This document shows positions 1 to 64,000 of a DNA stretch of 64,000 nucleotides, piece after piece. Position numbers and translations under genes: made by a program. The stretch comes from Mesorhizobium sp. Pch-S (GTDB taxonomy: Bacteria; Pseudomonadota; Alphaproteobacteria; Rhizobiales; Rhizobiaceae), in contig NZ_CP029562.1 in assembly GCF_004136315.1 (NCBI RefSeq), forward strand, positions 1,922,001 through 1,986,000, written 5' to 3'. The notes beneath the pieces are model-generated. The model did not search any database. It was not told the DNA's origin and was given only the letters and a program-made list of their open reading frames with translations. Each line of letters starts with the position of its first letter. The stretch's first letter is position 1.

Positions 1-1184
1 GTCCACATCATCGGCAGGTCGAAGCGGATGCGGCCGCGATACATGGTGAAGAGCCAGTTGAATATCTTCGCCCCCGTCGGGATCGAGATGATCATCGTGG
101 TGATGCCGAAGAAGGAATTGACGCTGGCGCCCGAGCCCATGGTGAAGAAGTGGTGCAGCCAGACCAGGTAGGACAGGACGGTGATGACGACCGTAGCGTA
201 GACCATCGAGGTGTAGCCGAACAGCCTTTTGCCGGAGAAGGTCGACGTCACTTCCGAGAACACGCCGAACAGCGGCAGGATGAGGATGTAGACTTCCGGG
301 TGACCCCATATCCAGATGAGGTTCACATACATCATCGGGTTGCCGCCGAAGTCGTTGGTGAAGAAGTTGGTGCCGACGTAGCGGTCGAGCGACAGCAGCG
401 CCAGCACGGCCGTCAGCACCGGGAAGGAGGCGACGATCAGCACGTTGGTGCAGAGCGAGGTCCAGGTGAAGACCGGCATCTTCATCAGCGACATGCCGGG
501 CGCGCGCATCTTGACGATGGTGCACACCAGGTTGATGCCGGACAGCGTCGTGCCGACACCGGCGACCTGCAATCCCCATATATAATAGTCGACGCCGACC
601 CACGGACTGTAGCCGATGTTGGAGAGCGGCGGATAGGCGAGCCAGCCGGTCTGCGCGAACTCGCCGACGAACAGCGACGCCATCACCAGAACCGCGCCGC
701 CGACCGTCATCCAGAAGCTGAAATTGTTGAGGAACGGGAACGACACGTCGCGCGCGCCGATCTGCAGCGGCACGACATAGTTCATCAGGCCGGTGACCAG
801 CGGCATCGCCACGAAGAAGATCATGATGACGCCGTGGGCGGTGAAGATCTGGTCGTAGTGATGGGCGTTGAGATAGCCCTCGGAACCGTTGAAGGCCATG
901 GCCTGCTGCAGCCGCATCATGATGGCGTCGGCAAAGCCGCGCAGCAGCATGACGATGCCGAGCACCATGTACATGATGCCGATCTTCTTGTGGTCGACGG
1001 AGGTGAACCACTCGCGCCACAGATAGCCCCAGAGCCGGAACCAGGTGAGCGTGGCAAGCAATGCCACGCCGCCCAGCGCCACGACCGCGAAGGTCGCGAC
1101 GACGATGGGCTCGTGCAGCGGGAATGCTTCCCAGGTCAGGCGTCCGAAAAGGAATGTGGTTTCCACGTTTTGCGGGACAGCCAT
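1..1184 (-). CDS. cyoB: Cytochrome bo3 ubiquinol oxidase subunit I, 3' end outside window
   Basis: Heme-copper quinol oxidase catalytic subunit, a multi-pass inner-membrane protein that reduces O2 to water and pumps protons. The reverse-strand ORF starts at the ATG at 1184 and runs off the window edge, giving the first ~394 of the usual ~660 residues. Visible landmarks: the early [10 protein letters not shown] segment, the low-spin heme histidine in FTAHG, the CuB ligand and its cross-linked tyrosine in WGHPEVY, and the CuB histidine pair in WLHHFF. The remaining heme ligand lies beyond the edge. The start is four bases after the cyoA stop, so the two genes are in one operon. cyoC and cyoD should follow outside the window. 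The identification is firm; only the C-terminus is unseen. Confidence 0.96.
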
Positions 1185-1188
1185 GACG

Positions 1189-2421
1189 TCAAAGCCTTGA
1201 AGAAAGTGCGGGGATGTCGACTTGCGACATCACGCCGGGCAGTTCGGGGCGCGTCCACGGCCTCAGCAGGCCGGCACCGCGGAGCGGAGAATGGTCCTTG
1301 GGACCGATGGCGTCGTCGCCGGCAGCGCGCGCCGCGCGGAAGGCGGCTTCGGCTTCCTCGGCCGTGCAGATGGTGGCGACATAGGACGGCCTCGGGCCGA
1401 GGATCGAGCCACGCCGGGCATACTTGTCGTATTCGAGCGGCAAGGTGTTGTAGGCGCCTTCGAGGCCGAGCCCGCCCTTGGCGTTGATCGACATCATCTC
1501 GTTCATGCACATCTTGCCGCGCTCGACGCACATGTTGAGGATGGCCTGGAAGAGGTTGGGGTCGACCGCGCCGTAGCGGCGCACCGGCTCGTTCTCGCTC
1601 GGCCGCTCCAGCTCGAGGTAGTGTTCCCTGTCCAGCGTCTGGCCGGCGGCCTTGGCGCTTGCCACCCACTGGTCGAAACCGGCCTCGGACTGGCCATGGA
1701 AGTCGAAGCGCATGCCGGAAAAGCCGGCGCCGCTATAGTTGGCCGAGAAGCCCTTATAGGTGCCTTCGTGGTTGATCACCGCGTGCAGCTTGGTCTCCAT
1801 GCCGGCCATGGAATAGATCATGCCGGCGAGCGCCGGGATGTAGAAGGAGTTCATCACGCCGGACGACGTGATGCGGAAATCGATCGGCCTGCCGACGGGT
1901 GCGGCCATCTCGTTGACCGTGGCAATGCCGTATTCGGGGTAGATGAACAGCCACTTCCAGTCGAGCGATACGACCTCGACCCTGAGCGGCCGGTGCTCTT
2001 CGGTCACCGGCTGGCCTGGCGCAATGCGGTCGAGGCGGCGATACGGGTCGAGCAGATGGGTGCCGAGCCACGTCAGCGCGCCAAGGCAGATGATGATGAG
2101 CAGCGGCGCCGCCCAGATGACGAGTTCCAGCTTGGTGGAATGGTCCCAGTCGGGCGCGTAGGTGGCCGAGGCGTTGGAGTGCCGGTAGCGCCAGGCGAAG
2201 AACACGATCAGCAGCATCACCGGCACGATGATGATCAGCATCAGCAAGGTCGACACAACCAGCAGGTCGCGCTGCTGCGCGGCAATGTCGCCCGCGGGCG
2301 CCAGCACCACGAAATCGCAGCCGCTGAGAATCACCGCCAGTGGCAGGATCAGCAGGCTGGCAAGCCTGCGCCCCAATCCATGCAAAGGGGGCCTGTGTGA
2401 AGAGAACCAATGTGTGGACAT
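1189..2421 (-). CDS. cyoA: Cytochrome bo3 ubiquinol oxidase subunit II
   Basis: Subunit II of the bo3 quinol oxidase, 410 aa. The N-terminus is a lipoprotein signal peptide with lipobox LSGC (acylated Cys at residue 35). Two transmembrane helices follow (about 53-75 and 98-118), then a periplasmic cupredoxin domain containing [15 protein letters not shown] and the [20 protein letters not shown] stretch. The CuA ligands of cytochrome c oxidases are absent, as expected for a quinol oxidase. The C-terminal part ([14 protein letters not shown] onward) is the usual CyoA extension. It is the first gene of a cyoABCD-type operon and is divergent from an MFS transporter. The intergenic region 2422-2671 must carry both promoters. 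Confidence 0.95.
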
Positions 2422-2671
2422 GAAAGCGTCCGCCCGTCATTGTGCACTGCAAGATACGCGATGGAGTAGCCGAGCCGGACACGGCCACGACATTGGACAA
2501 TTTGTCCAATCCCCCCGGCGAGTGCGATGCATCAAGATTTTAGGTGCACCGCGGCATGTCTCCGCGGCCGTGTTTTTGCTGCATGATCCTCGGCCGAAAA
2601 GTCTGCAACTTTTTGCTTTGCTGACCTTCGGTTCGGGGTCATGCTTTCTGTATTGGGACGGCACCGCAGGG

Positions 2672-3991
2672 ATGACTGAAGTCACACGAGCCGACACGAG
2701 CGGCGACCACCATCACGTCAATCCCGGTGACATTGCCGTCGGCGTCGTCATCGGCAGGACGTCGGAGTTCTTCGACTTCTTCGTCTATGCGATCGCCTCA
2801 GTGATCGTCTTCCCGAAGCTCGTATTCCCCAACACCGATCCGCTGACCGCCACCGCCTACTCCTTCGCCATCTTTGCGCTGGCCTTCCTGACCAGGCCGC
2901 TCGGCACGGTGCTGTTCATGGCCGTCGACCGCCGCTATGGCCGCAGCGCCAAGCTGACCGTCGCGCTGCTGCTGCTCGGCACCTCGACCGTGGCCATCGC
3001 CTTCCTGCCGGGATACGCTACCATCGGTGCCGCTTCGGCCTGGCTGCTGGCGCTGGCACGCATCGGCCAGGGCATCGCCTGGGGCGGCACCTGGGACGGA
3101 CTGCCGTCGCTTTTGTCGCTCAACGCGCCCGAGCATCGGCGCGGGCTCTATGCGATGGTGCCGCAACTCGGTGCCCCGATCGGGCTGATCGTGGCCAGCA
3201 CGCTGTTCGCCTTCTTCGTCGTCAACCTGTCGGCCGAGGACTTCTTCGGCTGGGGCTGGCGCTATCCGTTCTTCGTCGCCTTCGCCATCAATGTCGTCGC
3301 GCTCTTCGCCCGGCTGCGCCTTGTCGTGACGCCGGAGTTCAGCCGGCTGTTCGAGAATGGCGAATTGCAACCGACCCGCGTGCGCGAGACGCTCAAGGCC
3401 GAGGGTCGCGTCGTCGGCATCGGCGCGTTCGTGCCGCTGGCGAGCTTCGCCCTGTTCCACATGGTGACGGTGTTCCCGCTGTCCTGGGTGTTCCTGTTCA
3501 CGCAGGAAGGACCGGGGCGCTTCCTGATGATCGAGGCGGGCAGCGCGGTGTTCGGCCTGCTGGCGATCGTCGCTTCCGGCCTGATCGCCGACCGCATCGG
3601 CAGGCGCTCGCTGCTGTTCAGCACGGCCATCGCGATCGCCGCCTTCAGCGGCTTCGCGCCGCAGCTTCTCGACGGCGGCACCGCGGGCGAGATCGCCTTC
3701 ATGGTTCTGGGCTTCATCCTGCTTGGCCTGTCCTTCGGCCAGTCCTCGGGCGTGGTGGCATCGCGGTTCTCGCGCCGTTACCGCTACACCGGCTCGGCCA
3801 TCACATCGGACCTCGCCTGGATGTTCGGCGCCGGCTTCGCGCCACTGGCCGCCCTGCTGCTTTCGGCCAATTTCGGCCTGATCTCGGCCGGCGCCTACCT
3901 GCTCTCCGGCGCGATCTGCACGCTGGCGGCGTTGTGGGTCGCCGGACAGGCGATCGACCGGGGCTGGCAAGAGAAAAGCTCGGCCGAGTAG
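2672..3991 (+). CDS. MFS transporter, metabolite:H+ symporter type
   Basis: Predicted inner-membrane transporter of the major facilitator superfamily, 439 aa, with about 12 hydrophobic segments. The MHS-like signatures are the TSEFFDFFVYAIASVIVFPK start of helix 1, the loop 2-3 region FLTRPLGTVLFMAVDRRYGR, and GLIADRIGRRSLL in the second half. I chose the ATG at 2672 because homology-like sequence begins there; an upstream open extension to 2228 lies inside the divergent cyoA gene. Substrate unknown. MFS genes divergent from cyo operons are common in rhizobia, which suggests a link to respiratory or acid physiology, but this is inference. Confidence 0.85.
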   Translation: MTEVTRADTSGDHHHVNPGDIAVGVVIGRTSEFFDFFVYAIASVIVFPKLVFPNTDPLTATAYSFAIFALAFLTRPLGTVLFMAVDRRYGRSAKLTVALLLLGTSTVAIAFLPGYATIGAASAWLLALARIGQGIAWGGTWDGLPSLLSLNAPEHRRGLYAMVPQLGAPIGLIVASTLFAFFVVNLSAEDFFGWGWRYPFFVAFAINVVALFARLRLVVTPEFSRLFENGELQPTRVRETLKAEGRVVGIGAFVPLASFALFHMVTVFPLSWVFLFTQEGPGRFLMIEAGSAVFGLLAIVASGLIADRIGRRSLLFSTAIAIAAFSGFAPQLLDGGTAGEIAFMVLGFILLGLSFGQSSGVVASRFSRRYRYTGSAITSDLAWMFGAGFAPLAALLLSANFGLISAGAYLLSGAICTLAALWVAGQAIDRGWQEKSSAE

Positions 3992-4013
3992 CGCTCGGCT
4001 GAGCCGGGGCTGT

Positions 4014-4075
4014 CTAGAGCGGTTCCGGTTTTCCGGACGCATAACCGCATGCACTTTTGCTGGAATTGCCCTAAG
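4014..4075. repeat. Rhizobial intergenic repeat copy, family A
   Basis: Non-coding segment between the convergent MFS and TetR genes. It contains CCGGACGCATAACCGC followed by CACTTTTGCTGGAA. A diverged copy with CCGGACGCAAAACCGC and CACTTTTGCTGGAA lies at 51159-51194. Such short elements are scattered through Mesorhizobium-type intergenic regions. Confidence 0.55.
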
Positions 4076-4784
4076 CCTGCCCGTCGCCGCCGAGAGCACC
4101 CTCCAGGAAAAGTTTCCAGGCTCGATTGAAATACCGCTCTATCTCGGCGGGATCGACGAACCTGTCTTCTCCGAGCATGGCCGAGATCAGCGGCTTGATC
4201 GAGGTCGCGTAAAGCAGCTGCTCCGCAACGAAGAAGGCATTTCCTTCCTTCAAGAAGCCCTCGGCCTGCGCCTGCTTCACCAGAGCGGCAAAGCGCATCA
4301 TGATCGGGCTTTCGACGGTTGGCGTCGGCTGTACGCCTCCGAAGGCTACGGCTTCGCCGAGGGCGACGCGATTGAGAGCGATCATCTGGGGCCGCAGATT
4401 GATCGACAGCAGTGCCCGCGCAAAACGTTTCAGGCGCTTCGACGCGCTTGAATCGATCGCCATCAGCTCATCGAGTTCCGACAGGACCTCCCCCTGCAGC
4501 CCCTCCATCAAGGCCTTGAACAGTGCGGACTTCGAGGAATAGCGGCGATAGATCGTATCCTTGCCCGCTCCGCAGACCGAGGCCACCTGTTCCATCGTGG
4601 TGGCCGCGAAGCCCTGAACGGCAAACAGTTCGGCAGCGCTCTCCAATATCCGCCGATTGAGTGCCGCCTGCGCCTCCCTGGAGGGACGGCCACCCTTGGA
4701 CTTGCCGACAACGGACGGTGAGCCGGTCCCCGCAGCGGGTTCCACCTCGCCGGAATTCTTCATCCGAGACTGCGCAGACGCCAT
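4071..4784 (-). CDS. TetR/AcrR family transcriptional regulator
   Basis: 237-aa DNA-binding repressor-like protein. The N-terminal ~30 residues are a basic linker (KSKGGRPSREAQAAL), followed by a classic TetR helix-turn-helix around residues 45-90 (RRILESAAELFAVQGFAATT, then AGKDTIYRRYSSKSALFKAL). The C-terminal all-helical ligand domain ends with FNRAWKLFLEGALG. It is divergent from the siderophore receptor gene with about 200 bp between, so it could regulate that gene or itself; the ligand is unknown. It converges on the MFS gene. Family assignment is firm, target uncertain. Confidence 0.88.
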   Translation of the reverse strand: MASAQSRMKNSGEVEPAAGTGSPSVVGKSKGGRPSREAQAALNRRILESAAELFAVQGFAATTMEQVASVCGAGKDTIYRRYSSKSALFKALMEGLQGEVLSELDELMAIDSSASKRLKRFARALLSINLRPQMIALNRVALGEAVAFGGVQPTPTVESPIMMRFAALVKQAQAEGFLKEGNAFFVAEQLLYATSIKPLISAMLGEDRFVDPAEIERYFNRAWKLFLEGALGGDGQA

Positions 4785-4893
4785 GTTCCTGCCTGTACGA
4801 GGTTGGTGGGGTCACCGACGTTTCCCGCCTATCTAGCTTTGCCGGAAAACCAAACGCAACCGTTCCGTTGCGATTGTGCAACAGCAAATAAGT

Positions 4894-4908
4894 TGAGTAT
4901 TCCAGTCA
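4894..4908 (+). promoter_or_regulatory. Candidate iron-responsive (IRO/RirA-type) box
   Basis: TGA-N9-TCA (TGAGTATTCCAGTCA) about 80 bases upstream of the TonB receptor start. RirA, the Fe-S iron regulator of rhizobia, recognises IRO boxes of the form TGA-N9-TCA in front of siderophore uptake genes. The position before a siderophore operon supports it, but a six-base match also occurs by chance. Confidence 0.5.
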
Positions 4909-4985
4909 TAAAATTAAACTGGACGTCATCGTCCCGTTTTTGCTATCGGCCATGACAACTCGGGCGAAGGGAAAGAGCGGGGCAA

Positions 4986-7130
4986 ATGGCTTTTGGTGCA
5001 TGCAGGGCGGCGTTTCTGGGAACGACCTCTCTTCTGGTCTTTTCGGGGGGCGCACTCGCCCAGGAACCCGCGACGCAATTGGAAAAGATCGTCCTGGAAG
5101 GACGGTCCGGATCGACCTCGGCCGACCGCATCCTGCAGAAGAATACGGCAACCGCCACAAAGACCGGAACGCCGGTCGCGGAAACTCCGCAATCGGTGAC
5201 GACGATCACCCGCAAGCAGATCGAGGAACAGAGCCCGCGCACGGTCAGCGAAGCGCTGCGCTACACGACCGGCGTTCTCTCGGACCGCGATTCGAACTCC
5301 CGCTACGATTCGATCTTCCTGCGCGGCTTCGGCGCTTTTGGAACCGCGACGAGCTACGTCAACTATCTCGACGGGCTGAAGCTGCCGCGCGGACAGGCCT
5401 TCGCGCAACCGTCGATCGACCCTTACCTGCTCGACCGGATCGACGTGCTCAAGGGCCCATCGGCGCTTCTCTACGGGCAGGTGAGCCCGGGCGGCCTCGT
5501 CAACCAGGTCAGCCGCATGCCTTCGGCGCAGCCGTCCAACGAGGTCCGCATCGAAGGCGGGTCGCATGGCCGCGTGCAGGGCGGGTTGACCTCGCGCGGC
5601 GCCCTGAACGCGGATGGAACGCTGCAATACGGCATCAGCGCGGTCGGCCGGCTGTCCGGCACCCGCTATGACGATGTCGATGAAAAGCGCCTCGCCATCG
5701 CCCCTGCGGTGACCTGGCAACCCGATGCCGACACGACCCTGACGATCTCGGGCTATTACCAGAACGACCCGGAAGGCGGATATTTCAATTCGCTCTATCC
5801 GGGGTTCCTGGCTCCCCAGGCCTACCGGCCCTACCTTAATTCGAAGCTGAACATCGGCGATCCTTCCTTCGACGCCTTCAAGCGGGAACAATACGGCATC
5901 GGCTACCGCCTGGAGCATCGCTTCAACGAAACCGTGACCGTCCGCTCCGCCCTGCGCTATTCCCACGTGGACACGGACTTCAGTTCCCTGCAGATGTCAG
6001 GGCCGCTGGGCGCGAACGGGGTCATCCCGCGCCATGCCCTGCGCTCGATCGAGGATGTCGGCGGCCTGTCGCTCGACAACCAGGCGGAGTTTCATTTCGA
6101 CACCGCGGCCGTAAAGCACACGCTCCTGACCGGCATCGACCACCAGAATTCGACGAGTGACTGGGAATATCGTTTCGGTGCAGCACCGTCGCTCGATGTG
6201 GTCAATCCCATCTACGGGCAGCCGATCGGCCCGCTCGCGACGATCATCAACAACGGACAGACGCTGCGACAGACCGGCGTCTACGTCCAGGACCAGATGA
6301 GCTTCGGCGGTTTCCGCGCGGTAGTCGGCGTGCGCCATGACTGGACGCGGCAGGAGACCGACAACCGGCTGGCGCGGACATCGTCAGAGCAATCGAGCAG
6401 AGCCACAAGCTATCGCGCCGGCCTGCTCTATCTGTTCGACAACGGCATCGCCCCCTATGTGAGCTATTCCACATCCTTTGAACCGAATGTCGGCGTCACC
6501 GCCAAAGGTGCACCCTTCGTACCGAGCAAGGCACAGCAATACGAGGTCGGCGTGAAATACCAGCCTGCCGGACTCGACGCGCTGTTCACGGTCTCCGCCT
6601 TCGATATCCGGCAACAGGATGCGCTCGTGCCCGACACGTTCGGCTTCAACGTGCAGGAAGGCGAAATCCACTCGCGCGGCCTCGAATTCGAAGCCAGGGG
6701 CAATGTCACCGACAACCTCGAACTGATCGGCGCGCTGACGCTGCTCGACACGAAGGTCAGCAAGGCGGCCGTCCCGGCGAATGTCGGCAAACGGCCCCAG
6801 GCAGTGCCCGAATATTATGGTTCGCTCTGGGCGAACTATACCTTCGATGCCGACGCCCTCCAGGGCCTGTCGATCGGCGGCGGGCTGCGCTTCGTCGGCT
6901 CCAGCTATGCTGACAATGCCAATGCGGTGAAGGCCGATGGCTATACGCTTGTCGATGCCGCCCTGCGCTATGACTTCGGCGCAAAGAACCCCAACCTCAA
7001 GGGGCTACAGGGCACGTTGAACATCACCAACCTGTTCAACAAGCAATACTATTCGAGCTGCAGCTCGAACATCTATTGCCAGTACGGTAATGGCCGCGAA
7101 GTCCTGGCGGGCCTCAACTACAAATGGTGA
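4986..7130 (+). CDS. TonB-dependent siderophore receptor, FhuA/FoxA-like
   Basis: Outer-membrane receptor for a ferric siderophore, 714 aa, powered by TonB-ExbBD. The signal peptide ends near ALAQ (residue 26). The plug domain carries TPVAETPQSVTTITRKQIEE, SEALRYTTGV and the LKGPSALLYGQVSPGGLVNQ motif typical of siderophore (TIGR01783-type) receptors. A 22-strand barrel follows and ends in an aromatic residue (NYKW) for BAM-dependent assembly. The C-terminal NLFNKQYYSSCSSNIYCQYG segment with paired cysteines resembles hydroxamate (ferrichrome/ferrioxamine) receptors. The start is preceded by a purine-rich GCGGGGC. It overlaps the next gene, so the three genes 4986-9383 form an operon. Confidence 0.93.
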   Translation: MAFGACRAAFLGTTSLLVFSGGALAQEPATQLEKIVLEGRSGSTSADRILQKNTATATKTGTPVAETPQSVTTITRKQIEEQSPRTVSEALRYTTGVLSDRDSNSRYDSIFLRGFGAFGTATSYVNYLDGLKLPRGQAFAQPSIDPYLLDRIDVLKGPSALLYGQVSPGGLVNQVSRMPSAQPSNEVRIEGGSHGRVQGGLTSRGALNADGTLQYGISAVGRLSGTRYDDVDEKRLAIAPAVTWQPDADTTLTISGYYQNDPEGGYFNSLYPGFLAPQAYRPYLNSKLNIGDPSFDAFKREQYGIGYRLEHRFNETVTVRSALRYSHVDTDFSSLQMSGPLGANGVIPRHALRSIEDVGGLSLDNQAEFHFDTAAVKHTLLTGIDHQNSTSDWEYRFGAAPSLDVVNPIYGQPIGPLATIINNGQTLRQTGVYVQDQMSFGGFRAVVGVRHDWTRQETDNRLARTSSEQSSRATSYRAGLLYLFDNGIAPYVSYSTSFEPNVGVTAKGAPFVPSKAQQYEVGVKYQPAGLDALFTVSAFDIRQQDALVPDTFGFNVQEGEIHSRGLEFEARGNVTDNLELIGALTLLDTKVSKAAVPANVGKRPQAVPEYYGSLWANYTFDADALQGLSIGGGLRFVGSSYADNANAVKADGYTLVDAALRYDFGAKNPNLKGLQGTLNITNLFNKQYYSSCSSNIYCQYGNGREVLAGLNYKW

Positions 7131-7135
7131 ATGGA

Positions 7136-8257
7136 ATGGACAGGCGCATATTCTGCGGAAGCCTGCTGCTGGGAGGGCTGGCGGCGGCCCTGCCGGCCCG
7201 CGCTGCGGAACCGCTGACCGTCACCGACATGGCCGGCCGCAAGGTCCGGCTGCCAGCCATGCCCAGGCGCATCGTCCTGCTGGAAGCCCGCGATATCGTC
7301 AGCATGTCGCTGCTGCATCCGGACCCGGCCGCGCTCGTCGTGGGCTGGGCAGCCGTCGATCGCATCGACAGCGACGCCGTGAGGGATGGGTTCGAGCGCA
7401 AGCGGCAGATCCCGGTCGTCGGCAAGCAGACGCCCGACACGATTTCGTTCGAGGGACTGATCAGCCTGTCGCCCGACCTCGTCGTGGCCAATCTGTACAT
7501 GGCCCCCCAGGGCAGCAAGGACCTGCTGGTCGAGCGCCTGGAGAGCGCCGGTGTTCCCGTCATTTTCAGCGATCTCTCCAGCAACGCTTCCGGCGACCAG
7601 GCCCCCGCCAAGAGCACCATCGCCGATTTCCACGAGCAGATGCGCATGTGGGGCGACGTGCTCGGCGCCGCTGACAAGGCCGCCGCATACATCGCCCTTG
7701 TCGACGCGCATCTGAAGCGGGTCGCGTCCTGCGTGGCAGATGCGGCTCCGGTCACAACCTATCTGGAAGTCCAGTCCACCGTCGACGACTGCTGCTGGGC
7801 AGCCGGCAGCAGGGTCTGGGGGGAGCTGCTCGAACTTGCCGGCGGCAGGACGCTGCCCGGCGTGACGGCACCCTGGTTCCAGAAGCTCCAGCTCGAATAT
7901 CTCGTTTCGACGCCAAGCGACGTCTACATCGCCTCAGGCGGCGGGTGGTCCGCCGGCGGGCGTCCGTCGATCGGGCCGGGCTTCACGGCGGCGCAAGGTC
8001 GGGAGGGTCTGCAACGACTGATCCAACGCACGGGTTTCGACCAGCTGTCCAGCGTGCGCAACGGACGTGTCCACGGTATCTGGACCGGGCTCATCTCCAT
8101 CCCGCCCTTCAACATCCTGTTTGTCGAACAGGCGGCGAAGTGGCTGCATCCGGAACCGTGCCGCGACATCGACCCGGCGGCGACGCTGGCCGAGATCAAC
8201 GAGCGTTTCCTCTCCGTGCCGATCAAGGGGCCGCTCTGGGCCTCCTTGCGGGATTAG
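7136..8257 (+). CDS. Periplasmic Fe-siderophore binding protein (FecB/FepB-like)
   Basis: ABC-transporter solute-binding protein, about 373 aa. The chosen start MDRRIFCGSLLLGG gives an export signal with an RR pair (possibly Tat), cleaved near ARAAEP; an in-frame ATG at 7124 overlaps the receptor stop and is an alternative. After the signal come LTVTDMAGRKVRLPAMPRRI and LISLSPDLVVANLY, hallmarks of the class III periplasmic binding fold for iron-siderophores. A CC pair occurs in DDCCWAAG. The cognate permease and ATPase are not in the window, so this protein must hand its ligand to a transporter encoded elsewhere, or reduction happens after a non-cognate import step. Confidence 0.85.
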   Translation: MDRRIFCGSLLLGGLAAALPARAAEPLTVTDMAGRKVRLPAMPRRIVLLEARDIVSMSLLHPDPAALVVGWAAVDRIDSDAVRDGFERKRQIPVVGKQTPDTISFEGLISLSPDLVVANLYMAPQGSKDLLVERLESAGVPVIFSDLSSNASGDQAPAKSTIADFHEQMRMWGDVLGAADKAAAYIALVDAHLKRVASCVADAAPVTTYLEVQSTVDDCCWAAGSRVWGELLELAGGRTLPGVTAPWFQKLQLEYLVSTPSDVYIASGGGWSAGGRPSIGPGFTAAQGREGLQRLIQRTGFDQLSSVRNGRVHGIWTGLISIPPFNILFVEQAAKWLHPEPCRDIDPAATLAEINERFLSVPIKGPLWASLRD

Positions 8258-8261
8258 GGCA

Positions 8262-9383
8262 ATGCCGGCCCCTCGCAAGCGCCGATACGCGGCAACCGCG
8301 GTGACGCCTTTTTCGAAGGTCGAGGCGTTTCTCGAACCGATCCTGGCATCGATCGCGACACACGACATCAGCGTTCAGCGGCTGGGCGGTCGTTTCGAGT
8401 TCCAATCGCCATATGGCGTCGGCTTTCTCGAAGCGACCGCCGGCCAACTGCGCCTGTCGGTGGAAACCGACAACCGCCATGCGCTCAACCGCCTGAAGCA
8501 TGCACTGGTCGGACCGATCTCCTTCATCGCCGCCGGCGAGGCGTTGCAGTTCGAATGGACCGGCGATGAAGCCGGGCTGACGCCGCTGGAAGACCTGCGC
8601 ATCCTGCGTGTCAGGCGAACTGCACAGCTCACCCCACGCATGCTGCGGATCGGCTTCGAGGGAGAAGATCTGGCCCGCTTCGACCGGAACGACCAGCTCC
8701 ATTGCCGGCTGATCTTCCAGCCGAAAGACGTCGTATCGCCGCAATGGCCGAGCATCGACGATCGCGGTCACATCGTATGGCCGCAGCGGCGCAAGCTCGA
8801 CACGCGCGTCTACACCATCCGTTCGATCGACGTTCCAAAAGGCGAACTCACCATCGACTTCGCTCTGCACGACCGTGCAGGACCCGCGACGCGGTGGGCC
8901 ATCGCAGCGTCAGCGGGCGATCTCGTCGGCATTGTCGGCCCCGCCGCCGACGGTCCAAGGCCCGCTGGCTTCTATGTGCTTGCGGGAGATGAGACAGGAC
9001 TGCCGGGCATTGCCCGTATCCTCGAAAACCTCGACAGCGATGCCCGGGGCTTCGCGTTTGTCGAGATCGGCGGACTGAGCGAAAAACTGCCGCTGGCCCA
9101 TCCGGCGGGGATCCAGCTTCAATGGCTCGATCGTCAAGGCGCCCAGCCCGGAACCACATCACACCTCGTCGATGCGGTCCGCTCGGTGGCGTGGCCTTCC
9201 GATCGCCAGGATTCGTTCTTCTGGGGTGGCTGCGAACACAAGGCCTTCCGCCAGATCCATCGATACCTGCGCAACGAACTGCATCTGCCACGCGAACGCC
9301 AGGTTTTCTATTCGCACTGGCATCGCACGCTCAGCGAGGAAGATATCATCGCCGCAGGCGCGTCGGCATATCTGCCCGATTGA
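8262..9383 (+). CDS. Siderophore-interacting FAD protein (ferric reductase) with N-terminal DUF2218
   Basis: 373-aa cytoplasmic flavoprotein of the ViuB/SIP family, expected to release iron by reducing the ferric siderophore. Residues 1-105 match a DUF2218-type domain (TPFSKVEAFLEPILASIATH, VETDNRHALNRLKHAL). Then comes a ferredoxin-reductase-like FAD domain with RRTAQLTPRMLRIGF and the FAD motif LDTRVYTIRS; the NAD(P)H-binding SIP domain contains YVLAGDETGLPGIARILE and the C-terminal FFWGGCEHKAFRQIHRYLRNE. The ATG at 8262 is four bases after the previous stop. It closes the siderophore operon and converges on the outer-membrane protein gene. Confidence 0.92.
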   Translation: MPAPRKRRYAATAVTPFSKVEAFLEPILASIATHDISVQRLGGRFEFQSPYGVGFLEATAGQLRLSVETDNRHALNRLKHALVGPISFIAAGEALQFEWTGDEAGLTPLEDLRILRVRRTAQLTPRMLRIGFEGEDLARFDRNDQLHCRLIFQPKDVVSPQWPSIDDRGHIVWPQRRKLDTRVYTIRSIDVPKGELTIDFALHDRAGPATRWAIAASAGDLVGIVGPAADGPRPAGFYVLAGDETGLPGIARILENLDSDARGFAFVEIGGLSEKLPLAHPAGIQLQWLDRQGAQPGTTSHLVDAVRSVAWPSDRQDSFFWGGCEHKAFRQIHRYLRNELHLPRERQVFYSHWHRTLSEEDIIAAGASAYLPD

Positions 9384-9421
9384 AGACAAACGAGGCGAGC
9401 CAGGGGCCTCTATCAGCCGCC

Positions 9422-12400
9422 TCAGAACTTGCCGACGACGTTGAGGAACACCCCCCTGTCGTCGAGCGTGAGATCGCGAAGGTCGTCGGAGAACCGGCCG
9501 AAATTGTAGCCAACGCCGACCTTGAAGTTCTCCCCGACATGACGATAGAGCGCGACGAGCGCGCCATAGTCGACCGTGTCGGCTTCGGGCATCGCCAGGG
9601 CGCGTGCCTCGACCAGGGCATCCCATTGCTTCACGATATGCAGGTCGGCGCGAACGATGCCGAGATGCGCCGATGACCGTTGCCAGCCGTCGTCGATGGC
9701 GACGTTGTTGCCGCTGACACGCTCGCGATACCGCACGTCGCCGATGCGGAAGCCGTATTTGCCGCCGATCGAGAGCCATGGCACCAGATCGTAGGTGAAG
9801 TCCGCCGACATTATGTGGCTGCGCTGCAAGGGGCCGAAACGGTCGCCGGTCACGGCGCTGACCTGATCGTTGCCGGGCAGATCATAGAGCCAGGTGTATT
9901 TGAACAGCGCGTTCAGCCGGTCGTTGTCGACCGGACGGTAGGCGTAACCCAGCGATGCCTCGACATAGTCGCCATCGCGGAAGGAGTTGATGCAGTTGTT
10001 GGCGATGATGCTGGCGTCGCAATTGCCGGATGCGGACCAGACGCCCTCCACATTGGCGAGCACGCGCCAGTTCGGATCCGTCTTCCACGACAGGCCGGCA
10101 GCGAAGAGATAGGTGTTGACGTCGCCGCGGCCGGTGCTGGAGCTGTCAAAGCGGGCCTCGCCGCGCACGCGGCCGGTGATGCCCGCTTCCTCGTCATTGT
10201 AGCCGAGCGACATCGACACTGCCCTGCGGTTGAAACTGTCGCGCCGCTGGTACTGGCCGGTCTCCTTGCCGTTCTGGTCGAGGACGGCATAGATCCCGTC
10301 ATCCTCGACCCGGCCAGCCTCGAAAGAGGCGTTGACGGTCCACATCGCGTCGGGCGTGTAGATGACGCCATAGGTCTGGTTGAGCGAGCGCCGGCTTCCG
10401 AACATGTCGTAGCTGTCTTCGGAGAAGGCCGACAAGGTGTCGTTGATCTTGCGCTTGACGCCGCCGACGATCTGGCCACTGTCGGTGCCGATCGGGTCAT
10501 AGTTGCGATCGAGATCGAAGGCGCGGGTGGGGTCGAGCCTGTAGCCGATGTAATACTGGTCGTCGGCGGTGGGATTGTATGTGATGGCGGCCAGGCCGCC
10601 GACACCGCCGGTGCCGTAGGAAATCTCGCCATTGAGGCCGATCTTCTCGGTCAGCTTGTATTCGGCGCCGATGCCGAAGCGGTCGTTGCGGTCTATGTCG
10701 CCGGAGCGGCTGATCGTTCCCTGGCCGAAGGCGTAATACATCTGGTCGCTGTCGGGCCGGTATTCGACGCGCACGCCGCCACGACCCTGTCGCCATTGTA
10801 GCCGGAACGGTAACCCGAACCCCGGGCACGCAGCGGATCCGAGAGTTCGGTGTAGGTGACGCCGAACGAGACCTTCCAGTATTCGTCCCACTGCCAGCTG
10901 AGCACACCTTCGCCCTTGCGCTTGGAGCGTGTCCTCAACGCAGGATCGTCAATGCCCGAAAGCGGCGCGACATAGCGATTGTAGTCGTCGACCCGGTAGT
11001 CGTCATAGGTGACCTTCACCCCGACATCCTTGTTGACGGCGACATCGGCGAACGCGCCCCAGCTGCGCTCGTTGCCGTCCACCTGCTCGGACAAAGTCGA
11101 GAAGCCGTCATCCTTCTTCTCGAAATAGCCTCCGACAACGCCTTTCGGGCCACCGCCGAACAGCTCGTCGACGGCCGCCTGTCCGCGCATGCGCCAGGCC
11201 ATCGCCGAGTGGTCCCGCGATCCGGTGCTGGGAATGTCCTCGATGGAGAGGCCGCCATCGACCGAGCGCGACGTGCCGAACCCCGGTCCCTTGGAATGGG
11301 CAACTTCGGCTTCGAGGAAGGTGCGGTCCGACTGGCGCAGCTTGATGTCGGCGCCATAGGCGCGCTGGTGCGCCTCGCCGGTGTTCTCGTCCATACCGGT
11401 CACGCCGACGCGGACCTTGTCGTTGATCCAGTGCTGGCCGCGGCCGCCATAGACATAGCCGTCGACCTCGCCGACGGCCGGCGTGTATTCGTACTGGGAG
11501 ATGATGTAGGCCTTGTTGCCGCCGAGCGTTCCGTCGCGCACGGGATCGCTGGTGCCGGTCGTGGAAAAGATCGGCCGCGTCAGCAGCAGCGTGCCCTGCA
11601 TGTAGTCGAACGAATAGTCGTCGCCGTAGCGCAGGTTGCGCCGTTCCACCACCCGGCCGGTCACGGCATCGCGGATCTCGAGCGTGATCGTTTCCGAGCC
11701 GATGGTGATGTCCTGGTGCTTCATCCAGTAGAAGGAACCGCTGCCCAGGAATTCGTCGCGCTGCGGCAGCGTGTCGGGCTGGGCGGCATAGACGGTAGCC
11801 TCGGTCCGGCGTTCACCGAAGGTCGTCGTCTCCTCCGAACGGTAGACCGCGTTGGCGCCGTAGAGGCCACGCTCGGAGCGGATGAATTCCGTGCCGGTGA
11901 TGCTGGTCTTGTAGTTACCCCACATGACATGGCTGTCGCCGCGCTGGAGGCGGACATAGAACTTGCCCTTGGTGGGGGCGTCCTCGATGGCCGTCGAATC
12001 GTCGCCATAGACGGGATAGTAGTCATCGGGGTCGAGACGGCGCAGCAGCTGGCGCGGATCCTTCGAATCCAGTCCCCTGAACATGTTCTCGAACTTGTCG
12101 TTGCCGGTGTCGCCGGCAGCGGTCAGCAGGTATTTGCCCTGGATCTTGCCCTTCAGATAGAAGGCCAGTCGCCCGTTGGTATAGACCTTGTCGTATTCGC
12201 CCGGCCGCACGTCCTCGATCTGGGGATCGCCCGAGCGCTTGCCCACGGTGAGGTCGGCGAGCGCGACATAGAACCAGTCATTGTTGGGGATGTTGATCTG
12301 GCGGCTGAAATTCAGCGCGCCGGTCTTGGCACCACCACGCACGGCGACATCGACGTCATGCTCGCCGGGCGGCAGGATGCGCTGCACGACGAAGGCCTGC

Positions 12401-13347
12401 TTCGGGTCGACGGGGATCGTCTCGCCGAGCGCCACGACCTGGTGGCCGGACGGCACGTTGCGGCCGAACACGGTGACGGCGCCGCCCCGGATCGGGATGT
12501 TGCGCAGCGCCGTGCGATCCTCGCCCATGCCCGGTGCGGTCGCCTCGCGCGGCGCCGCCGGCTTCAGGTCGGCATCGGTGCGGGCGATGGTCAGCGGCAC
12601 CGTCTCGTCGTAGCGGCCTTGCGCGTCGTAGACACGCAGCACGTAGAAATAGCCGACTTCCTTGCCGGTGTCGGGGTCGCGCTCGTCCGGCATGACCCAG
12701 CTTCCCTCGCCATTGATCGCGACGGGGATCACGGCCTGCGCCGGCTCCCCTTCCCGCTTGTTCGTGCGGTAGATGCGGATTTCCGAACGGTCGATGAAAG
12801 CCGGATAGTTGGCGGTGGCCAGGAAGTCGATGCGTTCGCCGGCCTTGTAGACGCGGCGGATCGGCGTGGTGGAGATGTTGAGGGTGGGACGGCTCTCCAG
12901 CCCGTCATACTTGACCTGGATGTCGACGGCGTTGAGCCCGACATCAGCCTTTCGCTGGGCGTCCACCGACTTGCCGGACGGCCGCGGTCCCTTGCGATTG
13001 TCTTGGTCTGTCCGGGAACCCGCTTCCTTGCCCTGCTGCGTGGAACTGCGGTCGACCTGCTCTCCGTCGACGCTGATCGAGAACGGGATGTTGCCCTGCT
13101 CGCCCGGCTTCTCGGTTTCGGTGTTGCTGCCGGGCGCGACCGTCTCGCTGGAGCTGTCGTCCAGCACCTTGCCGCGGATGGCTGGTTCGCATCCGCGCTC
13201 CAGGCAGGCACCCTGGGCAAGCGCGGTACCGCCGCCTGCAGGTATGACGAAGGCACAGCTGGCCAGCAGGAAGCCCGCACGCGCGGCGGCATCGATGCCA
13301 GCCTTGCGCAGCCCGGACTGGATGTGGGAGTGGCGGGCTGCTTTCAT
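9422..13347 (-). pseudogene. Large outer-membrane beta-barrel protein, interrupted by an apparent -1 frameshift
   Basis: One reading frame runs from the ATG at 13347 to about 10785, and a second continues from there to 9422. Joined by one extra base they give ~1308 aa. Residues 1-45 are an export signal (ending ALAQG). A periplasmic region with Ig-like segments follows (RRVYKAGERIDFLATANYP, then AVTVFGRNVPSGHQVVALGE). The rest is a long beta-rich barrel (YKTSITGTEFIRSERGLYGA, QGTLLLTRPIFSTTGT) ending in VVGKF, a C-terminal Phe typical of BAM substrates. The break is in a G-run (CCC at 10785-10787 on + strand): restoring one G reconnects the frames. The ATG overlaps the stop of the upstream giant gene (ATGA), implying translational coupling. 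It may be a sequencing error or a real inactivation. Confidence 0.75.
10785..10787 (-). other. Frameshift site in the outer-membrane barrel gene
   Basis: Before this point the reverse-strand frame reads a coherent barrel sequence ending GYRSGYNGDR. After it that frame turns to low-complexity residues, while the next frame resumes with GGVRVEYRPDSDQMYYAFGQ. One missing G in a GGG run explains the switch. The corrected length (3927 nt) is a multiple of three. Confidence 0.8.
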
Positions 13348-16300
13348 CGGCCGGTCTCTATGCGTGTTTCGATTTCGAGCCTGTAGCGGCCATCGACGGC
13401 CGACCAACGTTGCGAAATCTCCTTCTCCAGTTGCTGGACGCGGCTGCGTGCGAGCTGTTCGTCGGCACCCGGTTCGATGTAGCTCAGCCGCAGCACCGAC
13501 TGCTCCCTGGCCAGGACGGCGATCAGCTGATCGAGGCCTTTCTGCCATTTCGGATCGAGTGCCGTGGAACCGCGCTGGAACGCCTCATCCTTCAGGTCGA
13601 GGCGTACGACCCGGCCGATGCGGGCGCCGAAATTGAGCTTCGTCATCTTGCCGGCGGTCAGGCGCACCACGCGCGGATTCTCGGTCGTCAGCCGGTAGCC
13701 GCTGGGCAAGGTGCGTTCGTCGAGCTTCATGATGAAGTTGGAGCCGATGCGCTTGTCCGGCAGGTCGGCGCAGGCGACATGGAAGCGCCCGTATTGATCG
13801 GTGGTGATCAGCAGCCCCCTGACAGTCACCACGCGCACGCCGGGCAGGCCAGGTTCGCCCTCGTCCTGGTAACCATTGCCGTTCTTGTCGTCGAAGACCT
13901 TGCCGATGATGTCGCCGCAATCGAACACCGGCTCGGCGACGATCTCGACCCAGGCCGAGGCTTCATCCGACAGCGGCGTGCCGCGTTCGTCGGTTGCCAG
14001 CGCCCGGTTGGTGTGCCGGCCCGGGCCGGCCGTGTTCAGCGCCAGCATCTGCAGGCGGATCTGCACCTTGGCATTCGGGCCGAAATTGATGTTCCTGAAG
14101 ATGACCTGGCGGCCGGCGACCTCAGGGGTCACCGCAGTGCCATCGATGGAGGCGGAGCCGATCACGAAGCGGAAGCCGACAGGGATGGTGTCGACGATCG
14201 TCACCGGCCCGACATTGCGCGCTTCGTTGTTGGTGGCTGAGATGACGAACGGCGCCTTTTCGCCGATGCGGATCTGCCTGATCCCGGCCTGCTTGACCAG
14301 CGTCAGCGTCCCCGGCTTGCCGGTCGGCAGCGCCACCAGCGCGGTGCTGGCCGGCGAGACGATCCGTGTGCCGGAGGTGCTGTCGCCATTGGCGTAGGCT
14401 TCACCAGTGGCAGTGTTCTTTACACCATCGGCGATGCCGGCAGCGGAATCGACATCGGCGGTACCCAGCACATAGGTGGCGCTGAAGGTCGCCACGGCGC
14501 CAGGCGTCAGCACGGCGACGCTTGCCGGCGAGAAGGCCGACAGCTTGTTGGCGGCCGGCTTGCCGTTGAAGGTCGGACCCGCGTCGAGCGGCGCGACGTC
14601 GCGCAGCGTCGCGCTGCCGGTGTTGGTCACCTCGTAGCGGTAAGTGATCTTGTCGCCTTCGCCGCCGACCACGCCGTCGCCATTGTCGTCGCGCAGCGCA
14701 TCCGCCGTTTTCTTCAGCACCAGCGCCGGCTTGTTGTCGATCGACACGACGGTGGGATCGTTGTCGCCGGGCAATGTCGGGTCATCGGAGGTTGCTGTCA
14801 CGGGAGGTCCGCTCGGTGGCGTGCCTGTCGCCATCGCCTGGTTGACGATACGACCGCTGTCGATATCGGCCTGCGTCAGCGCATAGGTGGCCGCGGCGGT
14901 ACCGGCGGCATTCGGCGCGAGCGTCGCGGGGGTGACCGCGAGCCCGGCGACGCCGATACGCGCGTCATCGATCTTCAGGTTCGTCAGCGTGACGGTGCCG
15001 GTGTTGGTGACGAGGAAGTCGTAGGTCACCGTGTCGCCGGGGTCGGTGCGACCATTGCCGTTGGCATCGACGATCCTGCCGGCGGTCTTCTTGAACGTCA
15101 GGCTCGCTGCCGACACCAGCGGCGTGGTGACGGCGCTGGGTGGACTGTCGACGGTGCCACCAGCCGGCGGGGCGCCGCTGGCGGTCGCCTGGTTGACGAC
15201 GGAGCCATTGTCGAGGTCCGCCTGCTTGATCAGATAGGTCGCCGTGAATGTCGTCGTGTCCACGGCGGCCGGCTGCAGTGTCGCGATCGGGCCGCCCGTG
15301 AGCACGATATCGACAAGGGTGTCGGTGACCTTGACGTTGCGCAGCACGACATTGCCGGTGTTTTCGACCCGGAACGCGTAGACGATGGTGTCGCCGACAT
15401 CCGTGCGCCCGTTGCCGTTGGTGTCTTGCACGGTCGCGGTCTTGACCAGCGTCAGCGTCGGCCGCTGCGTGGCATTCACCGTCCTGGAAGCCGGCGAAGA
15501 CGTGACCGCGCCATCGGTGGCGGTCGCGGTGTTGGTCACCGATCCCGCGTTGAGGTCCGCCTGGGTGACCGTATAGCTGGCCGTGCAGGTCAGCGTCCTG
15601 GTGGGCTCAAGCCCCCCCGCCGGCAGGGCCGGGCAAGCGACGGGTGTGATCTTGTTGTCGTCCACCGTGATCGGCTCGGTGATGGTGACATTGCCGCTGT
15701 TGGTGACGACGTAGCTGTAGGTGACCACATCGTTGACGGCGGCATAAGGATCACCGGCGGTCACGTTCTTCACCAGCGTCAGGGCCGGTGTCTGCACGGC
15801 GGTCACCGTCACCGTGGAAGGCGGCGAGGTGGTGGTGCCGTCGGTGGCCGTCGCGATGTTGGTCACCTTGCCCGCGTTGAGGTCGGCCTGGGTGATGGTG
15901 TAGCTGGCGGTACAGGTCAGCGTCCTGTCCGGGTCCAGCCCGCCGGCCGGAAGCGCCGGACAGCTGACCGTGTTCGGTGCGGCGATCTTGTCGTCGGCGA
16001 CACTGATCGGGCTGGTGATGGTGGTGTTGCCGCTGTTGGTGACGAGATAGCTGTAGGTCACCACATTGCCGACAGCGGTGTAGCCGTTGCCGGAGGTGGC
16101 GGACTTGACCAGCGTGAGGCCGGGCGTGCGCGAGATCGTCGTCGTGGCCGTGTCGGTTTTCGAGACGGGGGCGCCGCTCGGCGGATTCGCCGTTACCGTG
16201 ACGGCGTTGACGCGGTCGGTACCGGCATTGATCTGCGCCTGGTCGACGGCATAGGTCGTCGTGTAGGTCCAGATCTCGTCTATATCGAGCTTGCCGTTGC

Positions 16301-19300
16301 CGTTGGTGTCACCGCTCGGATTGGCAAGCGTGACCGTCGTGCCATTCGGCAGCGTGTCGACCGGGTTCACATTGCTCAGCGAGACGTTGCCGGTGTTCTC
16401 GACCGTGATGGTGTAGGTCAGCGTCGCTGGCCCGGTGACCGTCTGGCGGTCGACCTCCTTCTTGACCTGCATCGCCGGTGCCTGGCTGATGGTCGTGGTC
16501 GCGGATGCATCGACGGGGGTCGGTGTCTGCGTGCTGGTGACCGAGGCCGTGTTGACCAGGCTGGTGCCGGCCTCGACGTCGGCCTGGCTTGCGGCGAAGG
16601 TCGCCGTGTAGGTCCAGGTTTCGCCGACATCGAGCACGCCGTTGCTCGACAGGCTCTCGACCGGCGAGCCGACATTGATTGGCCGGGCGCCTGGCGCCAG
16701 CGTGTCGGTGACGCTGACACCGGTCAGCGACACATTGCCTGTGTTGTGCACATCGATGGTGTAGGTCAGCGTGCCGGGAGCCGAAATCGAGGTCTTGTCG
16801 ACGCGTTTGGCGACGGTCAGCTTCGGCGTCGTGGTGATCGTCGTCGTCGCCGAGGAACTGCCCGACAGTGCCGGGCCGCTCGGCGGATTTGCCGTCACCG
16901 TGACGGCGTTGACGCGGTCGGTGCCGGCATCGATCTGTGCCTGGTCGACGGCATAGGTCGTCGAGTAGGTCCAGGTCTCGCCGACATCGAGGCTGTTGTT
17001 GCCGTTGGTGTCACCACTCGGGCTGGCGAGCGTGACGGTCGTGCCGTTCGGCAATGTATCGACCGGGTTGACGCTGCTCAGCGAGACGTTGCCGGTGTTT
17101 TCGACCGTGATCGTGTAAGCCAGCGTGCCGGGCGCGGAAATCGACTGGCGGTCGACAGCCTTCTTGACCAGCATGGCAGGCGCCTGGCTGATGGTCGTGG
17201 TCGCCGACGCATCGACCGGAGCCGGTGTCTGCGTGCTGGTGACCGAGGCGGTGTTGACCAGGCTGGTGCCAGCCTCGATATCGGCCTGAAGAACATCGAA
17301 GGTCGCCGTGTAGGTCCAGGTTTCGCCGACATCGAGCACGCCGTTGCCCGACAGGCTCTCGACCGGCGCGCCGGGGTTGATCGGCCGTGCGCCGGGCGCC
17401 AGCGTGTCGGTGACGCTGACACCGGTCAGCGAGACATTGCCGGCGTTGCGCACCTCGATGGTGTAGGTCAGCGTGCCGGGTGCCGAAATCGAGGTCTGGT
17501 CGACACGCTTGGCGACGGTCAGCTTCGGCGTCGTGGTGATCGTCGTCGTCGCCGAGGAACTGCCCGACAGGGCCGGGCCGCTCGGCGGATCTGCCGTGAC
17601 CGTGACGGCGTTGACGCGGTCGGTGCCGGCATTGATCTGTGCCTGATCGACGGCATAGGTCGTCGTATAGGTCCAGGTCTCGCCGACGTCGAGCCTGTTG
17701 TTGCCGTTGGTGTCTCCGCCTGGATTGGCCAGCGTGATGGTCGTGCCGTCCGGCAGCGTGTCGACCGGGTTCACATTGCTCAGCGAGACGTTGCCGGTGT
17801 TCTTCACCGTGATTGTGTAGTTCAGCGTCGTCGGTCCGGTGATCGCCGTCGGGTTGACGGTCTTGACCACCTGCATCGAGCCAGACTGGCTGATGGTCGT
17901 GGTCGCCGACGCATCGACCGGGGTCGGTGTCTGCGTGCTGGTGACCGAAGCGGTGTTGACCAGGCTGGTGCCGGCGTCGATGTCGGCCTGGCCGACGGCG
18001 AAGGTCGCCGTGTAGGTCCAGGTCTCGCCGACATCGAGCACGCCGTTGTTCGATACGCTCTCGACCGGCAAACCGGGATTGATCGGCCGCGCGCCGGGCG
18101 CCAGCGTGTCGGTGACGCTGACACCGGTCAGCGACACGTTGCCGGCATTGTGCACCTCGATTGTGTAGGTCAGCGTGCCGGGTGCCGAGATCGCAGCCTT
18201 GTCGACACGCTTGTCGACGGTCAGTCTTGGCGCCGTCGCGATCGTCGTCGTGGCGGTGTCCGTCTTCGAGACAGCGCCACCGCTCGGCGGATCTGCCGTG
18301 ACCGTGACGGAGTTGACGCGGTCAGTGCCGGCATTGATCTGTGCCTGATCGACGGCATAGGTCGTCGTGTAGGTCCAGGTCTCGCCGACATCGAGCCTGC
18401 CGTTGCCGTTGGTGTCACCGCCCGGGTTGGCGAGCGTGACCGTCGTGCCGTTCGGCAATGTATCGACCGGGTTGACGCTGCTCAGCGAGACGTTGCCGGT
18501 GTTCTGGACCGTGATGGTGTAGGTCAGGGTACCAGGTGCGGCGATCGAATGGAGATCGACCACCTTCTCGACCTGCATCGAAGCCGTCTGGCTGATCGTC
18601 GTGGTCGCCGACGCGTCGACCGGGGTCGGTGTCTGCGTGCTGGTGACCGAGGCCGTGTTGACCAGGCTGGTACCTGCGTCGATATCGGCCTGGCTGGCGG
18701 CGAAGGTCGCCGTGTAGGTCCAGGTTTCGCCGACATCGAGCACGCCGTTGTTCGAAATGCTCTCGACCGGCGAACCGACATTGATTGGCCGGGCGCCTGG
18801 CGCCAGCGTGTCGGTGACGCTGACATTGGTCAGCGACACGTTGCCGGTGTTGCGCACCTCGATGGTGTAAGTCAGCGTGCCGGGCGCCGAAATGGAGGTC
18901 TGGTCGACACGCTTGGCGATGGTCAGCTTCGGCGTCGTCGTGATCGTCGTGGTGGCCGAGGAACTGCCAGACAGCGCCGGTCCGGTTGGCGGGCTTGCCG
19001 TCACCGTGACGGCGTTGACGCGGTCGGTACCGGCATTGATCTGTGCCTGATCGACGGCATAGGTCGTCGTGTAGGTCCAGGTTTCGCCGATATCGAGCCT
19101 GCCATTGTTGTTGCTGTCTCCGACAGGGTTGGCGAGCGTGACGGTCGTGCCGTTCGGCAGCGTGTCGACCGGCGTCACATTGCCCAGCGAGACGTTGCCG
19201 GTGTTCCTCACCGTGATCGTGTAGCTCAGCGTCGCGGGCGCGGAGATGGCCGTGGTATCGACGGTCTTGGCAACCGTCATCGACGGCGCCTGGCTGATGG

Positions 19301-22300
19301 TCGTGGTCGCGTCGGCCGTCTTCGGTGTCGGTGTCTCGGCACTGGTCACCGAAACGGAATTGACCCGGCTCGTGCCGGCCTCGATCTCGGCCTGCGTCAC
19401 GCTGTAGGTCGTCGTGTAGGTCCAGGTTTCGCCGACATCGAGCTTGCCGTCGCCGTTGACGTCGCCGGTCGGGTTGGCAAGCGTGACGGTCGTGCCGTTC
19501 GGCAGGGTGTCGACTGGCGTCACATTGCTCAGCGCGACATTGCCGGTGTTCTTCACGGTGATCGTGTAGTTCAACAGGCCGGGCGCGTTGACGGAGGCCT
19601 TGTCGACCTTCTTCTCGACGGCGAGCGAATGGAACTGGCTGATGGTCGTCGTTGCCGAATCCTGCGGCGACGGCGTCTGCGTGGTCGTGACCTGGACGGT
19701 GTTGACCAATGTGCCACCGGCCTCGATCGCGGCCTGGTCGACGGCATAGGTGAAGACATAGGTCCAGGTTTCGCCGACATTGAGCACGTTGTTGGCGGAG
19801 ATGCTCTCGGTGGGCGCCGGCAGAACAGCCTGATCGCCGTTCGGCAGCGTATCCGTTGGGGTGACGCCGGTCAGCGAGACGTTGCCGGTGTTGGTCAGCA
19901 CGATGGTGTAGGTCAGCGTGCCGGGTGCCGAAATCGTCGCCTTGTCGACGGTCTTCCTGGTCGTGAAGGCGGCATTGCGGACGATCTGGGTATCGGCCCT
20001 GCTGGTCGCGGGCGTCGGCGTCTGGGTGGTCGTGACCGAAGCCCGGTTGGTCAGCGTGGTGTTGGCCGGATTGTCGATCGTTGCCTGGTCGACGGGATAG
20101 GCAAGGGTGTAGGTCCAGCTTTCACCGACATCGAGCACGCCGTTGGTCGCGACGCTCTCGTTGGGCGATGGCAGGTTCGCCGGGTCGCCGTTCGGCAGCG
20201 TGTCGGTCACGTTCACGCCGGTCAGCGTGGTGTTGCCGGTGTTCCTGACGACGATGGTGTAGTTCAGCGTCCCCGGCGCCGAGATCGTGTTCCTGTCGAC
20301 CGTCTTGGTGATCGACACGCCCGGCGAACGGCGCGTCGGCGGCACGGTCTTGGTATCGGTACCGGTGACACGCCCGGCCGATGTATTGCCGGCGGCGGTG
20401 ACGACGTTGCGCAGCGCAGCCTGCTGGTCGATCTCCGCCTGGGTGACGGTGTGGGTGTAGCTCGTGCAGGTCGCGGTGGCGCCGGGTGCCAGCGTCTGCG
20501 GTGAGCAGCTGAGCGTCGTCGCCGGGGCGCCGTCCAGGCTGTCGGTGACAGTCAGGGCGGTGACCGTGACATTGCCGGTGTTCTTGACGGAGACACCATA
20601 GGTGATCACCTCGCCGGCGTCGGCCGTGCCGTTGACGACGACCGTATCGGCAAGGCTCGCCGTCTTGGTCACGGTCAATTGCCGTGTCTGGGCGATCGGT
20701 GTCGTGGTGCTGGACGAATTGGTCACGGCCGGGCCGGACGGCGGCGTACCCGTCGCAGTCGCGGTGTTGACGACCTGGCCGGCGTTGATGTCGGCCTGGG
20801 TCAGCGTATAGGTGACGGCCGCACCGCAGGAGGCCGAAGCCCCCGCGGCCAGCGGCGCAACCGGACAGGTGATGGCGCCGCCGAGCATCGGGTCGTTGAC
20901 CGTCACAGGGTTGAGCGTGACGGTGCCGGTGTTCCGCACCGTGAAGGTGTAGGAAATGGTGTCGCCTTCGTCCGGGCCGTTGCCGTCGAGATCATTGATC
21001 GCGCTAGCGGTCTTGGTGAGCACGATCGAGCTCGCGCCGGTGATCGGCGTGGTCGTCGTGGACGGCGGGCTGGTCACCTCGCCGCCGCTTGGCGGCCGGC
21101 CGCTGGCGGTAGCGCTGTTGTTGACGGTGCCGGAATCGATGTCGGACTGGATCAGCGTGTAGGTGACGGTCGCGGTTCCGGTGGCGCCGGGCGCCAGCGT
21201 GGCAGGAGAGACGGCGAGATCGGTGACGCCGACGCGCGCATCGTCGACATTGACCCCGGTCAGCGGCACATTGCCGGTGTTCCTGACCGTGAACGTATAG
21301 GTGATCTTGTCACCCGCATCCTGGCGACCGGAACCATTGGCATCGACGATCGGGCCGGCGCTCTTGGTGATGGTCAGCTTCGGCGCCTGCGTTATCGGCA
21401 CGGTTGCAGTGGCTGGCGGGCTGGTGACATCGGAGCCGCCTTCCGGCGGCGATCCTGTCGCCGTCGCGGTGTTCACGACCTGGCCGGCGGTGACCTCGGC
21501 CTGCGTCAGGGTGTGGGTGCCGGTACAGGTCGCGACGGCGCCGGGTGCCAGCGTCGTCGGACTGCAGACGGCGGCGGAGTCCAGCTTGGCATCGTTGATC
21601 CGGACATTGGTCAGCGTCGTGTTGCCGCTGTTGGTTACCGTGAACGTGTAGGGGACCTGGTCGCCGGCATCCTGCGCGCCGCTGCCGTTGGTGTCGCTGA
21701 TCGCGCCCGCGCTCTTGGCAATGGTGATGGCGGGATTTCGCGGCGCGTTGTTGAACACGCAGGTGATGTCATCACCGGCAGTCGGCCGTATCGTGCCTGT
21801 CCGCACCGCGCCGCCGGGCAACACCGTGGTCGAACCCGTCTTGGCGTTGCTGCAGGTCAGGGTCGGCGCGTAGCTGCTTTGCGGGCTGGCGCTGCCGGCG
21901 GCCATCGCTTCCGAAATGGTATAGTTGGTGTTGACGGCGATGTTTGAAAGCTGTGCCTGGCCGTTGACCGTCGTGCCGGCTCCCGTCGTGTTGACATTGA
22001 CCGGGCCGTTGGTACCGGCGATCGAAAGCGCGAACTGATCGCTCGCCGCCACACGCGAGCCGGCCAGCGTCTTCTGCACGGTGATGCGGGCATCATCATC
22101 GATGATGGTGTAGGTACCGGTCGCCGAGGCGGTGGCGCCGCAGGATTGCGTGCTGGCAATGGTGTAGCTCGCCGGATTCGGCGTGATCGTCAGCTGGATC
22201 GTTTCGTCTGGCTCAATCAGCGTATCGTTGATGATGGCCATGCCGGTGGCGATCGGCTGAGTACCATCATAGTTGCCGGCCGGAATGGTGACGGTGAACG

Positions 22301-23183
22301 TGTTTGTCCCGGACGGCGTCGTGTAGTCGGTGCCGAGCGTCGCAGTACCACCGGTGACCTGGATCTGTACGGATGTCGGCGCGTTCAGCAGGCCAGCCAC
22401 GCGCAGCGCCGGCAGGTTGGCGGTGGCGATGCTTTCCAGGCCCGAACTGTTGCCTGGGACGAATTCCAGATAGGGCGTCAGCGTTATCTGGATGTTGTCG
22501 AGAAAATTGCCGGCAGTCGTGCCGCCGATGGCCTCGAAACCCAGCGTCTGCACGCCGGAGGGGCCGGCGAAAGTGTAGTTGCCGGTCCGATTTGCCCAGG
22601 TGGACCCCGAAACAGTCGATCTCACGATCTGCGTTCGCGTGCCATTGGCTGTCGGAGCGATGTTGAAGTCGGCAACTTCGTTACCGCCCGAGCGCGAACG
22701 GTGGCTGAAACGGTAAGCGAACTGCTCGCCCGCGACGAGACAGACGGTCTGGTAGAGGCGCGAGGCACGCTCGGCGTTCAGCTCGGCGAACTGGCTGCCC
22801 TCGGCTGCCGTCACGCCGTTGAACGGCGCGCGCCACAGTTCGATCAAGGCACCGGAGGCTGCCGAGGGCGAGGTACAGTTGCCGCTGCCCTGTACGCTCG
22901 GATGCGTTGTCGACCAGCCGGGGACCGTGCCATCCGTGACCTGGACATAACATCCGTTCGCTGCATTGGAAGGCGTGAGAACGGGCTGTTCGAACCCCTG
23001 ATTGATGAAGCTGCGCTGCACCTGCGCCTGCGCGGGCACAGCGAACATCAGGATGGCGATCAGCGCGAGAAGGCAGGAGATGGCTCCGGAAACCGAATGT
23101 CTTCCGCAGAAACTCTCTGGAGACGTCCCGCGGGCGACCTCGTCCAGTCCTGAGAGTTCGATCTTTTCGCGCCGAAATTCCAA
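13344..23183 (-). CDS. Giant secreted DUF11/TIGR01451-repeat protein (3279 aa)
   Basis: Exported surface or periplasmic protein. A long N-terminus precedes a signal peptide (LLALIAILMFAVPAQAQ). Residues ~55-240 form a carbohydrate-binding-like beta domain (FELRAPFNGV-type region, EGSQFAELNAERASRLYQT). A Calx-beta-like segment follows (TPSGTNTFTVTIPAGNYDG). From ~360 to ~2950 there are about 20 tandem beta-sandwich repeats of 115-125 aa with the DUF11 core YTITVxNTGNVxLxxV and, in many, a Ca-loop-like DTNGNGRLDVGETWTYT. The C-terminus holds an SdrD_B-like domain (IGKVFDDKNGNGYQDEGEPG) and a final LAREQSVLRLSYIEPGADEQ region resembling an OmpA-type peptidoglycan-binding tail. It overlaps the barrel gene by four bases (ATGA), so the two are probably assembled together. 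Function unknown; adhesion or envelope scaffolding is likely. Confidence 0.85.
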   Translation of the reverse strand: MEFRREKIELSGLDEVARGTSPESFCGRHSVSGAISCLLALIAILMFAVPAQAQVQRSFINQGFEQPVLTPSNAANGCYVQVTDGTVPGWSTTHPSVQGSGNCTSPSAASGALIELWRAPFNGVTAAEGSQFAELNAERASRLYQTVCLVAGEQFAYRFSHRSRSGGNEVADFNIAPTANGTRTQIVRSTVSGSTWANRTGNYTFAGPSGVQTLGFEAIGGTTAGNFLDNIQITLTPYLEFVPGNSSGLESIATANLPALRVAGLLNAPTSVQIQVTGGTATLGTDYTTPSGTNTFTVTIPAGNYDGTQPIATGMAIINDTLIEPDETIQLTITPNPASYTIASTQSCGATASATGTYTIIDDDARITVQKTLAGSRVAASDQFALSIAGTNGPVNVNTTGAGTTVNGQAQLSNIAVNTNYTISEAMAAGSASPQSSYAPTLTCSNAKTGSTTVLPGGAVRTGTIRPTAGDDITCVFNNAPRNPAITIAKSAGAISDTNGSGAQDAGDQVPYTFTVTNSGNTTLTNVRINDAKLDSAAVCSPTTLAPGAVATCTGTHTLTQAEVTAGQVVNTATATGSPPEGGSDVTSPPATATVPITQAPKLTITKSAGPIVDANGSGRQDAGDKITYTFTVRNTGNVPLTGVNVDDARVGVTDLAVSPATLAPGATGTATVTYTLIQSDIDSGTVNNSATASGRPPSGGEVTSPPSTTTTPITGASSIVLTKTASAINDLDGNGPDEGDTISYTFTVRNTGTVTLNPVTVNDPMLGGAITCPVAPLAAGASASCGAAVTYTLTQADINAGQVVNTATATGTPPSGPAVTNSSSTTTPIAQTRQLTVTKTASLADTVVVNGTADAGEVITYGVSVKNTGNVTVTALTVTDSLDGAPATTLSCSPQTLAPGATATCTSYTHTVTQAEIDQQAALRNVVTAAGNTSAGRVTGTDTKTVPPTRRSPGVSITKTVDRNTISAPGTLNYTIVVRNTGNTTLTGVNVTDTLPNGDPANLPSPNESVATNGVLDVGESWTYTLAYPVDQATIDNPANTTLTNRASVTTTQTPTPATSRADTQIVRNAAFTTRKTVDKATISAPGTLTYTIVLTNTGNVSLTGVTPTDTLPNGDQAVLPAPTESISANNVLNVGETWTYVFTYAVDQAAIEAGGTLVNTVQVTTTQTPSPQDSATTTISQFHSLAVEKKVDKASVNAPGLLNYTITVKNTGNVALSNVTPVDTLPNGTTVTLANPTGDVNGDGKLDVGETWTYTTTYSVTQAEIEAGTSRVNSVSVTSAETPTPKTADATTTISQAPSMTVAKTVDTTAISAPATLSYTITVRNTGNVSLGNVTPVDTLPNGTTVTLANPVGDSNNNGRLDIGETWTYTTTYAVDQAQINAGTDRVNAVTVTASPPTGPALSGSSSATTTITTTPKLTIAKRVDQTSISAPGTLTYTIEVRNTGNVSLTNVSVTDTLAPGARPINVGSPVESISNNGVLDVGETWTYTATFAASQADIDAGTSLVNTASVTSTQTPTPVDASATTTISQTASMQVEKVVDLHSIAAPGTLTYTITVQNTGNVSLSSVNPVDTLPNGTTVTLANPGGDTNGNGRLDVGETWTYTTTYAVDQAQINAGTDRVNSVTVTADPPSGGAVSKTDTATTTIATAPRLTVDKRVDKAAISAPGTLTYTIEVHNAGNVSLTGVSVTDTLAPGARPINPGLPVESVSNNGVLDVGETWTYTATFAVGQADIDAGTSLVNTASVTSTQTPTPVDASATTTISQSGSMQVVKTVNPTAITGPTTLNYTITVKNTGNVSLSNVNPVDTLPDGTTITLANPGGDTNGNNRLDVGETWTYTTTYAVDQAQINAGTDRVNAVTVTADPPSGPALSGSSSATTTITTTPKLTVAKRVDQTSISAPGTLTYTIEVRNAGNVSLTGVSVTDTLAPGARPINPGAPVESLSGNGVLDVGETWTYTATFDVLQADIEAGTSLVNTASVTSTQTPAPVDASATTTISQAPAMLVKKAVDRQSISAPGTLAYTITVENTGNVSLSSVNPVDTLPNGTTVTLASPSGDTNGNNSLDVGETWTYSTTYAVDQAQIDAGTDRVNAVTVTANPPSGPALSGSSSATTTITTTPKLTVAKRVDKTSISAPGTLTYTIDVHNTGNVSLTGVSVTDTLAPGARPINVGSPVESLSSNGVLDVGETWTYTATFAASQADVEAGTSLVNTASVTSTQTPTPVDASATTTISQAPAMQVKKEVDRQTVTGPATLTYTITVENTGNVSLSNVNPVDTLPNGTTVTLANPSGDTNGNGKLDIDEIWTYTTTYAVDQAQINAGTDRVNAVTVTANPPSGAPVSKTDTATTTISRTPGLTLVKSATSGNGYTAVGNVVTYSYLVTNSGNTTITSPISVADDKIAAPNTVSCPALPAGGLDPDRTLTCTASYTITQADLNAGKVTNIATATDGTTTSPPSTVTVTAVQTPALTLVKNVTAGDPYAAVNDVVTYSYVVTNSGNVTITEPITVDDNKITPVACPALPAGGLEPTRTLTCTASYTVTQADLNAGSVTNTATATDGAVTSSPASRTVNATQRPTLTLVKTATVQDTNGNGRTDVGDTIVYAFRVENTGNVVLRNVKVTDTLVDIVLTGGPIATLQPAAVDTTTFTATYLIKQADLDNGSVVNQATASGAPPAGGTVDSPPSAVTTPLVSAASLTFKKTAGRIVDANGNGRTDPGDTVTYDFLVTNTGTVTLTNLKIDDARIGVAGLAVTPATLAPNAAGTAAATYALTQADIDSGRIVNQAMATGTPPSGPPVTATSDDPTLPGDNDPTVVSIDNKPALVLKKTADALRDDNGDGVVGGEGDKITYRYEVTNTGSATLRDVAPLDAGPTFNGKPAANKLSAFSPASVAVLTPGAVATFSATYVLGTADVDSAAGIADGVKNTATGEAYANGDSTSGTRIVSPASTALVALPTGKPGTLTLVKQAGIRQIRIGEKAPFVISATNNEARNVGPVTIVDTIPVGFRFVIGSASIDGTAVTPEVAGRQVIFRNINFGPNAKVQIRLQMLALNTAGPGRHTNRALATDERGTPLSDEASAWVEIVAEPVFDCGDIIGKVFDDKNGNGYQDEGEPGLPGVRVVTVRGLLITTDQYGRFHVACADLPDKRIGSNFIMKLDERTLPSGYRLTTENPRVVRLTAGKMTKLNFGARIGRVVRLDLKDEAFQRGSTALDPKWQKGLDQLIAVLAREQSVLRLSYIEPGADEQLARSRVQQLEKEISQRWSAVDGRYRLEIETRIETGR
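16140..19300. repeat. Tandem DNA repeat, about 702 bp period, inside the DUF11 gene
   Basis: Pairs of alternating ~117-residue repeats (a LTIAKRVDQTSISAPGTLTY type and a MQVxKxVDxxxISAPGTLTY type) recur as two-domain units. The DNA phrase CTGATGGTCGTGGTCGC recurs near 16485, 17188 and 17889, with a one-base variant near 18590, all spaced about 702 bp. The copies are similar but not identical. Confidence 0.75.
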
Positions 23184-23772
23184 ATACTTCCCCCGACTTC
23201 GAACATTAGAAATTGCGAATAGAATACCCCTCCCGCACGGAAACCCGTGCAGGACAAACTCGATTCATCACTAATATAACGAAACTCTAATATTGAATAA
23301 TTTGACTATTCAACAAAACTAATAACAGACTCAACACATCCAATAACTGGACGTTTGTATAAAACGCAGACTATTTTACAATGTAGTCTCGCCGAACTTT
23401 TAACCGAAGACGGCCCGCCTGTTGCATTCCAGCAACAACAGGTTGCATTACAAGGCGCAACAACCCGACCTCTGGTGGTAAAACGCCGGAAGGAATGCCG
23501 GCGCCGGTCGAGGCGACGCCCCGCGGCCCCGGTTTTCACCCCAATTCGATATGGTGTCGGCGCAGTTTCGCGCGCCGGTCGGCCGTTCGATCTTCCGGGA
23601 TTCGTTTTTCCGGGAATGTATGCGAGCACAAGGCACAACCGCTGCTTCGCACGGCCGGCACAATCGGCCCGAAGCCGCGCAAAAGGGGATTATTTGCCTT
23701 TTGAATTAATGTTTCAGCTTTCGGAACTTCCGTTTCTCGGCTAGGCAAGTGGTGGGCAGCAAGGGGACAATC
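23184..23772. promoter_or_regulatory. AT-rich intergenic region between the giant DUF11 gene and mucR-like gene
   Basis: 589 bases without a convincing gene. The left part (23200-23400) is strongly AT-rich for this genome, with runs such as CTAATATTGAATAATTTGAC. That is the kind of DNA bound by MucR/H-NS-like proteins and could carry the promoter of the giant surface protein. The right part carries a TTTTGAATTAATG segment close to the regulator start. Short ORFs here show no protein-like composition. Confidence 0.5.
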
Positions 23773-24213
23773 ATGGCCGAAGACAACAAGGTTTCCAACG
23801 ACCTGGTGACCGAACTTACCGCAGCGATCGTGGGTGCGTATGTCACCAAGAATCCGGTTCCGGTATCCGATCTGCCTGGCGTCATCGCCAGCGTGGCAGA
23901 CAGCATCGGCAGGCTGGGACAAACCCAGGCCGAGGTCGTGCCGGAACCTCAGAAGCCGGCAATCTCGATCCGGAAATCGCTCACCCACGATTACCTGATC
24001 AGCCTCGAAGACGGCCAGCAGTATCGCACCCTGAAGCGCCATCTGGGCAAGCTCGGCCTCACCCCGGAGGAATACCGCGCGAAATGGGGGCTTCCCGTCG
24101 ACTATCCGATGGTGGCGCCGGCCTATGCCGCCAAGCGCTCGGAACTGGCCAAGAAACTCGGTCTCGGCAGGAAGCCCGGAACCAAGCGCGGGCGGGGCAA
24201 GGCCAAGGGCTGA
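23773..24213 (+). CDS. MucR/Ros family transcriptional regulator lacking zinc ligands
   Basis: 146-aa DNA-binding protein. The N-terminus (LVTELTAAIVGAYVTKNPVP, SDLPGVIASV) is the oligomerisation region of MucR proteins. The C-terminal Ros-type finger reads LISLEDGQQYRTLKRHLGKL then TPEEYRAKWGLP, ending in a basic tail. In Ros the zinc is held by Cys-Cys-His-His. Here the first Cys is Ser77, the second is Asp80, the first His is kept (His90), and the last His position is Gly. So zinc binding is probably lost; zinc-free members with retained DNA binding are known from Mesorhizobium. The start at 23773 has AAGGGG upstream. MucR proteins govern exopolysaccharide, motility and surface genes, fitting its place between two giant surface-protein genes. 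Confidence 0.9.
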   Translation: MAEDNKVSNDLVTELTAAIVGAYVTKNPVPVSDLPGVIASVADSIGRLGQTQAEVVPEPQKPAISIRKSLTHDYLISLEDGQQYRTLKRHLGKLGLTPEEYRAKWGLPVDYPMVAPAYAAKRSELAKKLGLGRKPGTKRGRGKAKG

Positions 24214-24306
24214 ACCGCACGCTCTGCCGCCAGGCGCCGCGAAAGCACGGCGCTCCGCCGGTCTTGCGGGGATCTCCGGCAAAAGCTCGGGTGGCGGAAC
24301 TGGAGA

Positions 24307-25530
24307 TCAGAACCCCGTCACCGAATTCGCGATCTTCTTCGCTACGCCTCTGTCGATGCGATAGAAGGACATCGAGCGTTCGCTGGCACCGTCCGAGCGG
24401 AAATGGAACACGCCGGCGGAGCCGCGGAAGCCGTTCCTGTTTTCGAGGATCTGCGGTGTGAAGCCTTTGGGGCCCATGGCGCCAGCTATGCCGGCTGTCA
24501 GCGCCACGCTGTCATAGGCATAGATCGCGTTGATATCCGGAGCATAGCCGTATGTCGCCTTGAAGCGATCGGCGATCGGGCCGGCCTCGCTCTTGTCCAG
24601 GGCCGCCACGTAGCTTCCTTGAAACAGCGGGTCGGCGAGCGGCTGCTCGAGCCAGCGCGCGGTGCCGATGACCGCTACCTTGTCGGCGGAAACCCCGCGG
24701 GCCTTCAGTGCCCGCAGGATGGGCAACGGACTGGCATCGCCGATGGCGATGACCACACCTTCCGGTGTGGACACGGTCGCCAGCATATCGGCGGCCGCCT
24801 TCTCGGCCTCGGCAACCGGATCGAAAGGCATGGTCAGCGCGATCGACGCCCCGGTGATGCTCAATCCGTTCGCCACCCGCTTTTCGATGGCGCCTGCGAT
24901 CGGACTTCTGGCTACGAACAGGACGAATTTGCGCTTGCCTTTCTGGGCGATGGCCGCGGCGCCGGCGGCAGCACTGTCCGCTTCATTCAGGGCCATGGCA
25001 TAGAGGCGCGGCGCACCGGGAAAATTCTCCGCCAGCACAAGCACCGGCGGTCGTGTCGGCCCGGAAATCGACGTCAGCCGCTGGGCCGCATCGAGTTCGG
25101 CCGGGCCGATGATGACCCTGGCGCCGGACGTCATCGCCTTGACGACGAGGTCCTTGGCGACAGCGCTGTCGCCACGCGTGTCCTGGACGGACAAGGTGAT
25201 GGTCTGGTTGCCGAGATCCGCCATGGCGAGCTTGGCCGCATCGAACATCCTGCGGCCCTTTTCGCCCATGCCACCGGAAGCCGAAAGCGGCAGCAGCATG
25301 AACACCTTGGTTTCGCCGCTGCCAAAAGTCTGGGCCGACGGCACGGGACCGGCCGATGGCGCCGGTGTCGCTGCGCCTTTCGCCTCTGGCGCCGCCGCAC
25401 TGCCGCCCGGATCGAGAACATCGCCGGCAGTCTTGGACTGGCATGCCGCCAGCGCCAGCACGGGCAGCGCGGCCAGGAGCACGCGGCGACTTATGCCGAA
25501 TGGACCGAAGTGCCCGTCACCAGACTGCAT
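24307..25530 (-). CDS. Penicillin-binding protein activator / LpoA-like lipoprotein
   Basis: 407-aa predicted outer- or inner-membrane lipoprotein. The chosen start (ATG 25530, with GGAG upstream) gives a signal peptide ending in the lipobox LAAC. Further in-frame ATGs lie upstream to 25665. After a Pro/Ala-rich linker comes a type 1 periplasmic-binding fold: KVFMLLPLSASGGMGEKGRRMFDAAKLAM, GARVIIGPAELDAAQRLTSI, NAIYAYDSVALTAGI. This matches the Leu/Ile/Val-binding-like family annotated as penicillin-binding protein activator in alphaproteobacteria. Cell-wall function is inferred from family only. Confidence 0.85.
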   Translation of the reverse strand: MQSGDGHFGPFGISRRVLLAALPVLALAACQSKTAGDVLDPGGSAAAPEAKGAATPAPSAGPVPSAQTFGSGETKVFMLLPLSASGGMGEKGRRMFDAAKLAMADLGNQTITLSVQDTRGDSAVAKDLVVKAMTSGARVIIGPAELDAAQRLTSISGPTRPPVLVLAENFPGAPRLYAMALNEADSAAAGAAAIAQKGKRKFVLFVARSPIAGAIEKRVANGLSITGASIALTMPFDPVAEAEKAAADMLATVSTPEGVVIAIGDASPLPILRALKARGVSADKVAVIGTARWLEQPLADPLFQGSYVAALDKSEAGPIADRFKATYGYAPDINAIYAYDSVALTAGIAGAMGPKGFTPQILENRNGFRGSAGVFHFRSDGASERSMSFYRIDRGVAKKIANSVTGF

Positions 25531-25717
25531 TAAGGGTTCGCTCCAGGGTGCCGGCATCATGCCTCGCATTGTGTCGGGGCCAGGGAAAGCAGCCATTTGA
25601 GCATGCGCAGCGTCTTCCCCCATCTCGACCGGAGGAATTTCCCCGACGGGCAGCCGGGACAGCAACGCAAGAGGTTCCTACCGGGCAAGACAACCGGAAC
25701 CGGCAGCCATCATTGCT

Positions 25718-26080
25718 CTAGTGCATGTATTCGAGCATGCGATCGTGGAAACACTCGCATTTGTTGAGGGTGTCCTCGTCGCGATAGTTGGTCTTGAGAT
25801 AGCCATAGGCCATGCCGCAGGCGACCTTGGCTTCGGAAGCCCAGACGAACACCGGACGCGAGGAATGAACCCATTGCTCGCTCTTGGCCGCTGCAACCGC
25901 TTCGTCCATCAGCCGCACGACTTCTGTCTTCAGCGTGCTCATGTTCTCCTCCAGGATCAGGTTGGAGGTGCCCACGGTGCGGCAATACTCACCCGTCGGC
26001 GCGCCGATGATGTCGGCGGCCTGCGCGCCCGTGACGCCAAGCGACAGCAGCAAAGCCAGACCGAAAGAAGAATGCTTCAT
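25718..26080 (-). CDS. Small exported hypothetical protein, 120 aa
   Basis: A clear signal peptide (MKHSSFGLALLLSLGVTGAQA) is followed by a ~98-residue mature domain with four cysteines (YCRTV, KVACGM, KCECF), which could form disulfides in the periplasm. A GGGGGAG Shine-Dalgarno stands just before the ATG at 26080. I do not recognise a named family. It lies between the adhesin stop and the lipoprotein gene, on the same strand as both, with more than 150 bases on either side. Confidence 0.75.
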   Translation of the reverse strand: MKHSSFGLALLLSLGVTGAQAADIIGAPTGEYCRTVGTSNLILEENMSTLKTEVVRLMDEAVAAAKSEQWVHSSRPVFVWASEAKVACGMAYGYLKTNYRDEDTLNKCECFHDRMLEYMH

Positions 26081-26170
26081 GATCTCCCCCTCGTTGAAAA
26101 AACATGCCGCGGCGGGATGGATCCTTCCCGTTGTGCGGATGCAATCAAACCCAATTCAACCTTACCATGT

Positions 26171-26206
26171 CGCCATGCCGGCGAGCCAGCGCCCGGCGGC
26201 ATGGCG
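26171..26206. terminator. Hairpin downstream of the adhesin gene
   Basis: Perfect 10-bp inverted repeat CGCCATGCCG / CGGCATGGCG with a 16-base loop, about 45-80 bases after the adhesin stop. No T-run follows on either strand, so it may be a factor-dependent terminator or an mRNA-stabilising hairpin. Confidence 0.4.
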
Positions 26207-26249
26207 GATAGTCGAGTAGACAACGGCGTCGCGCTCCTTCTTGCGCCCA

Positions 26250-29200
26250 TCAGGTCGCCGTGCCCGTCTTGTCGTGATTGTCCTCGCTGTAGAGGATGTT
26301 CACTGTTGTCAGACCCGGATTGAGCGTCGCAACCGTCACGTAATTGTTGCCGCCGCCATCGACGTCGACCTTCAGGGCGCCGCTTGCATTGTCGTAGTCG
26401 ACATAGCCGGCGGTGCCGACATTGGTGCCCAGCGCGACATTCAACAGTTCCGACAGGTCGACGACGTCGCCATCGGCATTGCTGTAGTCGTGGATGACGT
26501 CGACCATGCCGACTTCCGAAAGCGCCGACTGATCGATGACGAAGGTATCCTTGCCGCCTTCGCCATAGAGATGGTTCAGGCCGGCGCCGCCGTAGAGCAT
26601 GTCGTCACCGCCACCACCGTGCAGGGTATCGTTGCCGTCCAGGCCGTAGAGAACATTGGCATTGCCGTCGCCGGTGAGCAGGTCGTTGAAGTTCGACCCG
26701 ATCAGGTTCTCGATGCCGGTCAGCTTGTCGCCGCTGGCATCACCTGTCGAAGTCTGGGCCACGCCGACCAGCGTCAGGTCGACGGTGACGCCGGCTGCCG
26801 AATTCTGATAGCTGGCCGTATCGCCGAGCGTCGAATGCGCGCCACCGACGAGGACATCCGCGCCGGCTCCGCCGACGAGTGTGTCGTCGCCGCCGAGGCC
26901 GTTGAGCGTATCGACACCGAGACCCGCAACAAGGTTGTCGTGACCGGCCGTACCGTTGATGGTGGTGGTCGGAGGCGTGGTCGTCAAGGTGATGGAACCC
27001 GTCGACGTATCCCCGTCTGCGTCGGTAGCCTGAACATTGAACGACATGTTCAAGGGAGTGCCAGCGTCGAAGCGCAGGTAGCCGACGTTGGAAATCTGGA
27101 AATCGGCACCGGAGGCGTGACTGACTTCGATCCGGTTGTATCCATCCGCCGTATAGACGGAAATGATGTCGCCTGTAACCGACGGAACGATGTAGCCGCC
27201 GCCGGAAGCAGTCAAACTTGCCAAACTGAGCAGAACACCATTCTTGTAGATCTGGGTGATGGTGTCCTTGCTTGCAGCATCGTTGGTCAAGTCTGCATAG
27301 CTGTTCGCCGTATTGTCATTTGCATCGTAGGCGACCACCAGGACGCCCGACCCGCCGGTACCATCCACCGTGAATGAAAAACCGTTCGTGTTGTAGTGCG
27401 CTCCGTCGGTGTAACTGTTGTTCGCGCTCCCTGTCACCGTCACCGATTTTGCAAAATCGAACCTGAGTATATCGCCCGTTCCAACAACCGGCTGGTCGAC
27501 ACCAAAGGCTACGCTCGAGCCCGAGCTGCTGCCGTTGACGGCACCCTGCGTCCCATTCGAATGCGACGCGGAAATCAGGATGTCCTGATCGTTCGCCGAG
27601 GTGTCGTCCACCATCTTGTAGTCTCTCTTGCTCGTCGAGCTGAGATTCGAAGTGGTGATCGTTGTTCCCGAACCGTCGTCCAGAGCCCGGGAAAACTGGA
27701 CTGTGTAGACGTCACTCGGTTCGCTTTTGGCATTGGGAGACAGCTTGACCGTGAAGACCGTGGTCTCGTCCGTTCCGTTGCCGTCGAGATCGATCCTGGC
27801 CGTCAGCGTATCGGTTCCGAAGCCGTAGAGATGAACGGTCTTGCCCCCCGATGTGACGGCGCTTGCACCGCTCATCAATGTGGAGCCGTTGGTGCCGGAG
27901 AACACCGCGCTGCCGCCATCTGCGCCGATGCTCTCATAGAAGTTGAGCGCACCACTGCCGATCGCATTGGCCCCGTTCTCGATCGTCATGGCCTGCGCGG
28001 TGAAGTTCACCGGCGAGTCATCGTCGAAATTGATCGTCAGGGTACCGGTGCCGGTATCGCCGGCGCTGGTATCGGCATCGCTGTCGCTGACCTTGTATTG
28101 CAGCGCCAGCTGAAGGTCGCCGGCTTCCGCATTGTTGGCATTGGTGTGCAGAACCGCATTGATCAGGCTGACCTGGTAGGCGCCCGTCGACGGCGTGACA
28201 TCCACCGTGAACAGCACCTGGCCGACGCGGGCTGCGATCGTGCTCGAGCTGATCGTCGCCACCAGCCTGTTCAGCGTGCTGTCCCAGGAATAGGTGACCT
28301 GCTCCTGGCCGATCGTCACCGCCGGCGTGCCGGCAAGGTTGGCGAAGCTGTAGGAAAGCGCGCCGTCGCCGCCTGAACCGGTCAATGTGCCCGTTGCGAA
28401 GGCCGAGGCAGTGGTCGTGTCGTCACCGGTGCCACCGACAAGTCCGTGCAGCAGACCTTCGTCGTCGACGGACGCTGTAACCGAACCGCCTGTGGGCACG
28501 TTGTTGACGTTGGCGATGGTAATGACCTGGGCAGCCTCCGACGTGTCGCCGTCGCCATCGGTGATCCGGTAGGTGAAGGAACCCGACTGGTTCGAGGTGC
28601 TCGCATTGACCGCGGGATCGAAGGTCCAGGTGCCATCGGCCTTGAATGTATAGACACCGATGCCCGAGACCGAGAACGAATAGACCCCGCCGCCGAGCGA
28701 TGTCCCTGTCGTGATGGCAACGAAACCACTGCCCAGATTGACATGGGTGAGCGTTGCACCGTCAGCACCCTGCGTATCATTGGCGAGGAGACTGGTGCCG
28801 TTCGTCTGGCCGTCCGTCTCCAGAACATTCATCGCAGCACCGGCGCGTGCCGTCGGCACGTCGTCGATGATGTCGACCTCGATGGTGCCGGTGACCGTGT
28901 TGCCGTTGGCATCCGTCGCCGTGTAGGTGAACACGTCACGGTTCTGCTCGGTGTTGGTCGCATTGTCGGCATCCGGCGAGGTGTCGAAGCGCGACGTCAG
29001 CGTATAGGTGTAGGCACCCGTCGTCGGGTTCAGCGACAGCGTGCCGTAGCTGCCCGTGCCGCCACCCACACTGGTGATCGCATAGCTGACGATCGGCACC
29101 GCACTCGAAGCCGTGATCTGGCCGGTGGCGAAGATCTCGCTGTTCGAGGAAGCATCGCTGCCCGTCGAAAGACCGGCCTCGTTGACGATCGCATCATTGT

Positions 29201-32200
29201 CCGAGGCCGTGATGCCGCTGTCGGACAGGTTGATCGTCAGCGTCACCGTCGAGGTGTCGCCGTCGCCATCGGTGATGGTGTAGACGAAGGTGTCCGTCGC
29301 TCCGCCGGCCGGCACCACATTCGGCTTGGCCTGGTAGGTGTAGCTGCCGTCGCCATTCAGCGTCAGCGTGCCGAGCGCCGTCACGATCGGCGTGCCGACA
29401 TTGCCCGTCACCGGGCTTGCCGTGTTCGAGCCCGTCGCGACACCCGTCACGCCGCCGCCCGCAACCGTCGGACCGTCCGCGCCGAACACATCGGCACCGG
29501 ACACGCCACCGGTCGTGCCGATACCCGTCAGCACATTGCCGCCGATCAGTGCGCCTTCGATACCGGCATCGGCATCGGCATGCGCCGTCGGCACGTCGTC
29601 GATGATATCGACCTCGATGGTGCCGGTGACCGTGTTGCCGTTGGCGTCCGTCGCCGTGTAGGTGAACACGTCACGGTTCTGCTCGGTGTTGGTCGCATTG
29701 TCGGCATCCGGCGAGGTGTCGAAGCGCGACGTCAGCGTATAGGTGTAGGCGCCCGTCGTCGGGTTCAGCGACAGCGTGCCGTAGCTGCCCGTGCCGCCAC
29801 CCACGCTGGTGATCGCATAGCTGACGATCGGCACCGCGCTCGAAGCCGTGATCTGGCCGGTGGCGAAGATCTCGCTGTTCGAGGAAGCATCGCTGCCCGT
29901 CGAAAGACCGGCCTCGTTGACGATCGCATCATTGTCCGAGGCCGTGATGCCGCTGTCGGACAGGTTGATCGTCAGCGTCACCGTCGAGGTGTCGCCGTCG
30001 CCATCGGTGATGGTGTAGACGAAGGTGTCCGTCGCTCCGCCGGCCGGCACCACATTCGGCTTGGCCTGGTAGGTGTAGCTGCCGTCGCCATTCAGCGTCA
30101 GCGTGCCGAGCGCCGTCACGATCGGCGTGCCGACATTGCCCGTCACCGGGCTTGCCGTGTTCGAGCCCGTCGCGACACCCGTCACGCCGCCGCCCGCAAC
30201 CGTCGGACCGTCCGCGCCGAACACATCGGCACCGGACACGCCACCGGTCGTGCCGATACCCGTCAGCACGTTGCCGCCGATCAGTGCGCCTTCGATACCG
30301 GCATCGGCATCGGCATGCGCCGTCGGCACGTCGTCGATGATATCGACCTCGATGGTGCCGGTGACCGTGTTGCCGTTGGCATCCGTCGCCGTGTAGGTGA
30401 ACACGTCACGGTTCTGCTCGGTGTTGGTCGCATTGTCGGCATCCGGCGAGGTGTCGAAGCGCGACGTCAGCGTATAGGTGTAGGCACCCGTCGTCGGGTT
30501 CAGCGACAGCGTGCCGTAGCTGCCCGTGCCGCCACCCACACTGGTGATCGCATAGCTGACGATCGGCACCGCGCTCGAAGCCGTGATCTGGCCGGTGGCG
30601 AAGATCTCGCTGTTCGAGGAAGCATCGCTGCCCGTCGAAAGACCGGCCTCGTTGACGATCGCATCATTGTCCGAGGCCGTGATGCCGCTGTCGGACAGGT
30701 TGATCGTCAGCGTCACCGTCGAGGTGTCGCCGTCGCCATCGGTGATGGTGTAGACGAAGGTGTCCGTCGCTCCGCCGGCCGGCACCACATTCGGCTTGGC
30801 CTGGTAGGTGTAGCTGCCGTCGCCATTCAGCGTCAGCGTGCCGAGCGCCGTCACGATCGGCGTGCCGACATTGCCCGTCACCGGGCTTGCCGTGTTCGAG
30901 CCCGTCGCGACACCCGTCACGCCGCCGCCCGCAACCGTCGGACCGTCCGCGCCGAACACATCGGCACCGGACACGCCACCGGTCGTGCCGATACCCGTCA
31001 GCACGTTGCCGCCGATCAGTGCGCCTTCGATACCGGCATCGGCATCGGCATGCGCCGTCGGCACGTCGTCGATGATATCGACCTCGATGGTGCCGGTGAC
31101 CGTGTTGCCGTTGGCATCCGTCGCCGTGTAGGTGAACACGTCACGGTTCTGCTCGGTGTTGGTCGCATTGTCGGCATCCGGCGAGGTGTCGAAGCGCGAC
31201 GTCAGCGTATAGGTGTAGGCACCCGTCGTCGGGTTCAGCGACAGCGTGCCGTAGCTGCCCGTGCCGCCACCCACACTGGTGATCGCATAGCTGACGATCG
31301 GCACCGCGCTCGAAGCCGTGATCTGGCCGGTGGCGAAGATCTCGCTGTTCGAGGAAGCATCGCTGCCCGTCGAAAGACCGGCCTCGTTGACGATCGCATC
31401 ATTGTCCGAGGCCGTGATGCCGCTGTCGGACAGGTTGATCGTCAGCGTCACCGTCGAGGTGTCGCCGTCGCCATCGGTGATGGTGTAGACGAAGGTGTCC
31501 GTCGCTCCGCCGGCCGGCACCACATTCGGCTTGGCCTGGTAGGTGTAGCTGCCGTCGCCATTCAGCGTCAGCGTGCCGAGCGCCGTCACGATCGGTGTGC
31601 CGACATTGCCCGTCACCGGGCTTGCCGTGTTCGAGCCCGTCGCGACACCCGTCACGCCGCCGCCCGCAACCGTCGGACCGTCCGCGCCGAACACATCGGC
31701 ACCGGACACGCCACCGGTCGTGCCGATACCCGTCAGCACGTTGCCGCCGATCAGTGCGCCTTCGATACCGGCATCGGCATCGGCATGCGCCGTCGGCACG
31801 TCGTCGATGATATCGACCTCGATGGTGCCGGTGACCGTGTTGCCGTTGGCATCCGTCGCCGTGTAGGTGAACACGTCACGGTTCTGCTCGGTGTTGGTCG
31901 CATTGTCGGCATCCGGCGAGGTGTCGAAGCGCGACGTCAGCGTATAGGTGTAGGCACCCGTCGTCGGGTTCAGCGACAGCGTGCCGTAGCTGCCCGTGCC
32001 GCCACCCACACTGGTGATCGCATAGCTGACGATCGGCACCGCACTCGAAGCCGTGATCTGGCCGGTGGCGAAGATCTCGCTGTTCGAGGAAGCATCGCTG
32101 CCCGTCGAAAGACCGGCCTCGTTGACGATCGCATCATTGTCCGAGGCCGTGATGCCGCTGTCGGACAGGTTGATCGTCAGCGTCACCGTCGAGGTGTCGC

Positions 32201-35200
32201 CGTCGCCATCGGTGATGGTGTAGACGAAGGTGTCCGTCGCTCCGCCGGCCGGCACCACATTCGGCTTGGCCTGGTAGGTGTAGCTGCCGTCGCCATTCAG
32301 CGTCAGCGTGCCGAGCGCCGTCACGATCGGCGTGCCGACATTGCCCGTCACCGGGCTTGCCGTGTTCGAGCCCGTCGCGACACCCGTCACGCCGCCGCCC
32401 GCAACCGTCGGACCGTCCGCGCCGAACACATCGGCACCGGACACGCCACCGGTCGTGCCGATACCCGTCAGCACATTGCCGCCGATCAGTGCGCCTTCGA
32501 TACCGGCATCGGCATCGGCATGCGCCGTCGGCACGTCGTCGATGATATCGACCTCGATGGTGCCGGTGACCGTGTTGCCGTTGGCGTCCGTCGCCGTGTA
32601 GGTGAACACGTCACGGTTCTGCTCGGTGTTGGTCGCATTGTCGGCATCCGGCGAGGTGTCGAAGCGCGACGTCAGCGTATAGGTGTAGGCGCCCGTCGTC
32701 GGGTTCAGCGACAGCGTGCCGTAGCTGCCCGTGCCGCCACCCACGCTGGTGATCGCATAGCTGACGATCGGCACCGCGCTCGAAGCCGTGATCTGGCCGG
32801 TGGCGAAGATCTCGCTGTTCGAGGAAGCATCGCTGCCCGTCGAAAGACCGGCCTCGTTGACGATCGCATCATTGTCCGAGGCCGTGATGCCGCTGTCGGA
32901 CAGGTTGATCGTCAGCGTCACCGTCGAGGTGTCGCCGTCGCCATCGGTGATGGTGTAGACGAAGGTGTCCGTCGCTCCGCCGGCCGGCACCACATTCGGC
33001 TTGGCCTGGTAGGTGTAGCTGCCGTCGCCATTCAGCGTCAGCGTGCCGAGCGCCGTCACGATCGGCGTGCCGACATTGCCCGTCACCGGGCTTGCCGTGT
33101 TCGAGCCCGTCGCGACACCCGTCACGCCGCCGCCCGCAACCGTCGGACCGTCCGCGCCGAACACATCGGCACCGGACACGCCACCGGTCGTGCCGATACC
33201 CGTCAGCACGTTGCCGCCGATCAGTGCGCCTTCGATACCGGCGTCGGCATCGGCATGCGCCGTCGGACCATCGTCCAGCACCCGGATGGCAAGTGTTCCC
33301 GAAGAGCTGTCGTTATCGGTGTCAGTGACCGTCACCGTGTAGTTGGCGAAGACAGGATCGTCCGTGCCACGATCACCCGGCGTCGCATCGGCGGTGATGT
33401 TGGTGTGGGTCAGCGTGTTGTCGGTAAGGGTGAAGCGATAGGTGATCTCACCCGAACCGCTGTCGAACCCGATGATCTCGAGGGAGCCATAGGCCGGGTT
33501 GCCGCTGATGGCGATCGGCGATGCGGACGAGGCTGCTCCGAGCTGGGCAATGGTGAGGACAGTGCCGCCGATCTGGACGGACTGGATGCCGTCCGGCGCA
33601 AAAACATTGAAGCTGCCGGTCTGAACCAGCGCTGCCGGGTTGCTGCTGGAGCCATCGGAGAGATTGGCTTCCGACAGGGTGGCGTCACCGCCGCCTGCGG
33701 CCGGTGTCAGGTTGGTGATCAAAGTGCCGTTGTCGGCCACCCCGATCGTCAGCGTCGCCGTCGAGATGTCACCATCACCATCCTTGATCGTGTAGGTGAA
33801 GATGTCCTGCGAGACGACCGGATCGCTGTTGAAGCGGGTGTAGACGTAGGAGCCATCCTCGTTGAGGACCAGCGAGCCGTAATTGCCAATCACCTGGAAA
33901 TTGTGCGCGGCATCCGGCGAGGAATCGGTCGACACCCCAGCCACGGAGGCGACTTTGCCACCATCGGTGCCCAGCTTGTCGGCGACGCCGTCGTCGGTGT
34001 TGGCATCGCCGGCAGCGATGTCGATACCGGTCAGGACATTGCCTGTGGCCGTCATATCCGCCCCGAGAACCGTGTCGATATCGTTGATCGCGTGCGGGCC
34101 GTCGTCCTGGAAGGTCAGCCTGATCGGGGTCCCGGACACGGCGGACGCCACATCGCCGTCGGCATCGGTGACATTGGCCTGGACATGGATGTTGCCGATC
34201 ACGGAGACGGCGTCGTCATAATCGGCAGCCGTCGAACCAGCCACGGGATTGTGGATCGCCTGGAACTGGACCAGCCAGAGCTTGCCGGCATCGTCGACAT
34301 AGGCGGCGAACACCTTCTGGCCGCTGGCAAAATCATTGCCGGCAATGCCCCACAGGATGCGCGGGTCAGAAGGATCGGTGAAGAGCTTGATGGCAATGCC
34401 GCCATCCGTCGTCGTCAAGCCGCTGTCCTGACCGGTGAAGGGGGTGTTCGCCGTCCCGTTCGCGAGCTGGTAGGTGATCGCGGCCGGCTCGTCCGCGCCG
34501 GGCTGCGACGTGAAGAAGCCGGCGACCGTGCCGGAGGAAACCGCATGACCGAGCTCGGTCAGCGCCAGCCCGCCGATCCTTGTCGCCAGGCTCGACGGCA
34601 GCGGCGCCGCCGTGTCGTCGGCGATGTTCGGATCCGCGGTGTTGTTGACCAGCGGGCTTTCGTCGTGCCTGACCTCGAATGGCTGGATGACGGTGCTTTC
34701 CGACCCGGAAATAAGGACCCCGAAGCTTTTCGCGCCGGAAATTGTGGCGGAGCCGCCGCCGCCGGTGTTGATCGTGACACCGTCATAGTTGGAGATTTCG
34801 AGACGGCCGAAATCGGCAGCGCCGGTGACCTTGATGGAATCGCCCGCATTGACGCCCTGGATGAGATAGCCGATCGGCGTGACGCCGTCGGCTGCGTAGA
34901 CAACCGTGACAGGCCAGTTGGTCCCGTTGACGCTGACTGTGGTGATCGCAACCCTGGCGTTGTCGGTGAAGTTCGCCGAACCCGAGTTGTTGTCTTCGGT
35001 CGTGGGAACGCTGAATGCCCGCAGGAAGACCGAGGCCGTGCCTGGCCCGGTGGTCTGTGAGACCTTGAAAGTCAGCGAAGCGACAGAATAGTGCTCGGTT
35101 GCCGTGAAGGTCGTCGACATGTTGTTGCCGGTGGCAACGCCATTCTTCACGAAATCGAGGACGAGATATTCTTCGGCGCTGTTGTTGTCCTTGCCGTTGA

Positions 35201-38200
35201 TGTTCTGGCCATTGCCGACGCCGATGTCGTTGGACGTGTTGACGGCATCCTGGGTGGTACCCGTACGCCCGCTCAGCAGGATGTCCTTGTCGTTGGCGCC
35301 GTTGAGAACCTTGTAGAGATCGTGCCCGGCCTGCACTCCGGTGAGGGAGTAGGACGTCGTCTCGGTTCCTGTCTGGGGAGGCAGCGCCACGACGACCGGA
35401 ACGTCGTTCTGGACGGTAACGGTGAAGGAACCCGGAGCGGCACCGGTGGCCTTGTCGCCATCGGCATCGGTGGCCACGATCATCGACGAGAAGTCGATCG
35501 ACGGCACGCTGCCGACGGTGGTGCGCAGCAGGGTGCCGGCATCGCCGCTGCCGGCGACATGGTCAAGCTGATCCTTCAGGTCGAAATTCCACGAACCGTC
35601 GGCATTGACGGTCAGCGTGAAGACGGTGTTGGCGCCGGCCGTGGCCGTCAGCACGCCGCCGGCCACGTTGTAGACCAGCTGGATGCCATGCGAATAAAGC
35701 ACCGGCAGACCGCTGGTCGAGGGATTGAGGCTGAAGGTCAGCGGCGCGTCGGCACCGGCGTTGAACAGGGCGCCCAACGAACCCAGCGTGCCGGAGGCCT
35801 CGTCGCTGGACGATGTCTGGCCGGCATCCGGAATGCCGTTGGAGGCATCGCCGTCCGCCGTCGCCATAGTGTCTTCGGCAACCGTCGCCTGGATGCCGGC
35901 GCCGCCGACAACAGCTGTCGGAGCATCATCTTCGAATGCGATCACACCGGCCCGACCGCCAAGATCGACCTTGGCGGTCGAGACGTCATGGTCGCCATCC
36001 GTTACCGTGTAGACCGCCTTCAGCACGTTGCTGGACAGATACAGCGCTTCGTCGGCGTTGGTGGTGTCCGGGTGATCCAGCGCCTGGAGCTGCGTCAGCG
36101 TGACATTGCCGTTGGTGGCATTGATCGAAACCGTGAAGGCAAGCACGCCACCGGCTCCGCCGACGCGTCCTTCAATCACCCCACCATTGTCCACCAGCAC
36201 GATCTCGTGTGCCGCGTCATGCACCGCGCCCGAAAGGTAGAGGCCGGTCTGCCCACCGCCGGCGATCTCCAGCGAGAACGCCGTCGTCGCGCCCTCTTCA
36301 TCCTGTCCTGCCGACGAACCCGTGGTGTCGAACAGCGACGTGCCCAGAACCGTCACCTGGCCCAGGCCGGCGGCGCCGCCCTCGGCCTCGCCCGCGTTCT
36401 GCCCGAGGGTCTCGTCGACGATGATCGACGCGCCGGCCTTCAGCGCCAGCGCTGCCGTCGGACCATCGTCTTCGAAGGCAATCACGCCGGCCCGACCACC
36501 AAGATCGACGCTGGCGCTGGCAACGTCCTGGTCGCCATCGGTCACCGTGTAGACGGCCTTCAGGATACCCGTGGCCAGGAACAATGCCTCGTCATAGCTC
36601 GCACCGGGCGTCGGATGGTTCAGCGACTCGTACTGCGTCAGCGTGACATTGCCGCTCGATGGATCGATCGACACGGTAAAGGCGAGCGTGCCGCCGGCGC
36701 CGCCGACGCGACCTTCGATGACACCGCCGTTGTCGACCAGAAGGATCTCGTTGGCCGCGCCGCTCTGGCCGGTCAGGAACAGACCGGTGTGGCCGCCGGC
36801 GGCCACTTCCAGCGAGAACGCCGTCGTTGCACCTTCCTCGTCCTGACCGGCCAGGGAGCCGGTCGTGTCGAACAGCGACGTGCCCAGAACCGTGACCTGG
36901 CCGAGGGTTCCAACCGGCTCCGTCTCCGGAGCGCCGTTCTGGCCCAGGCTCTCGTCAACGACGATCGATGCCTTGCCGGCCAGGGCCAGCACAGCCGTCG
37001 GACCATCGTCCTCGAACGCGATCACGCCGGCCCGACCGCCAAGGTCGACGCTGGCGCTGGCAACGTCGTTGTCGCCATCGGTCACCGTGTAGACGGCTTT
37101 CAGGATGCCGGAGGCCAGGAACAGCGCCTCGTCGTAGCTCGCGCCAGACGTCGGATGGTTCAGCGACTCGTACTGCGTCAGCGTGACATTGCCGCTCGAT
37201 GGATCGATCGACACGGTAAAGGCGAGCGTGCCGCCGGCGCCGCCGACGCGACCTTCGATGACACCGCCGTTGTCGACCAGAAGGATCTCGTTGGCCGCGC
37301 CACTCTGGCCGGTCAGGAAAAGACCGGTATGGCCGCCGGCTGCAACCTCCAGCGAGAACGCCGTCGTTGCACCTTCCTCGTCCTGCCCGGCCAGCGAGCC
37401 GGTCGTGTCGAACAGCGATGTACCCAGAACCGTGACCTGGCCGAGGGTCCCAACCGGCTCCGTCTCCGGGGCGCCGTTCTGGCCCAGGCTCTCATCAACG
37501 ACGATCGATGCCTTGCCGGCCAGGGCCAGCACGGCCGTCGGACCATCGTCCTCGAAGGCGATCACGCCGGCGGCGCCACCGAGATCGACACTGGCAGTGG
37601 CGACGTCCTGGTCGCCGTCGGTCACCGTGTAGACAGCTTTCAGGATGCCGGAAGCCAGGAACAGCGCCTCGTCGTAGCTCGCGCCAGGTGTCGGATGGTT
37701 CAGCGACTCATACTGCGTCAGCGTGACATTGCCGGTCGACGGATCGATCGACACGGTGAAGGCGAGCGTGCCGCCGGCGCTGCCGACGCGGCCTTCGATC
37801 ACGCCGCCATTGTCGACCAGGAGGATCTCGTTGGCCGCACCGCTCTGGCCGGTCAGGAACAGACCGGTGTGGCCGCCGGCGGCCACTTCCAGCGAGAACG
37901 CCGTCGTTGCACCTTCCTCGTCCTGACCGGCCAGGGAGCCGGTCGTGTCGAACAGCGACGTGCCCAGAACCGTGACCTGGCCGAGGGTTCCAACCGGCTC
38001 CGTCTCCGGAGCGCCGTTCTGGCCCAGGCTCTCGTCAACGACGATCGATGCCTTGCCGGCCAGGGCCAGCACAGCCGTCGGACCATCGTCCTCGAACGCG
38101 ATCACGCCGGCCCGACCGCCAAGGTCGACGCTGGCGCTGGCAACGTCCTTGTCGCCATCGGTCACCGTGTAGACGGCCTTCAGGATACCCGTGGCCAGGA

Positions 38201-40739
38201 ACAAAGCTTCGTCGTAGCTCGCGCCAGACGTCGGATGGTTCAGCGACTCGTACTGCGTCAGCGTGACATTGCCGCTCGATGGATCGATCGACACGGTAAA
38301 GGCGAGCGTGCCGCCGGCGCCGCCAACGCGACCTTCGATGACACCGCCGTTGTCGACCAGAAGGATCTCGTTGGCCGCGCCACTCTGGCCGGTCAGGAAA
38401 AGACCGGTATGGCCGCCGGCTGCAACCTCCAGCGAGAACGCCGTCGTTGCACCTTCCTCGTCCTGCCCGGCCAGCGAGCCGGTCGTGTCGAACAGCGATG
38501 TACCCAGAACCGTGACCTGGCCGAGGGTCCCAACCGGCTCCGTCTCCGGGGCGCCGTTCTGGCCCAGGCTCTCATCGACAACGATCGATGCCTTGCCGGC
38601 CAATGCCAGCACGGCCGTCGGACCATCGTCCTCGAAGGCGATCACGCCCCTCTGGCCACCAAGATCCACCGCCGCCGAAGCGATATCCTTGTCGCCATCG
38701 GTCACCGTGTAGACGGCCTTCAACGCACCCGTGGCCAGGAACAGTGCTTCATCATAGCTCGCGCCAGGCGTCGGATGGTTCAGCGACTCGTACTGCGTCA
38801 GCACCACATTGCCGGTCGCGGCATCGATCGACACGGTAAAGGCGAGGGTGCCGCCAGCGCCACCGACGCGGCCTTCGATCACGCCGCCATTGTCGACCAG
38901 AAGGATCTCGTTGGCCGCGCCGCTCTGGCCGGTCAGGAACAGACCGGTGTGGCCACCTGCGGCAATTTCAAGCGAGAAGGTCTTCGTCGCACCTGCGCTG
39001 TCGGAACCGACCGACGAACCCGCCGTGTTGAACAGCGAGGCGCCTGGAACCACCACCCGGCCAAGTGTTCCGGCCGGCTCGGTCTCCGGCCCGCCGTTCT
39101 GGCCGAGACTCTCGTCGACAAGGATCGATGCGCCTTCCCTCAGCACGAGTGCTGCGACGGGAATGTCATCGCCAACGGAAACGACAACGCTGCCGACCGG
39201 CGGCGTGAGGGTATCGCCGTCCTTGTCCGACACCTCGATCAGGCCGGACAGGTCGATGCTCAGGTTGGTTTCGACATTTCCCGGACTGTTGACGTGATCG
39301 ACCTGGCCCAGCAGGGTGAATGTCAGCGAACCGGTCGCCGTCAACTCGACGGTGAAGACGGAAACGCCGCCGGCCGAGCCGGTGATGGTGTGACCGTCCG
39401 GCGAAACGACGTAGGAAATCGCGGCGCCGTTGCTCGACAGGCCGAGACCTGCCAGCTGTGTCAGCGCGCCGGAGACGAAATGATACGAACCCAGCCCATC
39501 CGCGCCGGGGTTGATGACGGTCGAAAGCTCGATATGGCTGACGGTCTGCTTGCCGAAATCATTTTCGCCGCTACGGCCGGAATCCGCATTTGCCGATGCC
39601 AGGCCGTCTTCGTCGACGCGAAGAACGCTCTGGCCGGCGCCGACGAATGCCGGGCTGTCATCCTCGATGGTGACCGACATGTTGGCGGTGGTGCTGCCGC
39701 CTTTGCCGTCGGTGGCGGTGACAGGCACGGTAAAGGTCAGGTCGTCTTCCGAGCCCGGACGCGTATCGTTCGGATGATCGATCGGGCCGAGAAGCTGGAT
39801 GGTGTAGCTGTCACCGGCCGCTGTGATCGTGATGACCGGAACACCGTTCACCGAGCCGATCAGCTGGGCGGTGCCTTGTCCGGTCCAGACCAGCGGCACG
39901 CCGCCGGAGGTTAGCCCTGAAGGTTGGCCGAAAGTGTAGGTGAGCGCATCGCCGTCCGGATCCGTTGCCGGGAACCTGCCGGTGATCAGCGTGGCGTTGG
40001 TGGTATCGCTCGAACCATCATTGTCCGGGTTTCCACCGGCCAGGCCTTCGTCCGAAAGGGCAAGCGCCGAGAAATCAGCGAAGAGCGGATCGCGATTGGG
40101 GGCAGCCGGGTAGAGCTCGCGCTCGTCGAGCTGGCCAAACTGCAGGTCGGTCGGTGGCAAGAGGCTGCTCAGGTCGAAGCCGTCACCGATCCCGCCGGCA
40201 GGATGTTCGAAATTGCCGCCGGCGCTGGGGTTCGACGCGGCGCCCTGCCCGGCTGAAATCGAGCCGTCCGCGCCGAAGGCGACATCGACGCCGCTCGTCT
40301 GCAGCGCTGCGAGCAGGGCCACGCGCGGAAATTCGACTTCGCCGACAATGAAGGTCGGAACATCGACCGCACCATCCTTGATGACAACGACCGAACCGTC
40401 GGCCTGCTGCAGAACGAGATTGGTGCCCTCGACGCGGATGTTGTCGATGGATGTATTGGCGGGCAGGTGGACGGTCTTGTCCGCGCCAACGATGTATTCG
40501 CCAGAAGAGGAAGGCGGCGTTGCTGCTGCCTGTGCTGGTGTTGGTGCCGGCGTGGCGCCGACATCTACAGGCTTCGGCTCGGATGCTGCCCCGGCCGGCT
40601 GATTTTCTTGCCCCGCCGGCTGACTGCCAGAAGTGGCCTGCGCCACCTGCAATGAAACAGACGGATCATCATGCTCAGCCCGCATGCTTTGCTGATTCCA
40701 GCTCGCGGAATTGCTTTCGATCTCGAAACTGTTTGCCAT
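26250..40739 (-). CDS. Giant RTX adhesin of the LapA/BapA type (4829 aa), type I secreted
   Basis: Predicted cell-surface adhesin. No signal peptide. Residues 1-80 are a Pro/Ala/Gln-rich lead. Residues ~80-230 form a retention-module-like region (EYIVGADKTVHLPANTSIDN, LLAALQTSGVDVAFGADGSI). Then follow cadherin/Ig-like domains, six 180-aa DUF5801-like repeats (core DDGPTAVLALAGKASIVVDE), mixed Ig-like domains, and six nearly identical 245-aa VCBS-like repeats (DADAGIEGALIGGNVLTGIG). The C-terminus carries RTX nonapeptides (GGDDTLVGGAGADVLVGG, GNDTLHGGGGDDMLYGG) and a type I secretion tail. The neighbouring operon encodes the exporter, and a divergent gene encodes a LapG-like protease. The canonical xAAG LapG cleavage motif is not seen in the first ~200 residues. 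Confidence 0.93.
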   Translation of the reverse strand: MANSFEIESNSASWNQQSMRAEHDDPSVSLQVAQATSGSQPAGQENQPAGAASEPKPVDVGATPAPTPAQAAATPPSSSGEYIVGADKTVHLPANTSIDNIRVEGTNLVLQQADGSVVVIKDGAVDVPTFIVGEVEFPRVALLAALQTSGVDVAFGADGSISAGQGAASNPSAGGNFEHPAGGIGDGFDLSSLLPPTDLQFGQLDERELYPAAPNRDPLFADFSALALSDEGLAGGNPDNDGSSDTTNATLITGRFPATDPDGDALTYTFGQPSGLTSGGVPLVWTGQGTAQLIGSVNGVPVITITAAGDSYTIQLLGPIDHPNDTRPGSEDDLTFTVPVTATDGKGGSTTANMSVTIEDDSPAFVGAGQSVLRVDEDGLASANADSGRSGENDFGKQTVSHIELSTVINPGADGLGSYHFVSGALTQLAGLGLSSNGAAISYVVSPDGHTITGSAGGVSVFTVELTATGSLTFTLLGQVDHVNSPGNVETNLSIDLSGLIEVSDKDGDTLTPPVGSVVVSVGDDIPVAALVLREGASILVDESLGQNGGPETEPAGTLGRVVVPGASLFNTAGSSVGSDSAGATKTFSLEIAAGGHTGLFLTGQSGAANEILLVDNGGVIEGRVGGAGGTLAFTVSIDAATGNVVLTQYESLNHPTPGASYDEALFLATGALKAVYTVTDGDKDIASAAVDLGGQRGVIAFEDDGPTAVLALAGKASIVVDESLGQNGAPETEPVGTLGQVTVLGTSLFDTTGSLAGQDEEGATTAFSLEVAAGGHTGLFLTGQSGAANEILLVDNGGVIEGRVGGAGGTLAFTVSIDPSSGNVTLTQYESLNHPTSGASYDEALFLATGILKAVYTVTDGDKDVASASVDLGGRAGVIAFEDDGPTAVLALAGKASIVVDESLGQNGAPETEPVGTLGQVTVLGTSLFDTTGSLAGQDEEGATTAFSLEVAAGGHTGLFLTGQSGAANEILLVDNGGVIEGRVGSAGGTLAFTVSIDPSTGNVTLTQYESLNHPTPGASYDEALFLASGILKAVYTVTDGDQDVATASVDLGGAAGVIAFEDDGPTAVLALAGKASIVVDESLGQNGAPETEPVGTLGQVTVLGTSLFDTTGSLAGQDEEGATTAFSLEVAAGGHTGLFLTGQSGAANEILLVDNGGVIEGRVGGAGGTLAFTVSIDPSSGNVTLTQYESLNHPTSGASYDEALFLASGILKAVYTVTDGDNDVASASVDLGGRAGVIAFEDDGPTAVLALAGKASIVVDESLGQNGAPETEPVGTLGQVTVLGTSLFDTTGSLAGQDEEGATTAFSLEVAAGGHTGLFLTGQSGAANEILLVDNGGVIEGRVGGAGGTLAFTVSIDPSSGNVTLTQYESLNHPTPGASYDEALFLATGILKAVYTVTDGDQDVASASVDLGGRAGVIAFEDDGPTAALALKAGASIIVDETLGQNAGEAEGGAAGLGQVTVLGTSLFDTTGSSAGQDEEGATTAFSLEIAGGGQTGLYLSGAVHDAAHEIVLVDNGGVIEGRVGGAGGVLAFTVSINATNGNVTLTQLQALDHPDTTNADEALYLSSNVLKAVYTVTDGDHDVSTAKVDLGGRAGVIAFEDDAPTAVVGGAGIQATVAEDTMATADGDASNGIPDAGQTSSSDEASGTLGSLGALFNAGADAPLTFSLNPSTSGLPVLYSHGIQLVYNVAGGVLTATAGANTVFTLTVNADGSWNFDLKDQLDHVAGSGDAGTLLRTTVGSVPSIDFSSMIVATDADGDKATGAAPGSFTVTVQNDVPVVVALPPQTGTETTSYSLTGVQAGHDLYKVLNGANDKDILLSGRTGTTQDAVNTSNDIGVGNGQNINGKDNNSAEEYLVLDFVKNGVATGNNMSTTFTATEHYSVASLTFKVSQTTGPGTASVFLRAFSVPTTEDNNSGSANFTDNARVAITTVSVNGTNWPVTVVYAADGVTPIGYLIQGVNAGDSIKVTGAADFGRLEISNYDGVTINTGGGGSATISGAKSFGVLISGSESTVIQPFEVRHDESPLVNNTADPNIADDTAAPLPSSLATRIGGLALTELGHAVSSGTVAGFFTSQPGADEPAAITYQLANGTANTPFTGQDSGLTTTDGGIAIKLFTDPSDPRILWGIAGNDFASGQKVFAAYVDDAGKLWLVQFQAIHNPVAGSTAADYDDAVSVIGNIHVQANVTDADGDVASAVSGTPIRLTFQDDGPHAINDIDTVLGADMTATGNVLTGIDIAAGDANTDDGVADKLGTDGGKVASVAGVSTDSSPDAAHNFQVIGNYGSLVLNEDGSYVYTRFNSDPVVSQDIFTYTIKDGDGDISTATLTIGVADNGTLITNLTPAAGGGDATLSEANLSDGSSSNPAALVQTGSFNVFAPDGIQSVQIGGTVLTIAQLGAASSASPIAISGNPAYGSLEIIGFDSGSGEITYRFTLTDNTLTHTNITADATPGDRGTDDPVFANYTVTVTDTDNDSSSGTLAIRVLDDGPTAHADADAGIEGALIGGNVLTGIGTTGGVSGADVFGADGPTVAGGGVTGVATGSNTASPVTGNVGTPIVTALGTLTLNGDGSYTYQAKPNVVPAGGATDTFVYTITDGDGDTSTVTLTINLSDSGITASDNDAIVNEAGLSTGSDASSNSEIFATGQITASSAVPIVSYAITSVGGGTGSYGTLSLNPTTGAYTYTLTSRFDTSPDADNATNTEQNRDVFTYTATDANGNTVTGTIEVDIIDDVPTAHADADAGIEGALIGGNVLTGIGTTGGVSGADVFGADGPTVAGGGVTGVATGSNTASPVTGNVGTPIVTALGTLTLNGDGSYTYQAKPNVVPAGGATDTFVYTITDGDGDTSTVTLTINLSDSGITASDNDAIVNEAGLSTGSDASSNSEIFATGQITASSAVPIVSYAITSVGGGTGSYGTLSLNPTTGAYTYTLTSRFDTSPDADNATNTEQNRDVFTYTATDANGNTVTGTIEVDIIDDVPTAHADADAGIEGALIGGNVLTGIGTTGGVSGADVFGADGPTVAGGGVTGVATGSNTASPVTGNVGTPIVTALGTLTLNGDGSYTYQAKPNVVPAGGATDTFVYTITDGDGDTSTVTLTINLSDSGITASDNDAIVNEAGLSTGSDASSNSEIFATGQITASSAVPIVSYAITSVGGGTGSYGTLSLNPTTGAYTYTLTSRFDTSPDADNATNTEQNRDVFTYTATDANGNTVTGTIEVDIIDDVPTAHADADAGIEGALIGGNVLTGIGTTGGVSGADVFGADGPTVAGGGVTGVATGSNTASPVTGNVGTPIVTALGTLTLNGDGSYTYQAKPNVVPAGGATDTFVYTITDGDGDTSTVTLTINLSDSGITASDNDAIVNEAGLSTGSDASSNSEIFATGQITASSAVPIVSYAITSVGGGTGSYGTLSLNPTTGAYTYTLTSRFDTSPDADNATNTEQNRDVFTYTATDANGNTVTGTIEVDIIDDVPTAHADADAGIEGALIGGNVLTGIGTTGGVSGADVFGADGPTVAGGGVTGVATGSNTASPVTGNVGTPIVTALGTLTLNGDGSYTYQAKPNVVPAGGATDTFVYTITDGDGDTSTVTLTINLSDSGITASDNDAIVNEAGLSTGSDASSNSEIFATGQITASSAVPIVSYAITSVGGGTGSYGTLSLNPTTGAYTYTLTSRFDTSPDADNATNTEQNRDVFTYTATDANGNTVTGTIEVDIIDDVPTAHADADAGIEGALIGGNVLTGIGTTGGVSGADVFGADGPTVAGGGVTGVATGSNTASPVTGNVGTPIVTALGTLTLNGDGSYTYQAKPNVVPAGGATDTFVYTITDGDGDTSTVTLTINLSDSGITASDNDAIVNEAGLSTGSDASSNSEIFATGQITASSAVPIVSYAITSVGGGTGSYGTLSLNPTTGAYTYTLTSRFDTSPDADNATNTEQNRDVFTYTATDANGNTVTGTIEVDIIDDVPTARAGAAMNVLETDGQTNGTSLLANDTQGADGATLTHVNLGSGFVAITTGTSLGGGVYSFSVSGIGVYTFKADGTWTFDPAVNASTSNQSGSFTYRITDGDGDTSEAAQVITIANVNNVPTGGSVTASVDDEGLLHGLVGGTGDDTTTASAFATGTLTGSGGDGALSYSFANLAGTPAVTIGQEQVTYSWDSTLNRLVATISSSTIAARVGQVLFTVDVTPSTGAYQVSLINAVLHTNANNAEAGDLQLALQYKVSDSDADTSAGDTGTGTLTINFDDDSPVNFTAQAMTIENGANAIGSGALNFYESIGADGGSAVFSGTNGSTLMSGASAVTSGGKTVHLYGFGTDTLTARIDLDGNGTDETTVFTVKLSPNAKSEPSDVYTVQFSRALDDGSGTTITTSNLSSTSKRDYKMVDDTSANDQDILISASHSNGTQGAVNGSSSGSSVAFGVDQPVVGTGDILRFDFAKSVTVTGSANNSYTDGAHYNTNGFSFTVDGTGGSGVLVVAYDANDNTANSYADLTNDAASKDTITQIYKNGVLLSLASLTASGGGYIVPSVTGDIISVYTADGYNRIEVSHASGADFQISNVGYLRFDAGTPLNMSFNVQATDADGDTSTGSITLTTTPPTTTINGTAGHDNLVAGLGVDTLNGLGGDDTLVGGAGADVLVGGAHSTLGDTASYQNSAAGVTVDLTLVGVAQTSTGDASGDKLTGIENLIGSNFNDLLTGDGNANVLYGLDGNDTLHGGGGDDMLYGGAGLNHLYGEGGKDTFVIDQSALSEVGMVDVIHDYSNADGDVVDLSELLNVALGTNVGTAGYVDYDNASGALKVDVDGGGNNYVTVATLNPGLTTVNILYSEDNHDKTGTAT
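28858..33267. repeat. Six tandem 735-bp repeats inside the adhesin gene
   Basis: Each 735-bp unit encodes 245 aa, and copies differ by only a few bases. Marker variants form a pattern. Copies 1 and 5 share GCACTCGAAG and CAGCACATTG. Copies 2 and 6 share TTGGCGTCCG and CCCACGCTGG. Thus copies 1-2 and 5-6 match at an offset of 2940 bp (four units). This suggests a recent multi-unit duplication or gene conversion. The array is also a collapse risk for short-read assembly. Confidence 0.93.
35925..39170. repeat. Six tandem 540-bp repeats inside the adhesin gene
   Basis: Each unit encodes about 180 aa (DUF5801-like). The four central copies are very similar. Copies around 36.6 and 37.7 kb resemble each other more than their neighbours, as do those around 37.2 and 38.3 kb, giving a 1080-bp higher-order period. 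The outer copies are more diverged. Confidence 0.9.
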
Positions 40740-40931
40740 GACCCACCACCCCTTACTTTGTCATCAAAGCAAACAGGGGCGAGTTTGGTTTGGCAACTAG
40801 CGGGTAACTGCATCCATATAATGGGCTATGCGTTCGATGCTAAATTTTACTTTTAGTAAATGAGGACTGCATATGGGGATATATGTTCTCTACCCAATAC
40901 GTTCGTTTCAAAGGCGCGCCAGGGATAACGA

Positions 40932-40954
40932 GAATCTTTGATTCAAATTTGAAT
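40932..40954. promoter_or_regulatory. Overlapping palindromes, candidate operator
   Basis: GAATCTTTGATTC overlaps the perfect palindrome ATTCAAATTTGAAT. The pair lies about 25 bases upstream of a TATAAT box and between two divergent genes of the same system. The binding protein is unknown; the ribbon-helix-helix protein encoded by the exporter operon is a candidate. Confidence 0.4.
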
Positions 40955-40978
40955 TAAATTCCTCCGCGCAATTTATAC

Positions 40979-40984
40979 TATAAT
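40979..40984 (+). promoter_or_regulatory. Candidate -10 box for the lapG-like gene
   Basis: TATAAT, 65 bases before the ATG at 41050. No good -35 hexamer is seen at 16-18 bases upstream, so activation by a regulator would be needed if this is the promoter. Confidence 0.35.
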
Positions 40985-41049
40985 TATCCATCTATATTTT
41001 CGGTATCTTCAGGCGTGCTGGATAGCATCCATCGTAAAGGGTGGGTGTC

Positions 41050-41964
41050 ATGAAAGCAAAGCAAAAGTTCTCATTGATAAAACACTTGCGGAATATTGCG
41101 AGCTTGGCCCTCGTGATCGCTGCACCGTCGGCCTATGCGGCGACCGGTCCTGCAACATCCGAGGCTCGGGACAGCCTGGCGAAGCCGGTCCAGATGGTCG
41201 AATTCCTGGGCGGCATTTCCCTGACGAAGCCCGAGTCCGCCGTCGCAGGCAGCGTCTATCGCGCCGAGATCAGTGGCGGCTACAGCCTGGCGCTCCAGAA
41301 CATCGCCGAAGAAAAGCCCGAGCTGGACCCGATCCAGACCGCTGCGATCATTCCCGGCGTCTTCGGTTCCATGGCGATATCGATGAAGAACTTTCCGGCC
41401 GCAACGCGCTGGGCATCCGTCTATCGCTCCGTGCGCAACTGCGACAACATCTGCGACCGGACCAGCGCCGGCTATGCGTTCATCGTCAAGGCGGTGAAGG
41501 ACAAGAACTTCACCGACAAGCTCACCTTCGTGAACAGCGGCATCAATCAGCTCATTGCCTACCGCAAGGACGAAGTCACCTATGGAAAGGTGGATTACTG
41601 GGCGACGCCGGAAGAGACGCTGAGCCGTCGCTCCGGCGACTGCGAGGATTTCGCCATCCTGAAGATGGCAGCGCTGCTGGAGGCTGGGGTGCCGGCCACC
41701 AGCATGTCACTGGTGGTGCTGCAGGACAGGAAGAGGAACGTCTTTCACGCCGTCCTGTCGGTCAGCACGTCCAGCGGCACTTTCATCCTCGACAGCCTTA
41801 GCAACAAGGTCGTGATGGACAGCGCGCTTCCAAACTATGTGCCGCTCTATTCCTTCAGCACCGAGCGCGCCTGGGTGCATGGCGCCAAGACGGGCGAGAG
41901 CCGTATGGCATCGCTGAAGGGCGGGCTCTCCGGCATCGCGCCGGGCGAAGGGCCCGAGAACTGA
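41050..41964 (+). CDS. lapG: LapG-like periplasmic transglutaminase-like cysteine protease (BTLCP)
   Basis: 304-aa exported protease of the bacterial transglutaminase-like cysteine proteinase family. In Pseudomonas, LapG cuts the N-terminal retention domain of the adhesin LapA and releases it from the cell. The signal peptide ends near SAYAA. The catalytic triad is visible: Cys198 in SGDCEDFAILK, His233 in NVFHAVLSV and Asp248 in FILDSLSN. I start at the ATG at 41050, after AAAGGGTGGG; a GTG nine bases upstream is in frame. It is divergent from the adhesin gene, its presumed substrate. No LapD (the c-di-GMP receptor that sequesters LapG) is present in the window. Confidence 0.9.
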   Translation: MKAKQKFSLIKHLRNIASLALVIAAPSAYAATGPATSEARDSLAKPVQMVEFLGGISLTKPESAVAGSVYRAEISGGYSLALQNIAEEKPELDPIQTAAIIPGVFGSMAISMKNFPAATRWASVYRSVRNCDNICDRTSAGYAFIVKAVKDKNFTDKLTFVNSGINQLIAYRKDEVTYGKVDYWATPEETLSRRSGDCEDFAILKMAALLEAGVPATSMSLVVLQDRKRNVFHAVLSVSTSSGTFILDSLSNKVVMDSALPNYVPLYSFSTERAWVHGAKTGESRMASLKGGLSGIAPGEGPEN

Positions 41965-42001
41965 TTGCGTCCGCATGCCATTGCTGCGGGGCTGAAACAG
42001 C

Positions 42002-42640
42002 CTATCCGTTGACAACGAAAGCCAGCAGCAGATCAGGCGCCGGCACCGGCGCGCGCACGGCGTTGATCTGCCCGCGATGACGCCGTTCACCGATGCCGAT
42101 GACGAACCCGGTGCCGACGGGCAGGTTTCCATTCTGCCTCAGCCGCTCCAGAATATCCGCGACATTGAGGTCCAGCGCCAGCTTCATGTCCTTGCGGGCA
42201 TCGTCATCCTGTCCGACCGGAAGCTGACGGCGAACCAGGTTCTGGAATGGCTGGTTGAAGGCCAGGATCTTGCGCGTGCTTTCCAGAGCGAAAGCCGGTG
42301 CCGGACAGGCGAACAGGATGGCCTTGATCATCTCGACAGAGGTCAGCCGTCGCAGCATCGCGGTTTCGGCGTTGGCGTCGTGAAGGCAAGCTACCCTTAT
42401 CGCCGAGGTCAGATTGGCCTCCGGTCCTGCGGCGACGGCTATCTGATCGACGAGAGCACCGAGTGTTTCCTGATTGCGCGCAGCCATGCGTTTCAGCATG
42501 TCCCAGAAGCCGCGTTCGAGCCGGATGCCGCGCCGCTGTCCATTGCGTTCGACGACCCGGAACTCCGGTTCCTGATCGCGCAGCAGCGGCTGACTGGGCA
42601 GTTGCTGGCCAGAACTGGAGGGGACCGCGCTATCGCTCAC
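42002..42640 (-). CDS. Ribbon-helix-helix (RHH_4-like) protein with C-terminal PAS-like domain
   Basis: 212 aa. Residues ~30-90 match the RHH_4-type ribbon-helix-helix fold (GIRLERGFWDMLKRMAARNQ, then LVDQIAV and NLTSAIRVACL). Residues ~105-205 look like a PAS-like sensor (PAPAFALESTRKILAFNQPF, ending RRHRGQINAVRAPVPAP). The gene starts with GTG (42638-42640) inside the end of the HlyD gene, overlapping it by 11 bases, so translation is probably coupled. Its position as last gene of the exporter operon suggests a regulator of adhesin production. RHH_4 plus PAS-like is an unusual combination; the role is inferred. Confidence 0.7.
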   Translation of the reverse strand: MSDSAVPSSSGQQLPSQPLLRDQEPEFRVVERNGQRRGIRLERGFWDMLKRMAARNQETLGALVDQIAVAAGPEANLTSAIRVACLHDANAETAMLRRLTSVEMIKAILFACPAPAFALESTRKILAFNQPFQNLVRRQLPVGQDDDARKDMKLALDLNVADILERLRQNGNLPVGTGFVIGIGERRHRGQINAVRAPVPAPDLLLAFVVNG

Positions 42641-43918
42641 GCATGGCCTCCTCCCTGGCCTTGTTGATCGGCTTCAGGAGATAGCTGAGGATGGTCTTGC
42701 GACCGGTCTTGATATCGACAGAGCAGATCATGCCGGGAATGATGGAATAGGTCTTGCCGTCGCGCTGCAGCGTCGACTTTTCCGTGGCGACGCGCACCTG
42801 ATAGTAGGGTTCACCCGTCTTCTCGTCGACAAGGCTGTCGGCGGTGATGTTCGCCACCTTGCCTTCGATGCCGCCGAAGATGGAAAAGTCATAGGCGGTG
42901 ATCTTGATCAGCGCGTCCTGCCCGGGGCGGATGAAGGCGACATCGCGCGGCGAGACACGGGCCTCGACAAGCAGGGTTTCCGAGGTGGGAACGATGCCGG
43001 CAACGACAGCACCGGGCTGCACGAAGGCGCCCAGCGTGTTGACGTCGAGCGTGTTGACGATGCCGTCGACCGGCGAGCGGATGTCGGTGCGTGCGACACG
43101 GTCGGTGGCGCCACGGATCGTCTCATCGACAACAGACAGGTCCGCCAGCGTCTGGGTCAGGTCGTTCAGCGCCTCCTGCTGCAGCTCGAGGGTGACTTCA
43201 TTGACCTGAAGCTGCGCCTCGTTGATGGCGGCCTTGCCGCGCAGGATCGTTTCGCCGGCGAGCTTGATCTGGCCCGCCAGTTCCGTCTGTTCGCGCTCGA
43301 CCCTGAGCTGTTCGGTCTGCGCGATCAGACCCTTCTGGGCCATCGTGTTGACGAGCTTCGCCTCGCGCGCGCTGACCTGCTGGTTCCGGCTCAAACGATC
43401 GAGATTGGCATTGGCCTCGTCGAGCTCCTTCTGCCGCTGCTCCAGTCGTGACTTCAGCACGGAAAGCTTGTTGTTGAAGTTGTCCTGCCGGGCGATTAGC
43501 AACTTCTCTTCATTGTCGCAGATTTCCGGCACGTTCTTTTGATCTCGACCGGGCAGGCGAAAGGTTCGCCGATCTTTCCGCCCTGTTCCTGCTTGAGGCG
43601 GGCAACGCGCGCCCGCAAGGCGCGGGCCTTGGCCTGCTGCTCGCCCAGGCTCGATGAATTCAGGGTGTTGTCGAGGCGGATGATGAGATCGTCCTTCTTG
43701 ACGATCTGGCCGATCTTGACCGCGATGTCCTGCACGACGCCGGCTTCGCTGGCCTGGATGATCTGGGTCTTCGATGCGGGGATGACCTTGCCATCGCCCC
43801 GCGCGATCTCGTCGATCTCGGCAAAGGACGACCATGCCACGAACACGACCAGCAGGAAGCCCACGATGGCAACCGTGGCCGAGGCGAACAGTGGTGGCCG
43901 ATCATCCCTAGCGAGCAT
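42630..43918 (-). pseudogene. HlyD-family type I secretion membrane-fusion protein (LapC-like), apparent frameshift
   Basis: Periplasmic adaptor bridging the ABC exporter and TolC. The frame from the ATG at 43918 encodes the cytoplasmic tip, one TM helix (SATVAIVGFLLVVFVAWSSF) and the lipoyl half (GDGKVIPASKTQIIQASEAG) up to ACPVEIK. The frame ending at 42630 continues with NVPEICDNEEKLLIARQDNF, a long coiled coil, DIRSPVDGIVNTLDVNTLGA, and the HlyD C-terminal signature YQVRVATEKSTL. The join is at a TTTT run (+ strand 43537-43540). One more base gives 429 aa, the usual length. If the shift is real, the adhesin cannot be exported; a homopolymer sequencing error is equally possible. Confidence 0.85.
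43537..43540 (-). other. Frameshift site in the HlyD-family gene
   Basis: The AAAA run on the coding strand would need to be AAAAA to read EIKKNVPEICDNEE without interruption. It is the second single-base homopolymer deletion in the window, after the one near 10785. Confidence 0.8.
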
Positions 43919-43969
43919 TATTCCCTTACCCAGCCGACCATGGTGTTGGAGCCGCCTTTCCTGCCGAGA

Positions 43970-46108
43970 TCACGCGCCACGACCGGATTTCTGCAGCGCC
44001 TGTATCACCTGGTCCTTCGGCACGTCCGCGACGATCTTGCCCTGGTCGATGACCATCAGGCGGTCGACCAGCTCGAGCATGCTGAAACGATGCGTCGACA
44101 CGATCAGGGTGGTGTCCGAACCGAAGGCCACCTTGAGCTGGCGGATCAATTGCCGCTCGGAGGCCAGATCCATCGAGCCGGACGGCTCATCCAGGAAAAC
44201 GATCTTCGGCTTGCTCAGAAGCAGGCGTGCAATGGCAACCGCCTGACGCTGGCCACCGGAGAGGTTGGTGCCACGTTCGCCGACATTCATGTCGTAGCCA
44301 CGTGGATGGCGTGACACGAACTCGTCGACGCCCGCCGCCTTCGCGGCATCGATGATTTCCTCGTCCGTGGCATCGGGCCGTGCCATCAGGAGATTTTCCT
44401 TGATCGTCCCCGAAAACAGATCGCCCGCCTGCGCCACCACGCCGACGGCAGCGCGGACCTCGGAGGGATGATACTGCCGCACGTCGATGCCGTCGAACAG
44501 CAATTCACCGGACGTCGGCAGGAAAAGCCGGCCGACCAGACGGCCAAGCGTCGTCTTGCCGGAGCCGATGCGGCCGATGATGCCGACCCGCTCGCCTTGC
44601 CTGATGTTGAAGCTGAGCCCGTTCAGGACCTCGGCATCGGAGCCCGGGTAGACGAAACCGACATTCCTGAACACCAGCGCACCGTTGCGGATCGGGCGAT
44701 TGACGAAGCCCACCGTATCGGGTCGGTCTTCCGGCTGCGCCATGATGCCGTTGATGACCTTGAGGGAGAGCATCGCCTGCCGGAAACGGGCCAGCGTGAT
44801 CGCGATCTGACCGAGCGGCGCCACTGCGCGTCCAGCCAGCATGACAGTGCCGATGATGGCGCCGGTAGAGACATGGCCTTCCGCGAAAGCATAGGCTCCG
44901 GCGACCACCAGCGCGACCGTTACCAGTTGCTGTACCGCCTGTGTGATGTTGCCGGCCGCCGCGGACAACTGCTTGATCTGCTCGGAGGTGTTGGCGGCAT
45001 TCTTGGAATGCTCGCTCCATTTGCGCAGCAGATAGGCTTCGGCGCGCAGCGACTTGATCGTCTCCAGCGTCGAAATCGACTCGACCAGCAGCGCCTGCCG
45101 CTGCGAGGATTCGTTCAGCGACGCCGCGACGCATTTTGCGATGCGGCGCTGGGCGACAAGGCCGACCGCGATCGTGATGAGGAAGGCGATGGCCGGGATG
45201 ATCACGAGCCAGCCGCCGATGGCATAGATGACGATCAGGAAAATGAAGACGAAGGCGGTGTCGATGAACACGCTGATGGTGTTGGAGGTGAAGAACTCGC
45301 GGGCGAATTCATATTGCGTGACCCGGTTTGCATATTCGCCGGTGGAGCCGGGCCTCGCGACCAGCGACGAATTCAGCACCTTGTCGAACAGCATGTAGGA
45401 GATGCGCAGGTCGGCCTTGCGGCCGGCATAATCGATCAGTGCGGCGCGCGCCGTCTTCAACAGCAGGTCGAAGAGCACCACAAGGCCAACGCCCAGCGCC
45501 AGCACCCATAAGGTCGAGACCGCCTTGTTCGGCAGGATGCGGTCATAGACATTCATGGTGAAGATCGGCGAGGCGAGAGCCAGCAGATTGATGAACACCG
45601 CCGCCAGGATCACCTTGGAATAGGAGCGCCAGAACGCGCTCATCGTTCCCGTCAGCCAATGGCGCCGCTCGATCTTCTGGGCGCTGCCGACATTCATCTC
45701 TTCGGCGGCATTGGCATAGATGATCGAAAACGACGCACCGCCGAGAATGAGTTCGCGCGAAAGGTCGGACCGGGAGACGACGACCTGGCCGTCTTCCTGC
45801 GGCGCCGTCAGATAACCGTCGGCGCCATCTTCCGACAGCAGTGCGACAGGCGGCTTGTTGGCCCGAAACAGGATGGCGGGCAGGTCGACGCGCCCGGCAC
45901 GAAAATCGCGTCCGTCGAATTCCTTGGCATCAAGGCCGATGCGTTCGGCGAGGTGCCGTATCTCCTCGATGTCGACACGTTCATCGGACAGCGGCACCCC
46001 GGCAAAGAGCACCGTTTCGGCGCTCGGCCGGCCAAGAAAAGCAGCGATTGCCGAAAAACAGCTTTTAAAACCCGTTCTCGGCGAACGAAGTTGAGGTTGC
46101 TGGTTCAC
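43970..46108 (-). CDS. Type I secretion ABC transporter, permease/ATPase fusion (LapB/LssB-like)
   Basis: 712-aa inner-membrane exporter energising adhesin secretion. Residues 1-135 form a C39-like domain: Cys17 sits in the expected region, but I see no matching catalytic His, so it is likely a non-cleaving docking domain as in RTX exporters. Residues ~160-440 are a six-helix membrane domain (ASPIFTMNVYDRILPNKAVS, YANRVTQYEFAREFFTSNTI). The ATPase domain has Walker A GRIGSGKTT, signature LSGGQRQ, Walker B IVFLDEPSGSMD and H-loop VSTHRF. It lies between TolC (39 bases upstream) and HlyD (51 bases downstream). Confidence 0.95.
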   Translation of the reverse strand: MNQQPQLRSPRTGFKSCFSAIAAFLGRPSAETVLFAGVPLSDERVDIEEIRHLAERIGLDAKEFDGRDFRAGRVDLPAILFRANKPPVALLSEDGADGYLTAPQEDGQVVVSRSDLSRELILGGASFSIIYANAAEEMNVGSAQKIERRHWLTGTMSAFWRSYSKVILAAVFINLLALASPIFTMNVYDRILPNKAVSTLWVLALGVGLVVLFDLLLKTARAALIDYAGRKADLRISYMLFDKVLNSSLVARPGSTGEYANRVTQYEFAREFFTSNTISVFIDTAFVFIFLIVIYAIGGWLVIIPAIAFLITIAVGLVAQRRIAKCVAASLNESSQRQALLVESISTLETIKSLRAEAYLLRKWSEHSKNAANTSEQIKQLSAAAGNITQAVQQLVTVALVVAGAYAFAEGHVSTGAIIGTVMLAGRAVAPLGQIAITLARFRQAMLSLKVINGIMAQPEDRPDTVGFVNRPIRNGALVFRNVGFVYPGSDAEVLNGLSFNIRQGERVGIIGRIGSGKTTLGRLVGRLFLPTSGELLFDGIDVRQYHPSEVRAAVGVVAQAGDLFSGTIKENLLMARPDATDEEIIDAAKAAGVDEFVSRHPRGYDMNVGERGTNLSGGQRQAVAIARLLLSKPKIVFLDEPSGSMDLASERQLIRQLKVAFGSDTTLIVSTHRFSMLELVDRLMVIDQGKIVADVPKDQVIQALQKSGRGA

Positions 46109-46147
46109 GAGACGCTTAACCGGCTTCTATGTCCGCAGCCCGGGCGC

Positions 46148-47623
46148 CTATTTCTTCTTGCGTACGGGTGCGAGGATATCCAGCGGCAGATCGTTGGTCT
46201 GTTCCGATGGCGTGCGCGCGAAGGTTTCGACATCCGCGGTCTTCGGAACGTTGAACTCGGCCCTTGCATAAGCCGCTGCCTGCTTCGGCGGGCTGATGCC
46301 TTCCGTGCGCAGCAGCTGCCCGGTCGCCGCCAGAAGGCGGTATTCGGCGAAGAGCGAGGCAAAGACCGCGGTGTCCGCAAGCGTCGCCGTGTTGAAGCGC
46401 GTGTTCTGCGCATCGAGCACGTCGAGCAGCGAACGCTGGCCGACCTTGAACTGCTCGCGATAGGAAGCAACCAGCCTTTCATTGGCAGATGCCTGCTGTC
46501 GCAAGGTCTTTGCAAGATCCGCCTGCTTGAAGCGGCGGTCCCACGACGTGCGGACGGCTTCCTCGATTTCGCGGTGCGCCTGATGCAGGGCAAGGCGCTG
46601 CTCGCTGGCGCGCCGGATCTGTTCCTGCTCGTTGGCCTTGTCGATGCCACCGCGATAAAGGTTCCAGCGCATCACCAGCCGGGCCTGCAGATCGTCAGTG
46701 CGTCCGTCGGCACCGTCGATGTCCTGGCCGGCGCGTGCCGAACCTTCGGCAATGAACTCGGGGCCGTATTTGGCGCGGGCGGCATCCACCATCGCGCTTG
46801 CCGCGTCGATATCGCTGTTGGCCATATGGATGCGTGGATTGTTCTGCCGGGCCAGACCGATCGCTTCATCCAGCGAGCGCGGCAGGGCCTTTGCAACGGA
46901 TGGCGGCCTGCTCGGGTTGGTCAGCGGCTTGCCGACGGTCTTGAAGAACCGGATCTTGGCCGCTTCCAGCTCTTCGGAGGCTTCCTGCAGGCGCGCCTTT
47001 GCCGAAAGGACACGTTCCTCGGCCTGCTGGCGGTCGGCATCGGTCAAGGCGCCACCGGAAACGCTTTCGCGGATATCGCCCAGGATACCCTGGTGGAACG
47101 AAAGGTTCTTCCTGGCCTCGTTCACGATCGAGCCCTGAAGCATGTATTCCAGATAGTCCTGGACGACCGACAGGGCGATGAATTCTGACCGTTCGAGGAC
47201 GCGGAAGGACGCGCCGTCGACACGCGAAGCCTGGCGATCGACTTCCGCCCGACGAGCACCGCTGTCGAACAGCTTCTGGGTCACCACCACGCCGGCTTCG
47301 GTCGGATATAACGTATCGTGCTCTATGGCGAGCGTGCGACGCGAGGGATTGTCCAGCCGGCGTGCGCCGGTTGATGCTTCGAGATCGACGCTCGGCAGAT
47401 AGAGACCCCTGGCCTGGCGCAGTTCGAACTCGATCGCCTCGCGATTTTCAATCGCCTGCCCGATCTCGGGGTTGGACTCGACAGCGACTGCGATGGCTTC
47501 CTTCAGGGACAGCGCATAAGCAGACCCTCCCGTTAAGGTTGTAGCCGCCAACAATATCGCTGCAAACTGGCGCAGGCGCGCCACTCTTCTTGAAGCCATT
47601 TCCCCCAGCCCTAGATCGCCCAT
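46148..47623 (-). CDS. TolC-family outer-membrane channel of the adhesin exporter (LapE-like)
   Basis: 491-aa outer-membrane efflux protein and first gene of the exporter operon. The ATG at 47623 follows TAGGAG closely; an in-frame ATG at 47599 directly before MASRRVARLRQF is an alternative start. The signal peptide ends at SAYA. The mature part has the two OEP repeats: LKEAIAVAVESNPEIGQAIE with LRQARGLYLPSVDLEASTGA, and SLDEAIGLARQNNPRIHMAN with DAARAKYGPEFIAEGSARAG. The C-terminal region contains SYREQFKVGQRSLLDVLDAQ, typical of agglutination-type TolC proteins. Confidence 0.93.
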   Translation of the reverse strand: MGDLGLGEMASRRVARLRQFAAILLAATTLTGGSAYALSLKEAIAVAVESNPEIGQAIENREAIEFELRQARGLYLPSVDLEASTGARRLDNPSRRTLAIEHDTLYPTEAGVVVTQKLFDSGARRAEVDRQASRVDGASFRVLERSEFIALSVVQDYLEYMLQGSIVNEARKNLSFHQGILGDIRESVSGGALTDADRQQAEERVLSAKARLQEASEELEAAKIRFFKTVGKPLTNPSRPPSVAKALPRSLDEAIGLARQNNPRIHMANSDIDAASAMVDAARAKYGPEFIAEGSARAGQDIDGADGRTDDLQARLVMRWNLYRGGIDKANEQEQIRRASEQRLALHQAHREIEEAVRTSWDRRFKQADLAKTLRQQASANERLVASYREQFKVGQRSLLDVLDAQNTRFNTATLADTAVFASLFAEYRLLAATGQLLRTEGISPPKQAAAYARAEFNVPKTADVETFARTPSEQTNDLPLDILAPVRKKK

Positions 47624-47626
47624 CAA

Positions 47627-48043
47627 TCTCCTACCACCCTTTGGAGACCGCTACAGTATCGGCCAATATCCGAAAAAAGATAAGAGTCGACAAGCGTCCC
47701 GTTACTTAAATCAAAGAATCCGCGTTGTTGGCGTCGAATCTTTCTTCATGTAGTAAAAAAGGCACATACACCCATTTAAAGTTGTGCGATTTGGTCGACT
47801 TTCGTATTGACAGGACCAGACGCTCCGAAGCTGCAAGCAATATTTGCCGACACCAGTTCTTTGCAACCTTGGATCACACGAATGCGTTGGCGCGCCGGAA
47901 AACACCAACATATGTTGATAAAGCCTCTTGCCGGAGACTATTGGGGGTCGAAATTGAAAATTGTCTTCAATATGAATGTTTTTCGAAACCAAGGCTGAAC
48001 GCATCATGGCGTATTCGCATATTGTTGGCATGGAGGACGACAA
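47627..48043. promoter_or_regulatory. Divergent intergenic region upstream of tolC-like and GGDEF genes
   Basis: 417 bases of lower GC content with no convincing gene; short frames here lack protein-like composition. It must contain the promoter of the leftward exporter operon and that of the rightward GGDEF gene. No clear sigma70 hexamer pair stands out. Confidence 0.5.
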
Positions 48044-48046
48044 TTG
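48032..48046 (+). promoter_or_regulatory. Strong Shine-Dalgarno deciding a TTG start
   Basis: GGAGGA at 48032-48037, six bases before the TTG at 48044. No ATG or GTG lies nearby in frame, so TTG is the start of the GGDEF-like protein. Weak start codons can keep regulatory proteins low. Confidence 0.75.
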
Positions 48047-48805
48047 GCGAACGAAGACCCTAAAGGCCGATATCCCACCGACTGGCTGCCGATCGCAAAG
48101 CTGGTGCTGATCGGCACTGCCATCTGCATCGGCGTTTCGGCGATCTTCAACTATCTGCTGCTGTTCGGCTCGTTCACCAGCTTCCAGAGGACGGTCATCA
48201 CCGCATTTGCTGTCCCTGTCGTCATCGGGGTGCCAGTCTTCACGCTGCTCAGTCTCAAGATCGAAGAGATTCGCCGGCTCCGGAAAGACCTGACACATTC
48301 GGCCAGCCACGACAGGACAACGGATTTCTATCACGCCGACGTGTTTTCCTCGCTTGTCGATCGCCGTGTGCGTGCGCCGATGGGACCGACGCGTCCGAAG
48401 GGCGCGCTTCTGGTGGTCGATGCCGGCCAGTTGCGGGCTACGGCGGAGCGGTATGGTTTCGAATGGGCCAATGAAGCGTTGCGACAGATCGCGACGACGA
48501 TCCGTTCGTCGGTCCGCAAGGAGGATTTCGTCGGTCGGCTTGGCGAGACCGAATTCGGCGTCTTTCTGCATCACGCCACCGAGCAGGAAGCCATGGATGT
48601 CGGCCAGCGCATCCGTAATGAGGTCGCCAAGGTCTATTTCGCGCCGCAGGGCAAGGCCATCGAGCTGACCGTGCAGGTCGGCGGAATTTCCTTCGAGGAC
48701 GCCACGACCGTCACGGAACTGCTGCGCGTTGCCGACAAGCAACTCGAATCCGCCAAGCGCCAGTCGGGCGGCCTGGAAATCAAACGGCTGATCATCGACA
48801 GCTAG
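48044..48805 (+). CDS. Membrane protein with degenerate GGDEF domain and intact I-site
   Basis: 253 aa. Two transmembrane helices (about 17-40 and 50-70) are followed by a GGDEF fold (HDRTTDFYHADVFSSLVDRR onward). The signature motif is GETEF (residues 167-171) instead of GGDEF/GGEEF, so diguanylate cyclase activity is doubtful. The allosteric inhibitory site RxxD is kept (R158-K-E-D), at the usual spacing, so the protein may bind c-di-GMP as a receptor. It is next to the adhesin exporter operon but on the other strand. In Lap systems a membrane c-di-GMP receptor (LapD, GGDEF-EAL) controls LapG. This protein has no EAL domain and no large periplasmic PAS-like domain, so it is not LapD, but it may do a related job. 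Confidence 0.82.
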   Translation: MANEDPKGRYPTDWLPIAKLVLIGTAICIGVSAIFNYLLLFGSFTSFQRTVITAFAVPVVIGVPVFTLLSLKIEEIRRLRKDLTHSASHDRTTDFYHADVFSSLVDRRVRAPMGPTRPKGALLVVDAGQLRATAERYGFEWANEALRQIATTIRSSVRKEDFVGRLGETEFGVFLHHATEQEAMDVGQRIRNEVAKVYFAPQGKAIELTVQVGGISFEDATTVTELLRVADKQLESAKRQSGGLEIKRLIIDS

Positions 48806-49189
48806 GGCAGCTGAACAGCCCGCGCAGGGCAACTCCTCGCTCCGACATCGGAAACCTTATGAGAGAAGCCCGTGCGACCGCGCGGGCTTTTTGCATTGCG
48901 GAGTGCCCGCACCGCTGCGGGCAAAGGACAGTTCCTCGGCGCAATGGGCAGACACTCCGGTCTCGCCAGCCCTTCGCCGCATCGAAAGCCCGACTTCGCG
49001 ACATCATACCCCACATCGCCGCTCAAGCTTATTTGATTTTTTGATCAAACATACTTTACAGCGCCTTTTGGCCTCGCCTACAGTCGGCGCCAGATGTTTC
49101 ACCGCAAGGTGAAAGGGACTGCGAGCCGCCAGGGTCGCCAAGCCATGCTGCCAGTCGGCGCAACCGGCTTACCAGCCAGGAGATTGAAG
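48806..49189. other. Intergenic region before the aminotransferase gene
   Basis: 384 bases. Besides the terminator it holds a perfect hairpin GCCCGCA-CCGC-TGCGGGC (48905-48922) and a palindrome TTTGATCAAA (49040-49049) that might be an operator for the aminotransferase. No gene is seen. Confidence 0.5.
48866..48892 (+). terminator. Intrinsic terminator after the GGDEF-like gene
   Basis: Stem AAGCCCG / CGGGCTT (48866-48872 and 48883-48889) with a 10-base loop, running into a T-tract at 48888-48892. It lies about 60 bases after the stop codon. Confidence 0.8.
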
Positions 49190-50353
49190 ATGCGTCGCGT
49201 CGCCAAGCGGATATCGCAGACATCCGCCAAAAGCTTCGGCATGTATGATAAGGCATCACGCCTTGCCGGCGAGGATCTCATTCATCTCGAGGTCGGCAGG
49301 CCGCACGCCGACACGCCCGCCCACATCAAGCAGGCGACGATCGCGGCGCTCAATGCGGGCAAGGTCCATTATTCGGATCCGCGCGGCACGCTGGAACTGC
49401 GCGAAACCCTGGCTGCCAAGCTCACACGGCAGAACGGCATCAAGGCAGGCCCGCAGGATGTGCTGGTAACCAACGGCGTCACCCACGCCGCCTTTGTCGC
49501 CTTCATGGCGATGTTCGATCCGGGTGACGAGGTCATCCTGCTGCAGCCGCATTATCCGCAGCATGTCGGCAAGATCGAGCTGGCCGGTGCGGTGCCGGTG
49601 TTTGCGACGCTCGACGCGAACGACAACTACACCATCCATGCCGCTGCCATCGAAGCCAGGGTCACCTCGCGCACCCGTGCGATCGTTCTGGTCAACCCGT
49701 CGAACCCGACCGGACGCGTCTACAGCCGCGCCGAGCTCCAGGCGCTCGCCGAGGTGGCGATCCGCCATGATCTCATCGTCATCGCCGACGAAGTCTACGA
49801 GGACATCGTCTATGACGGCGCCCGGCATATCAGCATCGCCGCGCTGGACGGCATGCAGGACCGCACGGTGACGATGTTCGCCTTCACCAAGTCCTACGCC
49901 ATGGACGGCTGGCGGATCGGCTATCTGGCGGCGCCACAATGGCTGATGCCGGCGCTGCTCAAGATCGCCATGAACGACGTCACCCACGTCAACACCTTTA
50001 TCCAGGATGGCGCCCGCGCCGCGGTCGACGGACCGGTATCCGTGCTCGAAGGGCTTGTCGCGGATGACCGCAGCAAGCGCGACTTCGTGGTGCGCTCGCT
50101 CAACCAGATGCCGGGCGTGCGCTGCGCGCTGCCGCAAGGTACGATCTATGCCTTTCCCGATATCAGCGAGACCGGCATCCCGTCGCAGGAACTCGCCGAC
50201 AGGATCCTGCAGGAAGCCCATGTGGTGGTGGAAGCGGGCAGCTTCTACGGCGAGGCCGGCGAAGGTCATCTGCGCATCTGCTTCGGCTCGGAATCGAGCG
50301 AGCGGCTGGAAGAAGGGATGAAGCGGCTGACGGCCTTTTTCAACGGCCTGTGA
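49190..50353 (+). CDS. PLP-dependent class I/II aminotransferase
   Basis: 387-aa fold-type I aminotransferase, cytoplasmic. The ATG at 49190 has AGGAGA six bases upstream; the frame is open further upstream but without a comparable ribosome site. Motifs: YSDPRGTLELRETLA, VTNGVTHAAFVAFMA (cofactor phosphate region), NPSNPTGRVYSRAEL, the Asp/Tyr cofactor region VIADEVYEDIVYDG, the Schiff-base lysine Lys234 in FTKSYAMDGWRIGY, and the C-terminal substrate arginine region EGHLRICFGSE. It belongs to the aspartate/aromatic aminotransferase group; the amino-acid substrate cannot be read from sequence. It is monocistronic in appearance. Confidence 0.92.
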   Translation: MRRVAKRISQTSAKSFGMYDKASRLAGEDLIHLEVGRPHADTPAHIKQATIAALNAGKVHYSDPRGTLELRETLAAKLTRQNGIKAGPQDVLVTNGVTHAAFVAFMAMFDPGDEVILLQPHYPQHVGKIELAGAVPVFATLDANDNYTIHAAAIEARVTSRTRAIVLVNPSNPTGRVYSRAELQALAEVAIRHDLIVIADEVYEDIVYDGARHISIAALDGMQDRTVTMFAFTKSYAMDGWRIGYLAAPQWLMPALLKIAMNDVTHVNTFIQDGARAAVDGPVSVLEGLVADDRSKRDFVVRSLNQMPGVRCALPQGTIYAFPDISETGIPSQELADRILQEAHVVVEAGSFYGEAGEGHLRICFGSESSERLEEGMKRLTAFFNGL

Positions 50354-50603
50354 TGGCAAGGCCGACGCGCAAGGCAAGCGCGATTTCGGGCAAGATTGGC
50401 AGCGTGTCCGTATGGATCAGTCTTCGCTGGTCCCGGCCTTCGCCGTGCGCGCCTCCCTCACGGCGCAGCAGGGCCCGGGCAGCAACGTTTATGCACGCTC
50501 AACCCACGCAGGCTACCGGGCGTTTTGTCGAAACCATGCATCGCATCCGGCAGCGCATGATCGTGTGGTCCGATCACGACGATGGTCTCATCCTTCGAAC
50601 CGC

Positions 50604-50631
50604 TTGACATTCAATCCGCCGCTCATATTGT
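50604..50631 (+). promoter_or_regulatory. Candidate sigma70 promoter of the SnoaL-like gene
   Basis: TTGACA at 50604-50609, 16-base spacer, TATTGT at 50626-50631. It lies about 70 bases upstream of the start codon, and palindromic operator-like DNA begins just downstream. Confidence 0.55.
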
Positions 50632-50638
50632 TAGTCTA

Positions 50639-50660
50639 TCTAATTATTAGATTGTCTAAT
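50639..50660. promoter_or_regulatory. Overlapping TCTAAT/ATTAGA palindromes, candidate operator
   Basis: Two overlapping perfect inverted repeats: TCTAATTATTAGA (50639-50651) and ATTAGATTGTCTAAT (50646-50660). They sit at the expected transcription start, the classic position for a repressor of the TetR or MarR type. The cognate regulator is not evident in the window. Confidence 0.55.
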
Positions 50661-50698
50661 CTTTTGATATCCGACCGGATTCAAGACGAGGCATGACC

Positions 50699-51100
50699 AT
50701 GAGCGATGGTGCCGACAACGAGGCGCAGATCAGGCGACAGATCGAAGCCTGGGCAGCGGCGGTGCGCCGCAAGGACATGGCCGCGATCCTGCGCGACCAT
50801 GCCGACGATTTCGTCATGTTCGACGTGCCGCCGCCGCTGTCGTGCACCGGCCTTGAAGCCTACCGGGCAACCTGGCCATTGTTCTTCGAGGCTTCGCCCA
50901 CGCCTCCGGTGTTCGACATTCGCGAACTCGACATCACCGCAGGCTCCGACGTCGCTTTCGCGGTCGCCCTGATGCGCTGCGTCGTCGTCGAAAACGGGCA
51001 GGCCAGCGACCTGGATTTCCGCCTGACCATCGGCCTGCGCAAGATCGGGGGCAGATGGCTCTTCATGCACGAACACCATTCGATCCCGGCTGCGAGCTAG
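50699..51100 (+). CDS. SnoaL-like / NTF2-fold protein
   Basis: 133-aa protein with the cone-shaped NTF2/SnoaL fold: IRRQIEAWAAAVRRKDMAAI, HADDFVMFDVPPPLSCTG, and C-terminal GLRKIGGRWLFMHEHHSIPA. Family members include small polyketide-type cyclases and ketosteroid-isomerase-like proteins of unknown substrate. The second ATG (50699) has GAGG at proper distance; the ATG at 50693 is too close to it. It is alone behind a strong promoter-operator region, which suggests an inducible gene. Confidence 0.8.
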   Translation: MSDGADNEAQIRRQIEAWAAAVRRKDMAAILRDHADDFVMFDVPPPLSCTGLEAYRATWPLFFEASPTPPVFDIRELDITAGSDVAFAVALMRCVVVENGQASDLDFRLTIGLRKIGGRWLFMHEHHSIPAAS

Positions 51101-51149
51101 GGTGTTTCCGCCTTGCTTCGGATTGCGGAAACATTCCAGCTCTCTGTTC

Positions 51150-51205
51150 TTGCACAATGCCGGACGCAAAACCGCTGACACTTTTGCTGGAAATGCTCTG
51201 GTGCG
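51150..51205. repeat. Rhizobial intergenic repeat copy, family A
   Basis: Shares CCGGACGCA-AACCGC and CACTTTTGCTGGAA with the segment at 4014-4075. It lies between the convergent SnoaL-like and AraC-type genes. Confidence 0.55.
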
Positions 51206-51224
51206 GCGGCGCGATGTCGGAGGG

Positions 51225-51914
51225 TTATCGTGCACGGACAGCCAGTTGCCCGGGCGTCCTGCCGACGAAGCGCTGCAACGATCGCGTCATGTGCGCCTGA
51301 TCGGAATAGCCGGCGATGTCGACGGCGTCGAGGATCGACACTCCGGCCGACAGCAGGTCGACCGTGCGCTCCGCGCGCTCGATCTGACGTACCGTTCCAT
51401 AGCTCAATCCGGTTGCACGCAGGAAGCGCCGCTGCACCGAACGCTCGGTGATGGCGACAGGCTCGCGCAGCAGCGTCTGCTGCACGACCTGATCGCGGAC
51501 CAGCGCACCGTCGCGGACGAGGTGTTCGACGAAATCGAAGGCATTGTCGAAGTTCGGGATTTCCCAACTTCTCCCGGCAAAGGCGACCCTGCTTGCCGAA
51601 ACGACATCAAGTTCGCGTCCGACATTGACCAGTGCGTCGAGCGCGACAGCGGGCATGAATGCGCCGAGCTTGAACTCAATGCCGAGGAACTCCGCGTCCT
51701 GCGGTATTCCGGTCACGTTCGTCGTCGTCTCCGGTCCACGCACGACCGTCATCGGGCGGCCATTCGAAGGCCTGACGACGACGATCTGCCAGTGCGGCAG
51801 TGCAACCGACAGCATGTTCTCTTCGGGCACGCTCCACGTCCGCCAGATTCGTTCGACGAAGTCCGACGGCTCCGTGCGGCTTTCAACCGAGAAGATCCTG
51901 GTTGCCCACTCCAT
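51225..51914 (-). CDS. AraC-family transcriptional regulator
   Basis: 229 aa. The N-terminal ~130 residues form an effector or dimerisation domain (HWQIVVVRPSNGRPMTVVRG) of unknown ligand. The C-terminal AraC helix-turn-helix pair includes ITERSVQRRFLRATGLSYGT and the second helix region DAVDIAGYSDQAHMTRSLQR with the FVGRTPGQL tail. It is divergent from the dihydrofolate-reductase-like gene with a 139-base gap, so it probably controls that gene. Confidence 0.88.
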   Translation of the reverse strand: MEWATRIFSVESRTEPSDFVERIWRTWSVPEENMLSVALPHWQIVVVRPSNGRPMTVVRGPETTTNVTGIPQDAEFLGIEFKLGAFMPAVALDALVNVGRELDVVSASRVAFAGRSWEIPNFDNAFDFVEHLVRDGALVRDQVVQQTLLREPVAITERSVQRRFLRATGLSYGTVRQIERAERTVDLLSAGVSILDAVDIAGYSDQAHMTRSLQRFVGRTPGQLAVRAR

Positions 51915-52053
51915 CGCCTGAACCTACTCCGTCTGCCAACGGCTGCAAAGCGAGCACCCGGCTTGCAGGACAAGGAGACCTCACTGTCGCTTTCTTTCAA
52001 GACCCGGCCCACAGGTCGTCGTAGCTCTTGCCCACATTCAACAGGAGACGATC

Positions 52054-52623
52054 ATGACCAGCAAAATCATCGCAACCCAATACATCTCCGTCGACGGCGT
52101 CATCCAGGATCCCGTCGGCATGGAAGGCTCCGGTCTGGGCGACTGGACCGGTCCTTTCAGCCGCGGCCCCAAGGGAGACCGGTTCAAACATCAGGAACTG
52201 ATGAATGCCGAAGCGCTCATCCTCGGCCGTGCGACCTATGACGGCTTTGCCGCCGTCTGGCCGACGGTCAACGACCCCGAGGGCTTTGCCGAGCGTATCA
52301 ACGCCATGCCCAAATTCGTGGCAAGCCGCACGCTGAAAACCGCCGACTGGAACAATTCCACGCTGATTGCCGGTAACCTCGTCGACGCGGCGACGTCAAT
52401 CAGAGCCCAGGCAAGGGGCGATGTCCTGATCTATGGGAGCGCTTCGATCATCCATCAGCTGGCCCCGCATGGCCTGATCGACGAATACCGCCTGATGGTG
52501 TACCCGACCGTCCTCGGGCGCGGCATCCGTCTGTTTCCCGAAAACCACGCGCAAGGACTTGCGCTGGTCGAAAACGAACAGTTCGGCGACGGCATCACCT
52601 TGCTGCGATACGTCAAGGCATAG
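52054..52623 (+). CDS. Dihydrofolate reductase family / RibD C-terminal-domain protein
   Basis: 189-aa NAD(P)H-dependent reductase fold. Motifs: the N-terminal ATQYISVDGVIQDPVGMEGS, LILGRATYDGFAAVWP, VASRTLKTADWNNSTLIAG, and GDVLIYGSASIIHQLAPHGL followed by the P-rich turn YPTVLGRGIRLFPE. Such stand-alone RibD_C proteins are common accessory genes and often sit beside an AraC or similar regulator; their substrate is usually unknown. A CAGGAG Shine-Dalgarno stands upstream. It is divergent from the AraC regulator. Confidence 0.88.
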   Translation: MTSKIIATQYISVDGVIQDPVGMEGSGLGDWTGPFSRGPKGDRFKHQELMNAEALILGRATYDGFAAVWPTVNDPEGFAERINAMPKFVASRTLKTADWNNSTLIAGNLVDAATSIRAQARGDVLIYGSASIIHQLAPHGLIDEYRLMVYPTVLGRGIRLFPENHAQGLALVENEQFGDGITLLRYVKA

Positions 52624-52663
52624 CTCCACCGCTCGAGGAGACCCGAGGAACGGCGCCGCGCGA

Positions 52664-52882
52664 TCAGGTCCTTGTGAGATCGCCGGGAAGTGCCGAGGCA
52701 GTCAGCCCCGCGATGAACTGCGGCAGATCGGAAACCGCGATCGACAGGACGGGCTCGTCGATGCCTGGCCTGAATATCTCGACGGTGCTGACCTCCATCG
52801 TCGATGCCTTGGGATCGACGACGCCAATGATCGTCCAGTTCTTGTGTCGGGTGTTCGCGAAATGATCGAACATGTCGGACAT
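52664..52882 (-). CDS. Hypothetical protein, 72 aa
   Basis: Starts MSDMFDHFANTRHKNWTIIG and ends SALPGDLTRT. Composition is protein-like (alternating hydrophobic segments DPKASTMEVSTVEIFRPG, LSIAVSDLPQFIAGL). The frame extends upstream to 53071 without a good start. I do not recognise a family. It converges on the DHFR-like gene. Confidence 0.45.
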   Translation of the reverse strand: MSDMFDHFANTRHKNWTIIGVVDPKASTMEVSTVEIFRPGIDEPVLSIAVSDLPQFIAGLTASALPGDLTRT

Positions 52883-53085
52883 CGGGCGTCTTCCGGGTAA
52901 GGGCAGCAGCAACGGAGCTACGGCAGCAAAAGGGCCAAAGTAGGGTTGATCCATCGTCGCGAACGGCAGCGAGAAAACTCGGCAGGGCCAATGCGATTGG
53001 ATCAGGGAGAGAGAAGCTGGCGCGCCGCGTCGAGCGAAGATGAAAACTATGTCTACTCCATAGCCCTCCAAATCAACGCTCGTTT

Positions 53086-53772
53086 CTAGATCATCGAATA
53101 ATAAATGAGGTTGAGGCCATTATAGATCACGTGAAGGGTCACGGCCGGCCAGATGGAGCCTGACAGGCGGAACATCGCACCAAAGAAGAGCCCCATCACA
53201 AACGCATCGACAAAGATGACGCTCGGCCCGTGAATAGCGGCGAACATGAGCGAACTGCCCACTACCGCGACCCATGATCCGTATTTTTGGAGAGCGCTCT
53301 GGACCACCCCGCGAAACACCAGTTCCTCGCCAATCGGCCCCAAGACCGCGCTCGTGAACAACAATAGCAGCATCCCCGCGAGGCCACCGTTTGCCGCAGC
53401 TTGAAAATCCGCTTGTGTGTTCGCTTCGGAGATAAAATGGAAATAGACCGCTTCGACGATGAAGATCAGGCCGAAGCCCACCACGCCAAGCGCTGTGCTG
53501 ATCGCTATCCACTTGAGCGTCGTCGGACGAAAGCCGAATGCCCCCCAGTTTCGAACACGGTAGAGATACGCGCCGAGCAATCCAGCGAGGCCGAGCGCAA
53601 AGTTCGCTGCACCGGCGATGTTGACGCGGAAGACGGACTTGTCGTCGGGCTGGAGCAGCATCCAGTAGCCAAGAAAGCCAATGCCGAGAATATAAACACC
53701 AACAGCGATCACGATCTCCGGCCATCCGGGTTGCGCGATCATTCGTGTCTGGGCAGGTCGAATATCAGTCAT
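53086..53772 (-). CDS. CPBP-family intramembrane metalloprotease (CAAX/Abi type)
   Basis: 228-aa membrane protein with about six to seven helices. The three CPBP motifs are present: EExxxR as EELVFRG, FxxxH as FAAIHG, and HxxxN as HVIYN. Relatives include Rce1 CAAX proteases and bacteriocin self-immunity proteins. Base composition is lower in GC than neighbours, suggesting an accessory or acquired gene. Substrate unknown. Confidence 0.9.
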   Translation of the reverse strand: MTDIRPAQTRMIAQPGWPEIVIAVGVYILGIGFLGYWMLLQPDDKSVFRVNIAGAANFALGLAGLLGAYLYRVRNWGAFGFRPTTLKWIAISTALGVVGFGLIFIVEAVYFHFISEANTQADFQAAANGGLAGMLLLLFTSAVLGPIGEELVFRGVVQSALQKYGSWVAVVGSSLMFAAIHGPSVIFVDAFVMGLFFGAMFRLSGSIWPAVTLHVIYNGLNLIYYSMI

Positions 53773-54121
53773 TGGGCAGCCACAAATCCACCAATTCCTC
53801 CACTGTCACGGCCGTTATTTCTATCAGTTTAGCATTGTGGACGGCTGGTGCCGAAAGCTGCGCTGGCAATCCAATGTCCCTTGGCGCGAAGCGGTGATAG
53901 GCGGCGACATCGTGCCGTGGGACAATCGACGGCTGCCCGCATGCTGAGGCGCACGCCATATTCGCTCTCGGCCCTTGATATCCTGATGACCGATAGCAGA
54001 CTGGAGAAGCTCCTGACCGAAGCCGTCGAGGCCGCACATGGCCGAGCAATCAAACTGCGCTGAAGAACGGCCAGCAAATCGGCGTCATTTCCTGTCGCGC
54101 AAAGTCTGGTGCCGGGAATAG
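53773..54121. other. Intergenic region, no confident gene
   Basis: 349 bases. A 40-codon frame on the + strand (ATG 53941, ending SRLEKLLTEAVEAAHGRAIKLR minus its last residues) has protein-like composition but no ribosome site and could be a gene remnant. Nothing else is supportable. Confidence 0.4.
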
Positions 54122-54625
54122 CTAGGTGCGGCTGAGGTTGATCTGACTGATAACGACGTTTTTTCCCGTTGCCGGATCCTTGTCGATGGTCGTCAGGCGC
54201 ATGCGGTCATTCCCGAGCTTTTCCAACCTCAGTTGCGCAGCACGGTCGCCGTTGACTTCCTTGGCCCAGCGAATGCCCAGGACCAATGCATCGCCTGCAC
54301 GGTTGCCACGCAGACCAGCGGGTCCGGTGCGGGAACCGGTGTATACCCCCGTATAGGTTTTTCCATCGGTCTTGACGTCGGCGCCGATCGCCCGGGAAAA
54401 GACGACATATCCGGTGCACTTGCCATTCAGTGACAACGAGCTTGCCGTCGCACGCGACGAAAATTTGCAGTTGATCTTGATAGGCTGGGACCCTGTCTCG
54501 GTTGTGACCGAGCCCCGGCCACCCCAACTCCCGGCCAGTGATTGGAGAAAATCTGCGTCCGTGGCATGCGCGGGCCCTGCAAGACAAAGCATTCCCGCCG
54601 CCAGCCAGCCTGTGCATTTTGTCAT
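54122..54625 (-). CDS. Exported hypothetical protein, 167 aa
   Basis: The signal peptide ends at GPAHA. The mature domain begins FLQSLAGSWGGRGSV and alternates beta-strand-like segments (PIKINCKFSSRATASSLSLN, GKTYTGVYTGSRTGPAGL, MRLTTIDKDPATGKNVV), giving a small beta-barrel or lipocalin-like appearance. Two cysteines (INCKF, GKCTG) could form a disulfide. I recognise it as a type of conserved rhizobial exported protein but cannot name a function. Periplasmic location expected. Confidence 0.75.
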   Translation of the reverse strand: MTKCTGWLAAGMLCLAGPAHATDADFLQSLAGSWGGRGSVTTETGSQPIKINCKFSSRATASSLSLNGKCTGYVVFSRAIGADVKTDGKTYTGVYTGSRTGPAGLRGNRAGDALVLGIRWAKEVNGDRAAQLRLEKLGNDRMRLTTIDKDPATGKNVVISQINLSRT

Positions 54626-55029
54626 GGGTTGATCCTCCTTTGAGTCAGCGGCGTTTCCCGCATTCCAGACCGTCGTTCGAGAGATCGAGCCGGGGGCGAC
54701 GACCCTGCGGATTATTCTCGAAAACGGGCCGGATACGGTATCGTTCCGCTATTTATGTGTGGGCTGACGCATACCCCAAGAGGGTTCTCAGGACCGCGGG
54801 GGGCCGCGCCGGACAGAGCGCCTTCGGGGATCAGGCCCTGTCGCACCGGCTTTGAAAAACATGCGGTTCTTCCGCTGCAGCACAAACTGCCAAATGGCAA
54901 ACGCTGGCAGCGGCTGCATCATTTCCAAGTTGGCCGAATTCTTCAAGAACCGAGCCTCTCTCCGGCTCAAGCTAGGTCCGCAAACTCAGCGTGACAGGCA
55001 AGTCACCTTCGCGGACATTGGAGACGACC
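54626..55029. other. Intergenic region between exported protein and NmrA-like gene
   Basis: 404 bases of divergent promoter space. Several short frames overlap each other on both strands without protein-like features. No repeat or RNA gene recognised. Confidence 0.45.
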
Positions 55030-55908
55030 ATGACAATTCTCATCACCGGCGCGACCGGCAAGATCGCGCAGCACCTCATTCCATCGCTTCTCGATCAAGG
55101 CCAGCCTTTGCGTGCAATGGTTCGTTCGCCCGACAAGGCGGCAACATTTGCAAAGCAGGGCGCAAGGACCGTCATTGCCAGCTTCGAAGATGCGATATCG
55201 CTCGACAAGGCCTTTGCCGGCGTCGAGACGCTTCTTTTCCTGACGCCGCCGCACGAGCGGGCTTCCACATGGGCAAGCGCGGGGCTGGCGGCGGCAAAAC
55301 GGGCGGGCGTCAAGCGGATCGTACGGATCTCGGCCCTTCTCGCCGGTGCCGACGGCCCATCGGACAACAACAGACAACACGGCAGGACCGACGACGAGCT
55401 TCGCGCCAGTGGCATTGCGAGTGTTATCCTGCGGCCTCACTTCTTCATGCAGAATCTGTTGGCGGACGTGCCAAGCCTGCAGGCGCGAGACACCCTCTAC
55501 GCAGCCGCGGGCAATGCCAAGCTCAGCATGATCGACACGCGCGACATTGCCGACGTCGCCAGGTCCGCCCTGCTCAGTCCGGCATGGGATGGCAACACCT
55601 ATGATCTTACCGGGCCGGCTTCGGTTTCCTTCCATGAAATCGCCGAAGAACTGTCCGAACAGCTCGGCCGCGAGATCCGATATATGCCGGTCTCGCCCGA
55701 AGCTCTTGCGCAGAGCATTCGCGATATGGGCTTGGACGAGTGGTTTGCCCAAGGCTATCACGATTACCTCGAGGCCTATTCGCGTGGCTGGGGCGATTTC
55801 ACCACAGACGCTGTCCAGGCAATTTCAGGCAAGCAGGCCAGAACGTTCAGGCAGTTCGCCCGGGAAATGCTCGTTCCCGAACTGTTCAAGAACACCCAGG
55901 CGGCCTGA
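55030..55908 (+). CDS. NmrA-like / atypical SDR NAD(P)-binding protein
   Basis: 292-aa Rossmann-fold protein. It opens directly with the dinucleotide-binding motif TILITGATGKIAQHLIPSLL (GxxGxxG type), followed by RAMVRSPDKAATFAKQGART and a VKRIVRISALLAGADGPSDN segment in place of the classical SDR active-site Tyr-Lys pair. Related proteins are quinone oxidoreductases or redox-sensing regulators (QorB/NmrA). The start at 55030 follows GGAGACGACC. Substrate unknown. Confidence 0.85.
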   Translation: MTILITGATGKIAQHLIPSLLDQGQPLRAMVRSPDKAATFAKQGARTVIASFEDAISLDKAFAGVETLLFLTPPHERASTWASAGLAAAKRAGVKRIVRISALLAGADGPSDNNRQHGRTDDELRASGIASVILRPHFFMQNLLADVPSLQARDTLYAAAGNAKLSMIDTRDIADVARSALLSPAWDGNTYDLTGPASVSFHEIAEELSEQLGREIRYMPVSPEALAQSIRDMGLDEWFAQGYHDYLEAYSRGWGDFTTDAVQAISGKQARTFRQFAREMLVPELFKNTQAA

Positions 55909-55914
55909 AGCGCC

Positions 55915-55972
55915 GCGCGTCCGTTTGGACGCGCAAAGGTCGCTCCAGCACCTTGATTTTACGCATGGCGGG
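55915..55972. repeat. Rhizobial intergenic repeat copy, family B
   Basis: GCGCCGCGCGTCC...GGACGCGCAAAGG followed by GCTCCAGCACCTTGATTT. The reverse complement of 63050-63103 carries the same order (GCGCCGCGCGTCC, ATGCGCAAAGGACGCTC, AACACTTTGAT). It lies just after the NmrA-like stop, between convergent genes. Confidence 0.7.
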
Positions 55973-56081
55973 TGGCGTACGCCACCGCTGCCTTTGCGAA
56001 ATTCGGCTGGGGTCCCAGCATTGGGCTCCAGCATGCATGCCGTGGAGGCGGCACCGGAGTGTTGGGATGCCAGCCAGAAGG

Positions 56082-58037
56082 CTATGCATCCGTCTCAGTT
56101 TCCGCCTTTCTTCGTGCCGAGGTTGTTGGCCGCGAACGCCGGATACTTTTCTGTTTTTTCGGCTTAACGTCACGCGGCTTGTCGTCCGACAGTGCTCCGA
56201 CGACGCAGTCGGCGAGACTGAACGCAATGAAGTCAGCCTCCAATCGTTCGGCGAGTTGGTTCTCATCGAACGGCTTTTCGCTTCCGGGCGATGTCCATAG
56301 GACGAGACCGATGCGAGAGTGAGGAGCCAATCGCCTCAGACGGCGCACCGCGAACCTGGAATACTTCAGGGAGTCGGGATTCAAGAAACCGATGACGATG
56401 GAATTGCGCCCTTCCAGCGGCAGGCTGCGCATTCTGGCTGCAACGAGATCGCGGTGGCCCACCGCCTCGCATTCGGCCCCTTCGACGGACATGACCTGCA
56501 CCAGTATCACGGCTGCAACGTCGTCGAGTTCACCATGCCCCCCGATGCAGAGTACCGATTTGCCGGAACCGTCCGGCAGATCGACATCGAACTCGTCTTC
56601 TTTTTCGTCCGCCTTGCCTGGAGTTTTGCTATCCTTGTCGTCGTCCTCGCGATCCTGCTCGTCCTCGTCTTCCTCCTCTGCTGCGATCTCGTTCAAGTTG
56701 GCTACGACTTCGCGCGCATTTTCGGCGAGATCTGCCAGTTGGCTCTTTGTCAGTGCTCCCCGGGCCCGATCCTGTTCGCCAAGCAACAGTGCCGGTATGC
56801 TGACGGCACTGTGATACTCGATCAGGTATTTGTCCTCGAGCATTTGCTCGGCATTGTCGGTGGCCTCATCAAGATCATCCGCCAGCAGGCGCTGATACAG
56901 GCGTTCGTGAGGATCAAGCACCGGCTCATCGCCAAGCAGGATCTGAAGGAACTCGAACTGAGGCACGTGTCGGCCCAGTACGACGAGGCACACCGTCAAC
57001 GGCGTTGAAAGCACTAATCCTATCGGGCCCCAAAGCCACGCCCAAAACACCGCCGCAACGATGATCGCAAGAGGCGACAGCCCGGTGCGGGAGCCGTACA
57101 ACCAGGGCTCGATAACATTGTTGCTCAAGAGCTCAAGCAAGATGAACAATCCCGCCGTCCAGATCAGCAACGACCAGCCGGGAGCCACCGCGATCGCCAG
57201 GAACAAGGGAATGACTGCCGCAATTACCGGCCCGATATAGGGAACGAAGCGGAAGACGATGGCGAGCATGCCCCACAACAAGGCGTTGGGAATGCCGAGA
57301 AGCCACAGGCCTGCCGCCAGTGGTACGCCATAGGTGATGTTCACCACCAGTTGCATCAGAAGGTATTTGCCGACGCGGCTGCCCGCGTCCTGCAAAGCTT
57401 GCGTGGTTCGGTGAAGATCGCTGTAGCCGACAAGGCGGATGAAGCGATCGCGCAGCTCTTCGCGCTCGAGCAGCATGAAGATCACGATGACGATCACCAG
57501 GCCTGTTGTAGCCAAGGGGCCGACCAATGGTTCAATAATGTTCCGCAACGTCTCGATAGGTCGCTGGGGCGAAAATATCTGAACCAGCAGCGGACGCTGC
57601 TCGCCGTGGAGTTGCGGGTTCGCTGGAGTTGCCGAGGAAGCCGATTCATTGATTTCGGTGTTGACGCGCTCGAACACGCGCCCGAGGCGGCTGATGACGC
57701 CATCTTCCGAGCCGGTCTCTTTCAAGACCCTTATCTTCTCCACGATGTTCGATTGGTATTTCGGGATATCCTGAGCGACCTGGCTGACCTGCGCCGCAAC
57801 GATGAGACTGAAGATCGATATGGCCGCGAAGGCGAATGCAACCGCTCCAATCACGGCCGCCAGACGCGGCAGCTTCATTTTCCGGAGAAAGGAGACGATC
57901 GGAGCCAGTGCGAATGTCAGCAGCACCGCGATTGCCAGAGGAAGCAGCAGTTCCTTCGCTACATAGAGAACGACTATCGCCGCGATCATCGTCGCGGAGG
58001 TCGCGAGCCTGGCGGTCATGTAGGAGGATGAAATCAT
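56082..58037 (-). CDS. AI-2E family transporter with long acidic C-terminal cytoplasmic domain
   Basis: 651 aa. Residues 1-370 are the AI-2E/PerM-like membrane domain (VVLYVAKELLLPLAIAVLLT, LLVGP-type loop, FRFVPYIGPVIAAVIPLFLA, ELLSNNVIEPWLYGSRTGLS). Family members export autoinducer-2 or act as ion antiporters. The usual length is ~350; this one adds ~280 residues: a helical part (ERLYQRLLADDLDEATDNAE), an acidic stretch around 470-500 (EEEDEDEQDREDDDKD), a Rossmann-like segment (SVLCIGGHGELDDVAAVILV) and a basic tail. The C-terminal half resembles a response-sensing domain, but I cannot name it. Function of the extension unknown. Confidence 0.88.
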   Translation of the reverse strand: MISSSYMTARLATSATMIAAIVVLYVAKELLLPLAIAVLLTFALAPIVSFLRKMKLPRLAAVIGAVAFAFAAISIFSLIVAAQVSQVAQDIPKYQSNIVEKIRVLKETGSEDGVISRLGRVFERVNTEINESASSATPANPQLHGEQRPLLVQIFSPQRPIETLRNIIEPLVGPLATTGLVIVIVIFMLLEREELRDRFIRLVGYSDLHRTTQALQDAGSRVGKYLLMQLVVNITYGVPLAAGLWLLGIPNALLWGMLAIVFRFVPYIGPVIAAVIPLFLAIAVAPGWSLLIWTAGLFILLELLSNNVIEPWLYGSRTGLSPLAIIVAAVFWAWLWGPIGLVLSTPLTVCLVVLGRHVPQFEFLQILLGDEPVLDPHERLYQRLLADDLDEATDNAEQMLEDKYLIEYHSAVSIPALLLGEQDRARGALTKSQLADLAENAREVVANLNEIAAEEEDEDEQDREDDDKDSKTPGKADEKEDEFDVDLPDGSGKSVLCIGGHGELDDVAAVILVQVMSVEGAECEAVGHRDLVAARMRSLPLEGRNSIVIGFLNPDSLKYSRFAVRRLRRLAPHSRIGLVLWTSPGSEKPFDENQLAERLEADFIAFSLADCVVGALSDDKPRDVKPKKQKSIRRSRPTTSARRKAETETDA

Positions 58038-58254
58038 GGGGTCGAGCTTCGATCCGAGGGTGCGTGAGCCATTCCTAACATGAAACGGGCAGCGGACTGT
58101 ACCATCGGCATAGGTTGCCAGTTGGACGCAGGCGTAAGGTCTATCGAATTTACCTCCTTCCTCCGAAGGGATGAATTCGTTTGAACGAACTGCCGGATCG
58201 TCCGTTCTCAGCTAGCCGGATAATTTCGGTGTGGCTCACAAATGAGGAAGTCCC

Positions 58255-58536
58255 ATGAAGCCTTTCGCGAAACCCGTTTCCATTTTTGTCGGTCTTGGAT
58301 TTCCACGCGATGTCGAAACCGTCGACGAGGCCTTTGAAATCCTCAACGAATGGGTCGGTTCGCGAAGCCCTACCCACGAGCAGGCTCTTGCCGCAGCCCG
58401 CACCGCGCTCACCGAAGGTAATGTGGCTGTCGCGCGGCTTGCGTTCGAGGCTTTCGCCAGGAAAACAGGCATCCTCGCCCCCGACGCACTGGAACTGGCA
58501 GCTGCCAAGGCTGCCGACGAGTGGCTGACTGCTTGA
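58255..58536 (+). CDS. DUF982 domain protein
   Basis: 93 aa, matching the short DUF982 family that is abundant in rhizobia: FVGLGFPRDVETVDEAFEIL, then NEWVGSRSPTHEQALAAART and VAVARLAFEAFARKTGIL. Function unknown. It stands alone between the AI-2E transporter and tRNA-Arg. The family is a useful hint to a rhizobial host. Confidence 0.9.
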   Translation: MKPFAKPVSIFVGLGFPRDVETVDEAFEILNEWVGSRSPTHEQALAAARTALTEGNVAVARLAFEAFARKTGILAPDALELAAAKAADEWLTA

Positions 58537-58625
58537 TCCGAGCTTGGGCAGCGTGCCCGAGAGGCCGCCTGCAAAGGCACACAGTCTGCGACCCTTGCGT
58601 AGCGTGGAGGACGATCGGCGGTATT

Positions 58626-58702
58626 TGGCGCACCCGACAGGATTCGAACCTGTGACCCCTGCCTTCGGAGGGCAGTACTCTATCCAGCTGAGCTACGGGT
58701 GC
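58626..58702 (-). tRNA. tRNA-Arg (anticodon CCG)
   Basis: Full cloverleaf on the reverse strand with CCA encoded. Acceptor GCACCCG pairs with CGGGTGC; D-arm GCTC...GAGT; anticodon arm CTGCC-CTCCGAA-GGCAG with anticodon CCG; T-arm ACAGG-TTCGAAT-CCTGT. It reads CGG (Arg). Unlike the tRNA-like modules near 62.3-63.2 kb, the elements are in normal order. Confidence 0.96.
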
Positions 58703-58824
58703 TTCCGGGATCGCGAGATCCAGAAACGAACCAGCCCGTTGGAGCCGGTCACCGGCTTCATAGACGAAGCCGTGTCCTGCTTCAATGCAGAAAAGGGAAA
58801 GACCTTGCCTTCTATGGCGCGGGG

Positions 58825-60438
58825 TCATCTGTTCGGCGTCGGGGTCAGGTCCTCGAAGGCCAGCCCGAACCGCAGAAGATATTTGCGCAGCCTGTCGGCG
58901 TCGTTGCCGCTCGTCTTCTGAAGGCGCGAAACGGCAAAGAGCTCGCGGCCGGCCGCGCTGACCGAAGCGCTTTCGCGGCAGACCTCGATCACCGCCGCCA
59001 GTTGCGCACGGTCGAACAGGTCGATCGCCTCGAGGCGTTCCGCGCCGAGGATCGTCTGCAGCATCCGGTCCGGCGATGCGTCGCCCTCGCCCGACACCCA
59101 TAGCTGCCTGAGGCGGCCGATCTCGTCGCGAACGGTCTGCTCGTTGATGCGCCCTTCCGGCGCCAGCGTCGCCATGCGGGTCACCGATGCCGAGAGATCG
59201 CGAAAATTCGCCCGCCAGGCGGCGTCCGGCGCCATCGCGAAGGCGAGATAAAGGTCGCGGGCCTCCCTGTTGAAGGTCACGTTCTGCCCTTCGCGTTCGG
59301 AAAACCGCCTGAGTTCGAAGTCAAGATTCGGCTCGATGTCTTCGCGGCGATCCTTCAGGGCCGGAAGCCTGAACGTCCACAGGTTGAGACGGGCGAACAG
59401 ATCTTCCCGGAAACGCCCTTCCCTGACCGCAACGGAAAGATCCCTGTTGGTGCCGGCCAGCAACTGGAAGTCCGAAGCGACATCCTGGTCGGCGCCGACC
59501 GGGAGGAAACGCTTTTCCTCGATCGCCCGCAGGCACATGGCTTGTTCGTCAGGACCAAGCTCGCCGATCTCGTCGAGAAACAGCACCCCCTTGTCCGCCG
59601 CCTTCATCAGGCCGGCGCGAGCGGCCTGCGCGCCGGTGAAGGCGCCTTTCACATGGCCGAACAAGGTGGACATCGCCTGGTCGCCGCGCAGCGTCGCGCA
59701 ATTGACTTCGACAAAGGCGCCGCTGACCTGGTGCTGGGCTTTCTTGAGCTCGTAGACGCGCCGGGCAAGCTGCGACTTGCCGGCTCCGGTCGGGCCTGTC
59801 AGAAGCACCGGCGCACGCGAGCGGATCGCGACCTTCTCGATCTGGTCGATCATGGCGTTGAAGGATGGATTGCGGGTGGCGATGCCCGACTTAAGAAAGG
59901 ATGCGGCATCCTCACGCTCGGCGGCGAAGCGCGTCGCGATCGCGTCGTAGCGCGAGAGATCGAGATCGATGATCGAATGGCTGCCGGCGACACTGCCGCC
60001 TTCGCCACGATCCTTCGGCGGCGAGAGCTGCAGCAGCCGCGCCGGGATGAAATGCGCCTCGGTGAGCAGGAACCAGCAGATCTGGGCGACATGTGTGCCG
60101 GTGGTGATGTTGACGAGATAATCCTCGCGGTCCGGATCGAACGCATAGCCGCGGGCAAATGCGTGCAGGCTGGTGTAGACCTCGCTGAAATCCCACGGAT
60201 CCTTGAAGTCGATCACATGCGACCGCACCTCGGTCGCCGGGGAGACGTCGCCAATGTCGGCCGTTACCTGTGCTGCCAGCCCCGCGGCCGATCCGGTGCC
60301 GTGGATCAGTTCGAGCCTGTCGATGAAGAGATCGGGCTGCTGGCAGAGCGCTACGGTCGGCCGCCAGCGCTGCCAGCGCCCGCCTCGCCCCATATCCAGC
60401 GTGGTCCCTAGAAAACCGATGGCGACCCGACGACGCAT
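58825..60438 (-). CDS. rtcR: RtcR, sigma54-dependent activator with CARF-like sensor domain
   Basis: 537 aa. The N-terminal ~180 residues match the RtcR CARF-like regulatory domain (VAIGFLGTTLDMGRGGRWQR, HVIDFKDPWDFSEVYTSLHA, YLVNITTGTHVAQICWFLLT), thought to bind RNA-end-derived ligands such as 2',3'-cyclic-phosphate RNA. The AAA+ domain has Walker A GPTGAGKS (215-222), the sigma54-contacting GAFTGA loop (265-270) and Walker B VLFLDE (285-290). A C-terminal DNA-binding region follows (AGRELFAVSRLQKTSGNDAD). It is divergent from rsr, which it probably activates together with the Y RNA array and rtcB. Confidence 0.95.
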   Translation of the reverse strand: MRRRVAIGFLGTTLDMGRGGRWQRWRPTVALCQQPDLFIDRLELIHGTGSAAGLAAQVTADIGDVSPATEVRSHVIDFKDPWDFSEVYTSLHAFARGYAFDPDREDYLVNITTGTHVAQICWFLLTEAHFIPARLLQLSPPKDRGEGGSVAGSHSIIDLDLSRYDAIATRFAAEREDAASFLKSGIATRNPSFNAMIDQIEKVAIRSRAPVLLTGPTGAGKSQLARRVYELKKAQHQVSGAFVEVNCATLRGDQAMSTLFGHVKGAFTGAQAARAGLMKAADKGVLFLDEIGELGPDEQAMCLRAIEEKRFLPVGADQDVASDFQLLAGTNRDLSVAVREGRFREDLFARLNLWTFRLPALKDRREDIEPNLDFELRRFSEREGQNVTFNREARDLYLAFAMAPDAAWRANFRDLSASVTRMATLAPEGRINEQTVRDEIGRLRQLWVSGEGDASPDRMLQTILGAERLEAIDLFDRAQLAAVIEVCRESASVSAAGRELFAVSRLQKTSGNDADRLRKYLLRFGLAFEDLTPTPNR

Positions 60439-60440
60439 TT

Positions 60441-60468
60441 CTTATCCAAGAATCTAAGCTCTTATCCA
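60441..60468. promoter_or_regulatory. Direct repeat CTTATCCA x2, candidate activator site
   Basis: CTTATCCA at 60441-60448 and 60461-60468, exactly 20 bases apart, directly upstream of rtcR and ~120 bases upstream of the rsr promoter. The spacing of about two helical turns suits binding by a dimeric activator such as RtcR, or autoregulation. Confidence 0.4.
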
Positions 60469-60587
60469 TTGTTATCATATACCGAAAATCAGCTCAATCA
60501 CCTCACGCCGGGCGGCGAGTCGGGGTGAATTTTTTTATGGCAGCAAAATCAATCCATTATGAAGAATTTTCGCCTCCGCTTGGTTCA

Positions 60588-60615
60588 TGGCACGCAAGTT
60601 GGCACGCAACTTGGA
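60588..60615 (+). promoter_or_regulatory. Tandem candidate sigma54 promoter of the rsr-Y RNA-rtcB operon
   Basis: TGGCACGCAAG occurs at 60588 and TGGCACGCAAC at 60600, a 12-base direct repeat followed by TTGGA. The sigma54 consensus is TGGCACG-N4-TTGC(A/T). Both copies have a perfect -24 half; the -12 half is TTGG in each. The RtcR gene is divergent, and rtc operons are known sigma54/RtcR targets. The start codon of rsr follows about 35 bases downstream. Confidence 0.6.
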
Positions 60616-60648
60616 ATGTAGATGGCGTGAACAGAAGGAACGAAAACA

Positions 60649-62223
60649 ATGGCAAACAAATCCGTGTTTGCGACGATCAAGGGAAAGCTGCTCCCGCGTG
60701 CTGACGCCATGAACCATGCCGGTGCCCAGGCCTATGCCCTGACACCGCACCAGGCTCTGGCGCAGCTGGCATCGACGGGAACGATGAACGCGACCTTCTA
60801 TGCCGAGCCGCGGGAGCAGCTGGACGAGGTGCTGAAGCTGGCCTGGCAGGTCGAGCCGGAATTCCTGGCGAAGACCGCCGTGCATGCCTACGAGACCGGC
60901 TACATGAAGGACATGCCGGCGCTGCTGCTGGCCGTGCTCTCCATGATGCAGGGCGACGCCTTCGAACGTGCCTTCGTGCGGGTCGTGAAGAACGGGCGCA
61001 TGCTGCGCAATTTCGTGCAGGTCATGCGCTCCGGCGCGGTCGGACGCAAGTCGCTTGGAACGCGGCCGAAGCGGCTCGTGCTCAACTGGCTCGAGCGTGC
61101 CTCGGACCTCGAGATCATGCGGGCTGCCGTCGGCAATGACCCTTCGCTGGCCGATGTCGTGAAGATGATGCATCCGAAGCCGGTTTCGGCCTCGCGTGCG
61201 GCGCTGTACGGCTACCTGATCGGCAAGCCGCACGACGTGCTGGCGCTGCCGGATCTGGTGAAGGCCTTCGAAGCCTTCAAGCGCGATCCGTCGCTGCCGG
61301 TGCCCGAAGTGCCGTTCCAGATGCTGACCTCGATGCAGCTGACGAAGGCGCATTGGGTGCAGATCGCGGAGACGGCAGGATGGCAGATGCTGCGGCAGAA
61401 CCTCAACACCTTTGCCCGCAACGGCGTGTTCGAGGTGGAGGGTTTCGCCGAGAAACTGGCGGCACGGCTGCGTGATCCGATGGAGGTGAAGCGCGCCCGC
61501 GTCTTCCCCTACCAGTTGATGGTTGCGTTCAACAGTGTCGATGCCGGGGTGCCGGACGTCGTGCGGGATGCATTGCAGGACGCGATGGAAGTAGCGCTCG
61601 GCAATGTGCCCGAGGTGAACGGCCATGTCGTGGTGGCGCCCGACGTGTCGGGCTCGATGAGCTCGCCCGTGACCGGCCACCGCAAGGGGTCGACCTCGGT
61701 CGTGCGCTGCATCGACGTGGCTGCCCTGGTGGCAGCGGCGCTGCTGCGGCGCAACCCGACGGCGAAGGTGTTGCCGTTCGAGAACGATGTGGTGGACGTC
61801 CGCCTCAACGCTCGCGACTCGGTGATGACCAACGCGCAGAAGCTTGCCGCGGTCGGCGGAGGCGGAACCAACTGCTCGGCTCCGCTCGCCCGCCTGGTCA
61901 AGGAGCGCGCCAGGGTCGACCTCGTGGTGTTCGTGTCGGACAACCAGTCCTGGGTGGATGGGACATCCCATCCGCATCAGGGCCATCCGCATCAAGGAAC
62001 GGCGACGATGCAGGAATGGCGCAAGCTCAAGGCGTTGAACCCTGGGGCAAAGCTGGTCTGCATCGACATCCAGCCCTACACCACGGTGCAGGCCAAGCCG
62101 GAAGCCGACATCCTGAATGTCGGCGGGTTCTCCGACCGGGTCTTCGAGGTGGTCGGGACAATGCTCTCCTCGAAGGGCGATCCGGACCATTGGGTCCGCC
62201 ATATCGAGGCGACCGAACTTTAA
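60649..62223 (+). CDS. rsr: Ro60/Rsr homologue, TROVE-domain RNA-binding protein
   Basis: 524-aa ring-shaped RNA-binding protein. The N-terminal ~315 residues are TROVE HEAT-like repeats (FYAEPREQLDEVLKLAWQVE, MPALLLAVLSMMQGDAFERA, SVSASRAALYGYLIGK-type segments, HWVQIAETAGWQMLRQNLNT). The C-terminal von Willebrand A domain carries the MIDAS DxSxS as DVSGSMSS (Asp332, Ser334, Ser336) and the distal metal residues in GGGGTNCSAPL and VVFVSDNQSWVDG. Ro60 binds misfolded RNA through its central hole and Y RNAs on its outer surface. The adjacent Y RNA-like array and the divergent rtcR make the assignment strong. Confidence 0.95.
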   Translation: MANKSVFATIKGKLLPRADAMNHAGAQAYALTPHQALAQLASTGTMNATFYAEPREQLDEVLKLAWQVEPEFLAKTAVHAYETGYMKDMPALLLAVLSMMQGDAFERAFVRVVKNGRMLRNFVQVMRSGAVGRKSLGTRPKRLVLNWLERASDLEIMRAAVGNDPSLADVVKMMHPKPVSASRAALYGYLIGKPHDVLALPDLVKAFEAFKRDPSLPVPEVPFQMLTSMQLTKAHWVQIAETAGWQMLRQNLNTFARNGVFEVEGFAEKLAARLRDPMEVKRARVFPYQLMVAFNSVDAGVPDVVRDALQDAMEVALGNVPEVNGHVVVAPDVSGSMSSPVTGHRKGSTSVVRCIDVAALVAAALLRRNPTAKVLPFENDVVDVRLNARDSVMTNAQKLAAVGGGGTNCSAPLARLVKERARVDLVVFVSDNQSWVDGTSHPHQGHPHQGTATMQEWRKLKALNPGAKLVCIDIQPYTTVQAKPEADILNVGGFSDRVFEVVGTMLSSKGDPDHWVRHIEATEL

Positions 62224-62241
62224 AGGAAACGCTCCAACGAC

Positions 62242-62268
62242 GATCCCGGCGGATGACCCGCCGGGATC
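62242..62268 (+). other. Perfect hairpin between rsr and the RNA array
   Basis: GATCCCGGCGG / CCGCCGGGATC with loop ATGAC (62242-62252, 62258-62268), 18 bases after the rsr stop. No T-run follows, so it is more likely an mRNA-stabilising 3' hairpin or processing boundary than a terminator. It would separate the mRNA from the RNA array. Confidence 0.6.
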
Positions 62269-62292
62269 AATGAACGGAGATATCGAGAAAGG

Positions 62293-62444
62293 CATGACGA
62301 ATGCCGATGGAACTACAGGCTGTTACCCTCCAGGTCGCGGGTTCGAATCCCGCCGGATCCACCAGACACGGGTCCGTAGCTCAGTGGTTAGAGCAGGTGC
62401 CGATCCGAACGGACCGGCGACGTTTCATCATTCTTGTCGTCATG
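62293..62444 (+). ncRNA. Y RNA-like module 1 (permuted tRNA-like domain)
   Basis: Closing stem 62293-62300 (CATGACGA) pairs perfectly with 62437-62444. It contains GACGAATG (62296-62303) opposite TCTTGTC (62432-62438), matching the Y RNA Ro60-binding consensus GNCGAANG / CNUUGNC with one G-U. Upper stem 62306-62313 pairs with 62422-62429. Inside: T-arm GCGGG-TTCGAAT-CCCGC (62337-62353), acceptor 3' strand CGGATCC plus ACCA (62354-62364), a GACAC loop, acceptor 5' strand GGGTCCG (62370-62376), TA, and D-arm GCTC...GAGC (62379-62394). This is a tRNA circularly permuted at the anticodon stem. An extra hairpin with GAAC loop lies at 62399-62418. Confidence 0.88.
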
Positions 62445-62473
62445 ACCCTCGAGTTTTGAAAGGCCTGGAAAGA

Positions 62474-62596
62474 CGCGGCGAATGCCGGACGGAACTACAG
62501 CACTCATCGGGCAATCCGCGAGGTTCGACTCCTCGCCTTGCAGGCGCTCTCTGGCACGAGCGGGATCCCGGAGTTTCGTCCATCCTTGTCGCCGCG
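62474..62596 (+). ncRNA. Y RNA-like module 2 (permuted tRNA-like domain, short acceptor)
   Basis: Closing stem 62474-62481 (CGCGGCGA) pairs perfectly with 62589-62596. Ro signature GGCGAATG (62477-62484) opposite CCTTGTC (62584-62590), an exact consensus match. Upper stem 62487-62495 pairs with 62573-62581, with a compensatory change relative to module 1 (U-A to C-G). Inside: an anticodon-stem analogue formed by 62508-62517 and 62563-62570, T-arm CGAGG-TTCGACT-CCTCG (62519-62535), a 4-bp acceptor remnant GCCT-TGC-AGGC (62535-62545), and D-arm GCTC-TCTGGCAC-GAGC (62546-62561) with the GG of the D-loop. Same topology as module 1 with the acceptor reduced to a minihelix. Confidence 0.85.
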
Positions 62597-62607
62597 GCAA
62601 CAAATAT

Positions 62608-62734
62608 CCGGCGAATGCTGGCAGGACTACAGGTAGCGCGCCCGTCGCAAGACGGGAGGTCGGATGTTCAAATCATCCCTTCGCCTTCGGGCGGAGTGGC
62701 GCAGCAGAAACGGTCTTGCCGATCTCGTCGCCGG
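62608..62734 (+). ncRNA. Y RNA-like module 3 (tRNA-like, permuted in the D-loop, UUCG-capped acceptor)
   Basis: Closing stem 62608-62614 (CCGGCGA) pairs with 62728-62734. Ro signature GGCGAATG (62610-62617); the opposite strand reads TCTCGTC (62723-62729), a C in place of the conserved second U. Upper stem 62620-62627 pairs with 62713-62720. Inside, in order: D-stem 3' strand GCGC (62636-62639), a complete anticodon arm CCCGT-CGCAAG-ACGGG (62641-62656, six-base loop), AGGTC, T-arm GGATG-TTCAAAT-CATCC (62662-62678), acceptor CTTCGCC-TTCG-GGCGGAG (62679-62696) closed by a UUCG tetraloop, TG, and D-stem 5' strand GCGC (62699-62702). The Y stem therefore emerges from the D-loop, unlike modules 1-2. 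Confidence 0.86.
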
Positions 62735-62868
62735 TGCGGCGAATGCCTGCGGGACTACAGGGATAGAGCGCCTGCCTTGAGAAAGGCGGGAGGTCGGGTG
62801 TTCAATCCACCCCTTTCCGGATCCTCCGAAAAGTAGCTCAGTACCGTCTCGCAAATCTTGTCGCCGTA
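62735..62868 (+). ncRNA. Y RNA-like module 4 (tRNA-like, permuted in the D-loop)
   Basis: Abuts module 3 with no spacer. Closing stem 62735-62742 pairs with 62861-62868 (one G-U). Ro signature GGCGAATG (62738-62745) opposite TCTTGTC (62856-62862). Upper stem 62748-62755 pairs with 62846-62853. Inside: D-stem 3' strand GAGC (62766-62769), anticodon arm CCTGCC...GGCGGG (62771-62790), AGGTC, T-arm GGGTG-TTCAATC-CACCC (62796-62812), an acceptor-like stem CTTT(C)CGGA-TCC-TCCG(A)AAAG (62813-62833) with one C-A mismatch, TA, and D-stem 5' strand GCTC (62836-62839). Same topology as module 3. Confidence 0.86.
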
Positions 62869-62874
62869 TTCGCG

Positions 62875-62971
62875 GGGAAGACGAATGAATGCAGGACTAC
62901 ATTGGGATTGGCGGTTCGAATCCGCCCGGCGGCTTCCGCCGAATTGTCCTGCAGTGACTTGTCGCCTTCCC
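62875..62971 (+). ncRNA. Y RNA-like module 5 (minimal: T-arm plus minihelix)
   Basis: Closing stem 62875-62884 pairs with 62962-62971 (one A-C mismatch). Ro signature GACGAATG (62880-62887) opposite ACTTGTC (62957-62963). Upper stem TGCAGGAC (62890-62897) pairs perfectly with 62946-62953. Inside: T-arm GGCGG-TTCGAAT-CCGCC (62910-62926) and a 6-bp minihelix CGGCGG-CTT-CCGCCG (62927-62941) in the acceptor position. No D-arm or anticodon arm is seen. It is the shortest module, 97 bases. Confidence 0.83.
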
Positions 62972-63207
62972 GGCCGAATGGCGGATGCAGGCCAGACTCG
63001 CGCATGACCCCGAAAATCGGAACCGATTTTCGGAAAGGATCATGCGCCAAATCAAAGTGTTAGAGCGTCCTTTGCGCATCCAAGTGGACGCGCGGCGCTC
63101 TAAGGTAGACGCGACCTGCGCAGGCAGGTGTCGAAAGACGTGAAGGTTCGTGTCCTTCCTTCGCACCAGTTGCGAAGTGGCGGAACAAGTCTTGCCGATC
63201 CTGGCCG
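62972..63207 (+). ncRNA. Y RNA-like module 6, a permuted tRNA-Leu split by a palindromic repeat
   Basis: 5' part 62972-62998 holds GCCGAATG (62973-62980) and an upper-stem strand GGCCAGAC (62990-62997), which pairs with GTCTTGCC (63189-63196) at 7 of 8 positions. Between them, 62999-63103 is a rhizobial repeat. The rest reads as a tRNA-Leu in permuted order: GGTAGACGCG, anticodon arm ACCTG-CGCAGG-CAGGT, a small variable arm GTC-GAAA-GAC, T-arm GAAGG-TTCGTGT-CCTTC (63142-63158), acceptor CTTCGCA-CCAGT-TGCGAAG (63159-63177, keeping ACCA), then TGGCGGAAC. The closing stem is weaker than in the other modules, so this copy may be decaying. Confidence 0.7.
62999..63103. repeat. Rhizobial palindromic repeat inserted in module 6 (family B with palindrome)
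   Basis: First half is an almost perfect palindrome: GCGCATGA (63000-63007) with TCATGCGC (63040-63047), and inner CCGAAAATCGG / CCGATTTTCGG (63010-63020, 63023-63033). Second half (63060-63103) is bounded by TTAGAGC / GCTCTAA and contains GCGTCC / GGACGC. The second half is the reverse complement of the segment at 55915-55972. Such elements are common in rhizobial intergenic DNA. Confidence 0.8.
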
Positions 63208-63245
63208 CTATTCGGCCATTGTGATCGATTGAAGGGAATGAGGTT

Positions 63246-64000
63246 ATGGTAGACGTATTGAGTGGACAGGATCTGATCGACGCCGGGCTGGCCCAGGGCA
63301 AGTGGTTTGGCAAAGCGCTGACTGCTGCCAATGCCGTGCTCGAACGCGGCGGCTCGATGGACGAGGCGATGCAGGTGGCGCAGGGCTTCGCGCCGCCGCC
63401 GGTGGCGGCCCTGCATCCTGCCGGTTCGGTGCCTTTCCATGTGAACATCGAAGCGGAAACGCCCGAGGAAGCCGCCAATGTCGAGGCGGTGAGCAGGAGC
63501 ATGACGGAGCTGATGCGCACGCCTGTCATCAAGGCCGGCGCGATCATGCCCGATGCGTGCCCTGCCGGCCCATCCGGCACGATCCCGGTCGGTGGCGTGG
63601 CGATCTCCGAGGCCATCCACCCCGGCATGCATTCGGCCGACATCTGCTGCTCGATGGCGATCTCGACCTTTCCGGGGGTAGCGCCAGCCGCGCTGCTCGA
63701 TGCCGTCCACGCCGTGACGCATTTTGGTCCGGGCGGGCGGCCGCGTGGCCAGCAGGTACGGCCGCCGAAGGATGTTGCCGAGCGCATCGACGCCAACCCG
63801 TTGCTGCGAGACATCATGAGCGCCGCGATCGAGCATTTCGGCACACAGGGAGACGGCAACCATTTCGCCTTCGTCGGCACGATCAGGTCGACGGGAGAAA
63901 CGGCGCTCGTGACCCATCATGGATCGCGAGCGCCGGGCGCCAGGCTCTACAGCAAGGGCATGAAGATCGCCGAGGGCTATCGCAAGCAGCTCTCGCCCGA
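63246..64000 (+). CDS. rtcB: RtcB-family RNA ligase, truncated by window end
   Basis: The frame runs from the ATG at 63246 (GAGG just upstream) through the window end, 251 codons of a usual 380-480. RtcB joins RNA 3'-phosphate or 2',3'-cyclic-phosphate ends to 5'-OH ends using GTP and Mn2+. Visible motifs: GTIPVGGVAISEAIHPGMHS, the metal-binding Asp132 and Cys135 in SADICCSMA (equivalent of VDIGCGM), TQGDGNHFAF with the ligand His, and VTHHGSRAPGARLYSKGM. The guanylated histidine lies beyond the edge. It is downstream of rsr and the RNA array on the same strand, so one RtcR-controlled transcript may include all three. Confidence 0.94.
   Translation, partial: MVDVLSGQDLIDAGLAQGKWFGKALTAANAVLERGGSMDEAMQVAQGFAPPPVAALHPAGSVPFHVNIEAETPEEAANVEAVSRSMTELMRTPVIKAGAIMPDACPAGPSGTIPVGGVAISEAIHPGMHSADICCSMAISTFPGVAPAALLDAVHAVTHFGPGGRPRGQQVRPPKDVAERIDANPLLRDIMSAAIEHFGTQGDGNHFAFVGTIRSTGETALVTHHGSRAPGARLYSKGMKIAEGYRKQLSP

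What the first reader, a model, noticed from the sequence alone, without database searches (positions are those of the whole stretch)
62242..63245. Tandem array of six Y RNA-like modules between rsr and rtcB
Seen: five modules with closing stems that pair over 7-10 bp, each carrying GNCGAANG on the 5' strand opposite a CNUUGNC-like strand, an 8-9 bp upper stem and a tRNA-like interior; a sixth is split by a repeat. The shared motif GAATGC...GGACTACA (GGAACTACA in the first two) recurs six times, weakest in the last. Known: Ro60-binding Y RNAs use this signature, and bacterial Y RNAs (YrlA-type) contain a tRNA mimic. Inference: this is a multi-gene Y RNA locus with very short or no spacers, probably one precursor cut into monomers. 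Six divergent members suggest separate cargo or partners for one Ro60.
Basis: partly seen in the sequence, partly recalled or inferred. Interest (0 to 1): 0.95.

Follow-up and report, generated by a model that had tools for sequence, protein, structure and literature searches.

The report
Y RNA array with permuted-tRNA heads
Six small-RNA-like sequences lie in tandem between a bacterial Ro60 gene and an RNA-ligase gene, and at least four of them read as tRNAs cut open and re-joined at unusual points; they are predicted to be Ro60-bound tRNA look-alikes that would keep tRNA-attacking enzymes off real tRNAs.

Summary
Six Y RNA-like modules (62294-63211) lie between rsr and rtcB, downstream of a divergent rtcR and a sigma-54-type site.

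Beyond it: (1) The array is conserved: 4-7 modules in each of 24 non-identical loci with Rsr over 80% identical (window included); the nine complete ones share the order A-(H or B)-C-D-E-F-G. (2) Heads are circularly permuted tRNAs in two architectures. In A/B heads the Ro-binding stem enters beside the anticodon arm. In D/F/G heads it enters through the D-loop and the anticodon loop is mostly replaced by a tetraloop. RNAalifold found both (A/B and D/F alignments) unaided. (3) In the A/H/B cluster 43 of 72 heads keep an anticodon hairpin (6.5% in shuffles); 45 of 75 have CCA exactly where a tRNA would end. (4) G heads are closest to tRNA-Leu (15 of 15).

Module 6 is split by a dispersed repeat. 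Modules 2 and 5 are not significantly tRNA-like by the rotation test. No transcript, Rsr binding or function was tested. The decoy function is inferred, and PNPase tethering is a close rival. The key primary papers were not readable here.

The parts
58828..60438 (-). rtcR, sigma-54 activator with RtcR domain, divergent from the operon
   Evidence: Pfam RtcR PF06956 258.9 bits (cut-off 23.1) and Sigma54_activat 167.8 bits
60600..60615 (+). sigma-54-type promoter site TGGCACGCAACTTGGA, 49 nt before the rsr ATG
   Evidence: Pattern found 48-69 nt upstream of rsr in 26 of 51 non-identical loci including the window; sequence; not tested experimentally
60649..62223 (+). rsr, bacterial Ro60 orthologue (524 aa)
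   Evidence: Pfam vWA_Ro60 70.3 bits, TROVE 28.0 (cut-off 23); PDB 2nvo E 1.9e-21
62294..62443 (+). Module 1 (type A): Y stem plus permuted tRNA head; anticodon hairpin AGG-CUGUUAC-CCU 62317-62329, T arm 62337-62353, acceptor 62354-62360/62370-62376, discriminator A + CCA 62361-62364, linker 62365-62369, D arm 62379-62394, extra hairpin 62399-62418
   Evidence: (rotation z 9.2); RF02553 50.4 bits
62475..62595 (+). Module 2 (type C): Y stem, T arm 62519-62535, D-arm-like hairpin 62546-62561; tRNA likeness not significant (z 1.3)
   Evidence: the cluster holds 31 modules, this one included; RF02553 20.5 bits
62608..62734 (+). Module 3 (type D): Y stem enters the D-loop; D-loop/D 3' strand 62632-62639, anticodon stem capped by GCAA 62641-62656, T arm 62662-62678, acceptor 62680-62685/62690-62695, D 5' strand 62699-62704
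   Evidence: (z 5.2)
62736..62867 (+). Module 4 (type F): D-loop-attached head; D-loop/D 3' strand 62760-62769, anticodon stem capped by GAGA 62771-62790, T arm 62796-62812, acceptor 62813-62833, D 5' strand 62836-62842
   Evidence: (z 9.2); RF02553 31.7 bits
62878..62968 (+). Module 5 (type E): Y stem plus T-arm/acceptor minihelix without D arm (T arm 62910-62926, acceptor hairpin 62927-62941); rotation test borderline (z 2.1, equals best shuffle)
   Evidence: RF02553 48.6 bits
62978..63211 (+). Module 6 (type G): tRNA-Leu-like, D-loop-attached head (D 3' 63104-63112, capped anticodon stem 63115-63128, variable arm 63129-63140, T arm 63142-63158, acceptor 63159-63177, D 5' 63179-63185), split by a repeat
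   Evidence: (Leu_TAG best, z 5.7); too long for the rotation test
62999..63102 (+). dispersed repeat inserted in module 6, in place of ACA of the ACUACA motif; absent from L006
   Evidence: 47 matches in the genome, itself included; boundaries against L006; weak BASRCI27 hit, 29.4 bits, below its gathering score
63246..64000 (+). rtcB, RNA ligase (462 aa; runs past the window end)
   Evidence: PF01139 25 bits on the truncated part, below the cut-off of 27; full ORF L118:10247-11635

Best explanation
Between the Ro60 gene rsr and the RNA-ligase gene rtcB this chromosome carries six tandem Y RNA-like sequences, at least four of them with heads that read as circularly permuted tRNAs, and they are predicted to be co-transcribed, cut into monomers, bound by Rsr and to serve as a panel of tRNA decoys that would occupy tRNA-attacking enzymes such as anticodon nucleases while broken tRNAs are repaired.

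Shown: the conserved array and its gene neighbours; the Ro-binding-type stems with compensatory changes; two head architectures. In A/B heads the Y stem lies next to the anticodon arm, and many heads of the A/H/B cluster keep a 7-nt anticodon loop and an in-line discriminator-CCA. In D/F/G heads the Y stem lies in the D-loop and the anticodon stem is mostly capped by a tetraloop. G heads are closest to tRNA-Leu.

Inferred: transcription from the sigma-54 site under RtcR when tRNAs are broken (RtcR's ligand is known from Salmonella), processing at the short spacers, Rsr binding, and the decoy action. My confidence is about 0.93 in the RNA identity and permuted-tRNA anatomy and about 0.4 in the decoy function.
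For: Anatomy: rotation of each head through all positions against 40 tRNAs of this genome (one per anticodon found; no Ile in the set) puts the Y-stem junction in the D-loop for 51 of 52 D/F, 14 of 14 G (1 of 15 too long) and 1 of 1 Massilia modules. For A/H/B it lies at position 26 or in the anticodon arm in 60 of 72 (3 of 75 too long), with 10 beyond it and 2 in the D 3' strand. Best rotation against equally maximised shuffles: z 9.2, 5.2, 9.2 for window modules 1, 3, 4; 15.3 for a G head; 9.1 for Massilia.

RNAalifold, given no structure, predicts the D-loop architecture (A1, 25 of the D/F modules) and the 3-bp/7-nt anticodon hairpin (A2, 20 A and B modules). 99.4% and 99.8% of cells pair, with 15 of 29 and 12 of 30 pairs changed on both sides; 0 of 500 shuffles reach these values.

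Decoy: anticodon hairpins in 43 of 72 A/H/B heads against 6.5% in shuffles; exact anticodon loops of own tRNAs in 18 of 72 against 2.07 expected; 4-nt caps in 45 of 63 D-loop heads. The operon's activator RtcR binds anticodon-cleaved 5' tRNA fragments in Salmonella, and the authors raise the possibility that YrlA's tRNA-like domain competitively inhibits the nuclease (PMC7790460, passages).
Against: No transcript, RNP or cleavage data. Modules 2 (C) and 5 (E) are not significantly tRNA-like by rotation (z 1.3 and 2.1), yet type C is a cluster of 31 modules with a strongly kept hairpin, which a pure tRNA-decoy idea does not explain. Most H heads lack the anticodon hairpin (list of misses). Isotype assignment is firm only for G (Leu), the anticodon loop of B (Leu CAG) and some single heads such as L119_3 (Lys); D/F heads spread over many isotypes. 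In Salmonella, fragments of YrlA were not detected and inhibition was only proposed. No anticodon nuclease was sought in this genome. rtcA (PF01137) was not found in the genome, so the repair pathway differs from Salmonella's. PNPase tethering is the only Y RNA function that the passages I read report as shown in a bacterium.
Confidence: 0.5

Rival explanations
1. The heads are tethers: each docks Rsr onto PNPase or another tRNA-binding enzyme, making several RYPER-like machines for decay of structured RNA. Head variety tunes substrate or partner choice and no decoy action is involved.
For: D. radiodurans Rsr is tethered by Y RNA to PNPase (PMC7790460, passages; PMC4726728, passages). PMC8394870 (passages) describes the tRNA-like domain as the PNPase-binding part.
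Against: One good head would do for one exonuclease. PNPase binding does not obviously call for retained anticodon loops (43 of 72), exact tRNA loop sequences (18 of 72), an in-line CCA (45 of 75) or tetraloop caps on the rest (45 of 63).
Confidence: 0.33
2. A-type heads are processed like permuted tRNA precursors: RNase P and a 3' nuclease remove the linker between CCA and the 5' acceptor strand, leaving a nicked tRNA-like Y RNA with a free CCA end that could be aminoacylated or read by CCA-end enzymes.
For: CCA exactly at positions 74-76 in 45 of 75 A/H/B heads against 4 of 53 D/F heads at the same offset. In 4 of 24 close loci the linker holds about 30-90 extra nt, right after the CCA (CCC in one). 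11 of 13 heads with G3:U70 also have A73, against 10 of 62 others.
Against: CCA is missing in some relatives (CCC in L026 and L015, CCG in L012), and the D-loop-attached heads close the acceptor with short loops. The triplet could be a remnant of the tRNA of origin. Counts are of related sequences.
Confidence: 0.15
3. The heads only use the T-arm/acceptor/D-arm fold as a stable cap that protects the RNA and attracts tRNA-modifying enzymes; identity and variety of heads are neutral drift after duplication.
For: PMC8394870 (passages) reports that YrlA is a substrate of DusA and TruB. D/F heads match many isotypes. Single modules are absent from some close loci and F precedes E in 4 of 24.
Against: The nine complete arrays share one order; 23 of 24 loci keep UGU at loop positions 33-35 of head A while positions 36-38 vary; tRNA-Leu is the best match of 15 of 15 G heads.
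Confidence: 0.15
4. The region is a graveyard of tRNA fragments or repeats, not RNA genes.
For: Module 6 is split by a dispersed repeat; several relatives lack single modules.
Against: Paired cells at 99.4-99.8% with compensatory changes; modules found in loci whose Rsr is 52-97% identical, 1-7 per locus.
Confidence: 0.03

Closest known systems
YrlA Y RNA (Rfam RF02553; Salmonella, Mycobacterium)
   Same: Ro-binding stem with GCGAAUG opposite CUUGUCGC, ACUAC motif, T arm then acceptor then D arm (permuted order), location beside rsr and rtcB
   Different: All hits below the gathering score. The Rfam consensus continues the Y stem as a 4-bp anticodon-stem mimic. Here A/B heads keep a separate anticodon hairpin beside the Y stem, and D/F/G heads attach the Y stem in the D-loop. 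Up to 7 per locus.
Salmonella rsr-yrlBA-rtcBA RNA repair operon with RtcR (PMC7790460, passages)
   Same: Gene order rtcR / rsr - Y RNAs - rtcB and a sigma-54 activator
   Different: 4-7 Y RNAs instead of 2 in the closest loci; no rtcA (PF01137) in this genome. In a 2.2-kb Salmonella-type record the first RNA reads as anticodon-attached (22.0) and the second gives only a weak D-loop reading (15.0, below the best shuffle score of 17.3 seen for another head).
D. radiodurans Y RNA/Rsr/PNPase (RYPER)
   Same: Rsr orthologue (2nvo) and a Y-type stem
   Different: Partner not known here; heads are permuted tRNAs
Permuted tRNA genes of algae and archaea (recalled, no call)
   Same: 3' half before 5' half with a linker in the acceptor region
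   Different: Not evidently a functional tRNA: a Ro-binding stem joins the break, and the anticodon arm is shortened or capped
Permuted tmRNA (RF04321)
   Same: T arm, acceptor and CCA in permuted order (28.4 bits on module 1)
   Different: Below the gathering score of 47; only model positions 36-95 of 213 match

Membership tests
Bacterial Y RNAs (general) | Encoded next to a Ro60/Rsr gene | tested here: met
   rsr directly upstream; modules in the rsr-downstream gap of 51 non-identical loci
Bacterial Y RNAs (general) | Outer stem with conserved CGAAUG / CUUGUCG strands plus upper stem | tested here: met
   All six modules, module 6 with altered strands; compensatory changes
Bacterial Y RNAs (general) | RNA is made and bound by Rsr | not testable with these tools
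   No RNA-seq or pull-down data
YrlA (RF02553) | Score at or above the Rfam gathering score of 69 | tested here: not met
   50.4, 48.6, 31.7, 20.5 bits; modules 3 and 6 not listed
YrlA (RF02553) | Y stem continues in place of the anticodon stem | tested here: not met
   Modules 3, 4, 6 attach in the D-loop; module 1 keeps an anticodon hairpin beside the Y stem; modules 2 and 5 not resolved
YrlA (RF02553) | tRNA-like domain with T arm, acceptor and D arm | tested here: met
   Modules 1, 3, 4, 6; modules 2 and 5 inconclusive (z 1.3, 2.1)
RNA repair operon (rtcR-rtcB type) | Divergent rtcR plus sigma-54 site before the operon | tested here: met
RNA repair operon (rtcR-rtcB type) | rtcA next to rtcB | tested here: not met
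   PF01137 has no match at E 0.001 in the whole genome; the control search finds it in 5 of 14 genomes, E. coli among them
Permuted tRNA gene | Gives a functional tRNA after processing | not testable with these tools
   Anticodon arm shortened to 3 bp or capped; a Y stem bridges the break

The most novel reading that the evidence does not exclude
Ro60 loci carry a library of permuted tRNA decoys in two architectures: anticodon-bearing heads (Asn, Asp, Tyr, His, Lys, Leu type) that bait anticodon nucleases, and tetraloop-capped, D-loop-attached heads that cannot be cut and block them. Ro60 holds the set together while RtcB mends real tRNAs, and type A heads mature into split tRNAs with a free CCA end.
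Probability: 0.2. Interest if true: 0.93.

Novelty: new variant of a known kind. Interest (0 to 1): 0.78.

Why it matters
What bacterial Y RNAs do beyond D. radiodurans is an open question. An array of up to seven heads, several of which read as tRNAs opened at a defined point, turns this into testable questions: which enzyme sees a tRNA whose anticodon is kept, capped or missing, and why one Ro60 needs the set. It also suggests why some Y RNAs may not look tRNA-like: read from the D-loop break they do.

Tried and rejected
Rejected: tmRNA (27.6-28.4 bits, below 47; only T arm/acceptor/CCA match). Ordinary tRNA genes: ARAGORN finds only tRNA-Arg(CCG) at 58626-58702 in the window. Pseudo-tRNA debris (covariation). 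Internal promoters or terminators: no sigma-70 hit and one minus-strand terminator-like site at the start of rsr. Two further RF02553 hits in the genome at 19.9 and 19.8 bits overlap real tRNAs; at the E-value limit of 1 used there the family also rang in 13 of 14 control genomes, never over the cut-off, so such scores mean little.

Weak or negative: module 2/C and module 5/E in the rotation test; isotype of D/F heads (many different best isotypes); Myxococcus phage Mx1 next to its Ro60-like gene (one low-scoring hit over an annotated tRNA-Gly). Two of the seven UUCAGGU loop matches (L017_2, L032_2) lie outside the hairpin and are probably accidental. 24 of the 225 clustered modules fall in small groups or singletons outside the named types and were not rotated; some of them (for example L035_7, L037_5), and low scorers in L120, L122, L124, L126 and L127, may be false hits of the finder. 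The first hand-written topology caller labelled 6 D/F modules as anticodon-attached and was replaced by the rotation test. I made no protein structure prediction, no Rfam scan of the relatives and no anticodon-nuclease co-occurrence test.
Full report
What is there. The window's right end holds rtcR on the minus strand (58828-60438), a sigma-54-type site at 60600-60615, rsr (60649-62223) and rtcB (from 63246, 462 aa in the whole genome). Rsr carries the Ro60 vWA domain and matches D. radiodurans Rsr (2nvo, E 1.9e-21). The RNA cyclase rtcA (PF01137) has no match in the genome. The genome is a single 6.6-Mb contig. The closest named locus returned is from Mesorhizobium sp. IRAMC:0171 (Rsr 97% identical). 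The 1022-nt gap between rsr and rtcB holds six Y RNA-like modules at 62294-62443, 62475-62595, 62608-62734, 62736-62867, 62878-62968 and 62978-63211. Rfam YrlA hits four of them, all below the gathering score.

Conservation. Rsr was found in 29 of 397 genomes of the order sample, 21 of 146 of the genus, 10 of 398 of the phylum sample, 7 of 385 of the class sample and 4 of 369 of a second class; these samples overlap. It is an accessory gene. 66 loci (the window, 21 named, 44 unnamed) were examined after leaving out L027 (the window's own) and three partial loci (L054-L056); 15 gaps duplicated others, which left 51. The finder gives 230 modules there, 44 in 255 dinucleotide shuffles and 8 on the reverse strand. 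225 modules, after dropping those that scored under 11 but keeping the window's six, fell into five large clusters: A/H/B 75, D/F 52, C 31, E 26, G 15; the other 26 were singletons or small groups, the window's module 6 and the Massilia head among them. The 24 loci with Rsr over 80% identical (window included) carry 4-7 modules each. The nine complete ones all read A-(H or B)-C-D-E-F-G; in 4 of 24 (window, L007, L012, L022) F precedes E. The window reads A-C-D-F-E-G. Slot 2 holds one of two different heads (H or B), which looks like a head swap.

Permuted tRNA heads. Each head was rotated through all positions and aligned to 40 tRNAs of this genome, one per anticodon recovered; the set is incomplete (no Ile). 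Median score rises from 9.2 to 30.0 (A/H/B, 72 of 75), 10.1 to 21.1 (D/F, 52 of 52), 21.2 to 33.8 (G, 14 of 15), 8.2 to 13.8 (C, 31) and 6.1 to 11.8 (E, 26). The Y-stem junction then lies in the D-loop in 51 of 52 D/F and 14 of 14 G heads, and at position 26 or in the anticodon arm in 60 of 72 A/H/B heads; in C it lies mostly in the anticodon arm and in E it is scattered. A Massilia locus (betaproteobacterium) gives a D-loop junction (30.0), and a locus outside the class gives a Leu-like D-loop head (L119_4, 21.75). Shuffles maximised in the same way were run for 7 of 225 modules (12 shuffles each, every second rotation). Modules 1, 3 and 4 of the window, a G head and the Massilia head exceed all their shuffles (z 5.2-15.3); modules 2 (11.9, best shuffle 12.5) and 5 (10.6, best shuffle 10.6) do not. 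Module 6 was too long for the rotation test because of its insert; un-permuted by script its best match is tRNA-Leu(TAG), z 5.7 against 60 shuffles.

Structure by covariation. On 25 chosen D/F modules (of 52) RNAalifold, given no structure, predicts the outer stem, the upper stem, a D-stem (columns 31-34 with 104-107; one pair AU 15 / CG 10; 2 cells unpaired in each of two pairs), an anticodon-like stem and the T stem, but no acceptor helix. 99.4% of cells pair, 15 of 29 pairs change on both sides, and 0 of 500 shuffles reach this. On 20 chosen A and B modules (16 A, 4 B) it predicts a 3-bp stem with a 7-nt loop right after ACUAC (columns 24-26 with 34-36; one pair GC 16 / CG 4), T stem and 7-bp acceptor, but no D stem in the consensus; 99.8% of cells pair and 12 of 30 pairs change on both sides. 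One of the five measures for A2 (further pair types) was reached by 64 of 500 shuffles. The rows are related. A wider count on all members of each cluster is (no shuffles); its weakest helices are the E T-stem (75% paired, probably misaligned) and a tentative C helix (80%).

Anticodons kept or capped. In 43 of 72 A/H/B heads (3 of 75 not assessable) a stem of at least 3 bp with a 7-nt loop and U33 follows ACUAC, against 6.5% in shuffles; in D/F it is 0 of 51, in G 0 of 15, in C 1 of 30; most H heads are among the misses. 18 of 72 contain the exact 7-nt anticodon loop of one of the genome's tRNAs (Leu CAG 7, Asp 3, Asn 2, Lys CUU 2, His 2, Tyr 1, Met 1) against 2.07 expected; D/F (1, expected 1.46), C (2, 0.79) and G (1, 0.86) are near chance. 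Two of the seven Leu matches are probably accidental. The window's module 1 has CUGUUAC, one base off the Asn loop CUGUUAA. UGU at positions 33-35 is kept in 23 of 24 close loci while positions 36-38 vary. That is the recognition core recalled for tRNA-guanine transglycosylase and colicin E5-type nucleases; this link is recall, not a test. L119_3 is the clearest single case: tRNA-Lys(UUU) likeness 44.35 with the loop CUUUUAA. In D-loop heads the corresponding hairpin has a 4-nt loop in 45 of 63 measured modules (GAAA 18, GCAA 7; 6 of 69 could not be parsed), and a 7-nt loop in 2.

The CCA. In 45 of 75 A/H/B heads the triplet at exactly tRNA positions 74-76 is CCA, against 4 of 53 D/F heads at the same offset. 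In 4 of 24 close loci (L009, L015, L016, L020) about 30-90 nt of extra sequence sit in the linker right after the CCA (CCC in L015); the other 20 have module 1 at 123-150 nt. G3:U70 occurs in 13 heads and A73 in 11 of these, against 10 of 62 other heads. This combination is the alanine identity recalled from textbooks; the rows are related and 15 heads have A3:U70 with G73 and CCA instead.

How it most likely works. [quoted passage not shown] The authors implicate the operon in repair of damaged tRNAs and raise the possibility that YrlA's tRNA-like domain competitively inhibits the anticodon nuclease (PMC7790460, passages). A panel of heads, some with anticodon loops and some with capped anticodon stems, fits that proposal better than a single exonuclease tether does. 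All steps from transcription onward are inferred here. Tethering to PNPase (PMC8394870 and PMC4726728, passages) is the main rival and the two are not exclusive.

What is known. Nine full-text searches of the held library (lists capped at 5-20 rows, judged by title and start of abstract) listed no paper on D-loop-attached Y RNAs, retained anticodon loops or Mesorhizobium Y RNA arrays. I read passages only of PMC7790460, PMC8394870, PMC12282133 and PMC4726728. The main primary papers (Chen 2014; Sim and Wolin 2018; Wang 2018) are not held, so nothing of them was seen. From recall, Chen 2014 already reports Y RNAs near Ro60 in over 250 species with at least one tRNA-like Y RNA per species, so arrays and tRNA likeness as such are not new.

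Verdict. Real, well-conserved Y RNA array. I file the modules as bacterial Y RNAs by stem and linkage, not as Rfam YrlA members, because the score and topology tests fail. The novelty lies in the second, D-loop-attached architecture, the kept anticodon loops and CCA, and the ordered variety of heads.

Noticed in passing
window 62999-63102: Dispersed repeat with 47 matches in the genome (itself included), about 20 of them near full length, inserted in module 6; it folds into two strong hairpins and weakly matches Brucella sRNA CI27 in Rfam.
   Followed up: partly
window 62242-62268: Perfect hairpin GATCCCGGCGG...CCGCCGGGATC just after the rsr stop and before module 1, without a T run; possible processing or attenuation element.
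   Followed up: no
L009, L015, L016, L020, module 1: About 30-90 nt of extra sequence inserted in the linker between CCA (CCC in L015) and the 5' acceptor strand.
   Followed up: partly
A/H/B heads, 75 modules: G3:U70 and A73 go together (11 of 13 against 10 of 62), including the window's module 1; could be an alanine-type acceptor signature.
   Followed up: partly
window 62546-62561 and type C modules: The hairpin GCTCTCTGGCACGAGC is unchanged in 25 of 31 type C heads although the window's type C head is not significantly tRNA-like by rotation.
   Followed up: partly
whole genome: No rtcA homologue (PF01137) although rtcR, rsr and rtcB are present; the operon may work without the RNA cyclase.
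   Followed up: partly
L119 downstream of rsr: Three modules are followed within a few to a dozen bases by runs of six or more T, and one Y stem of roughly 60 nt seems to have no head; monomer terminators may exist in this lineage.
   Followed up: no
L133:924-1034 (Salmonella-type record): The second Y RNA gives a weak D-loop-attached reading (15.0); it may be a reduced D-loop head.
   Followed up: partly
L134:4058-4835 (Rhizobium etli CIAT 652 plasmid pA): Three modules in a stretch without a listed gene (the PLSDB table omits RNA genes) between rsr and the downstream gene; a named test strain. rsr relatives also occur in 71 plasmid records.
   Followed up: partly
window 58626-58702: tRNA-Arg(CCG) gene on the minus strand, just beyond the 3' end of rtcR.
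   Followed up: no
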